Part shown: piece by piece, positions 1 to 64,000 of the stretch
Position numbering within the stretch: the stretch's first letter is position 1
Layout of the letters: every line of letters starts with the position of its first letter
NCBI GenBank assembly: GCA_935421135.1
Contig: OW285194.1
Location: 6,840,376 to 6,904,375, forward strand
From: Bugulina stolonifera
Lineage: Eukaryota; Bryozoa; Gymnolaemata; Cheilostomatida; Bugulidae
Direction: 5' to 3'
DNA length: 64,000 nucleotides
The notes under the pieces: generated by a model
What the model saw: the letters and a program-made list of their open reading frames with translations, nothing else
Databases searched by the model: none
What the model was told of the DNA's origin: nothing
Program-made: the position numbers and the translations under genes

Positions 1-659
1 ACCTGTGTAACTACATCAAATATAACCCAGCCTCATACATATAATAAATATATAAAATATATAATATATATGCATGTACATATACATTGTATCTGTTCAC
101 AATTATGACTGAAAGTAAATCATTCAACTCTAACGACATCTACAAAAAGAAACCTGAAAGCATGTGTTTCTTTCCTACCATAGAGATATTTCTTATTTCT
201 CCCTACCAGATTGAATGCCTAAGTAAATACATTGACAGCAATGTAGGGCAGACAGATAGCTGAATCCGAGAAAGTTTGTTCAATTGAAAACTAATATAAT
301 TGTTTAGATTTTCAAGGTTTATATTTTTTAACACATCCAGTACATAAACTGTGTATACTTTACTGGATACTGAAATATTCTTGAAATTTAGATTTATCTC
401 CAGTGACAGTTATTCAATATCTACATAAAATGTTACATACATGTAATTGTAGTTAAGTACAGTAGTATTTAAAACTTCCTGATATAAAAATGTTTAGCAC
501 ACTAATTATCACCATATCCTTATATATTTTGTAAACTCCGCAAAGAGGAAAGAGGAAGAAACTTTAAACACCGATCTGATCATGATTAAATTAACTATAT
601 TTCGACTTTGCATGCCAAAAGTTGGGACGGCCAATCCGCACGGCCGTATAGGGCACTAC
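1..659. other. Intergenic DNA, no gene seen
   Basis: AT-rich sequence with short TA runs and scattered ACATGTA motifs. No reading frame with exon-like splice signals or recognisable protein motif was found on either strand. Confidence 0.5.
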
Positions 660-2590
660 GGCCCTGATTCTAGCTTCAGGTACAAGTGTGTGTACAATTA
701 GCCACTTCTGATTTTGTGTGCATACATCATTTCATTAAAGACCAATTAGGAGTTGTCATACAACATTCAACATGATGGAAAGGACAACTCCAAAACACAC
801 CTTGTTTCCGGGTTTATACGTACATCGTAGGACTATGAGAATGTTGGACTTCACCAGAGAGGATAGATTTAGAGCACGATTAATAAAATAAATATGTCAA
901 GAAAAAGTTGTACCCACATACATGTAATCAGGTACATTATAATACTCTTGAATTACTAAAATTCCAATAAACTGGTACATAATTACAGCTACTCTTTAGT
1001 GTTTGAATATGAGGCAGGTGACAAGTTTTCTGCAACCCAGGATTGAACTTAGACCTAAGTATGCAAAGTTATACTAATTTTCATTATCATGGGTGGCCAG
1101 TTTAAGCAGGTTTGTAATTTATTATTTTTTATTTAGATTTATGTGAATAATCCATAGGAAAAATGCTAAATGAAAGATGATTGACTAATACCTACATAAA
1201 ATGCTCCATTATCAAAAAAAAATTTCCCACCAAATTTCCCTTCTGAGGTTTCATTTTCACTATCTGAATTAGAAAATACCTGATTAGTTGATGAAATTCA
1301 TCGGCACTGAATTACAATGGCTATTTGCAGCAGCCATTTCATGAAACTGTGACTTTGTTTTGTGGATCCTGTTATCACAAAACTAATTCATTATAATTGA
1401 CAAAGCTCAACTACAATGTAGCAGTGACTGGTGAGATGTATAATTAGCTATTTGCTCTTTTACTTGGCCCGTTTTTATTGGCAGAGTTGATGTTCAACAT
1501 TTCTGAGAGGCTACGGATATTCTTGGCTTTGGTTGTGAAAGCGCAAATGTTCAAGAAACTTATAAATCACAATATTAGACATCAACGTGGCAAACATTCA
1601 AAAGTAATTTAACATAAATTATTATCCAACTCCTAAATCTGTCATTGGCAGAAGTGCTGTGGAGAAAGTTTTAAAACAAGCAGGAAAGGTCAACCATGAT
1701 TGTTCTAAATTGTTCTTATTTAAGATATTCTCTAAGCTGATTCCCCTTCTCAGTGACAGTATTGCAACTATGGCCTCTCATGTGAAAACTAACTTGAATG
1801 ACATTTTATTGTTTTGAGTTACATGTACATTGTATTTGTACCAACAGATGGGAAAACCTTCCCTCTATAAGGTTCACTGTTACATGTATATACAATGTAC
1901 AGTACATGGAAGAGCTAGGATAACTAGTGAAATACGACGTTCAGACTAATGCACCCATGTTTCATGACACCATGAATTGCCATTGAGGGAAAATTAAAAT
2001 TGCAGTTGGGAAAAACATATACACACAAAGACAAAGTCGCATGCTGTATGCAGCTTATTAGCATAAGGTCTAAGCTAGCTGGCATTCACAACTAATTGTT
2101 CTGAATTTAATTGGTGTAAAATACATGTAGCAGTTTAATAGTAAAACAGTCAAATTGAAGTCAGATCACATACTACAGCTCCTCTGGTACATTACTTCAA
2201 GAATTAAAGTGCTCCATTGCAGATTGGATTTCAGGTGAAAGGTCACACATTTATTGAGTTATAAAGTTGACACACCATAGCAAAACAATGTGACACTTTA
2301 GGATAAAAATAGTAAACCAGTGAACATAATAGGCATTCGTTGCCATATCTGATCTACATTGTGGCAATTATTTGCTTCAGATAGGAAACAATAAATTATT
2401 TCCCTTGGCCAAATCATTAATTTATGGATACTTTAGAGAGACGTGTTTTACAGAGTTGTAACAGGTGGTACCAGGTTGATATTTCTTTGTACAGTATTCG
2501 ATTAAACATGGGGAGCTGTAAGAATTGTGGATGAGAGCTTATTTCTTGGTGTTTAACGTCTGAATTATTGTAGCTACATTACAATCAAGT
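660..2590. repeat. Long non-coding repeat, copy 1
   Basis: This stretch aligns almost end to end with 11,395-13,395 in the same orientation. Shared landmarks include ACAAGTGTGTGT near 680, AGAGAGGATAGATTTAGAGC near 857, GTTGATGTTCAACATTTCTG near 1,487 and GCTAAGCTGATTCCCC-like sequence near 1,735. The copies differ by scattered substitutions and small indels, for example an extra run of about 50 bases near 12,295 in copy 2. Neither copy holds a long open frame. It is either a non-autonomous dispersed element or a segmental duplication; no terminal repeats were recognised. Confidence 0.8.
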
Positions 2591-2762
2591 ACATTGAATC
2601 TTATGTCTTTTCATTATGACAACCAATAAATTGTTTAATTTTGAGTTTATTTTGCAGAAAATGGGAGAGTCTTAATTGAAAATGCCATTCACGTAAGTCA
2701 ACCCAGATGGGTAGCTTAGCCTGTGTAGAATACCTTAACATTATCTTCTATTATATGTAATT

Positions 2763-2930
2763 ATGCCATGCCATACCGTACCGTACCGTGCCGTGCCGTG
2801 CCGTGCCGTGCCGTGCCGTACCGTACCGTACCGTGCCGTGCCGTGCCGTGCCGTGCCATGCCATACCGTACCGTGCCGTGCCGTGCTGTGCCGTGCCGTG
2901 CCATGCGGTGCCGTACCATACCATAATATT
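2763..2930. repeat. Pentanucleotide microsatellite (CCGTG/CCGTA)n
   Basis: About 165 bases of a five-base unit CCGTR with a few CCATR and CTGTG variants. It is a GC-rich island in AT-rich DNA. Because five is not a multiple of three it stays open in several frames, which gives spurious repetitive ORFs on both strands. Confidence 0.95.
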
Positions 2931-3350
2931 ATTATGGAAAGCATGACACAATTTTGGGATAAATTAGCAGACCAGAGAATACGATAGGCATTCCTTCTCA
3001 TTCATCTCATTTTCTAAAAGTCTTTGACTTGAAGTGGATAATAACTCACCTTAGTTGAGTCATGATACAATGTATAAGAGTATCCCAATGTTCACTGTTC
3101 CTAAAACAGTAGCACACATGTATGACACCAGACAGAAATTAATTACTGTACAATGGCTTATAATAGCGTTAGCTTATTTTAACGTTTTAACGAGTGGATC
3201 GAACTCGTTAAAATATAAATAGTATTAGTAAACTATAGTTAAGTTAATTTACGTATTGTTTTTATTAGCTGGAGCAACACTACTACAATCATGTAGTAAA
3301 GTATTACTGCGGTCGATTACAAGTATGATGGTTAGTTTTCAGCGTGAAAC

Positions 3351-3440
3351 CGTGCTGATCTAATAGCGCAATAGGTAGAGTGCTTGACTATCAATCCAAT
3401 GCCCGTGGGTTCGAATCCCGCTCCAGGGCTGATTTTTTTC
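3351..3440 (+). repeat. tRNA-like Pol III unit, probably a degenerate tRNA or SINE head
   Basis: An A-box-like stretch (TAGCGCAATAGGTAGAGT, near 3,363) is followed at tRNA spacing by a perfect B box (GGTTCGAATCC, 3,409-3,419) and then a run of seven T, a typical Pol III terminator. The T arm can pair, but the acceptor and anticodon stems do not close well. I therefore do not call a functional tRNA. Confidence 0.55.
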
Positions 3441-5735
3441 ATCTGTTGTATACGATAAGATTAGCTAGGTATACAATACTAATCTCATCTGTAACTGTAC
3501 CATAGGATCACTGCAGGTGCAAACTATATTCGACTACAAGACAACAAAAAAGGCCGCTAAATGTACCACTTACTTATGAGGCAGAAGAACGGTTTAAAAT
3601 TGTAATTTTTTATCTTACCTGCACCTTACCACATTTTACCACAACCCTGTACCTTTGTGGTCGTTAAATTAAAATCTATTATTGGTGGGGTTCGCTAAAT
3701 TAAATATACGTTAAATAAAACTTTTATCAAAATTCTCAAAATCGTTATTTTTTTCCTCGTTAAATTAAACCATTGTACAGTACCCATGGTGCGTGGTAAG
3801 TCTGAGTTAATTGATGATCTTTGATGTCACATCACATTCTGTGCTGGAAGTGATTCCTTTGCCGATAGTGGTCTATTGATCTCCCCTATTACATGCCCTG
3901 AGTACGGGTCAACCTAGTGTGCTGGATAGAGTGCCTTGCTTGGTTACTGACACTTATGTTCCACTAATGCTAGCATGCATCTTTATATAGTCAACATGTG
4001 CCATGCCTAGTCTATCATAGTACTCTGGCTGCTAGTACCAAGAGACCTTGTCTATCAGTCTATTAGTTTAGAGATAATGCAAGTTCTTTGTATAGAATAT
4101 AGTTGTGATTTTATTCACCTCTAGCAGACAACTGATCTGTATACAAAAATATGGCACCTGACTTGCTGTCCAAAGACTATGATTCAGATAAGCTTGCTCT
4201 TTATCCTGTTAATTTCATAAAGGCTATTTATAGTGATAATTGCTTCCTACTACTGCTTTGCGGGAAGGACAACCACCACCCAAACCTGCACAAAATGTAC
4301 CCGTGTATATATTACGGCCACCTGGCAATGTTATATTATGGGACGCTAAACGTTTGACAATTCTATTCCATGAGATGACATAGTCAAGCCCCCTAGTGCA
4401 GATTATTGATAACAAAATAATAATATAATAATGCAATATTGTTAAATATCACTATTATCATACAATTATATTATTATCGATTGGTAAAATTACCTCTCCA
4501 GGTCTAGCAAAGTCATAATGTACATATACATGTACATATTATAATGCATGTAATACATGATTGTACGCCCTAGATGTAGTTTTCTAATTTATTAAACTCC
4601 GAGTCTTGATGTCAATAAGCGGGTGAAATCAAAGTGATTAGCCAGCATAGAAATTGCCAAAGCCACACTGTCCGTCAAAATAGAAAATTCATAGTTTTTT
4701 ATCATAATAAAAGAGAGTAGGTACATGTAATTGCATTTTTCTTAATTACCATTATAATAAATGCCTGTATTCAAATAATTATAATATCTTCAAGTTAAAA
4801 CAATGTCAGAATTTAAAATTGAAATAGGGAATCAGTGAGCATAATAGACATTCCTTTCTATTCATCAAATATTTTAAGTTCAATGACTCTAGATAGAAAG
4901 CTATAAATAATATAAATCTTGAGTGTAGTAGTGTACTTCACAGACACATGATGACAGGGTGGTGACATGTGACACCAGGTTGATGACACTAAGTATTTCT
5001 GCATACTGAACCATTTGGCATCACTCCTGTACCATTGTACCACTAACACTTACATTATACATGTATACCTGGCCATCGTAAAATAAAATAACCACTATTT
5101 AATTTATTTAAACCCAGCGATAATACATTATGTAATAGCGTGGTTGAATAAGACATAGTCTCATAGAACATACAAGAATTTGGTGATCATTTAGTATTGA
5201 AAAGTTTAAGATTACAAAATGGTTAACCAGTTGGAGTGGTGAGCATGGAGTCACTGAATAATTTTGCATGTTCATACCTCCCTAAAAATTTGAAGTTAAG
5301 CAATTTGCCATTCACAACAATCATTTCTGTGTACCGTGTATCGTGTAGCGAACCTCAGAATTTTGAAACTTGTATGGGCGACAGGAGCTGGGCTCTGAGT
5401 GCATGGCCAGTGACCACTACATCAACCTGCCATCTCAATGTGGTCACTTACTCCGCCAGAATCTGGCTTCTCTCTGTGAATCAGGGCGGAGTTGGATCTT
5501 TAACGTGCGTGTTTTTGATGTATGCACTACACGAGACCTCCTATATTATTCATACGCCCTGATCCGGGCAGGCGAAGCTAGGGCAAAAGACTTGCTGAAG
5601 GCCTTTGCCAGAAATGACACAGCTGGGGGTTTGAGCTCACAGCCTTTTGGTTTATGTGCTTGCATACCATCAACTGTGCCACCCTGACACCCCTGGGCTT
5701 TTGATAAAACATTTGAAACAGTTTCAAATTGTTCA
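3441..5735. other. Intergenic DNA with dispersed repeat fragments
   Basis: No gene recognised. A segment near 4,810-4,890 resembles sequence near 2,315-2,340 and 2,975-3,060 (AACATAATAGGCATTC-type words), so parts are old repeat copies. Open frames at 4,151-4,357 and 5,236-5,687 lack splice context and protein-like composition. Confidence 0.45.
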
Positions 5736-5858
5736 TGTGTCACCTATCAGCTGTCATCTCAAAGGAAGATTGATTAGCTAGCCCTTACTCTAGGTGATAT
5801 ATAAAAGGCAGCAGTGACTGAAGATCTCCAGTTGAAAGGAAAACACTGGAGCATCAAC
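5736..5858 (+). promoter_or_regulatory. TATA promoter of TSP1 gene 1
   Basis: A strong TATA box (TATATAAAA, 5,798-5,806) stands about 55 bases before the first ATG. The region from CACCTATCAGCTGTCAT to the start codon and on into intron 1 is nearly duplicated at 15,035-15,220, upstream of a second TSP1-family start exon. Conservation of box, leader and start context between paralogs supports this as the promoter. Confidence 0.7.
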
Positions 5859-7115
5859 ATGGGTAAGTTATAGTAGTGAATGCTGTAACCAACTAAAATT
5901 ATTAAGTTGATCACACAAATTTTGTATGATAATTGACTTAATTGTTCTACATTGTAGTTTTGTCTGAAAATAGAAAATATATGTTGCAGTTTAGTGTGAG
6001 GCTTGTATTTGGGTCTAGAGAATGCAATTGGTGGTAAAAAGCAATCATATACTAAACCTGCTTTGATAATTTGTAGATAAAAGTATTTTGATTGCCTTGT
6101 AACCATAATTGGTAAGTGGAAAAATAAGATAATACATCAGTCGTAACATTAATTTGATGGCAATATCATTAGCTTGACATTTTCTATTTTATTAAGTATA
6201 TATTACTAGTGAATGCCTACATGCTCTAGCAGTGGCTTCTATCTGTATCTGTACAAAAAACCAAACAATATGTCTTTTTTTATCTTGAGTGCAACCATTA
6301 TTAATATAATGCCAATGTACTGTATACTTTTACATTCTTGAGATGCTGAGGAGATCAGCTCCGTCAGTGCATGGTATTTAAATTACGCAATGAAATTCTT
6401 GACTAATCAGGGTTGGTAAATGGCTACAGTGGAGACAGAGAGCAATGCAGGAGAGAGGTGCTTTCTCCTCGACTGTATGGTAAGTGAGAACTTAAACTAC
6501 ATGTATGCATATTATAATTATGATTCATAGTCCATATCCAGTATTTTTCTAGAAGTTGAAAGAATTAAAAACAAGTAAAAACTACAGTTCACTCCTGAAG
6601 ATGATTTTTTGGATAGCTGAACATCACCAGCTTGCGCTTACCTGCATGTACATGATTGTACAAACTTTCCATTAGTGAGGTAATCCAGTATACTTTGTTA
6701 CCGTAAATGGTTATACAAAATTTCTACTAATAACAGATTTATAATGCAACCAGATACTGCTTGCTTAAGTCTAAATGTACTTACAAGAACTGTTGCTAAG
6801 TAAATTTCACAAAGCTATGCACGCTCTCAGCTAGAAAATCCAAAAGTCAAAATTATTGTTAAAATCCTAATAGCGCTATGTAGAATTTCTATCATAATAA
6901 GTACCATTTTAAACAAATCATCATGAAAAGTGTCTGGTGCCTAACCTCCGTGTATTAAAAGATGCTCAACTGCTGGTGATAAGATCTAGCACCCAGCTTA
7001 ACATTATAATATAAAGAAATACTAAGCTCTGCATCTTTTTAATATTTTTGAACAAGAATGCCTGCTCACAGTTTTCCATTGAGGGCTGACTGTTTGGATA
7101 ATATTTATTTATTAG

Positions 7116-7298
7116 AAAGGAAGTATGATGGCGAATGGGGTTCCTGGGGGAGTTGTTCTGTAACCTGTGGTTATGGTGAACAAAGAAGATACAGGAAATG
7201 TGTGACTGAGACAATCTTTGGGCACTGTTTGGAATCAAATACCTGTAGTGGTACGGGTGCGTACCGTAAGCGCAGGTGTAACAAAGGCTGCTGCCCAG
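7116..7298 (+). other. TSP1 repeat exon (within TSP1 gene 1)
   Basis: The exon is 183 bases, phase 1 at both ends, so it can be inserted or lost without shifting frame. It encodes the canonical TSP1 signature: WGSWGSCSVTCG, then paired basic and aromatic residues (RRYRKC), and further cysteines ending in RRCNKGCCP. Donor is CAG|GTGAGG; acceptor is ATTAG. The frame stays open upstream to 7,058 and the decayed copy at 8,925 resembles that upstream part too (both keep an acidic-Cys pair before the exon), so an earlier exon start is possible. Confidence 0.8.
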
Positions 7299-7785
7299 GT
7301 GAGGTGCAAAACTGTTCTTGTCTCATGCCTACTGCTATGAAATCATGTAGTTTACGAAGGTTAAATGGCTACTAGACTGAATAGATTTGCTGAGGGAGAT
7401 TGTTGGCTGGTTGGAGAGAAAATCATGAAATTGATATTGGTTCATCGTTTGATTGGCTGGTAATAGACCAGTTTATTAGTGAGCTCAATATTTTGCATTT
7501 TGGCTAAGTAACGTATTGCTTATGGATATATTTGTTCGGAAGTGTTTCAGTCACACTATTTGGCAGTTGGTTGTAGATGAACAATACAATTTTCCACATG
7601 TATGTCTTCAACTAATGCATTTCTATGGTTAACACAGAAATTATTGTATGTCAGCAACCCTTATTAATGAATGTTGTGGGAATATGTTTCATACAACTCG
7701 GGGAATTATTTTATTGTGAAAGAACACTACTAACCTGTTGAGAGTCAAAATTAGAAACATATTTTAATGTCATTGTTTTTAATAG

Positions 7786-7955
7786 TGAAAGGAGAATGGG
7801 GAGCATGGTCAAACTGGGCCTCTCCACACCCCACTCAGAGACAGAGGCGAAGAAGACAGTGTGATAACCCTGCTCCAAGCTGTGGAGGAACGAAGTGTGC
7901 TGGTCCAAGCTTTGAAATGAAAAGGTTGCTCTCCACACCATGGCATCTTTCTTAG
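7786..7955 (+). other. Second TSP1-like exon (within TSP1 gene 1)
   Basis: It encodes GEWGAWSNW followed by a run of Arg/Gln, then CDNPAPSCGG and KCAG, the C-NPAPSCGG-C hallmark of TSP1 repeats. The usual CSxTCG cysteines are replaced by ASPHPTQ, so the disulfide set is incomplete. The paralogous exon at 35,795 shares GEWGAWSNW and CGG..C.GP.FEM. Here the frame ends at 7,955 without a conserved donor. Confidence 0.7.
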
Positions 7956-8679
7956 ATGAACCTCTAGAGGAAAGCACCACAGCAATCCCCAGAGTGTACG
8001 TTATCCATCTTTAGAACATAAGTATTGACTGTCATATACACTGCAATATGCTATGTTGCTTCGAAAATTCACAAGATTGCAATTTTGTATAATTTCACAC
8101 TTTGAAATGAGTTTTTTATTTTATTACACATTTGCATAACTGAAATTTCATACCTACATGTAATTTCTATTTAGATAGTTCAAAATAAATACAATGGAGC
8201 ATGGAAACAACCATCCTATTGATATAACCAGTTTTACACCAGTTAATTTTATCAATTAGTCTATATAGCAGACTAAAGCACATGACCGTATATCATCTCT
8301 TTTAAACTTTCAATATTCTTGAGCCACCATGATACAGTAATAACGCTATCATAACTAGACATCATACTACCTGTACTTGTATTTGTACTACATGCGTGTA
8401 TAAGCTACAATTTCTTATGTTTAAAAGACGTCTTAACGGAGTGTTTCATTACAGCATTGCTTGAAACCTTTAAGAAGATAGCACTTGACAATCTCATCAA
8501 TTGTGTGCTCGTGTGCAATCATGGGCTGCAGATAAATTCAACCCACTTACCACTTTATACACATTTATTATAATGTAAGAAGTTGAACACCAGTGCTTAC
8601 ATTGGGTCTTTGATGGCAGACGTCCTTCCTCTCACTTAGCATATCATGAATAATGATAAGACAACTCCTTCATAATCTT

Positions 8680-8915
8680 CTAAAAACTACCATGAGTGAA
8701 AGAAGATGTTGAGTCACCTTCTCTCCTGTACCTCCCCAAAATAAACGAAATATACTTGGGTAAAATAAGATAACAGCTAGAAGAGAAATTAATAACTAAA
8801 ATTAGCATAAATGGTTGCCAATTATATTCCGCCCATGCAATAGAGAATATCTTAGGAAGACGACGTAGCATTTGGGGCTTCTTCCAGATGTACAATGTCA
8901 GTATAATACGTGGCC
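8680..8915 (-). CDS. Conserved unknown ORF in the duplicated block, copy A
   Basis: An open minus-strand frame runs from a WKKPQ motif through LRRLPKIFS, a hydrophobic stretch (FMLILVINFSSSCYLILP), a basic LGRYRREGD and ends FTHGSF-stop. The paralog at 42,480-42,715 keeps the frame and most residues. It looks like the last exon of a membrane protein (one segment plus short basic tail), but no upstream exon was found and nucleotide and protein differences seem similar in number, so selection is not shown. Function unknown. Confidence 0.3.
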
Positions 8916-8924
8916 AAATTTGAT

Positions 8925-9125
8925 TAGCAATGACTATTAATAGTTTTGCTGCAAGGGATGATTGTATAGGCAATACTTTTATTTTGGAAACACAGTATGC
9001 TGGTGAATGGGGTTACTGGGGGAGTCGCAATGTAACCGCATTTATGGTGGGCAAAGATAATGCAGGAAATGTAAACAACATTGGCTATCAACTTGTTATT
9101 ATGGCAGTGTGCATTGTAGCTTAAA
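8925..9125 (+). pseudogene. Decayed TSP1 exon fragment
   Basis: The frame reads ..YAGEWGYWGSRNVTAFMVGK.., an obvious relative of DGEWGSWGSCSVTCGYGEQ at 7,128, but both signature cysteines are lost (Arg and Ala in their places) and the match fades within about 30 codons. It is absent from copy C of the duplicated block, so it was inserted into copy A or deleted from copy C. Confidence 0.75.
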
Positions 9126-9251
9126 TACTAGTGTGAAATATTATACATGTAGAGTCAATTTAAAAAATTATTGATTATACTGATGTGATCCTATTTTACT
9201 GGCCCTGTTCTCAATTAACGTTGTGCATGTAATTTAGATAAAATACTACAT

Positions 9252-9340
9252 TTAAAGTACAGATGAATATTTATTAAAATAATGTTTACACTCAGAGGTT
9301 CTACCTTGGGCAGAATAGTGCTGGTGAGGGTTTTCTTTAT
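9252..9340 (-). pseudogene. Relic or alternative second exon of peptide gene A
   Basis: On the minus strand an acceptor (CTTACAG at 9,341-9,347) precedes an 89-base phase-1 frame ending in TAA. The intronic bases before it (AAGAGTACAAGTA.. on plus) match those before the true exon 2 of this gene (from 9,950), so it arose by tandem duplication of exon 2. Only one cysteine is left, so it cannot make the six-cysteine peptide. The same relic exists in copy C near 42,985-43,060. It could serve as an alternative 3' exon, but decay is simpler. Confidence 0.4.
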
Positions 9341-9821
9341 CTGTAAGAGTACAAGTACAGTATTCAACTACACAATAACATAGTGTAATCTCACGGCCAG
9401 AGTAATGGTATAACATGACAAATTGATCTGGAACTATTAAATGCTGTTTCAACATTGAATAAAGGTTACATTGTATGCATGTACATGAAATTGTACACAT
9501 TGTATGTAGGTATGATATTATTCATTGAAGAATAAATATTGTATGAATGGTTGGTGAATATCTAGTAGAAATGAAATTGAAGCTTGACATTTCTCAACAA
9601 AATATTGCAACTGTTTTTTTTATGAAAAATGCTGCAAATACATTAATTTCTGGTGTGTAGGATGTGTACGTAATACTAAATACTAAATCTTAACATAATC
9701 AGTCTCCAGAGAAAGTGCTTGACATTTATTTTTTTAGAATCAATGATGAATAACGACAAAAGATTTATTTATACAGTTTCTGCTTTTTGATGTTCAATGT
9801 CCATGATGTTATTCAGGACTT

Positions 9822-10668
9822 CTACAAACACGAGCAAGTCTGATCATTGCAGTAAAGTCCCACACTTTTACAATATTCCTCACATTTTTCCAGCGCTTGT
9901 TGAGTTGGACAGAATTTGAGATCATCACCTGCACCACCTTTACCTGTACCTGTAAGAGTACAAGTATTTGACTACAAAATAACCCAGTGTTATCCCATTG
10001 GCAGGGTAATTGTATATTTAGCTATGTGCACAATACTTCATGTTTCTTTTATAAATGTTGGATTTCCTGCCACTTGTATGCATTTAAACTCGGCGACAAT
10101 GTATTATATCACCCAACAATGCCCTAATAGTTTAGTGTTCTAGTCGAACCTGTATATACTCTTGAATGTAGCCTATAATTGCCGTATTAGCATTGGCAAA
10201 TCATAGCTAATGTTCTTATGAATGAAAATGCAGGTATTTGTTTGCTAAAAGATCCAGCATTACATAATCATCTTTTAGATGAAGGTCCACTACCCATGTA
10301 GTGGACGACCACTATCGTCCACTATCGTCCACTATCGTCCACTGTCGTCCACTATCGTCCACTATCGTCCACTATCGTCCACTATCGTCCACTATCGTCC
10401 ACTATCGTCCACTATCGTCCACTATCCATTACGTCCACTACTCTAACGCTCACTGTTAGAATTTCATGATACGCTAGATGTAGCAACATGATTTAAACAG
10501 ACTAAAACCTGCAGATGGATGCAGAAATACCCAGCAAATAGCCTGGTCTAATTGGACTCATTGCTTATTTGTTAAGACCGTGTTTCTTGCCACCCATTAC
10601 TCACCTGTGCACGTGCCAAGCAGTGCCAACAGTAGAAATCCAATCAAAATCATTATATTCATCTTCAT
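9822..10668 (-). CDS. CS-alpha-beta (defensin-like) secreted peptide precursor, copy A
   Basis: Coding exons 10,668-10,605 and 9,949-9,822 join in phase 1, giving a 63-residue precursor. Exon 1 is a signal peptide (Met, Lys, then a Leu/Ile-rich core ending Cys-Thr). Exon 2 encodes a Gly-rich linker and a mature region with six cysteines spaced C-x8-C-x3-C-x6-C-x4-C-x-C, with a Gly three residues before the fourth. CxxxC plus CxC is the CS-alpha-beta framework of defensins and related ion-channel peptides. A 5'-UTR acceptor (TTGCAG) lies at 10,694-10,699, so a leader exon exists upstream, but the promoter found at copies B and C was not found here because homology ends near 10,885. Likely roles are antimicrobial defence or a venom-like effector; not decidable from sequence. 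Confidence 0.8.
10312..10432. repeat. 10-base minisatellite CACTATCGTC
   Basis: About twelve near-perfect copies of a ten-base unit lie in the intron of peptide gene A. The equivalent intron of gene C (near 44,375) has only the flanks, so the array expanded after the duplication. Confidence 0.95.
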
Positions 10669-10885
10669 AGTAGAATGATTAAGTCCAGTCTCTCTGCAAG
10701 AAATGAACATCAGCAGTGCACTAACATGGTGCCATCAACTGAATGTAATGGTACAATTCCGCCTTTTGATAGGTGCATGGTTTTAATTCGGTAAACAAAG
10801 AGCACACGTAACTGTTGAAATATATATATTATGCCATAAAATTTGAATTTCCAATAGCGATCAAGACATTTGTAACATTTACACT

Positions 10886-11394
10886 GTTCATTCTTCCAAT
10901 CAATGCAGCAGTAATACAAAATCGAAGGACACAAAACACACTCAGTAGATTAAAATATAATGAATGGTCTACATTGGCACTGTGTACTCTGCGTAATGAG
11001 GTTACCAACAATGGGTACTCATTACCTATCAACCATAATTAGAAATTGTCCTCTCTTGTTGTCTTGCTGAAATGAGAGAACAACTTTTAATTATGATCTG
11101 CAGCTTCTCAGTGACCAATGTACCCTTTAGAAAAGGCCCTAAGGTACCGTGTACCCACCTCATTTGTTCCACTTCGAACACTGCATCTAAGAATACAATG
11201 CATTTACTTGTATATGTATATGTGAAATACGCATGAGTTAGGTAGTAACAATTGTGCAGCAAAGAGACATTATTAACAAAAGTTGGAGTTGTGACTTATG
11301 CGTCTCCGACATTGCATTTTATTTTGAATTACATGTACATGTACATCAATTCTTTGATTTCAGTTGTAAAAGTTGTAAAGGGGACAAAATTAAT
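10886..11394. other. Intergenic DNA between duplicated block and repeat
   Basis: No gene recognised. This is where the promoter and leader exon of peptide gene A would be expected by comparison with copies B and C, but no GGTATAAATAGG-type box is present on the minus strand. Confidence 0.45.
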
Positions 11395-13395
11395 GACTCT
11401 GATTTAAGGTACAAGTGTGTGTCCAATTAGCCACTTCTGACTTTTTACCTAAGTGCGCATACGTTATTTCATAAAAGACCAATTAGGAATTGTCATACAA
11501 CTTTCAACATGAAGGAAAGGACAACTCCCAAACACACTTTATTTCCAGGTTTATACATACACCATAAGATTATGAGAATGTTGAACTTCACCAGAGAGGA
11601 TAGATTTAGAGCACGATGAATAATTATAATAATATGTCAAGAAAAGTTGTACCCACATAATCAGGTACATCATAATACTCTTGAATTACTAGATGGAAGT
11701 AAACGCTAAAATTCCAATAAACTGGTACATATTTTTACAGCTACTCTTTACTGTTTGAATATGAGGCAGGTGACAAATCTTCTGCAACCCATAATTGAAC
11801 TTAGACCTAAGTATGCAAAGTTATATCCGCTTTCGGTATCGTGGGTGGCCACTTTAAGCAGGTTTGTCATTTATTATTTTTTATTTAGATATGTGAATAA
11901 TCAATAGGAAAAATGCTAAAGGAAAGAATTGATGATTGACTAATTTACCTACATGAAATGCTCCATTATCAAAATAAAATTTCCCACCAAATTTTCCATC
12001 ATTCTGAGGTTTCATTTTCACTATCTGAATTAGAAAATACCTGGTTAGTTGATGAAATTCGTCAGCACTGAATTCCAATGGCTATTTGCAGCAGCCATTT
12101 CGTGAATCTGTGACCTTGTTTTGTGGATCCTGTTATCACAAAACTAATTCATTATAATTGACAAAGCTCAACTACAATGTAGCAGTGACTAGTGATATGT
12201 ATTAGCTATTTGCTCTTTTACTTGGAATTGGCCAGTTGTTATTGACGGAGTTGATGTTCAACATTTCTGAGAGGCTACGGATATTCTTGGCTTCAATATA
12301 GATAAATTAAAGTAAACAATGCACAGCAACTGATCATATATTTGGCTCCAGCAAAGAAAGCGCAAATGTTCAAGAAACTTATAAATCACAATGTTAGACA
12401 TCAACATGCCAAACATTCAAAAGTAATTTAACATAAATTATTATTATCCAACTCCTAAATCTGTCATTGGCAGAAACACTGTGGAGGAAGTTTTAAAACA
12501 AGCAGGAAAGGTCAACCATGATTGTTCTAAATTGTTCTTATTTAAGATATTCTCTAAGGTGATTTTCCTTCTCAGTGGCAGCATTGCAACTGTGATCTCT
12601 CATGCGAAAACTAACTTGAATGACCTTTTGATATTTTGAGTTACATGTACATTGTATTTGTACCAACAGATAGAAAAACCTCACCTCTATAAGGTTCACT
12701 GTTACATGTATATACAATGTACAGTACATGGAAGAGCTAGGATAATTAGTGAAATATGACGTTCAGAATAATGCACCCATGCTTTATAAGACAATAAATT
12801 GTCATTGGGGAAAATTAAAATTGCAGTTGAGAAAAACATATAAACACAAAGACAAAGTAGCATGCTGTATGCAGCTTATTAGCATAAGGTCTAAGCTAGC
12901 TGGCATTCACAATCAATTATTTTAAAATTTAATTGGTGTAAAATACATGTAGCAGTTTAATAGTAAAACAGTCAAATTAAAGTCAGATCACATACTGCAG
13001 CTCCTCTGATACATTACTTCAAAAAGTAGAGTGCCCCATTCCAGATTGGGTTTCAGGTGAAAGGTCACACATTTATTGAGTTACAAAGTTGACACACCAT
13101 AGTAAGACAATGTAAGACTTTAGGGCAAACATAGCAAACCAGTGAACATACATGTAATGGGCATATCTTACCATATGCAATCTAACAATTATTGGCTTCA
13201 GAGAGGAAGTGATAAATTGTTCCCCTTGGCCAAATCGTGAATTTATGGATACTTTAGAGAGACTTGTGTAAAGGGTTGTAACATGATGTACCAAGTTGAT
13301 ATTACTTTGCACAGTATTTAATTGAACAAGGGGAGCAGTAAGAATTGTGGATGATAGCTTTTCTCTGGGTGTGCAACATCTGAATTATCAAAGCT
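11395..13395. repeat. Long non-coding repeat, copy 2
   Basis: Direct-orientation copy of 660-2,590. Together the two copies bracket TSP1 gene 1 and peptide gene A. No long open frame; open stretches on the minus strand are not conserved in copy 1. Confidence 0.8.
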
Positions 13396-15034
13396 ATTGC
13401 ATTATTTACATTAATTACGCCTTTCCGTTACAAACTAAACTAACCTACATGTACATGTATCTACTGCAAATAGCTCTAACTGTAGAATGAAATGTTAAGA
13501 ACGCAGTATGGATGAAGCAGACATATTCCTTACAACATTATGTTTGTGGTGACCATGTACATGTACATGTATTAGGAAATCATAAACTGCAGAATTGTTA
13601 ACCAGTTGGTCTGGTGACCATGCTTAAATTTTCATGAAGATGCTGAATCATTGCCTATTTCCAGCTTTTATTATTATTATTTATTGGCATATAGTCACAT
13701 ACCAGAGAGATTTTAAGTTGGGCAACTAACACTTGGGGTAGACCATACCCAATAGTATACTATATGTATGCATAGGACAATAAGCTAGGAATGAACACAT
13801 GGTACACTGGGATGGCATATCAATGAAATTATGCCAATTTGCCTGGAACACCCTGCAAGTATTCTTACCTTTTATCTATACACCCACTCTATGCATGTAA
13901 ATGTGGAGTTTCATGAAACCAGCTCATTGCATGCAGACATGCCTACACATGAGGCCAGAATAACTCTTTAAAATTCAATTGCGTAAATTGCTCGGGGATA
14001 TATGGTAAGCTGCTAGTAGTAACACTTGTGTCCCTATGTTGTTTTTGTTATTCATTTTCACAATAGTTACATGTATATACAATGTACTACCTGATGCTGA
14101 AGATGCCAACTTGCTGATTTGAAGACTGTAGAGCCATGAGTTCAAGTCCCATCTCCCTGTCATGGAGCATAAGCTGCTTGGCTCACAGTCTACATCCTGC
14201 TGTTCAGCCTCTGAGGCTTGCAAAATAGGATGGCCAGAGTTACGACAGTGACCATAAATACATGTACCAAAGCAAAATGTCAACTACAGGTGCCAAAATT
14301 GCTTAAAAACTGTGTGACACTGAATCATGTGCCAATTTTTTGACATAATATTATTTCATAGCTTTGGCCACTGGTTGATACTAAAAACATATTTAATGTA
14401 GCTTCCTTCAAGCAAGGTAGCACAAATTAGTCTGAACATTGCAGAGTTGTGCTCCCTCGCCCATATGTAATAACATGAGAATGTTGGTTGCAGCTGGTTC
14501 ATGAGCAACCTGGACATAAAGAAGTACCAAGCTGGTTCACAATAGTTGCTGTTTCACGCAAAAAGTGCACAGAATAAAAATACAGAGTGCATTAGTAAAT
14601 AATAGATTAATTTTGCAAGCTTTTGAGTTTTTCTGCACCTTTTTATTCCAGGCATCAATTATAGTCTGTAGAGGGACCTTATGTAAGCTTTGAGGGTACA
14701 AAATAGCAAATTACAGGCACATGAATTGCAAGGGCTGTGGAAAACAACTGGTTTGCAAAATACCAATGCAATGATCAGTCCATTACTGGACAATTGCATA
14801 GTAAAAACAATAACATTGTGTAGTTTTCTGCAGTATCTAAAGACTCAGGCATCTATATGGTGCGACACAAAGTTAGTAAGGCTCAACTCTTCCCATAGCC
14901 TCAGGTCATTTATCACATTGACATAATTATTATGCCATCGAATATGTTGCTCTAATTTGACACACAGTGATCAATAATTTTTTTATTGGCCTACTAGGGT
15001 CGTTTTTGACATCTTAGGCAGAGTAGTTGCTATG
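13396..15034. other. Intergenic DNA with a possible SINE fragment
   Basis: No gene recognised. A B-box-like stretch (GAGTTCAAGTCCC near 14,140) within 14,090-14,240 hints at a tRNA-derived SINE piece. The remainder is AT-rich with ACATGTACATG motifs. Confidence 0.4.
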
Positions 15035-15162
15035 GTCATGGTGTCACCTATCAGCTGTCATTTCAAAGGAAGACTGATCAATTCACCTTCAATTTAGCTG
15101 AGATATAAAAGGCAGCAGAGACCGATGACTTTCAATTAATCAGAACAAGTCTGAGCATTAAC
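15035..15162 (+). promoter_or_regulatory. TATA promoter of TSP1 gene 2
   Basis: TATAAAA at 15,104-15,110 is followed by GGCAGCAGAG and a start codon at 15,163. The region is a diverged duplicate of 5,736-5,858, sharing CACCTATCAGCTGTCAT, CAAAGGAAGA and the TATA core with its downstream GGCAGCAG. Confidence 0.7.
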
Positions 15163-18100
15163 ATGAGTAAGTTCCACTAGTGAATGCTGTAACTAACTAA
15201 AATTATTAAGTTGATCACAGGAATTTTAAAGGGGAAAATCACAAATTTTGAAGTGATTCTAAAGTGATAGTTCGAAATCTGGCGGTTTCAGACGTCATTT
15301 CCTTAAATATCAAAATCCGCGTTTTTTATCCAAAAAATCGAATTATCTGATTGGTCATGGGCGCATCCTTATTGGTAGTCTAAGGTCTGCAGACTTACAC
15401 CGATATGCGAGGTGATTAATATATGCCCCGTTAAAACCACTATTCTTGCTATAACCGTGCTGTTTCCGGTAAGTTTGCATTCACAGTTTAGTGGTTTGCG
15501 ACGGCCACTTGTGTTTTTTAGTAATTTCTGTTATATTACTCACCAGGTAGACCTAGAAGTAAGAAGTGGCTCCAATAAGCTGCTCTTCTACTTATATCCC
15601 ATTCAGTGCTATACAAGCCTTGCAAGCTTTCATCACATGATCCTTAGACCTTTAATATTCTGTAGCCCTGTAGACATCATTAAGCAGGGGGCAGCCAGAT
15701 GTCATTATACAACATGCCCCTTTTTTTTTTTTCAAGCAACAGCAGTTTCATAAGTGACATGAAGCGTAACCAAGAAAGCAGTTACAAGGGCATCGCCATA
15801 CCAAGCAAAACAAGAAGCATTTAATCTAAAGCTACTTACCTGTTGTCTAACCCATTACCTACGGCACCCGTCACGTACCACCTAGATCCGAGCCTAGCAA
15901 CCCTGCCATCTCGCCCAAGTTCATGTCCTTCTCTTCGTCGTCAGCCCAACTGCGTTCTCGGCCACTACTGTCACTACCAATGCCACCACCACTGGCTCCA
16001 CCACTGCTACCAACACCTGCGCCTACGGCGCCCACCAAAACCAAGGCACACGCCAGAGGCGTTGCCACCAGTGCCGGGATCTGATTCGTCGGGTCTTTTT
16101 GGACTCCTCGACCTCCTCAGAGCCACGGCCATCCATAGCCTCATCAAAAGTTGCATCATCTTTTGTATGATTAAACCCAAGAGAAGTAAGAACTTCCCTA
16201 CCACTTCTATTAATAGCTCCTAATAAAGCTAGTAATGGTAAACGATCCCTGAAAACATTTTTCATTACTTCTACTCCATCTTCCATTACTTTTTCCTTAC
16301 CCAACTTTATTGTAGTCATTTCCACAACAAGTTCAAATTCTACTAACCAATTTTTCCATGATCCTGAAACATCATTACTGTCAATTACCAATTCCGGGAA
16401 TGAATTAAAATCACACCTACCAGCCATTTAATTAACAATTATAACACTCCCAATTCACAGAAAAATATCTAATACACTAATACACTAAACTAACACAGAT
16501 ACCAACAACTACCTAGGACACTGACACTAGCACTGTATTCACTGATGCACCTACACTGACACTATATTTATTCACTGAAGCACCTACGGCTACACTGACA
16601 CTGTATTCACTGAAGCACCTACACTGACACTGTATTTATTCACTGAAGCGCCTACGGCTACACTGACACTGTATCTACTGAAGCACCTACACTGACACTG
16701 TATTCACAGAAGCACGTACACTTACCAGTAGCACTGAATTCACTGACACTGACACGCACGAACACCCCTAACACAGATCCTGTCTACGACGCCATGTTAT
16801 ATTACTCACCAGGTAGACCTAGAAGTAAGAAGTGGCTCCAATAAGCTGCTCTTCTACTTATATCTCATTCAGTGCTATACAAGCCTTGCAAGCTTTCATC
16901 ACATGATCCTTAGACCTTTAATATTCTGTAGCCCTGTAGACATCATTAAGCAGGGGGCAGCCAGATGTCATTATACAACAATTTCCAAAGTTTTCTGCTA
17001 CTTACTTACACTTACTTGTCTTTTATACTGACTAATAGCTCACGGCATAGTCTACAATGCACATTCATTCATCGGTGAGCAATCAAATCAAGTTACATTA
17101 TAATAAGTATGTGTTCATTCTTTTCTAATCCTACTAGATCGTTTCCCACCGGCTCTGACTGACAGTCACTGCAGTTCCACTTAACTATAAAAAGCGCTAG
17201 TAGTATAGTTACTAATCAGTTATAAGTAAATAACGTTGAACAACTTACTACAATTACTAATTATAATTGCAATATAAAGAATTTTCTTTATATTAATTGT
17301 ATTTATTAATTAATAAACCAATTCCAATCTGCAATTATGAATTAGAAATCATTATAGTTTCTAATTTCAATTTGTTTAAAATAATTATTTATCATCAATT
17401 ATGTTTGTTTTTATTTACTTATACACGTAATTAAGTAATAACTGCACTACCATGGGTTTCATTGGTAGTTCAGCTGAGCTAGGAGTGAGTCTCAGTCAGA
17501 TTCGCAGCTAGCAGTGACTCTCAGTAAGTTTCGGTGGAAAATATAACATGAACTCAAGCTGCAATAAAATCACTTTTATTTCTTTGGCATCAGATTGCTG
17601 TTGGACCAGACACAAGACAAATGAATCACCAGTTACTGCTTACTGTAAATTAATGATTAAAAGTCAAACAATCAATTGAAGGCAATGCAAATCAATATAA
17701 TAATGTAATGGACGACCCCAGTCCGTTTGCTAGCCGACGACCCTTAAGGCCGTCGAGCCCTTTATGTTATTATATAATAGTCTACCATTATAGTCGTCTT
17801 TGTTGTATCATAAATAGTATCCTGTAAGTGTTTAGCTTGTTACATAATCTTTAGTATATGATTATGTAACCTTTTCTATAGCTAATTATAGTGTTTGATT
17901 ACTAGCCGTCTCTATCATGAACGGCCTTATTGTTATTTGAACGACCTTGTGTAAACGGCTTACTAATGTGAAACGGCCAACGGCCGGAACTAGTGGTTTT
18001 CTTTGTCTAGTATTTCCTTTGTCTCCTTCAGCTATATAAGGAGCCTGATTCTTGTTGTACTTTGCAATCTCTTGTATGCCTTCGTGCCCTCAAGATCACT

Positions 18101-21100
18101 CAATACATCATACATACACTTATATATTCTATGAGTTATATCGATGCTTGATCAATTGATACTTGAGCTTTACATGTTGAACATACGCTAGAGAGGTTGT
18201 TTTGGCTAGGTAGCCGTTCTCTGCATCTGCGCCTACGAGTCGTCGGTGGCTTATGTACAGACCTTGGGCCGTCTGGGACACATCCGCAACAATAATATAT
18301 CTTTCAATTTATTTAGTGTGTTGCTTTTACCAAAACATAGGCTAAATATAAATGATGAAAGCTGTTAGTTGGAGATGGTAGGCCTAAAGCAACATTTCGG
18401 GAAAAAAAGACAGTTCCAAGCAGGACGTTTCTCAACTGTGTAGATTAAATTTAGTAGAATACAACTCGCTGATAATTAAGTTTAATTGAATGAAAAATTA
18501 ATATTCAAAAGGAAAATTAGTGGGTGGGGTTAGGGGTTCAAACTGTCACGGAGAGGTTTAGTTTTGAACTGTCTTTTTCCCATTGTATTGGATTGCAGTA
18601 CTTCACTTCACCTCCATACTTTCCTGGTGTTCTATTTCGTTCTTTACTGCCTATTTTAATTTTATTTTAATCTTGCTAGTTTTCATTTCATGGGTGCGTT
18701 CAGATAAATAAAATTAAAATAAGCAGTAAGTAAGCCAAATGACTGAAAGCAAAAAACAAAGATGCCAGACTGAGTTAAAGACTCTCACTCTAAAGACTTG
18801 AATATAGAGCTGTCAAAACCTTGTAACTTGAATTGTAATTTAATTACGGCTATGATCAAAGACTCTTAACTCAAACATCATTATGTTGAAATGTTTTATA
18901 ACTGAGTTTTCATTGGGCAGCTGTGAATTGTAATGAATAGAAATAACCACAGTTATAACCACAACTGTAACAACAATTATAACCTATTTTGCACTAAAAC
19001 AGTGACATTTTGCTTTGAAATTTGAACTTCTAGCACTATCTCCTAACAATATTTCACCACAAGCTAAATAATAGCCCAATAACTCTATAAAAAGACTCTA
19101 GTTAGACAAGCAAAGAATTGAATTGAAACTTGCTTGTGGTTAACTTGGATGACTTGATAAAAACTTGAGTTTCTGGGGACATGTAAATATTTAACTTGTA
19201 ACTTGAAAGTTTTCATCTGTCACTACAAAGCATTGACTTGTAACTTGAAGAGTCACAACTAAGAGTTGGCCATGGAAACTTAAGTTTTCAAAATAAAACT
19301 TGCAAACACCTGTGGAAAAAAACTAGTATCCTATGTTTGTTTGTGCAATATTATGAATCTGTTCCAAAATACTAACCATTAAGAAATTTACTTTAGCCTC
19401 AGTGACTGTGACAGACCCTATTGATACTCTTAACTATTCTCTATAATGGCATATGCCTATGTGACTAAGAATATTGGGCCTACACTGCGGTGACTTGATG
19501 ACTACTATATCTAACTACTACTATTACTATTGATAATTCAACTTCTGTTGATTCTACTGATACTGTAGTTACTACTGCTACTGCTGGACCCTCTAGTACT
19601 ACTGCAACAATTTACCACTTTTCTACGGCTAACTATTATTGTAACCAACTACTACTATTACTACTGCTGATTTTAACTACTTGCATGATTATTACTAATG
19701 CAACCATAACTAACTACTGAAATCACTGTAATACTGCTACTACACTGCTATCACTGTAACTTACTGCTAACTACTACTATAAGTAACTACTCCTACTGCT
19801 AATACGAACTACAGATAACACCACCAATGGTTCTTTTATTCTGCTAGTAAACTGCTATGACTACTAATACTAAAGATAGTGGGCATACTATCAATTTTGA
19901 GCTGAAACTAACACATACAGCTTGTTGACTTGTGTTGTAGGATGTTGCAGTGCCTGCTGCAGTTGGGCCACCAGATGCTGATATGCTCTCTTACTTTATT
20001 CTATGAGTTTGTAGTAGGGAAGCACTAATGAGTTTTACCATGCACTAGCCGATGCTTTCAAGAGAATGCAGTTTCATATCCATATAGCTCTTCAGGTAGG
20101 TAGTACATGTAGTATGAATAACTACTCGGAATTCTGTATCTTAAGCGTTGATGCTTTATCGGCGAAGAAGATTTAGAATCTGATACTCCTTCAGAGTCTC
20201 TAATGATTTTGAATTTTGTTATTATAGTAATTACACCTACATGAATTATTCATTGTTACACATGAAGACTGTGTGTGTAGGCAGATCTATGTGCAAATGA
20301 AAGTAATACACGAGACAGTCATTTCTTGGTTGCAGATTCTGGTAAGATGTTCCAGACAAAATGTTATAGCCTTGGAATATCCCAAGAGACACCAATGGAG
20401 GGTAAACCATCCAGTTCAACAGGAACAACTTTAGGAAGAAACCTCATTCATCATTGCAGTTGGTCTGGTATCCTTGCTGGCAGTCTCCTTGAGGTTAAAT
20501 ATTTGTCCATTGCTTTTGCATGTAGGTGCAGTAATGGTGAAAGCTAGACAGACATCCTTACTCCTTAGTTGGGGTTTTGGAGAAGGGGAAGAAATCTAGA
20601 GAAAGCGACTTCTGTTTAAGTTTTACTGAAAAACAAAGGTTATCTCAAATTTCTCCACTTCTGCATCTAAACAATTATTGGCCTCCATGACCTGAATCTT
20701 GCAACCATTTGCTATCAGCCATTATGTTAGCTGTCAACATCATATGGTCAACAAGGTCAGTCTTTAACTGTAGGGCTTGCCAGTGACCTCTACCTCACCA
20801 ACTATGCAAGTGTTCAACTGTTGAAACCCAGGCAGTGAAGTTGAAGTTTGATCATAACACAGTCCGCTCTGCACTCTGCTGGACCTCCCTCCATTTGTAC
20901 ACCTCTGCTCCGGCTGCTCAATACATTCTGGCACAATCTGTTGGCTATGTTATAAAACCATAGTAGCTCATACAAGTGCTACATGCTACATGATGGTAAT
21001 CATTAGTGCTTTTCCATAGATCTAGCTAGCCAACTGTTTTTTTTTTCTATTGAGCAGTTAAAGCTATCATAGAATCCACAGTAGCCTAGCCACCTGCAGT

Positions 21101-22042
21101 ATAATATTTTAATGTGTAATTTTAATAATACTATTACCAATGTTTTTCATGGGTAGCAGAGTGTCAGAAATTATTTCCAATGATATTGTGTAAACCTTTT
21201 ATACATGCAGGTATATGTAGATATAATAAAGAGTTCGTGATTACATAATATAATGTTTATACAAATACAGTATGCTATGTTATGGTACCTTAAGCATGTA
21301 CGTACACGTTCATTTGTCATACATTATAAGTTTTATAATGATAAAATGTATATTATATTACTGATACATGTACATGTATAAATGCATTTGCATTGTTGAC
21401 AAACGATGTTAAGGTCTATGTGATTGCACTGCACTGACAACTCAATTAACCCACTCAGTTATAAGTGCAGCCTAGAAATTGAAATGAAAGTAAGGAAAAC
21501 AAATGCGTGTATAATTAGCATAGCATTATACGGATAATAGTATAAAGTTATCTCCCCAGAAATGGTCGATCGCCGGAAACCGTAGTCTCACAAAATAGTA
21601 TGCCGAAATCTCAAAAAGGAGATAACTCCCAATTTTTCAATTGTTTAGAAGGAGTTTTAATTTCACTAATTGAGGCATAAGGAGGGTCATAAAATACTAA
21701 TCTTTTGTTATTAATAAGAGAACATACGCTGATTTAGTATACTGTACAGTAATTGTTTGAATATCTTGTTTAGAACAGTACAAAAACTAACTTCAAAGTA
21801 GGGCACAATTTGTGAATTTCTCCTTTAATGTAACAATTCAACTTGTTGTTTTTTTAGTTTTGTGTTGCCATTTAGTACTGTAAATGTATGGGAATACGTA
21901 TGTTTAACAGACTTAATTCTTGGCAGAAAATAATGCTACATGCATTGTACATTGTATACTGTGAAAACCCTTTATTGTCTCTGTTGTTGCTCATTTGTAG
22001 ATGCAAATATTCTGATTGCCTTTGGGCTTGTGGCCATAATCG
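15163..22042 (+). CDS. TSP1 gene 2: start exon and intact signal-peptide exon
   Basis: Exon 1 is ATG plus one base (15,163-15,166, donor GTAAGT). The next compatible exon is 22,001-22,042, phase 2 entry, with acceptor TTTGTAG and donor GTAGGT. Joined, they open with a short hydrophobic signal peptide (ANILIAFGLVAIIG core). The intron of about 6.8 kb contains a complete LTR retrotransposon and a solo LTR. The next family exon (LVNGY type) in the same phase is at 35,391, beyond the whole lectin gene. Either the lectin locus is nested in this gene or the gene was split by insertion. Whether a transcript spans the distance is unknown. Confidence 0.45.
15529..15714 (-). repeat. 3' LTR of the element
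   Basis: 186 bases, TG...CA ends, 5-bp target duplication on the outer side and polypurine tract on the inner side. Confidence 0.92.
15715..15734 (-). other. Polypurine tract
   Basis: On the minus strand a run of twelve A followed by GGGGCA abuts the 3' LTR, the expected plus-strand priming site of an LTR element. Confidence 0.85.
16023..16427 (-). CDS. Gag-like protein fragment of the LTR element
   Basis: A 134-codon frame starts with Met about 370 bases inside the 5' LTR. It contains SWKNWLVEFELVVE and LLALLGAINRSGREVLTSLGF, which resemble the W..W...FE and LL...G..A......L features of Gypsy/Ty3-type gag N-terminal regions. It ends early in a low-quality Arg/Trp-rich tail, while another frame (15,871-16,068) stays open with a Gly/Ser-rich stretch and an acidic segment, so a frameshift near 16,050 is possible. 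No zinc knuckle or enzyme domain is visible. Confidence 0.55.
   Translation of the reverse strand: MAGRCDFNSFPELVIDSNDVSGSWKNWLVEFELVVEMTTIKLGKEKVMEDGVEVMKNVFRDRLPLLALLGAINRSGREVLTSLGFNHTKDDATFDEAMDGRGSEEVEESKKTRRIRSRHWWQRLWRVPWFWWAP
16530..16740. repeat. Internal tandem repeat of the LTR element
   Basis: About six diverged copies of a unit near 29 bases (CACTGAAGCACCTACACTG.. core) lie between gag and the 5' LTR. Confidence 0.8.
16776..16794 (-). other. Primer-binding site
   Basis: TGGCGTCGTAGACAGGATC on the minus strand directly follows the CA of the 5' LTR. TGG complements the CCA end of a tRNA; the matching tRNA was not identified. Confidence 0.75.
16795..16980 (-). repeat. 5' LTR of the element
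   Basis: 186 bases, one visible substitution from the other LTR (CCC versus CTC in the Pol II-side half). Confidence 0.92.
17704..18291. mobile_element. Probable solo LTR
   Basis: About 588 bases starting TGTAATGGACGACC and ending CCGCAACA, with TG...CA ends. Inside there is a TATA box (TATATAAGG near 18,036) in a more GC-rich setting than its flanks. Four identical bases ATAA flank it on both sides, compatible with a target duplication, though AT-rich flanks make this weak. No internal coding region is attached. It lies in the inferred intron 1 of TSP1 gene 2. Confidence 0.6.
18292..19489. other. Intergenic or intronic DNA, no gene seen
   Basis: A/T-rich sequence rich in AACTTG words but without exon signals. 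Parts near 18,400-18,560 share GACAGTTC-type words with 62,280-62,350. Confidence 0.4.
19490..19870. repeat. Degenerate ACT trinucleotide low-complexity region
   Basis: ACTACTAT-type triplets dominate about 380 bases, heavily mutated. It resembles an aged version of the array at 49.0-51.2 kb in the complementary orientation. Confidence 0.7.
19871..22000. other. Intergenic or intronic DNA, no gene seen
   Basis: No exon with a recognisable product was found. A run of nine T lies near 21,039 and ACATGTACATGT near 21,366. Confidence 0.4.
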
Positions 22043-22136
22043 GTAGGTGAAGTAAAAGAATACAGCCATAATGGATAATGTCTACCATGGCGAGTTGATG
22101 TTGACAGAAATATTGAGATAACGATGTGTTTCTATA

Positions 22137-22225
22137 TGTGCAGTAGTACGTACACAGTAGTATGCACACAGTAGTACATACACAGTAGTATGTACACAGT
22201 AGTATGTACACAGTGGTACATACAC
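22137..22225. repeat. Microsatellite of CAGTAGTACGTACA units
   Basis: About six copies of a 14-base unit. The same unit forms a larger array at 35,230-35,395, so the two arrays bracket the lectin gene. Confidence 0.9.
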
Positions 22226-24171
22226 TGTAGCATCTATGTGTAAGTCAAGTTTCCTAGACACCTTTGCTATCTGCTTTTTAGTGTATGCATTGACACCAAA
22301 TACGATGATGTTAATAAGATACTTGTTCCAAATATTAGTAGAAGGCTTGAGATTTATGGCTAATGTATGCAGTAGGTCTCCATCTATTAATACATGCGCA
22401 TGTTTACCAGTGATTCAATACAAAGTTATCCCATACACTAGAATAAACCAGTCACACCTGGTTATTTACGAGATTTATTGGCGTCATAACATTAGGTATA
22501 ATGTATTCTATATAAGCAACAATGCATCAAACACTTAATTTTTAATTTCAGATAAAAATCATCAACGTCTTTCAACTACAACATAGCTTTACACCTGATT
22601 ACTTACTTGATTTATTAGCGTCACAATCTCAAGCATAATGAGTCCTAATGTGCACCCAACAGTACCAAAATCTTGTAACAAATACGTCATCCATGACCGA
22701 CTTGCAATTCAAATTGATTGGGTCATTAAATATGTTATTTCAATACCTGTCAGTCTGCCAGTCTATTTCGGGATACCAGCATATAAGATCATATTTAGCT
22801 AATCCTCCATATGTATACACGTAATTATCTTGGAAAGCTTATAATAGTAGCGTCACCAGTTTTAGGTTTCAGTTGACACTTATAGGTCAGACGTACCAGT
22901 CAATACCTCTTGTAGTCTGATAACCACTCTCGCAGGTTGGTGACTCCTTCAGCTCCCCGCATCTATCTGTACCACCTGCTGTTGTTAAAACATAGTAAGT
23001 ATATACCACATCTACCTTACCTTGTTGGTCTTCTTATATGATTTTTCTTGGTTTTTATTGCTACTAATTTGTAGAAACAAAAATAATTAGTTATCTGTGA
23101 GTTGTGTTCTCCTACATAATAACTGTGGAGTTTCAAAAGGGATGTTTTACAAACAAACGGTTTGTGGAACGTTCCTTTACCTGATACATGGACAGCTGTA
23201 ATGTATATATTTGGATTTAAATGTGCCTTTTGGAGCAAACAGTAGATGGTGTTGAGATTTCTTGTGTATTCAAACTTGTATTGAAAGGTGCGCTTCAGAA
23301 TCCTATGAGATACAGCTCGGTGTATATTGTATGTATCCATGATTATTTATACACATAAACGGCCACAAGAGGGATACATGTACCAACTAGTATACAATGT
23401 ACCTACACCTACACTCTTTCAGTTGTTCACAAATCATCTACTGCAAATAGGCACTGACTGTTTCTTCATTACTGATAAAAATGTTAAATAAGGAACCAAA
23501 TAGCATTATGTGCAGTAGATATAAACAAATTTGTATTGAATATATAGAGAGCGTCAAACCTCTGATACAGGATGCATAGGGATACAAGTGTTGTCATGTT
23601 CACTTGGCCTACTTTAGACATGAGATACGTATATCACCCATGCACATACATGTACATATACTTACAATACTTACACATAGGCTTTATGGTTCTGCAATAA
23701 AACATGCCATAACAACCAAAACTAATTGAGCATGAATAAGTAATATTGAAAGCTATTATAATTGCGGTAATACAAGGCAAACATATGCTTAATGTAAAGG
23801 TTGGGATATTCAATGTATTTACGTTAGTTGATGTGTTTGTGTCTAATAACTTCATTGCTTTCAAATGAGAAAACAATTTGTTCCTATTGGAATACATGCA
23901 TACAAATTTTTAACTAGATCTTGGGCTATATTACAAAAAAGATATTGATAAGCAGCCGAAGTGCCAGCAACCCAGAATTTATTTTATCAGAAAATTTGTT
24001 GCTATTCAATATGATGTTTTATCAATACGCTAACAACATTCAATTAATTAAATAAATGTGTCACGGTATTTCCCATTAATTTAACCATTATATCCATCTG
24101 GTACAAGACATAATACCCGTTAACTAACATGTCTACAGTATGTATTGATATTTACAGTTGACCTGCATACA
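22226..24171. other. Intergenic DNA left of the lectin gene
   Basis: No gene recognised. Words near 22,550 (GATAAAAATCATCAACGTC) and 22,775-22,815 (ATACCAGCATAT..TTTAGCTAATCCTC) recur near 35,590 and 35,140-35,205, showing that DNA from the TSP1 gene 2 locus lies on both sides of the lectin gene. Confidence 0.45.
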
Positions 24172-24180
24172 TATATAATA
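24172..24180 (+). promoter_or_regulatory. Candidate TATA box of the lectin gene
   Basis: TATATAATA lies 42 bases before the first ATG. That would give a very short 5' leader; it is the only TATA-like box close to the start. Confidence 0.4.
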
Positions 24181-24213
24181 CTGTGAAGGAGAAACCAGGA
24201 GCCAATCATAAAG

Positions 24214-27200
24214 ATGAAGCTACTAATTGCTGCTCTGGTGGTTCTGTGTAAGTTTATTAGTATAATATCTTGTCACAGATTCATTACTTACATGTACCTG
24301 TACATACAGTAGATCTTTCTACCATCAGACTGTTGTGTTAAAATCACATAAGTATTGTAATGGTTACGCACAGTCTTCTTTAACCACCTGACATTAGCTA
24401 CAATGTGTACCCATATGTATATCTGCCTGTATTCCTTGCTACTTGGTCGAATATTGTTTGTATACTTAAAGATGGCATTACTGAGTCATTATACTGGTTT
24501 TTATACCCATGTGAAGGGGCCCGACCTCTCAGAATTACCTGATATTCATTTTGTGTATGATTTAGATGAGTCTAAGCATATTTTGTATTAACCCGACCCA
24601 TTTTGAGTCGGGCATCGGGCTTCCGGCCGCCATATTGTTGCGCAATTTCCAGACGACCCTACGTCGTCTTTTCCCGACTCTACGTCGGCCTTTTTACCGG
24701 AACTTCCTCCGGAAGTTCTCTTCTATATAAAGGGCATTTCTTTACGTTTGTTGTCTCAGTTCTTGCTTGGATCTCAATAAAGACACCATCTATACTTAAT
24801 ATATACAGAGACTTTCACTTCGTAGATAGGTCATTCCAGTTGTTAAGGTCCTCGACCTTGCAACACGAACTGCCTACTAGGTCGGATCACTCTCTTTCTA
24901 AGTATAGTAAACAAGCATAACTCAGGATCACATGGGTCGTCTTTGGTAGTTCTTTGACTACTGACTCCGATCAATCTCTCATGTAATGAGAAGGCCTAGC
25001 ACCACTCATAGGCACTTCACTTTGGATCGGGAGTCGTCTTAGGACGACCTTACCAGAAACCAAAAATCATTACAGTATTATAGCTCCTTGAGAATGACAT
25101 TGTAGTAAATAAATGTGTAAACATATCACATAACAAGAAAAACATAGCATAATGATAAACAGTAGTACAATTATATGATTGTATAGTGCATCTACACACA
25201 CTACTTGAATGCATGCTATATGCGAAAGACAGTCTCAAAAGTACATTAGTTAGGCCAACATGTTTTATTAATCATTTAATAGTGAATATTGGTAAACTTT
25301 CAAGGGAATAAATCTCCTTACAAATTCAATATACAAATGTAATTGTACAACAATGTATGTATCTTTTGGAGAATATGTATCGGTACTATACATGCGCTGC
25401 ACTTTATGATAGCTTCTCACTCTTTCTCTTGTAGCATGGACACCTTTGGTTGAAGGTATGTATATGCAGACTATCAACTATTGCTTGTGCGAATCTGATC
25501 AAGTGAAATTAAACCTACTATCCTATTGGTTGAATTATGCTGATAAACTGTTATCCTATTTGTTGAATTCTGCAGATAAACTATTATCTTAGTGGTTGAA
25601 TAATGCAGATAAACTATTATCCTATTGGTTGAATTATGCTAAAAAATTGTTATCCTATTGGTTGAATTTTGTGGATGAACTATTGTCCTATTGGTCGAGT
25701 TGCTCTTATGACATAATACATGCACATGTTGTATGATAGTTTTTGAAAACACTGAATAACAAGGATAGAGTAATGCTAGTCCAAGTATTACTGTTTCATA
25801 ATGCTGTCATAAAGTGTCAAACTGCATCTAAACAAAACTTTTAAGTAGAAAAATAATAAAGCCTTACTTCTGGTAGTCTAGCGTTTTTTGTAGCATCAAA
25901 ATGTAAACATAGTCATTACCACCTTAGAAAAGTACAATGTAATAGCAACATAATATATAATCTGGCAAATAGAAGAACATTAAGCTTTGCATTCAATCAG
26001 AAATATTTGGTGTTATTAACACAATATTATCCTTAAGCAATAAATCATTAACCATCACTAACATATTCCAATAACTATGCTTACAAAACAATATGTATCT
26101 GCCACATGCATTAACAATAATTTACATGCCATTCCTTTATTGCTTTCAGGAATACAGAAACTGGCGATATCAGGTAAGTAAGTCATACATACATGCACTC
26201 CGAGACATATCTTACATCAGTCAATTGAGTCATAACTTATATCAGTCAACTGAGTCATAACTTACATCAGTCAATTGAGTCATAACTTACATCAGTCAAT
26301 TGAGTCATAACTTACATCAGTCAATTGAGTCATAACTTACATCAGTCAATTGAGTCATAACTTACATCAGTCAAACTGTTAAACAGTTCATACTCATTAG
26401 TAGTAGTATGGGATTACAATGAATCATATTCTAAAAGAAAAAATATAATCAGGAGCATGAAACATTACTGTGCTATTTCTAAAATGGTAATAAATATTGT
26501 TTAACTCATCTGTATATTTATAGCCATCGGCTATTTGAATATTGGGTAACCAAATAAGCAGATTTAGCTGCTAAGAACATACTGAAAGGTGTAGTTCTGT
26601 TATTATTTAAGGTGTCGAAGGTTCGACCCACTACCTTGACTACGTAGTCTCCCATGTGACAGATGGTGACTATGCAGAGGGTTCCAATGGTGGGAGTTTC
26701 TGCACTAAAGTAAGTCTACATTACTAGCAGCATTAGTTTATACATGTATGTTCAACACAGATTGCGCCTTGCATCTATTGCTAGGGATTACACAACCAGA
26801 ATGATAGTTTGTATAGCTGTTTAGAGTTAGGGATATGCAACGAGAGACATCAAGTAGTGAAACTTGCTTAATTCAAACTCCAAGAGACCACCATAATTGG
26901 TTTGAATTAAGCATGAGTTTGAATTGTAGGATCACCTCACTTAATTGAAGTCATTATATTATAGAGGTCAGCAGGGACCAAGGCTATTAGTTTGAACTAA
27001 CCAAGCTTTGAATTATCCAAGGCTGAATTAAGCAAGTTCCACTGTATTTTCCTTTTAGAAAGTTTTTTTTGTTCCATTGCTTTTTGTTTAGAAATGCAGT
27101 AAGACCTCTTGATTCTTTAACATCCGTGGTAACATTCAGGGTAAATTGATGAAATCTGAGGAAATACAGTATACAAATTATTAAATGCACCACCATCTAG

Positions 27201-30200
27201 AAACGATTAAATGTTTGCTCACAGTGATGGTTGTGAGCCCAGAAAGAGTTTTGCAGCCCAGCAGCGTATTTTGACATTTACTGGGATGAATGTTAATCAT
27301 GTATCTATTTCTGACTTATCATCACTTGGCTAGTTACAAAATAAATTTCAGTTTTGTAAATACCTTAAATTTGCACTTATATGTCAATAAAATTGATGTT
27401 TTGTGCTTATAATGACATATAATAGATGGTTTACCTACCCATAGGCTGAAACCTTCGGATTCACACTTTAAAGTTGAAATAGATCGATTTTGTTTCTGAA
27501 TTTCAATCACCTGATGGTGAATGATCTTTACCTCTGGTATGCATCACTGAATGTTAAAGTGTGTGGAGAACATAACTCCCAGTGGCATGAAAAACTCTGA
27601 GTAGCCAATCAATAGCATTCCTAACTTGTTGCTGTATGAGGGTCTCTTATAGATTTCCTCTAATCAATACTCTAGTTAAATTGATGAATAAAATAAAAGC
27701 AAACAAACGGATATACATGTACAATGTGCATGTTGAAGTAATTATAGGAATATCCATGTTGGGGTAATTTTTGTTACTTTGCTAACCATGTTTTAGGCAG
27801 GCGGCATGTATTTCATGCTGGACTTGGGAGAGTTTTATGAAGTTGACCATGTTGATATCTGGGGCAGAGACGAAACTACCACTTTCTATCGTAAGTCCTT
27901 ACGGTGATATACATGTACTATACAAGTAACTATTAAATGTAGCGCAGTGTGGACTGAGATGCAATAACCCTATTCAGTGAGTAAGCATTTTCAATGTAAT
28001 AAGTTAACAAATGTGGCCCATTCTGTCAGAATCAGACATTGAGAGGTTCACAAAATTGCAGCCAGGCATTATTTTATCAATCAGCAAACTTTTCCTTCTA
28101 CCAACCAATTCACATGCTTATAAGACATAGGAATATCTACAATAAGGATAACGAATTATCATTTATCAAAAGTTACTTGATGTAAATCATAGATGATTAG
28201 TGGTTATAGCTAGTGCTGCCTCCCCACTGATATTCGGTTTTCTGGAGGAATTTAATCAAACACCGGTACGATTCGGTGCATAAAAAATTTGCCGGTGTGT
28301 AACACCGAGGGTTCACACACCGTTTACATCGTTTGAAACCGAAACACCGTGCAGCACTAGTTATATCTCCCCGAAGTTGAACTTCACCGAACTTTTGTGG
28401 TCCCCCCGGCGTCTTATTCTGATAGCAAGGGTCACAAATGTTGAAGAACAAATTTCCTTCAAATGCTATGATTACCAGGATACAGCATTATTAATTAAGT
28501 ATTTCTGTGATGCTTTATTTCATGTGGCAGCGCCTGCCTAATTACCAGATGCATGTAATGACTGCATGTGCAGTTAAACAACTTTCAAGGTGCAAGACTT
28601 GGGAAATGCTCAGCCAACTGGAGTGACTTTATTGCAAGTTACAGCAATCAAAACAGCTAGTGTTTTGCTGAGAAAAGACGTCGTTTTATTTGCATGACTT
28701 GTAGGTTGCCTAATATTGACTGAGACGGATTGTATTCTGTAACACATTTTCTGTTACGATGGGCGAGGCATTAGTACAGATGCAATTGTATCTAAAATAT
28801 ACTAAATTTCTCTGGTCAGCTCTTATAACGTAATAGGTGGTGGTTGGAGTCCATTGTCTTTCTTAAATTTGAATTGATTTAAAATTGCTTCAGTAATGCC
28901 ATCCAAGTAATCATGTGAAATGCTAGATATCAACTGCAGTCATGTTCAGATATTTCTTTAGGACAAGATATGATATTATATTTGTCTATCACAGAGTAGC
29001 TCCTTCCTTGTAGTGGATCAGATGCAGAACTTAAAGATTACAGTTTCAAAATACGAATCATACATTGATGATGAGGCCTCTCTCTGTGTGTACAGAGATG
29101 GAGCACCTAGTGCTGGAGAGAATAGACCAGAAACATTCAGCTGTACCTCCACTATGGTTGGACGTTACGTTAAAGTCAGCATGGTGGATGCGTCTTCTGA
29201 TGAATTCTTTTGTTTGACAGAAGCTGAAGTTTATGGAGTTGAGTACACAGGTAAAGCGTGGCATTCATCTTCAAGTGTTGAGTCTTGTTTTAAATCATTT
29301 ATTAATTTGATCTCCTAGGCATGCAATGAACTTTTCCTCTCCCTTTTTCATTATTTTGCTGTAAATTAAAAACCTGTGTGACAAACTATAAACTTTCATT
29401 TTCGTTTATGATTTCAGGTAGAGCAGAGATAGCTCCAGTCAGTAAGTATTGTGATTACAGCTATATCTATACATATTATGTTTAGTAATACACGCTTGAG
29501 CACAATTTATTGTGTTATGCCATGGTTAGGTATTGGAGCATTGCGAGTTGTTTGCATAAAGTTATTTATCTGGGACAGTATTGTCCCAATCAATGTTTTT
29601 AGACAGACATGTACATGTAAATGCCTTAATCACTTTATTACTCCGTTAGCAGCATGTTCATCAAAAGACAGTTTTAAACCTTTTTTACATCAACTCTGAG
29701 CGTTGCTAGCTGAAAGCGCTGCCAATGCCAGGCTGATGGTTGAATTAATTGTTAAAGACATTTCTTTCTGATTCTGAAGAAGGAAAAGGTTTTCGCTACC
29801 TGTGAGGTATGCCATGGTTGTTAATCTCTAAGATGATATATGGTAATGGTAATTAAATATACAGTACAGTCATGTGGTTGCACAATTTTGTTTACGCTTT
29901 CATAGGCGTAACTGGTTCTGAACACTATCTCGATTACGAAGTCTCCTACCTAATAGACGGTAACTATGCTGAGGGATCCAATGCCAAGACCTTTTGCACT
30001 AAGGTAGACTACTTATAAAGTAAATTACAATGATTAACCACGACAGAGCTAGTTCAGTTTTTCACGCGCTTGATGTACATGTTGTATGTATACCACATCA
30101 ACTAGTTTGGAATAATAATATAAGCACATACCACTGCTTGATAGTTCTTCTTTGCTCATATAGGACCAGTATTCCATTAGCTCTATCATAATGTACACTA

Positions 30201-33200
30201 TATACACGTGTATGGTACACATATTATGTAACTGCCAACAAGTTGTTATACTTTAGAATGACACAAGATACGCTCTGATTGACTTGGGAGATAACTACGA
30301 AGTTTTGGGAGTTGTCATCTGGGGGAGAGATGAGAGTACAACTTTCTACTGTAAGTTAATAGAACACGTGTGTTATATGTGCAATCGAAGCTTGTTTATA
30401 AACTCATGCAATCAATGATTGGGTACGCAAGAATCTGTGAGCTGTGGTAGAACAAGATTTTTCTGGGTGGTGCAGCTCTATTAGGCAATGCGTAGCAACG
30501 GTTCACCAGGGGCCAGAGCAAATAGAAATGTACCTTAGGGGCATTGTTGTAAACTTACAGTAGAGCCAATAACAGCTAGTGCAGTGAAATTTCCCATTGG
30601 TACACTATTTTTGTATTCCAACACCAGACACAACTTCAACATGTTCCTTATGCAATTTTGTTAAAAAAATTGAAAAAAAAATTTAATAAAGTGAAAAATA
30701 AGAAAGTTTTGTGGTTGCTATGGGAGATTCTGCCATATTGGACTTTGATATTTTTTTTTACAATCTGAAGCAATTTCAATGAATCTGGGTTTTTTTTTTT
30801 TGTTCTGCATAAGCATAATTTTCTGTGTACTGAAGCAAAGCTAACATCGTGTCATCAATTTGAAATGCATTTTTAGGATTTAAGGGAAGTTTTTTAGCAG
30901 TTATTAGATTACGGAGAAGGTCACAGCAGTGAGCCCGACAGCGAGTCAGCTGAGAATGATGACTCACAACTATTAATCCTAGTACCAGCTAATTTCTCAG
31001 CTAATCGGCTAAATGTAGAGTTGGTTCTACTAGTGACTCTCACCAAAGGCAAACAAACCATTGTTACTTTTTAATAGTATACCTGGCATCTTAATAATTT
31101 CGATTTTTTATTTACTGTTATTTATCCGGTGCTCATGTTGAAAAAGTTTTTTTTCTTACTAGAATAATATGATTATGTTTTTTGCATTCCTCATACACTT
31201 CTGACATGAATAGGCTGTTACCTAATGACCTATAGTTTGATGAAACACCCGTTGCTATGGACCAAACAATAATCATAGATCACTTCGAATAGGTCGACTT
31301 TAACCCTCAATTTCTCCATCATTGTCTTTTCACAGTTCCTGTAGAGGTTCGAATTCAAACTATTATAGGTTTGGTTAGAATTATGCTAGAATGAAAATAA
31401 AAGCACTATTAGAATCAGCAGAATCTATAGAACGACAAAGATTCAATAACTCCAAATGTCCTGACATGCCCCTAAGGTACATTTTCATTTGCTCTGGCTC
31501 CAACCAACAATCTGTTTTTTAATAAATTATAATAGTATTGGAAACCATTTATCTAATATTAACCAATCGAAACAGAGTTCCATGATGCTGAAGACGAAAG
31601 ACCAATATGTCGGTCATCGCATAAGTGAGATAGCCTAAAACAGGGCTCTAAAACGAGGCTCTGTAGGCCGAAAACGAATAATCAGTCTCTAGTGTAGCCG
31701 ACCCTTTACCCTATTCAACTACTACTTAATACCTTATTCCAGAAACACCATACTACAGAAAATTGAGAGCAATAAGCATATTCGATTATTAAAAAAACTT
31801 TTCACCATTGAATTCTTCTGGGAAGGTGTCACCTGAAAGAGATGCAGCACACGTGCAGCATTAAATTATTGATACTATTTTTTGGCTGCTTCGAAATAAT
31901 CTATTTCTTAGGAGTTGTGTTCTTGTTCGCTGCATGATTAAGAAGTGTTATTTTCTAGTTGACAATATTAACATTCAGTAACAAATACTACAATAAGTAA
32001 AGGTTATCCAACCTGTGGTGACTAAGTTTCAATATTTAATTTTTATTCTGGTGGTTTTCATTTATCAGTCATAATTTGTCACTATTAAGCCAACAGATAA
32101 ATGAAAATTTGCGATACTTGTCAAATTTTCATTTATTTTGTAATTTGCCAAACAAAGGTAAGTCAATGAAATTTGTAATACATATATAAGGTAAGATCAT
32201 AGAAGTCATGGAGGTTAGCTGATTAGTTATTCCTAGATGGTGATTCTAGGGCAACTTTTAAAATTTTTTACTGCAACTACCAAAACTTTAACAATTTACC
32301 CTGAATGTTCAGGAACTGTAAAAGTTTATTTTTTTGTTTTTGTGATCATAGTTCTTTCCTACAAGGAGAGTATTTCTCGTGTAAATGTACTACCAGGTAT
32401 ATTTATTGGATCGATGATCAGCCACTCGTATTAACTGTATACAACTATCTACTCTTTCAGTGGATCAGATGCAGAATCTAAAGATAACAGTCTCAACTTC
32501 AGAATCAGACCTAGATTCAGATTCCTCACTCTGTATGTACAGAAATGGAGCACCCAGTGCTGGAGAGAATAGACCAGAAGAGTTAGACTGTACATCTACT
32601 ATGATTGGACGTTACGTTAAAGTCAGCATGGTGGATGTGTCTTCTGATCAATTCATGTGTCTTGCCGAGATTGAAGTCTATGGAACCGGCAATGGTAGGA
32701 CATTAATTATTTTGTTTTCTTTGCATAACTGGTCTACTTTCAGGAACAAACTCCATACATACAATACATGCATAATGTGTAAGTGTGGCTATCTATAAAG
32801 CAGCTGGTACCTTGTGACTGCATATTTATATACATGTAGATAATTATATGAATTACTCTATTAGTAAACACCACAATCCAATTGCTACCAAGATATTATC
32901 ACATATCCTGGAATTATTCAGCTAACTACTAATGGGATATTTATAATGTAAAGATGAGGTTCAGGGGTCAGAGCTCACCACAGTCCAGACTAACTGGGCA
33001 AGCATAGCTGGCAGTTAAAATTGTAATTTGGCCTAGTTTGTCAATGGAACGTGCTATGGTGTTCACTGATAGGAATCGAACTTCACATTTCTAGTAATCT
33101 GATTGGTTGAAATATCAATTGTTCTCACTTTCAGGTCCTACGACTGGTGGTTGTCCAAGCACCTCCGCCTGCAAGAAAGCATGCAAGAAGAAGTATTTTG

Positions 33201-33283
33201 CTTTGGTCCAAAAAGGTGTATGCAGGAGCAATGGAACCCGCTGCTACTGCAAATTTCAACCTTTTGGAGGCAAATATTTGTAA
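24214..33283 (+). CDS. Secreted double F5/8C (fucolectin-like) lectin with C-terminal CS-alpha-beta tail
   Basis: Eleven exons join in phase to 368 residues: 24,214-24,247; 25,435-25,455; 26,150-26,173; 26,612-26,709; 27,797-27,890; 29,014-29,250; 29,418-29,441; 29,906-30,003; 30,257-30,350; 32,461-32,694; 33,135-33,283. Exons 1-2 give a signal peptide. Exons 4-6 (residues about 27-168) and 8-10 (about 178-320) encode two galactose-binding-fold domains with identical phase and near-identical size (98, 94 and 237/234 bases). Hallmarks are VTDGDYAEGS, MLDLGEFYEV, DIWGRDE and GRYVKVSMVD then EAEVYG, as in fucolectin/tachylectin-4 and F5/8C families. Exon 11 adds six cysteines (C-x5-C-x3-C-x12-C-x6-C-x-C, Gly-Val-Cys at the fourth) rich in Lys/Arg, then stops. 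Likely a secreted sugar-binding defence or effector protein that delivers a cationic peptide module. Fold assignment is strong; function is inferred. Confidence 0.85.
24510..25071. mobile_element. LTR-like segment in lectin intron 1
   Basis: A GC-richer block with a TATA box (CTATATAAAGGGC near 24,724), a downstream AATAAAG (near 24,776) and recurring GACGACC/GTCGTC words, as in the solo LTR at 17.7-18.3 kb. It starts near TGTGAAGGGGCCCGACC and ends near CATTACA. No target duplication was found, so the ends are uncertain and it may be old. Confidence 0.45.
25521..25690. repeat. 33-base minisatellite in lectin intron 2
   Basis: About five diverged units of roughly 33 bases (TATCCTATTGGTTGAAT.. 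core), each with an ATTGG box. Confidence 0.8.
26210..26375. repeat. 25-base minisatellite in lectin intron 3
   Basis: Six to seven nearly perfect copies of a 25-base unit containing CAGTCAATTGAGTCATAA. Confidence 0.92.
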
Positions 33284-33939
33284 AGTGATTGTAGCAACTG
33301 TTCTGATGCTATTCATCCTTGACCTGATAACTTTGATATCTCAAATTCTTAACAATGATTGGCCTATGACTAGAAAGCTTCAACAGAAAAAGTGACTATT
33401 CTAGAAGTTAAAAGAAGGGACTGCATACATTATAATAGTTTTATTCTCTATATTCAGCACTAGTATTACTGATATTTAGCTGGAAGTGAAAAGATGAAAT
33501 AAGTGAACTACTAGATTACTCTCTAATCAGCATGTATTGGGTACAATGATCCCATCTCTTACAACTTTTGTTCACAGTTTTCATAGTTATATAACATATT
33601 TTATATACATAATTACATAATTAAATTGCATGCGGCGAAAAAAACAAACTAACAGGAAAATATGTATATTACTGTATTTTTGTCTCCCTTGTTTTATTTC
33701 ATTACATACAACTATAGGTCTGCGTGCATTCATACAATATTTCTGCAAGATAAATTCCTTAATAAAATGCAGCACATGTGCAAAGACTGTATTTGTTTAA
33801 TTATTGCCACCGTAGTTCTAGAATATTTGTCCCCCAAGTCTAGTATTAGGTCGTACATGTACATTGTAGATGCTCAAAATCTGTAGCAATGCGAACTCCT
33901 TGAGCACTATATCTGGGAGGTATGCTGAGTTGCTAGCCT

Positions 33940-34045
33940 TGTGTATGATTCTTGTGCAGGAGCAGTATAAGTACCATGGATGCCCCTCCTAACACCACAT
34001 GAAGGTCCAGAGCCATACCACTAGAGCTTGAGCTACTACACAGTA
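33940..34045 (-). repeat. SINE fragment
   Basis: On the minus strand it contains GTGGTGTTAGGAGGGGCATCCA, close to the word GTGGTGTTAGGAAGAGCATCCA in the element at 37,790-38,010. Words of this kind are, from memory, part of a conserved SINE core in marine invertebrates. Confidence 0.5.
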
Positions 34046-35229
34046 CTATATAATTATATATTTCAACTTGTTTTGCTGCCAAGTTGGATGCTGAATATAA
34101 AATTTATGAGTTTAAAGTGAAAGTAGCACCAAAGGCTGGGTAGTCTTCATGAGTTGTTCTCTCTTGTATGAGTAGAGAAATATAAGTGGAAAACATGTAT
34201 GCTAAATTTGGTTCTTCATTTCTTCTCCAGCACTAATATTGTTTTACTGCAAGTATGTTATGTGTATTTTAGAAAAATACTGGAAAATAGGCTACCCACT
34301 ACCTCTATTCACTCATGGGAGTTTTTAGAAATATGAAGAAGCTGTCTTCTCATTGTAGTACACTCTTAAATAAATGAAATATTTCTTGCTAATTGTACTT
34401 CCTTTATGTTTAAAATAAAAATGACAAGTGAACATAATATGTGACTAAGTATTTATAAACTGTTGATTAATAGAAAAGTTATTGAATCAAAACTTTTCTA
34501 TGAGCTTTATAACAAGGTTAACTGGGTTACTCAGATGACACAGACTGCCTTTGCCAATTTATGGCAGATGACATCATCTGCTGTTGCACTGGCAGACCTT
34601 TTTGAATAGCTCTAGGCAAGTACTATTCAACAAGCTATTCCGCCTTTTGATTGGTTTTGGTCAATTTTGGAAATACTCCCTCTTTAATTCTATTAGTATT
34701 TTTTTTGCTTATTTTGTAAACATGTTAGTACTTGCAAAAGTGTCGTTTTATATTGAGATGCACAATTTTTTTCAGATCTGGCGATTACACATGTGCTTGG
34801 CGATATCCTTCGCATCCCGGTGATATAAGTAGTGTGTATATAGTCAGTTTGATTATGTTGTACATGTATGTTAGTTAATGTTTGAATTTTACTGTTCTAC
34901 AATAACATTCATCCTCTTTTCTTCTGACTTTACTAGGTACCCGAAACACATCGAACACCATTAGCCCATTGTAACATATATGCAGGTTTTGGAAAACGAG
35001 TCTCCTTCCCTTCTGACCTGTTGCTGACAGTGAACATTGCATCATGCTGTGGCTACAGATTATTTAATTTCATTGGGTCATCGATATGTGTTTATACCAA
35101 GATAATGGACATTTCAGATTTTCCATCGATTTTCAAGATACCAGCATATCAGGTTGTGCACATACATTGTACAATACATGGTAATTATTATGTTTAGCTA
35201 ATCCTCTACTTATGTCTCCTAAAAAACTT
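34046..35229. other. Intergenic DNA, no gene seen
   Basis: The 3' part (about 35,040-35,205) resembles 22,690-22,815. No exon signals with a recognisable product. Confidence 0.4.
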
Positions 35230-35395
35230 ATTGTATCAGTACGTACACTATAGTATATGCACAGCAGTACGTACACAGCAGTACGTACACAGCAGTACGT
35301 ACTCAGCAGTACTTACACAGTAGTACATACACAGTTGTATGTACACAGCAGTACTTACACAGTAGTACGTACACAGTAGTACGTACACAGCATTG
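35230..35395. repeat. Microsatellite of ACAGCAGTACGTAC units
   Basis: About eleven 14-base units abut the LVNGY-type exon; its acceptor AG (35,389-35,390) is the last repeat unit's CACAG. The array may therefore affect splicing of that exon. Confidence 0.9.
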
Positions 35396-35950
35396 GTTAA
35401 TGGATATGATAGAGAACAAGAAGAATGCAGGAGAGAGAAAAATCCAACAATACTTTCTCCTCGACTCTATGGTAAACACAAACTTAAACGCTACTTAATA
35501 TACATGTATGATTAATAGCACACGGACATGTAGGTATCTTGCCCAAAATTGAAAAGTAAGCAACATGTGCTGACAGTTCACTTAATTTTTCAGATAAAAA
35601 TTTAGGTGATGAACGTCAACAGCTTATACATCGAAAGTTTGGTGCTTTTTTGTTTGGGATATGTTTATAAAATATCATTAATCATTATTCTCTGCGTAAA
35701 TAAGCAAATCAGCTAGATGACAATTTAGTTTGTTCAAGTACAAGTAGCACTATCTGTATAACAATTTAATTTTACGCTCTATTTTATTCATTAGGAAGCG
35801 GGGAATGGGGCGCTTGGTCAAACTGGTTTGTACCATACCCTACCCGACGCAAATACGAACAATAGCCCTGCCCCAAGCTGTGGAGGAAACAAGTGCAGTG
35901 GGCCACGCTTTGAAATGGAAAATAGTTGTACAAGAATGTTTGGTAAATGT
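35391..35950 (+). pseudogene. 3' part of a TSP1-family gene, broken
   Basis: Exon 35,391-35,471 encodes ALVNGYDREQEECRRE..LSPRLYG in the same phase as exon 3 of TSP1 gene 1, and it would follow in frame the signal exon at 22,001. The full TSP1 repeat exon that should come next is missing. The second TSP1-like exon starts at 35,795 with GEWGAWSNW, but a short deletion relative to 7,840 removes the Gln-Cys region and leaves an in-frame TAG; after it the other frame resumes CGGNKCSGPRFEM. This copy cannot make a full product. Confidence 0.65.
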
Positions 35951-36234
35951 CCATACATGATGCTGAATCTTGACACTTGATATTATTATACTATCATGGC
36001 CAGTTTTCGTCTTGGTGACAAATACTGCAGATACTAGCTCATATGGTCACTACTGATGATTTGGATGTGCATGTGAGACTAAATAGATGTATAAACTGTA
36101 CATAGAGAGCATATTTAGACATAAAACAATTTATTTTTTGCATAATCAGTAATTAATTGTGGCGGTCAATTAAATAATCATACATTATTTGCTTCCCACT
36201 TGTCCCTGTCTGTTTTTATCACTGATGCTGCTAG

Positions 36235-36955
36235 TTACCAGATGCATGAGCAAAAGGAGTAGTCACACTTCATAAAAAAACCTTTACAACCCTGGTCACA
36301 AAGTTTCCTTTGTTCATTACTAATGCAGGGAGATTTTGCATTTCCCGTACCTAAAATAAGAATAGAAGTATTAACTACAACATGACATGGTGTAATTTGG
36401 TAGGTAGGGTAATTGTACATGTACAATGTAAATACCTGCACAATATGGTAATACGCATGTTTTATAATTGTTGCATATTCTACATGTACATGTACATGAC
36501 CAAGTAATATATCACCCAGAAATCCTTTAATACTTCAGTTTTCTGGTTGGGTTTTTGTGTGTACTGTACTATCCCAGGCATAGTGGCAAAAGAATGCTGC
36601 ATCAACATTTTAGCAAATCGACATAACACCCATTTTCTAATGGATAAAAATATAGCTATTCTTTCACAAAAGTGTACAATTTTAACCTATCATTGTCTTT
36701 CAGATAAAGTTTCAATACCTTGTGAATCTGTAAAACTTTTATGAAGCACTCAAATGCAACACCATAATTTAGGCCCGCAACAATTCTCATGTAGATGCAA
36801 AAAAACTTGCTAAAAGCCTGGTCTATAGTTGGACTCATTGCTTGTTTGTCAAGACATTCTATTGAGGATGATTATGCCACCTATTACTTACATGTAGCCG
36901 TGCCAAGCAGTGCCAACAGCAGGAATCCAATCAAAACCATTACGTTCATCTTCAT
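36235..36955 (-). CDS. CS-alpha-beta (defensin-like) secreted peptide precursor, copy B
   Basis: Coding exons 36,955-36,892 (64 bases) and 36,350-36,235 join in phase 1 to 59 residues. The signal peptide is nearly that of copy A. The mature part keeps exactly C-x8-C-x3-C-x6-C-x4-C-x-C, while most residues between cysteines differ from copies A and C, the Gly-rich linker is shorter, and it ends Ile-Trp instead of Leu. A 5'-UTR part (36,980-36,956) and a non-coding first exon ending at 37,544 (donor AAG|GTAGAG) complete the gene. A conserved signal with variable mature residues is the usual pattern of defence or venom peptide families. Confidence 0.82.
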
Positions 36956-37543
36956 AGTAGTACGATTCAGGTAGGTTGATCTGCAAGAAATAAAAATCTA
37001 CAGTGTACTAAAATGGTGCCATCAACAAAATAATGTATTAATGAAATTCAGCCTTTTGCCAGGTCCATGGCATCAATTCGATAAACAAAGAGTAGATTTA
37101 CACGTAGCTGTTAAAATATTTATATTATGTCGTAAAGTTTGAATTTCCAATAGCAAACATTACATAAAATATTTATCTGCCTTTTGTTTGATACCCTTCA
37201 ACATCAACATCTAAATCAGTTCCCCCAGATATTTACCAGCATACGTACGCCCAAAATTAAAAATAATCAGCATCATCACGACATGTCTACGTAGATTTTT
37301 AATACCGCATCACACCAAAAATTTGAAAGTTGAATAATTATGAAAATTCCTTCTTTTGACATTTATTTCATAAAAGTTTTAATCCACGCAAACAACTTTG
37401 AACAATTATGCTGGATAATATAAACAATGATGGATAAAATGATGTAGAGTATGTCACTCACAACTCTATTAGGCCTAAATTGTACAGTAAAATATTATAG
37501 ATAGAATATTATACAAATGTAGGTGTGTTTTATGGTACTCTAC

Positions 37544-37615
37544 CTTGTGGTTGGTGAATAATTATGTATCGGTTACAGAATAGAATGTTTCGTCCTCTGC
37601 AGTAGCAATTTCTGC
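37544..37615 (-). other. Non-coding first exon of peptide gene B
   Basis: The donor at 37,543 (CCACAAG|GTAGAGT) is shared with gene C (45,297). The start is placed about 30 bases after the TATA box and is approximate. Confidence 0.55.
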
Positions 37616-37643
37616 TGTTTTACATGCTACTACAGCTTCTACC

Positions 37644-37711
37644 TATTTATACCTTTAGCAACAGTTGAAGCACCGCCCCGCTTTTTTTTCATTGGTCAAT
37701 GAATTATTCAA
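37644..37711 (-). promoter_or_regulatory. Promoter of peptide gene B
   Basis: On the minus strand: an ACCAATG (CCAAT-type) box, an A-run, a GC box (GGGGCGGTGCTTCAACT), then GGTATAAATAGG (TATA at 37,651-37,644). The same order and spacing occur at gene C, so the element is conserved between paralogs. Confidence 0.75.
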
Positions 37712-37768
37712 CCAATGATTGTCAACAGTGATAGTTACTGTCACTGTTGACAATCATTGGTTGAATAA
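37696..37768. repeat. Near-perfect inverted repeat upstream of peptide gene B
   Basis: Two arms of about 30 bases (ATTATTCAACCAATGATTG.. and its complement) surround a few central bases. Gene C has only the proximal arm, so the palindrome formed after the two genes separated. Confidence 0.85.
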
Positions 37769-37789
37769 TCTAGCCCCTAGCAGCTTGCA

Positions 37790-38010
37790 CTGCCAGGTGC
37801 CAGTGCTGGCCAACTCCCTGTGAGAAGGGCCCAGATGACAGTCATGACCTTTTCTTGGCAGGAGTAGAGGAGTTGCCTTGATGTAATGCTTTACATGACC
37901 CTAAGAACTATTGAGGCACAGGACCAATTGTGGCTGGATGCTCTTCCTAACACCACCGTGATTGGGATTCGAACCTGGAACATTTAGCATGAAAACTCAG
38001 CATTCTAACC
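37790..38010 (-). repeat. tRNA-derived SINE
   Basis: On the minus strand a B box (GGTTCGAATCCC near 37,968) is followed by GTGGTGTTAGGAAGAGCATCCAGCC and a GC-richer body, the layout of a tRNA-headed SINE with a conserved core. The A-box part is degraded. Confidence 0.6.
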
Positions 38011-38137
38011 CCTAACCCCTGTAGTCAACATATGCTTGCTGTAAAAGCTCAGGTGTTATAGCAAGTAGTACATGTCTGGGGATCATTTATCAATAACGAT
38101 GACAGGAGATGAACCTGAATCTTCCACATGTTTAAAT

Positions 38138-38337
38138 CATGTAAATAATTGTTAGCAATACTATTTTTTTGCTAATATGAATAATACGCAACATGGGGTC
38201 ACCATACAGAACAGATGTTCTACATGTATATTACATGTAATATACATGTAGAACATCTGTTCTGTATGGTGACCCCATATTGTGCATTATTCATATTAGC
38301 AAAAAATAGTATTGCTATTAATTATTTACATGTATTA
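38138..38337. mobile_element. Palindromic MITE
   Basis: Arms of about 95 bases (from TCATGTAAATAATTGTTAGC to its complement ending TTACATGTA) are almost perfect inverse copies, so the whole unit folds back. One arm recurs at 46,738-46,832. No coding capacity. Confidence 0.75.
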
Positions 38338-38512
38338 TAACATCAATAAAATGTGTCCTAATACCTTGATGTAGAATAGCTGTTCCATACACTCACCAGT
38401 CATTGCAGATTTTTTTTTCTCAGTAACATATCAAATTGTGATTAATTATAATTATACAGTGTAATATACGCATTTGAAGCCTGTCATGGTACAAAAACAT
38501 AAATGCTTTGCT

Positions 38513-41500
38513 TCACGTCATCAATCCTATTGATGCAACAGGATATGAAGAGGTCACCCTTTTTCTTATTTGAGGTAGAGAATGGTTCTTTACTTTGTGG
38601 CTCTTAGAATGACGAAAAATGACTATGTGGCACAGAAACATTGCAACGCTGCTTTTCCCACAAAATACGTTTGATAAGTATCTATAATTAGCAATAGGTT
38701 GCACTAGATGTTCCACGTAGAAGATTAGTCCACCATTAGGGCAGTGCTGTCGTCTGGTGGTGAAATAAAATGAGACAGCTCTCCAAAAGGTGCACAAATA
38801 TAATTATATGATATTATCAAGTTAATATTGGTTCAGTTGATGCTTCAGAAAATATAATATGCATGTACAATGTATTTTCCTCCAAAGTAATATGCTTTTA
38901 GCTTCAGACTTTTATGTCATAATTTCAGAACATGCTTTTTTCTGTATAATCATTCACTAATACTTCAATGTAATAAATAAAATACAATGGTGTTCAACAA
39001 TGAAAAGTTTGTTTCAGTAATACAGATGTTGCCAAGTCTTGAATTAGATAAAATTCAGTACTAATTTTTTAAACTTACCTGCAATTATGATCAAAGAGCG
39101 CAATACTTCATTCCTACCAGTAAGCTGTTTGCATAATATTGTCGTTTTCCTATAAAATACATGTACATGTATTTTCAGCGCGTTGGCAAGAAACATGGCT
39201 CTTCTCAATGCACTATAGCAATACAAGTATACTGTTACACGCCTATGCGCTGACAATAATAATAGTAATATTATCCATGGTGCCAAACACAATTCTTTAA
39301 CATGGCTGCCCAATAGTAGAGCTAGTCGAGGGGCCACCACGGCTCCTAGAGCTGAATATTATTATAGTCTGTATGGCACAAAGGAAAAACCTTCTTAGGG
39401 ATAACAACTTCCAAGTCATTGACGGGACTCAAACCCAAGTCCTGGCAGAAAACTTGCGCCATTGCTGCAAGACTAGAGTGACTAGCGCTAGACCACTCAG
39501 CCACCAGCACTTACGCCTACATCTACGCCTACGCCTACGCCTACGGTTATTAATAATGTTATTTGAAACTAGTCATGGTACCATATGACACTGGGTTTGG
39601 TTCCTGTTATGAATCCTGGTGATGAAACAAATCAGCTTTATTCTCAATGCGAGTAGAGAACAGCTGGTCATCATGCTTTTCTCAGCATGACTAATGACTA
39701 TGTAGCACAGAAAAATTTTTATGCTGCTTTTCCCACAAAACATCTTCAAAGGGGTTTTGACATGTTAGTTTTGTCGATGTTCAACGCACCTTCGCTCACT
39801 TAGGTTTGTTGCATTCGTGGTACTATAAGCAGAGTTGTGTCCTCTTGCCCATGCTTGACTCGTTATTACCATTCAATGCTGATTCAAACGTAACTTTGTT
39901 ATGAAGACGCAACTGCGTGCTTTATGTCTTATAGAGAAAATTGTTGAATTCAAGCTGTTTGCATAGAAAGAGTAACGTAGTGAACAAATGTTTTCACATA
40001 CTTCACTAATATAGCTGTAGGATAACTTGTGCAAATTTTTGAATTTTTCTGGGCTTTCCTTTCGCTGGCAATAACTAGCTGCCTTTATTGGTAGGTCCGG
40101 TATTTTAGCAGGCCACACTATATACGGTGGCTATTTTTGTGTTCTTCTATGAGCCTATGCATTGTGTTTTGGCCTAGTTGTTCTACAAGTATAGCCTGGA
40201 AGGCACAAACGTAGGATAACTGCAGTACTAGAATAGTAAATATCTAGCCACTAAGTAATTATATTGCGTCACTATAGCTGAGTCGGTCTAAAAACAAACT
40301 ATTAGTAATACCAGTAGGTTATTCAAGATCACCCACATGGAAGACTACATGTAATCTAATCTGCGGTAAAATTTAAAGGAGATCAATCTCTAAGACAGAG
40401 GTTATTTAGTTACTAACTGGTTCAGTTGATCCTTCAGTCATGTATTAGGCTGCTTGTATACAGAGTACGCTTCACTTTCGATGAGACTTTTATGTCATCA
40501 ACTGTTTCAAAGCCGACATACTTTCTGTATAGTAGTTTGCTGATGTTTGAATATACATGTATTATAGAAAAGTAAATGGTGCCTAACAATAAGAATTCTT
40601 CTGCTAGTATTAAAAACTTTGCCGCATTTAGCACAAATCACATCCAGCACTATTTTTTCAAACTGTTTTTACAGTTTTCATGGTATGTTCAATGGTTCAT
40701 GAAGATGTCAAAAGGGTTGAGTCGCTGCTGCTTATGAATTCCTGACGGTTGTACATAAATCACCAAGGCTCTTAGTTGTTTTAGTTTCTCTGACATTATT
40801 TCACCGTCATGTTGAATATAGTATGTTATTGATACAATTATGTGATTAGCTAGTTAAGACTCTTCCATCTTGGTAGGCAGGGCAATTGTGTGGTACTTTT
40901 TCTATTTATTATGACTTGATAGAAAGCTGATATTATGCTAATGTTCAGATCATGTTATAGTCACTGGTAGAGGCTGCTTTCCTATTGTAGTGGTCATGAG
41001 TATAAACCCCTCTTACTCATATACTCTATAAATAATTATACTGTTTGTGAGTTTACACTTTCGAGAATTTTAGCGAGTGACAAACTATATAAACATTATG
41101 TTATCACGCTATCAAAGTTGCCTTTAGAACAATGACTAAGGTATTAAATAGAACAAACACCATGTAAGGTGTATCACAACATAACCTATACCACATCTTA
41201 CAAAAGTTAAGCTGGCTTATTAAATGTCCCTTTGCCTGTTCAGAAGTGATCAATGAGGATTATAAGCATTATGCGATATGTTTATAACATGTTGGTGTTC
41301 TATTTTTTTCACTGAATACGGAAATTGTTGTTGTTTTCATGAGAATTCCTAATTTAGATCATATACATTATAAGAAATTAATCTTCTGCTTGGGTATCAC
41401 GTCAGTAACCACTAAACGATATTAGCATATGCTGTTGTAATCTACATGTAAAAGTGCCTGCCAATAGAAAGTTTGTAATGTATTATTCCACATAAGTACA

Positions 41501-42384
41501 TGTATATAAGCTACTGACTGTAGCATTTAATATATTTGCGATATCAATTTACTCATCGCAACATGTGAACATGTGATTTAACGTGCCACACTCGCACTTT
41601 GAGTCAGGCTTCTCAGTTTAGCCAACGCAAATTTCGCTTACTATTATATCTTTGAACCTTTGCAATAAAATATTGCTCTTTTCAATGCACTAAGTGAGCT
41701 TGGAGTATTTATACTCTTATAAACGTTTGTTTCTTTATAATCCAATCAGCCAGTTTTAGTGAGCTGATATGGATACAGGCAGCATTCCATTAATTCCATT
41801 GTACATGTATAACTGTAACAATCATCTTCACACTAAATATTATCGTTACACAGATTTACATGTACATATTTTAAGTATGTTTGTCATAGGTTTGCACATA
41901 CATGTACATTGTATACTATCTTCCCAAATTTGAATGAAGTTGCTGGATCAAAGTGAATAATAAACAAATGGTGTGCTGAAAGAACGCATATCAAATACCA
42001 GATTTCAAACTATGTAGACTGAATGAGTTGTCCACTAATTATTAACTCTCTGTGCCCAAATGGTAAAACAAATTGACTGCTGAGAATATGACTCGTGTGA
42101 GTCTACATGGAGAATACAATGTACATGTATAATTCTTCTCATGCAAGCCTGTCGATTTCTATAATATACTATGTACGTATATCTTTTGGTGCCTAACTAA
42201 ATGGTAGGTCTACTCACAACCATGTTCGTTGTACATGATTGTGAGTACGTTGTGTTGCGTTATGTTACATTACGTCGCGTTGCGCTATGTTGCAAGAACA
42301 TACATGACTGCTAGAATGTTATCATAATCCTGTCCTTCACAATTTCTACCAATTCATTCGATGTAAAATAAATGATTACAATAA
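38513..42384. other. Intergenic DNA with dispersed repeats
   Basis: No gene recognised. Two diverged copies of one segment are at about 38,560-38,680 and 39,600-39,760 (shared TATGTGGCACAGAAA / TGCTTTTCCCACAAAA words). 39,190-39,220 resembles 41,665-41,700. A short (CTACGC)n array is at 39,510-39,545. Confidence 0.45.
39395..39515 (-). repeat. tRNA-like SINE head
   Basis: On the minus strand GTGGCTGAGTGGTCTAGCGCTAG is a Leu/Ser-type A box and GGGTTTGAGTCCCG a B box at tRNA spacing. Stems are imperfect, so a tRNA pseudogene or SINE is more likely than a working tRNA. Confidence 0.55.
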
Positions 42385-42479
42385 TAAGAAGTGAAACACC
42401 AGTGCCTACATTGGGTCCTTAATGGTAGACGTTTTTCCTCTTACTTGATGAATAATGATAAGACAACATCTTCATACTC

Positions 42480-42715
42480 TTCTAAAACTACCATGGGTGA
42501 ATGAAGATGCTGAGTCACCTGCTCTTCTGTACCTTCCCAAAGTGAACGAAATATACTTGGGTAAAACAAGACAACCGCTAGAAGAGAAATAAATAACTAA
42601 AATTAGCATAAATGGTTGCCAATTTTTTTCCGCTCGTACAGTAGAGAATATCTTAGGAAGACGACGCAGCGTTTGGGGTTTCTTCCAGAAGTACCGTATC
42701 AGTATAATACATGAC
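42480..42715 (-). CDS. Conserved unknown ORF in the duplicated block, copy C
   Basis: Paralog of 8,680-8,915. It reads WKKPQTLRRLPKIFS, a hydrophobic segment (FMLILVIYFSSSGCLVLP), then LGRYRRAGD and FTHGSFRRV-stop. It stays open although the block has diverged. No matching upstream exon was found. It may be a terminal membrane-protein exon or a chance survivor. Confidence 0.3.
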
Positions 42716-42984
42716 TGTATAAATGATGGGGCCAAATTTACTCAGGGAACTTTACTCTGATACATACATGTATGATACATACATGTTACAGTACATTAGG
42801 CATATTCGGATATTGCACCGTGCAAGCTTATAATAGCAATCTGCGGCAATAACCATATATTTTATTCAATAATATAGCGCTAGCTATAACGCAAGCTATT
42901 TTACTGGTCCTGTTCTCAATTACATGTAAAGTTGTATATATAGGTAATTTAGATAAAATACTCATTTAAAGTACAGATGAATAT

Positions 42985-43060
42985 TTATAAAAACAATGTT
43001 TACTCTCACGGTTCTACCTTGGGCAGAATAGTGCCGGTGAGGGTTTTCTTTATCTGTAAG
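42985..43060 (-). pseudogene. Relic second exon of peptide gene C
   Basis: Counterpart of the relic at 9,252-9,340: the same acceptor context (CTTACAG on minus) and near-identical first 40 bases, with a small indel and loss of the single cysteine codon. Confidence 0.35.
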
Positions 43061-43214
43061 AGTTCAAGTACAGTATTTAACTACACAATAACATAATGAC
43101 TGTTATTCCACAGCCAGGGTTATGAATCATACAATGTGAAGAATTAATCTGGAATTATTAAATACTGTTTCAACATTGAGGTTGCATTGTATGCATGCAC
43201 ATTGTATATACATG

Positions 43215-43575
43215 TATGTACAAGGGGATTTGGCCATTCTGACTGCTCAAAAATAAATTCCTTGCTAAAAATACATCATATAATATATAAAAAATGGCCA
43301 AATCCCTTAACATCATATGAGGTGCAAGGTGGCTATAATAAGAGGGGTGCCTCTTGTGCAGTTTGCTCAGAGCATGTCTACTGCTCACTCGTGAAGCTTC
43401 CTTTTTTAAGGTTGCTGAGCTGGTGTAGTGGTAACATGTTCTGTTCACTGTGCTAGGTGATTAGGTGCTGTGACGGGTTCAAACCCCAGTCAGGGACTGG
43501 TATTTCCAGGGATTTGAAACAAGTATCTGACTGCTCAAAAATAAATTCCCTGCTAAAAATACATCATATACATGT
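43215..43575. mobile_element. Insertion with tRNA-like core and 45-base direct repeats
   Basis: This segment is absent from copy A. Two copies of a word of about 45 bases (CTGACTGCTCAAAAATAAATTC..) at 43,239-43,283 and 43,528-43,571 flank a tRNA-like unit (A box GGTGTAGTGGTAAC near 43,424, B box GGGTTCAAACCCC near 43,477). It is probably a composite SINE insertion after the duplication. Confidence 0.55.
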
Positions 43576-43888
43576 ACACATCGTATATGTAGGTATGATA
43601 TTATTCATTGAAGAATATAGATTGTACGAATAGTTGATGAATATCTAGTAGAAATGAAATTGAAGCTTGACATTTCTCAACAAAATATTGTAACTGTTTT
43701 TTTTTTTGAAAATGCTGCAGATACATTTCTGGTGTGTAGGATGTGTACATAATACTACATCTTAACATAATAAGTCTCCGGAGAAAGTGTTTGACGTTTA
43801 TTTTTTCAGAATCAATGATGAATAATGACAAAAGATTTAATGATACGTTATTTATACAGTTTCTGCTTGTCGATGTTATTCAGGACTT

Positions 43889-44607
43889 CTACAAACATGA
43901 GCAAGTCTCATAGTCGCAGTAAAGTTTCTCATCTTTGCAAAATTCATCACATTTCCTCATTGCTTGCTGGGTTGGACAGAATTTGAGATCATTGCCTGCA
44001 CCACCGTTACCTTTACCTGTAGTACCTGTAAGAGTACAAGTATTTAACTACAAAATAACATAGTTTTATCCCATTGGCAGGGTAATTGTATATTTAGCTA
44101 TGTGCACAATACGATCATGTTTCTTATATGAATGTTGGATTTCCTATTACTTGTTTGCATTTAAACTCGGCGACAATGTATTGTATCACCCAACAATGCC
44201 CTAATAGTTTAGTGTTCTAGTCAAACCTGTGTACACTCTCCAAGGCATAATAGTCTATAATTGCCGTATTAGCATTGCTAAATCAACAAATAGCTAATGT
44301 TCTTACACATGAAAATGCAGGTATTTGTTTGTTAAAAGATCAAGCATTGCATAATCATCTTTCAGATGAAGGTCCACTACCCTTACGCTCACCGTTAGAA
44401 TTTTGAGACACGTTAGATGTAACAACATGATTTAAACAGACTAAAAGCTGCAGATGGATGCAGAAAGACCCAGCAAATAGCCTGATCTAATTAGACACGT
44501 TGCTTATTTGTTAAGACCGTGTTTCTTGCCACCCATTACTCACCTGCGCACATGCCAAGCAGTGCCAACAGTAGAAATCCAATCAAAATCATTATATTCC
44601 CCTTCAT
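43889..44607 (-). CDS. CS-alpha-beta (defensin-like) secreted peptide precursor, copy C
   Basis: Coding exons 44,607-44,544 and 44,025-43,889 join in phase 1 to 66 residues. The signal peptide differs from copy A in three residues or so. The linker is Gly/Thr-rich and slightly longer. The mature part repeats C-x8-C-x3-C-x6-C-x4-C-x-C and ends in Leu, closest to copy A. The 5'-UTR continues to 44,632, where an acceptor (TTGCAG) joins a non-coding exon ending at 45,298 (AAG|GTAGAG). Promoter, leader, signal and framework are all intact, so this copy looks functional. Confidence 0.83.
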
Positions 44608-45297
44608 AGTAGAATGATTAAGTCCAGTCTCTCTGCAAGAAATGAACTTCAGCAGTGCACTAACATGGTGCCATCAACTGAATGTAATGGTACAATTCAG
44701 CTTTTGGATAGGTGCATGGTTTCAATTCGGTAAACAAAGAGCACACATAGCTGTTAAGATATTTATGCTGTGCCGTAAAATTTGAATTTCAAATGATGAC
44801 CAAGACATTTGTAACATTTACACTGTATCTGCCTTTATTTTGATACCCTTCAACACCCAAATCTAAATCAATTCATCCAGACATACATGTATATGTATAT
44901 GTATACAAGCCAATGTCCATTGTATGTCCAAAATTTAAATTTTTTAGGCATCATTCCAAGATGTCTATGGAGAACTATTAATACCACATAACACCAAAAA
45001 ACGTGATCATCGAATAATGTATGGCAATGAAGGACAAAAATGTACATTGTATAGCACGTTGACCCATAACTAATTTAGGCCTGCATTGTACAGTATATTA
45101 CACATTGCATTGTACACATTCATTAAATTATTATACATATTAATAGTAGGCATTTTTACCATTACTAAGAAACCTTTAGAAGGATGGTAATTGACAGTCA
45201 TGTCAGCCGTCTACCTTGAACACAATCATGACCAAGTAAATTAACCCATATTATCCAGAGTTTTGTAAAATTATAGATGTATTTTATTGTACTCTAC

Positions 45298-45378
45298 CTT
45301 GTGGTTGGTGAATAACTATGTGTACACAACGTCTTGGATAGAATGCTTCTTTCTCCACAGTAGCAAATTCTGCTGTCA
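45298..45378 (-). other. Non-coding first exon of peptide gene C
   Basis: Shares donor and much of its sequence with the first exon of gene B. The start is estimated from the TATA box. Confidence 0.55.
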
Positions 45379-45404
45379 TACATGCTACTATTATAGCTTC
45401 TACC

Positions 45405-45470
45405 TATTTATACCTTCACCCGGAGTTGAAGTACCGCCCCACTTTTTTCATTGGTCATTGAATTATTTAA
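45405..45470 (-). promoter_or_regulatory. Promoter of peptide gene C
   Basis: Minus strand order: ACCAATGAAAAAAG (CCAAT), GGGGCGGTACTTCAACT (GC box), GGTATAAATAGGTAGAAGC (TATA at 45,412-45,405). It aligns base for base with most of the gene B promoter. Confidence 0.75.
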
Positions 45471-46737
45471 CAGATGATTAGAGGCTATAATAGGTGCGAA
45501 CACCCACAGTAGTCTACAGACACTTGCTGCAGCTTGTATATGATTGTGCAACTTCTGTTGGTGAAGTTTGCCTTAGTCCCCCTATAAAACATTCTCACAG
45601 ACATGTGGTTCTTTTATAGATTGTCTTGTGCATTATGGTTGAAATTCAACGAACACGAACAACTCATAATGCATGACCTGCACTCATGAAGTTTATTATA
45701 TAATTCTACCAATACGTGCTCATTCAATTTTCAATAAGCAATTTTATTTACACAGCATGAGATCAATGTACACGGATATCCATTTGTCTCCAAAATAGCG
45801 CAGTTTCTAAAATGGTCAAAATTATTCATTGCAAAACATTAGCAAATGATCTTGACGTTGATAGAGGTCCGGATGTTGTTGGTGAAATAATTGACCTTTG
45901 ACGTGAAATTCTTTTCTAAACTAGTTTTTCCTAGCCATGGTGACCTCTAATTTGATCCTGTAGTCATAATATAATGACTGTAGTTTTTAGACATCTTACG
46001 ACACTTCAATGTACTATCAGAATCTGCATGTACGATCTACACGTGCATAATCGACAGTAAAACAACAGTGGGAGCAAGAATAAGTGGGAGAGGGGGAAGG
46101 GGGGGGGGGGCATAAATTGAATGTGCTATCCATGGACCAGTGAACCTGAACATATACAATGTACAAGTATATTTATTTTAGAACAGTGTTAGTAACGCAG
46201 TTCATTTAAGGATCTCATCTTTTGAACATGCAATTAAAGTTTATGCTCTATCAGTGCATTCAGACAATATACAGTAACTTTTGCGCAAATGGCTTAATAT
46301 TGCAATGTTGCATCACGGTGTACATGAATAATTTATGTATGTGATTTTGTTACAATTACATGTATAATGAAACTGGTGATTTCACTAACTTTGATGTCAA
46401 ATCAACCGTCATTTATCCAATCAAATCAAAAGAAAGGTGCATGACTTTTACATCTAAGAATCTGTGGGAAAACTCACGCCTGATACCAACTGCAATCATT
46501 ATACCCCTTATCCATATCTTATGTTGGGCTCTAGCCTCTAGTCCGTGGGTGCTGGGAGCAACCAAGGTCTAGTAGTGTTGGAGATGTGAACTTCTAGAAG
46601 GGAAGTTTAGGTTCATTTCCTGTCATTGTTATTGATGTAGCTACATGACAAATTACCCGTGTAGGAAAATGTAAACATGTAATTGTGACTGTGACAATTC
46701 AAGTGCCTCAATCATACTAGGTTACTTAATGCAATTA

Positions 46738-46832
46738 CATGTAATATGGAACATTTGTTCTGTATCGTGATCCCATATTGCGTATTATTCATATTAGCAA
46801 TAAATTGTATTGCTATTAATTATTTACAGCCC
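46738..46832. repeat. Single arm of the palindromic MITE
   Basis: It matches the right arm of 38,138-38,337 (ATTATTCATATTAGCAA..TATTGCTATTAATTATTTACA) with a few substitutions. Confidence 0.75.
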
Positions 46833-46888
46833 ATCCCTGGCCAAAAACAACTACAGTACGCATTGCAAAAATATGTCAATACGCTATG

Positions 46889-46920
46889 TTGTCATTTCAG
46901 GGGGTCCCCTGAAATGACAA
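46889..46920. repeat. Perfect 15-bp hairpin
   Basis: TTGTCATTTCAGGGG and its exact complement are separated by two bases. It is not next to any gene I can see. Confidence 0.8.
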
Positions 46921-49029
46921 CCCGGTGCATTATTTTAAAAGAATTACCACTGTAGGCATTGGGTTAATAATCATTGAAGCATGATTCATCAATGATGAAG
47001 GCCACAATGTGTGACTTTTTCATTGGCTAATTGTGATATTTTCCAAGAGTCAGCCTTTATTGCAGTGATTGTCTTCTCTTGATCATTTTATCAGTGTAAT
47101 TTGAGTTGTCTTCTCTTGTGCCCAGCAAAGTGAAACTCATAATATTTCCATTCCATAGAAATTATTTTAGACTGATGTTTAGGATGCTTTGTGATAGCAC
47201 CTAGATATGTGAACAAAACTTGCATCAGCTACCTAATTTAGAGATTGATATTTTAGCTGGCAAGAAATCAAAGCTAGCGAGTATTGTTATTTGCAATGCA
47301 ATAGCGTTCCTGTTGGTTAAAGTGAATCCAACATGCATCATTAGAAAATACTTCTCTACTCATGACCTATTCTCTAAAATGAAGGAAAAGCGTAGTACAA
47401 TTTAATTAATTTTAATTTAGGATTTCGAAATCAAGCGATCAGAATATCAGGTAGAAATCAGTTGAATCACTAAAAGTAGGCCTAATAGGATAATATAAAA
47501 TATGTAATATTTAATTTAATATTAAATTATATTATAATTATTAATATTTTAAAAATATTATTAATTTAAATTTCAACTTCACTGGTTAAAATATCATAGT
47601 ATGATAATTATTATTTACATTTCATTAGTATATCTATAGTAGTTATAGTACTTAAGGCCTAAATAGTCATAGTGTACATGTATGTATTGAACAAATATTT
47701 ATTAAATTCAAAATTGGAAGTTTCGCCATCATCACATGTATTAAATTATTAATATTAATTATAATTATCATGTCTTTATGCTTTCTTCATGTTGTTATTG
47801 ATTGGTATTAAATTTAGTGAACTTACTTATTAGCTATTGCTTCCAACTAATGCTTGCTCATTGCTGTAAATCCGATAACTAATGCTAATGATATGATCAA
47901 TGAATGATCAATCAAGTCACTGGAGAATACCCATTGCCATGTTTGGAACCATGGGAATTATTATTATACCTGCCCTGTTGCAGTCCTGCAGCCCTCATTC
48001 TTTTGCCAAGTGCCTGTTAATTCTGCCTATAAAGGTTTTTATGGTAGCAGATGATTGATTAGTAGCTACTGAATCGGGAGCAAGAAGAAATCTGCTTCCA
48101 TATCAACCAAAAAGAGCAAATATATATAGCCTATGCTACTACTTCATCAGTTTCTGACTGCAAACTATAGGCCTAGTTGGTGAAATGTACAACACAGTAA
48201 TAAATCATGAACAGCAATTTACAGCAACAAGATTGTAGACCTGGTTGGCAATATGGAAACCATAGGCTTCATTACGGATTTTATTACAATTGCTGTGGAA
48301 GCTCTAGCTCAACTGAAATGAATACATCGAGGCCCTAGGGCTGTCACAGCACATTTCCATATCAATTGACTATGATCAACACATTTGAATACCATTGACC
48401 AAGACAGCGCAGCACTCTACTGTACTGTACTGAATGCCCCCAAACAGATCTGGAGGTATCTTCAGATTGCAATAACAGACTTTAATAATGTGGTCATAAA
48501 CCACAATAGAATCCTGCTGCTCTTCTGGAACTCAGCTGTTCTTCTCGAAACAAAGCAAGAGTGGGCTTTCAGGGCTCATCCTTTATAGATACACAACAGA
48601 GACCTCTAGAGTATTGTTGGTACCAGAAACAACTGTAGAGCTCATTGTGGTTGTAATAATATGTTAATTCTACTTCAACTCAATCTTGGCTGACTCAGTC
48701 ATTGAGTTGTAAAAGTTTATGATCAAATGTTTGAAATGGGTAGCCTTCGTCAGACTGGACTTGCTCTGAGACCCTGTCATTGGATACAGATCAGCAGCGA
48801 TGGCTTGCAGGCACCAAGATTACAACCTGTAGGCGGATGTCAGCCTGAAGCCAGTGCTGTACTCTGACTTCGTCCTTTTAAGTCTCATTAACATTTAGTG
48901 CACCTTGATCTTCTGCATCCTGATCAGTCATCCGGACCCTCACCATTGCTGAATGGAATTTAAAACTGAAGAGATGTACATATACCATTATTGTCTGGTT
49001 CTACCGATGATGTGGTATTCAATTTATTT

Positions 49030-49713
49030 TAATGTGACTCCCATTAGCACTAGTAGGAGTAGCAGGGGTAGTAGCAGTAGCGGCGGTAGTTTCAGGGTTA
49101 TAGCATCAACAGTAGTAGTAGTAGTGGTAGCAGTGGCAGTAGTGGTAGCAGTGGCAGTAGTGGTAGCAGTTGTAGTAGCGGCACTGGTAGCTGCAGTGGT
49201 AGTATTAGTAGAAGTAGTAGAAGCAGCAGCAGTGGCCATAGTAGGAGCAGTAACAGCAGCACTAGTATGAAGAGCAATAGTAATAGTAGGAGGAACGGTA
49301 GAGGCAAGAAAAGCAACAGTAGCTGTTGTAGTAGCTGTAGCAGTAGCTCTAGCAGTAGCCCTAGTAGCAGCTATAGTAGCAGCTGTGGTAGTCGCTGTAG
49401 TAGCTTTAGTAGTGGTTATAGTAGTGGCTCTGGTAGTTATAGCTGTAGTAGTAACTCTAGTAGTACCTGGTGTAGTGGCTGTAGTAGTATGTGTAGCAGT
49501 GACAATTGTAGTAGCTCTAGGAACAGCTCTAGTAGTAGCTGTAGTAGTAGTAGTAGTAGTAGTAGCAGCAGCAGTAGTAGTAGTAGCAGCAATTATGGCA
49601 GTAGTAGTAGTAGTAATAGTAGTAGCAATAGTAGTAGTAGTAATGGCAGCAGCAGTAGTGGCAGTAGTTGTTGCAGTAGTAGTAGTACTAGTAGTAGTAG
49701 TAGCAGTAGTAGT

Positions 49714-49744
<31 letters not shown>

Positions 49745-50255
49745 ATAGCAGCAGCAGCAGTAGTTGCAGTAGTAGCAGCAGCAATATTAGCAGCAGCAGT
49801 AGCAGCTGCAATAGTGCCAGTAGTAGTAGCAGCAGTAGTAGTAGCAGCAGCAGTAGTTGTAGCAGCAGCAGTAGTTGTAGCAGCAGCAGTAGTAGTAGCA
49901 GCAGCAGTAGTAGCAGCAGCAGCAGTAGTAGTAGTAGCAGAAGCAGTAGTAGTAGTAGTAGTATCAACAGCAGCAATAGTAGTAGTAGCAGCAGTAGCCT
50001 AGTAGTAGTAGTATCAGCTGTAGTAGTAGTAGCAGCAGCAGTAGTAGTAGCAGCAGCAGTAGTAGTAGTAGCAGCAATTATAGCAGTAGTACTGGTAGTA
50101 ATAGTAGTAGCAGTAGTAGTAGTTGTAGTAATAGCAGCAGCAGTAGTTGTTGTAGTAGTAGTAGTACTAGTAGTAGTAGTTGTAGTAATAGTAGTAGCAG
50201 TAGTAGTAGCAGCAGTAGCAGTAGTAGTAGTAGCAGTAGTAGCAGTAGTAGTAGT

Positions 50256-50293
<38 letters not shown>

Positions 50294-50688
50294 TAGTAGT
50301 TGCAGCAGTAATTGCAGTAGTAGTTGTAGTAGTAGGCCCTACGTGTAGCAGTGGCAATTGTAGTAGCTCTAGGAACAGCTCTAGTAGTAGCTGTAGTAGT
50401 AGTAGTAGCAGCAGCAGCAGTAGTAATAATAGTAGCAGCAGCAGTAGTAGCAGCAGTAGTAGTAGTAGTAGTAGCATCAGCAGTAGTAGTAGTAGCAGCA
50501 ATTATAGCAGTAGTACTGGTAGTAATAGTAGTAGTAGTAGTAGTAGTAGTAGTAATAGCAGCAGCAGTAGTTGTTGTAGTAGTAGTAGTACTAGTAGTAG
50601 TAGTTGTAGTAATAGTAGTAGCAGTAGTAGTAGCAGCAGTAGCAGTAGTAGTAGTAGCAGTAGTAGCAGTAGTAGCAGTAGTAGTAGT

Positions 50689-50749
<61 letters not shown>

Positions 50750-50880
50750 CCAGCAGTAATTGCAGTAGTAGTTGTAGTAGTAGTAGTACTAGTAGTGGTA
50801 GTGGTAGTAGTAGCAGTAGTAGTAGTAGTAGTAGCAGTAGTAGTAGTAGCAGTAGTAGCAGTAGTAGCAGTAGTAGTAGT

Positions 50881-50952
<72 letters not shown>

Positions 50953-51190
50953 TGTAGTGGTAGTAGTAGTAATGGTAGTGGTGGTGGTAGTATTAGTAGT
51001 AGCAGCAGCAGCAATAGTGGCAGTAGTAGTTGTAGCAGTAGTACTGGTGGTGATAGTAGTCCTATGTAGTCGGAAGAGAGATGAGGCGGAATAATGGTAG
51101 TAGTCTTCATAGTAGGAAGTAGAAGTGAGGCAGAGCTGCAGCACCAGCAGCAGTATAGTGGTAGCACCTCCAGTAGTATTCATCGCAGTA
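49030..51190. repeat. Giant (TAG/CAG)n imperfect trinucleotide array
   Basis: About 2.1 kb made almost only of AGT and AGC triplets with rare GGT, ATT and TGT variants. Internal blocks repeat at higher order: the segment around 50,360-50,700 echoes 49,510-49,740. Because the phase is kept over hundreds of triplets, all frames that avoid TAG stay open and read as poly-Ser, poly-Val/Ala, poly-Leu or poly-Thr. None has a start or splice context, so I do not call a protein. Confidence 0.95.
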
Positions 51191-51239
51191 TTAGTGCTAG
51201 TAGTTGTTGCAGGGGTGATAGCAATAAGTAACACAGCCA

Positions 51240-54200
51240 CTGCTACCAGATTTCACTGAATCTTTAGCTCATTAGGCCTACTCTAGCATAGAGCCATCCC
51301 ACTTACATCCACATGTACATTGTACTTCTTCCGCAGCTGAAACCACTGCTTCTGGTGTCATGCAATTTGTTTGCTGTTAGTCTTTTATGTTCTACCCTTG
51401 TCTGTTGTCAACCCTTTACATTACCGGTCCGAGATCTTCTAATCTTCTTCAGCTCTCTTTGCTTAACCTAGATTGCATGATCTGTAGACTGTTAGTTGTG
51501 CAAGTTACTGAGAATTTGCTTAGTCACTTCCTAGCTTTTGCTTTTTTTGCTTCAATTCATCATGTGATAAAGCTCAGTCTGGTTAGTAGGGAAATTGATA
51601 GAAGCTTTAAATATTATGTAAGAACCTGCTTTTCTACTTGTTATTGGCCTATTCATGTAGGAAATATATTGGAGTTAATACAGGTCCATGGTTATCTTTC
51701 AAAACATTTCATTTTTTTGGTTGCTGCTGTAATATGGTAAATGTTTACACCACTTGACCATCAGTCTAAGGATTTAGTGCATAGGAAGAATTAATACACA
51801 ATGTAATAATAATACTTTTCATGTTAACATAGGCATGGACATGGATATTCTGAATGATCTGGTTTGCTGAGGTGGGCCGTCCAAGTATGCCTAATGTTGG
51901 TATGTATTAAACTAGTAAACATTTGTCGCAGTTGGATTTGTCTCCAGTGGGGAATTTCCAACAGTATTGAAAAAGATATTGTCTTGAAGGATGGTAAACC
52001 GAGGCTTGTAAATGAGTTATGTATAACCTGAGTAAGAGTGTATCTTCCATGGAATAATATGTTTGAATTATGTAAACTTTTTTCAGTAAATGTTGCCCGT
52101 TAAAGCTACCCTTCCAGATATTCTCAGGCATTAGGTGTCAGGTGAATTTGCTATGTCTCAAGTTATTAAATGTACATATAACTTGCTGCTTTGTAGCAGC
52201 TGGAGAGAAGGTGTTGAAGAAACTTATATGAGGGCAATACTGCATCCAGGGATCTAAAATACATTGTGCAGTAAGAAATGTGTGTAGCTCTATCCTTAAT
52301 AATATTAGACTATACAGTGGCTATAAGGTTCACTTTTTGTTAAGCTATTTAACGTCCTTTACGATTATATACATTTTAGGAGATATTAAAGCATAAAGTG
52401 TACCAATACCACTAATACAAGAGTAACTGCATCCATCTTGCCGTTTCGAATATTTGTTTCAATTTCTTCCAAGTAATGTGCTACCATTACAGGGCATAGG
52501 CCTACACACTTACATTGCTCTGCCTCCACCTACCAAAATCAAGAAAAATCATGATATTCAAGAATAATCTGTGGCACACAAATAATTTCTCTTGTTTAGT
52601 TATCTACATGTATGTCTGAATAATCTGTGTTTTTGTAGGTCTTAGGCAACTTTAGTTGATTTAATCTCCATGTGTGTGAAGAAAGAATTGTAGCCAGCAT
52701 CAGTGAGTATCATTGTAGTGTTTAAATTCAACTTCGTACTCTATCTCAGTACCCACTAGCATTATGCGCCATGGTCTCCATTAATGGAGCAGTATGTTCT
52801 TATTATGTTCCAAAACTGAAACTTCTAATTTGGGTTGCATTTGCTAGTCTGTTGTATAGTACAACCATATTATAATGTTTTTATCGGTATACATGTAAAT
52901 GGTATTTGCAGGAAACTTACTCTCTGTAGACTTTCTATTGTAGAATGTTTTCTTAATGAAGGGCAGCTTCAATAATTGATGAGTGAGCGGACAGTGCAGG
53001 ATCTAAGCAACTATTTGTCTATTACTGAAAATAGAAGTTTATTCAGGATAAGCCACATGCACTACATATACAGATACAAATGAGTTGAAAGGTTAGTTGG
53101 AGAAAGTACCTTGATACACTTAGAGACCAATCATATGATGCAAGCCAGCATTTAACAAGTACATTGTGTACATTATTCTGATGTGAAAATCAGCTAATTA
53201 ATTAATTAATATTATAGTTTTCCACAGCAAGTACAACAGCCCTTATTTGAGACTAAATATGCTAATAGCATCACTTTTGGTTTGGCCAGAGTAACAAGAA
53301 ATAATCTATGCTCTTCAATTTGCATTGCTTTGTAGCATATGCTTAGCATCTTGTCCTAATACTGCAATTTTACAGCAATCTAAATCTTGCACTATACAAT
53401 AATTTTATACCGCTACTAACATTTTTATACTGCTTGAAAACTGTAGGTTGTTACATGGATTTTTACCCCTTATTTACATGTACATGTGCATGTAGATTAG
53501 CATTCATGTTGAGATGGAACCCTTAGCGCTTTCTGTACTTTCACAGGTCTAATAAGTTGATACTAATTTGTAATGTACATGTATTACATAGCAGATAGCT
53601 GAAGAGGTGAATGAACTGTAGGGGGAGCAGACAAATTCATAGGCCTAGACTTGGTTCAACTGCTATAGACATAACAGCTGGAAGCACATTGTACAATGTA
53701 AGTTCAATCCCTTGCATAATTTTCAACAATCTCACAGTTTACCCAGCTATGGTAACTTTTTCACTCTTGACAGCATTTTATGAAGGTTTAAGGAGTGTCG
53801 CTAATCTCCCATAGAGATGCTATTTGGACAACTTTATGGAAAAATGTTGCTGCAGCAAAAGACAAGTGAAATGTTCTGTATTTTAGATATATGAAAAGGG
53901 AATTCGCTCTGCTCAAGAAATTTTAAAGAGAACCGCCACCAGTGATGAAAAAGATGCGGAGGCCATGGGTGAAAGAAATCCAAAACTATGTAATTGTACA
54001 TTGACTTGGTTATCAAAGCTTTTAACTGGTATTACAAGACAGTGCCTTAAAACTGTTTTAATAAACTGTATAATGTGGTGACCGGCTGCCCTTGACACTG
54101 AGGCCGCCCTTGACACTGAGGCCGCCTTTGACACTAACGCTGCCCTTGACACTGACCGCAGTAGGACCTACCAGACAGCTCTATGTTAATCTGTGTCTAT

Positions 54201-57200
54201 GACAGGACACTAAGCAGGCCAGGCCAAGTGGTTAGATGGCTATCATCCATATTAATCTATTATGTAATTGTTATGCAATAATCACCCATTATCTTATCTG
54301 TGATATTTATATTATTATACTTACTTGTGTATTCTCTTGTCTCAGTACTACAGAGTATAGAAAAGGACAATTTCATTGTACAGAGGAATCATTGTTATAC
54401 CTAGATAGTGTTTTTCACACAATACACTACTAAATACCACTGAATAGTTGATCTGGGAGCACATTGGATAGCAGCAAACCCAGTACCTACTTAGGGTGGC
54501 TTGAACCAATAAGAAGTTATCATCTCTCTACTCTTACAAGCTAGCAGTGGCTGGCCTGTGGCGCACAGCCATTACAATAATGTTTTATTATTTCACTTTA
54601 TGATAATTACATCACCCAATGATGCAATGCTTCCCAACTACAGGTTATAGGGTGCCCAACACTACAACATTAACTAATGCAACAGTATCACTAAAATGCA
54701 CAATAATTAACATTGCCAAACAGAGTGAATTTTGCTCTTGAACGTAGGCACAATCTCATTCGCTAGCTGTTCATTGTTAGTAGGAAATAGCAGTTCATGT
54801 AGTTAGACCTTGGTGTATTAGTAGTTGTCCTCTCTTCACACACTGACCATCAGCAGTACAGAAAACACCCAGCCTTGCATGTGCATTGTCTACTGGGCAC
54901 TCATTAGCTATTTATTGTAATTATAAATTAGCCTTTCTCAGCCAGTTATGTTCAACTTCTACCAGCAAAACACAAATGGTGAGAGAGAGGACAACTTCTA
55001 TTTATAACAATTCTCTGATGAATGAACAAAATCTAGGAGTATCAACTTGATATACATGTTGCAATTCTAACTAAATTTGTAATCTAAATAATAATTATTC
55101 TTCAGGAGCAAGGGCCTTCATTCAATAATGATCATAGAGAGAAGTTATCCTCTCACTTTCCATCTGTCTCCTACTGGTAGAAATGAAACAAAATAGATTG
55201 AGAGAGGACGACTTCCAACTGCAGTCAATAGTTTTGTGCCTATGAATTGTATTTCTCCAAAATACATTCAATATTAATAAAGAATCTTCCTGAGAAAGGG
55301 TTAAGTTATGATTTCATATTTTTATGTGTAGCCTATTCACAATTCACTGTATTATAAATTATATTCTATAAATCTGTGTGCATCTAGTATGTACATGTAG
55401 GATGAAGCTCCCCGTCTGTATTCTTCAACCAAAACAAGAGCAGCAACATCACAGCAAAGCAGGTTAAAATGACAGCTCAAGAACTCTCTGTTTATGTTTT
55501 GGGGTACCACTGTTCATGCTGGGTTTAATGGGCAGTGACTGAAGAGCAGTAGTGAAAATGTGGTGAAATCATACACCACCATTAATAGATGAGAAACAGC
55601 TAAGCATGTGATACATGTACATTGTACATCTACCATGTACGCGTAAATGTACATGTACAATGTATATGAAATGACACAGACTTATTCTGTCCCATCCTTA
55701 CATTGCACTGTATTGAGAATATTAGGATTATGTGATGTGCATGTAGACAGGTGTACAATTATACATGTCATATGAAAGTTAATAATATTAAATATTTTAG
55801 CTTCTCAAATTGAAGTGTATTGCAATACCTGCTTGAAAGGGCTGCAGTTGCAGTAACACATTTACCTACGTGGTACTATTAGTTAGAGTAGGCTAAGGCA
55901 TGAAAGTACATGTCATTCCTTTCTCTTGCACTACCTGTTGCCTTGCTTGCAAATAATTGAGAACGAGGAAGTACTAACAGCAGTTGGTCTATCAATATTA
56001 TTACATGTAGTTCAACAAAGGTGGCCAAGGGCTGATCCCTGCTCCTCTTTGATATACAGTATATCTACAATTTATTAGCCACAGGGGCCCTTGTGACATG
56101 TGTTCTGCACTTTTTCTCTCTGCCTTAGAGATCTTTGTTGTTGTTGAGACAATGAGTTGAAGAATTACATACCTACATGTTGGATTATAATACTCTTATA
56201 CATTAAATAACAACACCAGACCTCTCAAAATGTTTTACATAATATACAATGTACATGTATTACATGTACATGTACATCACATATTGTGTTCATAATAAGA
56301 GTCATGTACTAGCAGTGTACATGCATAATATAAAACATACTGTGTACAATTATCTAACAATCTAACAGACTATCCAAACTTATGTTCCCTGCAGAACCGA
56401 AGCAATTAGGGTAGTTAGAATAGACAGACAGAGCCGAATCTATCACACAGGTCATAACCATGTAAATGTGAGAGACATACGTACATTGTATATCGGACAT
56501 AATAATTATTCTAGTGAGACCAGCAGCAGTAGGTTATACATAAACAAAAGATTGAAGGTTCTCTCAGTGTTTATTTTAGCATATTGTATAGCTTCAGGTT
56601 GTGTACTACCCATGAACGCAATTTTTAGTACATTCTTCCAGCAGACAACGACTAAAGTAAGCCTAATCTACCAAGAATACCTACATGTACATGTTGATCG
56701 ATCCATTAAAACAACAGAAAAATAAAATTATAGATGTCACATACATGTAAAGAGAATACAACTTCAGTTCAGAATATACAAATGTACATGTGCATGTATC
56801 TTGCTAGCAGCTCTAAGAGGAACACCATGGATGCATGAACGCAATACCATACATGTACATGTATATTATGTAAGTTACAAAAATGTGGTAAGAGATGCAC
56901 TGTTTTTGTAGCAACTATGTTTACTCAGCTGTGTAAAAGAGAGGGCAACCATTAGTGTAGATGGGACATACTGAAAACCAGCATCTAATATTATACTTGC
57001 TTTCTGTAGGAGGCTTTCAATTATTTCATGTATATATTTAGTAGTTGTCCTCCCTCCTCCACAGCTCAACAATTGCAGTATACATACACGTAGCTGCTGA
57101 CACGTGCATTGTAAATGATATTCGTACTAATAGTAGTTGGAGCACTTTTGTACTTGGTCAAATATGCATGTTAAATCCACATAATTTAACACTTGGATGT

Positions 57201-57700
57201 TTTATTCCCTGCATAACATTTGAGAGAGGGGAGACAACCCAGAAACATTGTGAAAAATAGCACATGCATTAACCCAGAAGCCTATAGCATTGACACTTGT
57301 ATCATAGTACTGCTGTGTTATGATATTTAACAACATTATCAACTATGGCTTGGCTTCTGGAGTCTTGTTATGCTCCTACTGTAGAATGAACTTGGTAGAA
57401 ATACTTTACTTACATGTACATTCAGAAAGACTGATTCTAGAAGCAATTCAAATTTAAATTGGTTATGAACTCATGATCATGACTTGTGAAGAAGTCACTA
57501 GTGGTTTGGGCTGGGATTGGCATTGTTTGTACACCATGGTAGCGTGAAAAAATAAACTCTGCTATCCTTAATGCTCTTTCACAGAAGGCAACTGTACTGT
57601 ACATATTTTCGACACCTGCCTAGTAGTTCCAGCTGTAGTATAAGTCTAACATACATGTACATGTAAATAAACAGAGAAACATAATTTGTATTGAATACTT
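51240..57700. other. Gene-poor region
   Basis: No exon with recognisable product on either strand. Notable only for dense ACATGTACATGTA motifs (53,478, 55,615-55,665, 56,250-56,275, 56,850, 57,655) and a small tandem repeat at 54,085-54,155. Confidence 0.45.
54085..54155. repeat. Short tandem repeat (GCCCTTGACACTGAGGCC)
   Basis: Four units of 18 bases or so, with GCC-rich ends in AT-rich surroundings. Confidence 0.8.
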
Positions 57701-57729
57701 GTTTTATTACAACCTGTTTATTACAATAA

Positions 57730-60223
57730 TTACATAGATATAATTGAATTATTATACTTCTTTCCTTTTCCCTTCCTCTGTAATCTCTTCTTATTCTGCA
57801 AATGAAAATCAGAGTTTTATTACTGCAATTTGCAGAAGAAAATCACAACTTTGTAGAGGCTATGTTGATGAAATTTGTTGGTGCAACATTGGCAGAATGA
57901 CTACTGCTTACCAGCAGAACTCTTTTACTGACACTAAATAATACTAACTAATTACATGACTAATTCTACCAGCTTCTTATTGATTGCAATTACATGGGTT
58001 GAGGATCAAACAGGTGACTGGGCCCCCAAGCTAGAGGCCAGGTACATAGCGGCCAGGTGCATTGCCAGGTACTAGCGATATTACATGTACATATAATATG
58101 GCTGTGTGTTCACATGCATTTCAGTTTGTAAAACTGCATGAAATGTGGTTGAATACGACATTAATGCAGCACAAATGCAGGCATCAGTCGCTGAAATTTT
58201 CAGATTGCTAGCCAAGACTATGAATAACAATAAAACACAATAAATGATTGCTAAGCCAGGGACTTGCACATGCATGTACCAAACATACATGTACATTTAT
58301 TAAAATTTGAATTGAATACCACTGATTTAGGACCTACATTGCACAAATATATCATTTATTTTAATTGTGACATACAGTACCTGTAGTTGAATCCATTAGT
58401 AGGAAAGGGAGCATAGGAGTGAAGTATCTTTCTTCTTCGTAAGCCCATCATTACTGAAACATAAAACAACAAAAGGTTGATCATCATTACTTATGCAGAC
58501 AGTTCACCTGGCCACTAGGATTAAATATAGAAACAGTAGAAATAAAATTATACAATAGGGCTAGTGCTACCCTCTATCATTAACTTAATTAACCCATGCC
58601 AATATCTTATAATAAAACTAGGGGTTCTATCAAAATATCTATTTTTAAACTCGGCGGCATCATAGAGCATGGTATCTCATAATTTTGTAGAAAGATACAA
58701 TATTAATGACTGAACTGACATAAATACTCGATCAGAAATATGTTACACGGGACTGCTTGATTGTTAGAGACTATTTGTACGTGTCAACAGAGATTTATAT
58801 TATTGTGAATACATGAGAAAAGCAATCATCTAAGTATGTGTATAAGCTAAGTTGCAACTGTGAGAGGTTGTTGTGCAAACAAGGTGTAGTTGACCTGCAA
58901 TGTAAACTAATTTTGTGCACCCATAACTATGACAAGAATGGTAAAACAACCGGCTACCATTTTTCTATTAAGTTCATTAGCCAAATTTTCACTTACTAAC
59001 AAACAACCCTGCGAAGAGCATGATAGACATAGTTAGCTTTTCTCTAAAGTCATTAGAAGATCTCCCATGTATCTAAATAGAATCAGAGTAGTCTCTCCCC
59101 CACATGCTTGTGTTACCTAGAAATACATATTATACAAGGACATGTTTACTATGATAGCAGGTTTGACTATTTGATACAATGTACAGCGTGAAAAAGTTGA
59201 GAAAATCGGATACAATTTATGCGAATTGACATTATTAGTAAGGGAGGGTAACTCTCACTGCAAACATTATCATGGAAATTTTAACCATTTTTGACTACTT
59301 TTCGTGCAGTTTAGCATGAGATAGTTACTCCACTAACAGTTTAGATATGATTATAAAGCTATGACAGCCATGGTGCTAAATAGTGGGTTTGCAAAGAAGG
59401 TCAACTTTAACAATCAACTTAATAATCTTAATTTAATTGAGACTGTACACCCCATGACATTGAAAAATCCACTGAAATCAATTAAAGTTAATTCGGAACT
59501 GGGAAAGAGGTCTATTTATTTTACTGCCGCTAATCTATTTGGTGAGCATGCGTGGGACCTACGAGGCCTCCCCGGTGGGGTCTATGCGGGACACCTGGCT
59601 GCTCATCTCTGGGAGCTTGATGCATAGTGGGTAGGCGCAGCGTGTGTCCCTGGTTGCATGTGTCAGCCTTCTGTGGCTGGCGAACCTCTGGAATGGGGCT
59701 GTCACAACTCTAGTTTCGAACTATCTGATTAGCCCCATGTTCTATTACCTTATTTTAATATCACTACTATTTGAATAATGAGGACATAAACTAATATAAA
59801 TAAATGAAAAAAAACATGACTCTGTCAGAAGTGCCATGATGTTCAATCACAACCCAAAGTAGTTTGACAGCATGCATGTTCTTTACAAATATATACTACT
59901 AGGTGTAAATTTATACACTTTGTAATACATGTTGGTTAGGGCATTGCATGGCTGAAATGCAGGTCAAGTATGCCTATCCTGTCTGTTTACCTTAAACAAT
60001 TTTAGTCATATGTGACGCATTTAGCCTACTATAGGTTTAATCTAGTTTTGACCAACCAGGCAGGCATCCTAAGTACAATAATACACTAGGGAATTTTTGC
60101 TTACAGCTTCATAGGATTTGCTCCCACATAAGTCTGACTCTTCCTTTGATGTTGGAACCACACTTTCTGGTGGCTGCCAAGTGTCTGCATCTTTCTGTCT
60201 TTTCCTTCCATCAAATAAAAATC
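57730..60223 (-). CDS. 3' part of an unrecognised single-pass membrane protein gene
   Basis: Five exons chain with consistent phase and good GT-AG sites: 60,223-60,105; 59,072-58,997; 58,453-58,381; a 22-base micro-exon 57,933-57,912; and 57,795-57,730 ending in TAA, followed by AATAAA signals near 57,717 and 57,702. The product has an acidic, Ser/Pro-rich stretch (TWQPPESVVPTSKEE), then FREKL before a membrane segment (TMSIMLFAGLFVIMMGL), RRRK, YAPFPTNGFNY and a very basic tail (KKRLQRKGKGKK). The polarity suggests a positively charged side after the membrane segment. The 5' end is not settled; see the candidate exon at 60,589-60,770. I do not recognise the family. Confidence 0.6.
59500..59720. 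repeat. GC-rich block inside the intron of the minus-strand gene
   Basis: About 220 bases with runs such as GAGGCCTCCCCGGTGGGG contrast with the AT-rich intron. No A/B boxes were recognised. Probably a repeat copy of unknown family. Confidence 0.4.
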
Positions 60224-60588
60224 CTGAAAATGATATGGAATATAATATTATAACTACTAGTTAATGCAATAATGGTTTGAGCAGATGAAGTTTTGATCAA
60301 TCATTTACATAAATATAAATAATGTTATTTAGGCCTATATCTACATGACTGTATAATAAGCACCGGTCTGAATTGATTGTAACAAATTTACTGGGCTGCA
60401 TTTGGTCTTCTAGTTGGTTGTAGTAAAGCACTGCAGCCTACATGGTTTTGACAGTTGGTTCAGTTTTGGAGTTCAAATAACCTAGGAAAGTTTAAGTTTT
60501 TTCTTCATCCCTTCACCTTTTCACCTTATCCTTAGCTAACCTACAGCAACAAGCAACCGGGTACAAAGAAACCCTTGTCTTCACTCAC

Positions 60589-60770
60589 CAAAGTTTATGA
60601 AGATAAGGATTGCAGTCTTCTACAAGTCGGCTAGCTACCGTAAATCCGTTTATCCTGCTAGCCAATAGGTGCACAGCTCCTTGGCACAGTCTCCTATGGG
60701 ATGCGTAGGATAGTTGTAGTTCACTACATAACAAAGCTAAATTTAAACTTCTTATTTCAGTCTCTATCCA
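60589..60770 (-). CDS. Candidate upstream exon of the minus-strand gene
   Basis: The minus strand stays open for about 60 codons with protein-like composition (..LCQGAVHLLASRINGF.., ..RLVEDCNPYLHKL) and ends at a good donor (TTTG|GTGAGT). It leaves in phase 2, while the next exon (60,223) is entered in phase 1, so either another exon lies between them or this is not part of the gene. The 5' boundary is lost next to a MITE end at 60,772. Confidence 0.35.
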
Positions 60771-60771
60771 A

Positions 60772-62200
60772 CAGAGCTGGATCTAAGTCAACAGGTCGAC
60801 TCATTGTAAACTTTTGGAGGCAAGCCAAGTTGAAGTCAAGTCAGAGCTGCTTCAAGTCAGTGTACAATGCAAGTGTCAAGTCAAGTGGGAGACAACTTCA
60901 AAAAACATTGACAGGTTTTTTTACAAAACATAGCCTTTTTAATAGACATTGCAATCTATTGCATACCAGAGCTGGGTCCAAGTCATAGATTGACTTGCTA
61001 AGTCAAATCATACGTCGACTTGACTTGGACTTGTCAACACGCTGACTTGATTTGAATTTGACTTGCATATCAATGTGACTTGACTTGGACGCAGCAATGA
61101 CTTGTGATTTTGACTTGGGTTCTGTCAAGTCAATGTGGAGAATAAAGTAGTGCAAGTAGTATGGTGTAAGTAGTGGATACAGTGCACAATGCAATAATTA
61201 GTCAATTAAACTACAATACGTAGACTGGAATTGCAGGACTGGCCAGTGGACACTCTGTACTGTCCCATGTTCTGTTTATATGCTATGTAACACAGTATCA
61301 CCGTCACCAATACTGTATATAATACTACATGACCAGTCTCAACTGTAGTGCCAATATTGCTACATACATAGACTAGTTGCCATAATTAATGTCTAGCATA
61401 CATGCCCATCCTACATTTTGGCATGGTTTTTCATGCATTGGAATGTCTACTAAAAGAAAAAAAGTGATGTTTGGAAAGATGTACAATAATCTTGAAGTTG
61501 TCTCCCACTTGACTTGCATTTCAATTTGCAAGTAAACAAGCGGCCTTGAACTTGACTTGTGACTTGCATGACAGCTGACTTGACTTAAGGTAGCACTGAC
61601 TCGACATGGACTTGACTTGCCTCCAAAGTTTTAAAAAATGGCTTGACTTGTTGACTTGCAAGTCGACTGGGACACAACTCTGTTTCATACCATGCAAAAG
61701 TTTAGCTGGGTATGCATGCCATTCAACTATGATAAAGAACCAGTCTATAGATGATGTAATGATATTGGCACTGATATCTAGACTGGTCATGTGGTATTGT
61801 ACATTAGTAATGGTGATACAGTGTTTAATCGGACGTAAGCAGCACACGATAAGGGGGTGTCAACTAGCTACCCTGTAATTCCAAACTAGTTCATATTGTA
61901 GTGCATAGTCTCAAACCCCTAACCCTGATATACTCTGAGGAAAGTGATATGTGGGTAGACAATTAAGACTTGTTTTTTTATGTTGGCTAAACAGTGTACA
62001 CAATTTTATCCGTCACATTGACTTGGTATACCCCAATTCAAAGTCCTAAGTCACAAGTAATTCAGATTTTCAAATTAAGTCAAGTGAAGTCACATTGATG
62101 TGCAAGTCAAAGTCAAGTCACCAAGTTGGCAAGTCCAAATCAAGTCGACTCGTGAATTAAATTCTTGTCAAGTCAAACCTATGACTTGGACCCAGCTCTG
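60772..62200. mobile_element. Cluster of hAT-like MITEs
   Basis: Several inverted copies of a terminal sequence CAGAGCTGGRTCCAAGTCA, followed by GACTTG/CAAGTC-rich arms, occur at 60,772, 60,967, 61,682 (inverted) and 62,200 (inverted). One pairing, 60,967-61,682, is flanked by TTGCATAC and TTTCATAC, a 7-of-8 match, as expected for 8-bp hAT target duplications. No transposase frame is present. The arms near 60,800-60,900 and 61,500-61,640 are also inverse copies, so copies are nested. Confidence 0.65.
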
Positions 62201-64000
62201 CTGCCTTACATGATAACACTTAGGCCTACTACAACTTGGAAACTTTCAAAAAATTGATTTGCACGATTGGGAGGGATTTTGCGACTGTATGAAAAGGACA
62301 GTTCAAAACAGGACCTTTCGAAACTGGACAGTTCAACACCAGGCAGTTTGAAACCTCTAAGCCCTAGACTTCAAATAATTTCGATTTTCAAAATTATCTT
62401 TTATTTATTTGAAATTATTTGTATGTAAGTTGTGCTCCTCTAAAAATAACCAAAACAGTTTCGAACAGTCCGGTAGTGAAATGTCCTGTTTTATCTGTTT
62501 TTTTTGAAATGCCCCTTTACCACTGTAAGGATAGGGCTTACACAGTAAAAGGCCTTATTAAATACTCAATATTACCTTTAAAGTTAGTTTTCAGCATTTA
62601 TGTTATTAACAGGGTAAACAATTTAATAAAAAATTAAAATTTAATCACATTTTATTATTTACTATAATTTGTTTTTATATAACTATGCTGTAATTAGGCC
62701 TATTACCAATAATAATTTAATTTAATTATTTGTTCATACGAGTATTACATTATTAAATTTTATAATACTAATAGTACGCATATGGACCTATACCATATGC
62801 TAGTATAAGAATTTAAATTAGTAATATAATCATAATGTCCGCATTCATATGGAGATTATTGTGTCTGCTTACTTCTTTTTTCAGTTTTTAGCCATTTACG
62901 ATGTTGGCAAATGAAAACAATAATAAATTCTAATTCAAAAATAAAATTGGTACATTTAGGCCTAAAATTAAAAATATGATTGTTATAATTATACTTATTT
63001 TACACTATTTTATATTAATTTAAACAATATGAATAATTGTTAAAATCATTTAAACTATTGACTATTTATTTAATTATATTATAATGATTATTATTATTAT
63101 TATAAATTTAATTTATATTAAAATTCACGCATTGGATTGATTATGATTATCTTAAAGTTATGTAATAATATTCATATTGCATAAATTATTCATATGTCAT
63201 ACCACATCATATGGCTTCTATAGCATAATTATATATGATAATGACTATGGGGAATTAAAATCACATGTAGTTTAGTAAAAGTATAGTAATAGTGTAAGTA
63301 TCGAGTAGGTCTAAAATAAAAATAAAAATACTCAACAGAATATCAATATTACTGAATATTATATATAATTATCATTATAAATGATTACAATTTGCACTAA
63401 AGAAATACTACACAGTGATAGTCAGAGTTTGAGAAGTAAGTGATTTGTGAAGCTAATGCTGAACTTCTCCCTTTTCAGCCAACAGCTGGTTCCATTCTAA
63501 AGTTCAAGCAGTAGGACAAAGAAACAAACTGAAACTGAAGCAGTCTGCATAATATGCAAGATGGAGGTTGGAAAACTTATTTCAAGAGAAGACAATTACA
63601 TTATTAACAATAAATAGCCTTTAGGTCCTTTCCACTTATTTATAATGGGCCTCATGGTTGATGTCCTAGTCAAAAGAGCATTGCTTCTAAGAAACCTGAG
63701 CTAAAGCATGCTTGCTGTTGGGGGTAACATTGACAAAATTAGAAGTTACTGCATAGGCTATGGTCAACATACCAAAGGTACTGCAAATGTGAATAAGAAG
63801 TAGAAGAACATCAAAACTACTTGTACAAGAAAAATATGAATTAAATTTAGCCATATTATCATTGAGACCAAATAATCAGTTGTCCACCCCCACTCAAAGC
63901 TGATCCAACTGGCCTGCAATCAATAGACCGTTCATTCATGACGCAATGTACTTGTAGCTATATAATAATATGACAGCCACAGTTGTCATTTTACAAAAAT
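62201..64000. other. AT-rich intergenic DNA
   Basis: No gene seen. 62,640-63,400 is extremely AT-rich with TTAAT/ATTAA runs. 62,280-62,350 has repeated GGACAGTTC words related to 18,400-18,560. Confidence 0.45.

Follow-up and report, generated by a model that had tools for sequence, protein, structure and literature searches.

The window (the 64,000-nucleotide stretch of DNA analyzed here) lies on chromosome 8 (contig C8) of the Bugulina stolonifera assembly, which comprises 235 Mb in 27 contigs and was the genome searched throughout this work. Between positions 24,214 and 33,283 on the plus strand, 11 exons rebuilt by hand join in phase into a coding sequence of 1,107 nt including the stop codon, sufficient for a product of 368 amino acids (Table 1). 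The frame is open throughout and has a single stop, at its end; GT...AG borders were present at 10 of 10 introns, with introns 4 and 8 in phase 0 and the other eight in phase 1. The in-phase joining of all eleven exons claimed by a first-pass annotation of this DNA was thus reproduced. The predicted product contains, in order, a signal-like start, two F5/8C domains, and a 49-residue tail encoded by exon 11. Its N-terminus is hydrophobic (MKLLIAALVVLSWTPLVEG), and the signal peptide was judged by eye. The exon layout is identical for both lectin-type domains, consisting of 98, 94, and 237 or 234 nt. For exon 6, a start via the AG before position 28,995 was rejected because it broke the frame, and position 29,014 was used instead. 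Splicing of exon 10 to exon 11 in vivo is predicted from the sequence and from the paralogous loci described below.

Table 1. Exons of the predicted lectin-tail gene, in window coordinates
Feature	Position	Strand	Basis
Exon 1: start codon and hydrophobic N-terminus resembling a signal peptide (MKLLIAALVVL)	24214..24247	+	Gene model, signal by eye
Exon 2: 21-nt micro-exon, end of signal-like region	25435..25455	+	Gene model
Exon 3: 24 nt	26150..26173	+	Gene model
Exon 4: F5/8C domain 1, first third	26612..26709	+	Gene model, Pfam, paralogues
Exon 5: domain 1, middle	27797..27890	+	Gene model, Pfam, paralogues
Exon 6: domain 1, last part	29014..29250	+	Gene model, Pfam, genome search with lectin exon
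Exon 7: linker micro-exon between domains 1 and 2	29418..29441	+	Gene model
Exon 8: F5/8C domain 2, first third	29906..30003	+	Gene model, Pfam, paralogues
Exon 9: domain 2, middle	30257..30350	+	Gene model, Pfam, paralogues
Exon 10: domain 2, last part	32461..32694	+	Gene model, Pfam, genome search with lectin exon; donor position and phase kept in four paralogous loci
Exon 11: probable CS-alpha-beta tail (residues 320-368) and stop codon	33135..33283	+	Gene model, profiles, predicted structure, paralogues

Tandem arrays with 33-base and 25-base units are found inside the gene, at window positions 25510-25695 (intron 2) and 26202-26374 (intron 3). A further tandem array, of approximately 2 kb and built of AGT/TAG-type triplets, occupies positions 49045-51043 and gives rise to long low-complexity reading frames on both strands. 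No Pfam family was identified at an E value of ≤0.01 in ten long open reading frames elsewhere in the window, and Rfam returned no match at gathering scores. In the remainder of the assembly, the mitochondrial contig of the animal (C27, made up of L062 and L063) has 14,440 bases and a G+C content of 31.1%. Reading of its genes indicated that AGA and AGG fit Ser at conserved places, and cytochrome b appears to be divided over two frames around positions 3,056-3,132. Two further contigs, C26 (45,411 bases) and C12 (21,748 bases), carry long COX1-like frames (702 and 663 codons) with insertions and with TGA read through; these resemble linear mitochondrial DNA and may belong to an epibiont, for instance a ciliate, and not to the bryozoan.

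F5/8C domains

Pfam matched the whole chain to PF22633 (51 bits; cut-off, 27.8) and PF00754 (44.8 bits; cut-off, 28.2), in two stretches each. The best solved relatives of the domains were F-type lectins (FTLs), namely striped-bass FBP32 (3cqo; E value, 0.0022) and 1k12 (E value, 0.34), and a second search gave 1k12 an E value of 0.0031. Each domain carries four cysteines; alignment by eye placed three directly on cysteines of 1k12 and the fourth within two residues of one. The fucose motif HX24RXDX4(R/K), as given in excerpts of PMC5712786, is absent from both domains. Because of this absence, canonical fucose binding is not supported and fucose is not indicated as the ligand; judged from the fold, a sugar ligand appears likely. 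In the alignment, Lys stands in place of the motif His and Gln in place of the second Arg, with only the first Arg retained, at positions corresponding to the fucose-binding residues of 1k12. The description of the domains as fucolectin-like in the first-pass annotation therefore holds for the fold, with no support for fucose recognition, and we regard them as F-type-lectin-like in fold without filing them as F-type lectins. A search for the cation motif h2DGx from the same excerpts (PMC5712786) with a widened residue set picked out VTDGD and LIDGN, neither of which fits the strict V/A/I pair.

Tandem domains are common among FTLs, and mosaic FTLs carrying other domains are known; the partners named in the excerpts are C-type lectin, pentraxin, CCP, transmembrane, and FA58C, with no defensin among them (PMC5712786). 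The window gene differs from FTLs in lacking their fucose motif and in having the putative CS-alpha-beta tail as its partner instead.

The cysteine-rich tail

Many Lys/Arg residues and a defined six-cysteine spacing had been claimed for the last exon. The spacing is exact (C-x5-C-x3-C-x12-C-x6-C-x-C; residues 320-368), and the tail contains 10 Lys plus Arg and no Asp or Glu, giving a net charge of +10. The CxxxC...CxC frame is accompanied by two further cysteines, and all six are kept in each of the five tails identified in the genome (see below). The gamma-core G27-x-C29 is invariant in the five tails and present in >90% of the rows of a 17-row family alignment, where cysteine invariance is partly by selection, as the stand-alone rows were chosen by cysteine pattern. 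A relaxed form of the six-cysteine pattern occurs once in the real window, compared with once in total across 60 windows simulated with its first-order composition.

When a profile of the five tails was searched against solved structures, all eight matches were defensins except for one scorpion toxin (best E value, 0.013), and a profile of the 17-member family gave a best E value of 9.7e-7. Using three tails, the best E value was 0.21 and two of six matches fell outside the CS-alpha-beta superfamily. In controls with the cysteines kept and the other residues shuffled, none of 12 found CS-alpha-beta structures. Given the profile matches to solved members and the empty shuffled control, we consider a CS-alpha-beta identity of the tail very probable. 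Gamma-thionin (PF00304, plant defensins) scored 22.1 bits with the tail alone (cut-off, 25.1; E value, 0.00018) and had an E value of 0.0049 in the whole chain; Toxin_3 was likewise sub-threshold. Genome-wide, no match to PF00304 exceeded the curated cut-off, and the tail is not assigned to this family because its score is under that cut-off. NCBIfam searches found no family.

A single-sequence AlphaFold2 model of the tail predicted a helix (residues 9-19) followed by two strands (26-32 and 35-41) with moderate confidence (mean pLDDT, 73.5; pTM, 0.43); structure prediction of residues 320-368 had been suggested as a check on the CS-alpha-beta call. That call is now backed by the gene model, the paralogues, the profile searches with their shuffled control, and this helix-strand-strand model. 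A putative N-glycosylation site (N-G-T) lies between the predicted strands and is also found in the chromosome 10 copy C10a.

Foldseek searches with the tail model returned no significant match; the top match was a nematode ASABF (2d56), and the best E value was 1.7. Tamapin entries made up 8 of the 16 structural matches listed and cover all or nearly all of the tamapin chain. These matches, and a fold in common with scorpion toxins, could suggest a tail that acts on ion channels or other animal-cell receptors and that the lectin part would build up on predators, foulers, or neighbors, and excerpts of PMC3210614 describe a sponge peptide of the same superfamily as toxic to a snail. However, the sequence profile of the five tails is nearer to plant defensins and the fold does not tell the target, and we consider action of this type very unlikely.

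Lectin-tail loci and stand-alone peptide genes

Searching the genome with the tail identified three places: the window itself and two sites on chromosome 10, at 13.5076 Mb (80%) and 13.5300 Mb (56%), where the tails follow lectin exons of the same kind, in genes with two domains at the first site and three at the second. When 30 lectin loci were scanned, covering the + strand of each and thus silent on minus-strand loci, a fourth tail emerged on chromosome 10 at 14.8351 Mb. With the fourth tail as query, the genome yielded a fifth, on the minus strand at 14.8086 Mb (73% alike). In all five loci, the lectin exon ends at GT and the tail exon starts after AG, both in phase 1, with 241 to 550 nt between them. 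The last lectin exon of the fourth locus is 53% identical to that of the window gene; therefore, two lectin subfamilies appear to share the architecture. The first-pass annotation had described the joining of a lectin with a CS-alpha-beta tail in the window gene; the two-part architecture stands, and it is found at five loci rather than one. We regard a real lectin-CS-alpha-beta fusion gene as highly likely.

The five loci belong to a wider set of lectin-type sequences. At least 55 matches to the lectin exon were found in the genome at an E value of ≤0.001, including 2 in the window, 2 and 3 in the next two genes, and 11 in two clusters near 14.81-14.83 Mb. Many weak matches (30 to 38% identity) form two dense stretches on chromosome 11, at about 8.2-8.7 and 11.9-12.2 Mb, which suggests that the lectin-type family is large. 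In the C10a paralogue (C10:13502057-13507715, L004), the second lectin domain is interrupted in its first exon by an in-frame stop, and this copy may be inactive or allelic. Weaker matches to the tail were seen at C2:8170899 (E value, 0.10) and C7:6309886 (E value, 1.03), and CS-alpha-beta-like matches in L016 and L025 were rejected as simple-repeat artefacts.

Between the window gene and its nearest copy, 126 of 144 positions (87.5%) were identical in the tail exon, compared with 336 of 417 aligned positions (80.6%) in intron 10 and 205 of 266 (77.1%) in the stretch after the stop. Point estimates of dN/dS for the tail were moderately below 1, at 0.38 for the window gene against its nearest copy, with values of 0.44 and 0.65 in comparisons with or among the other copies. 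For the last lectin exon, the point estimate was 0.23.

The genome also carries stand-alone CS-alpha-beta genes (the pattern is matched by 15 segments, spread over 14 loci). By loose criteria, 13 of the 14 loci show a hydrophobic start and phase-1 donor in the 1.5 kb upstream, and several related loci share recurring starts (MRLSIL..., MNFK..., or MNINSFYYAVAVGI...); those of L045 and L046 are unlike each other and may be due to chance. The peptide exons examined by eye begin in phase 1. As the phase is the same on both sides, joining behind a lectin exon would be easy, and the stand-alone genes are a likely source of the tail via exon shuffling. In this scheme, a defensin-type gene of two exons and a phase-1 intron would have contributed its last exon, joined behind lectin exons ending in phase 1, and the combination would then have been duplicated. 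Trees of the tails (1 of 14 inner branches well supported, with long branches meeting) and of the lectin exons (6 of 27) are too weak to tell whether the fusion arose once. At C8:10208838, C8:10292007, and C8:10296415, very acidic CS-alpha-beta peptides (one with a net charge of −14) occur beside neutral and basic ones, a charge opposite to that of the usual cationic defensin.

The same genes bear on whether the window model joins two genes, with the lectin ending in intron 10 and exon 11 being the second exon of a separate defensin gene. The stand-alone genes have just such a second exon, in the same phase, and exon 10 could continue for 35 codons past its donor before a stop. Against this, the tail exon follows the lectin exon at close range and in matching phase in five of five loci. 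In addition, when the same loose criteria were applied, none of the five introns between lectin and tail contained a separate first exon of the signal type with a phase-1 donor, versus 13 of the 14 stand-alone loci, an uneven comparison given that introns of 241 to 550 nt are set against 1.5 kb of searched sequence and that L045 and L046, counted among the 13, look like chance. At C10c, an ATG reads unspliced into the tail, probably by chance. Two genes read as one is, in our view, highly improbable.

Proposed action and relation to known systems

The open in-phase model, the identity of the domains, the five loci, and their phase-1 junctions can all be read from the DNA, and on these we base the following model. 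The gene would encode a single secreted protein of B. stolonifera in which tandem F5/8C domains are followed by a CS-alpha-beta C-terminus. The two F-type-lectin-like domains would recognize a ligand, probably a glycan, on the surface of microbes or other cells, and the defensin-type domain (+10) would stay attached and act on the bound surface, with binding raising the local dose of the tail. Overall, a tethered, lectin-guided, defensin-type effector is on balance the probable reading. A role in defense is suggested by the kinship of the tail with defensins and with peptides secreted on their own, and tethered action is suggested because no basic cleavage site was seen between the lectin part and the tail.

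The charges of the two parts could also be read in other ways. Residues 19-319 of the window gene, comprising the lectin part, are strongly acidic, with a net charge of −32, and could mask the basic tail. In known pro-defensins, an acidic pro-region and a basic peptide balance each other in charge. The lectin part (−32) and tail (+10) resemble this arrangement, as expected if the former were a carrier or acidic pro-region from which a protease frees the peptide on need. By eye, no furin-like basic site was seen in the window gene along the stretch linking domain 2 to the tail, nor in the threonine-rich linker, containing a threonine run, that precedes the tail of the third copy (C10b), and release of this kind seems quite unlikely. 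The same difference in charge invites internal pairing, and the tail could instead serve as scaffold or ballast without killing, in which case its disulfide knot might cap the chain, link subunits, or offset the acidity of the lectin part. The five tails (+10, +9, +4, +5, and +1) are not uniformly cationic, and the two weakly cationic ones (+4 and +1) would suit such a role. Yet this genome also encodes a family of secreted stand-alone peptides to which the tail is related and in which there is no lectin to cap, and we judge a purely structural tail unlikely. The tethered effector remains our preferred reading.

The tail shares with CS-alpha-beta peptides (invertebrate, plant, and fungal defensins, ASABFs, and scorpion toxins) the CxxxC and CxC motifs, the GxC gamma-core, the predicted helix and two strands, and the profile matches. 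Those compared are small stand-alone peptides, whereas the window domain is encoded by the final exon of a lectin-type gene. An ASABF-type antimicrobial peptide of Suberites domuncula, described in excerpts of PMC3210614, is likewise a CS-alpha-beta defense-type peptide of a sessile filter feeder; it is stand-alone, with 64 residues, and ASABFs have eight cysteines in contrast to the six of the window tail. CS-alpha-beta peptides have been reviewed across animals, with no mention of bryozoans or lectins in the excerpted text (PMC5116183).

Searches of one protein collection found no relative with this architecture outside this genome. With the whole chain, they returned one distant metagenome protein (24% identity; E value, 2.1e-9), and with the 17-row tail alignment they returned no match at an E value of ≤1. 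Among the papers listed in searches of open-licence PMC literature, no title or start of an abstract described a lectin-defensin fusion or reported CS-alpha-beta defense peptides, or lectins in immunity, in bryozoans. The terms lectin, defensin, immun-, antimicrobial, and toxin were likewise absent, by term search, from the main text of a zooid-transcriptome paper on B. stolonifera. By sequence, then, this is a new combination of two known kinds of domain that recurs in one genome.

More broadly, the loci could represent a bryozoan family of lectin-guided defensins, in which two to perhaps six lectin-type domains carry a tethered CS-alpha-beta warhead and phase-1 exon joining was followed by duplication and by variation in domain number, linker, and charge; we offer this wider view tentatively. 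To our knowledge, recognition by lectins and killing by defensins normally reside in separate proteins. If a gene family does join lectin and defensin in one chain, nature would have its own form of a targeted antimicrobial. Such a family would also extend what is known of Bryozoa to CS-alpha-beta defense peptides and would clearly exemplify the shuffling of a defensin exon in phase 1.
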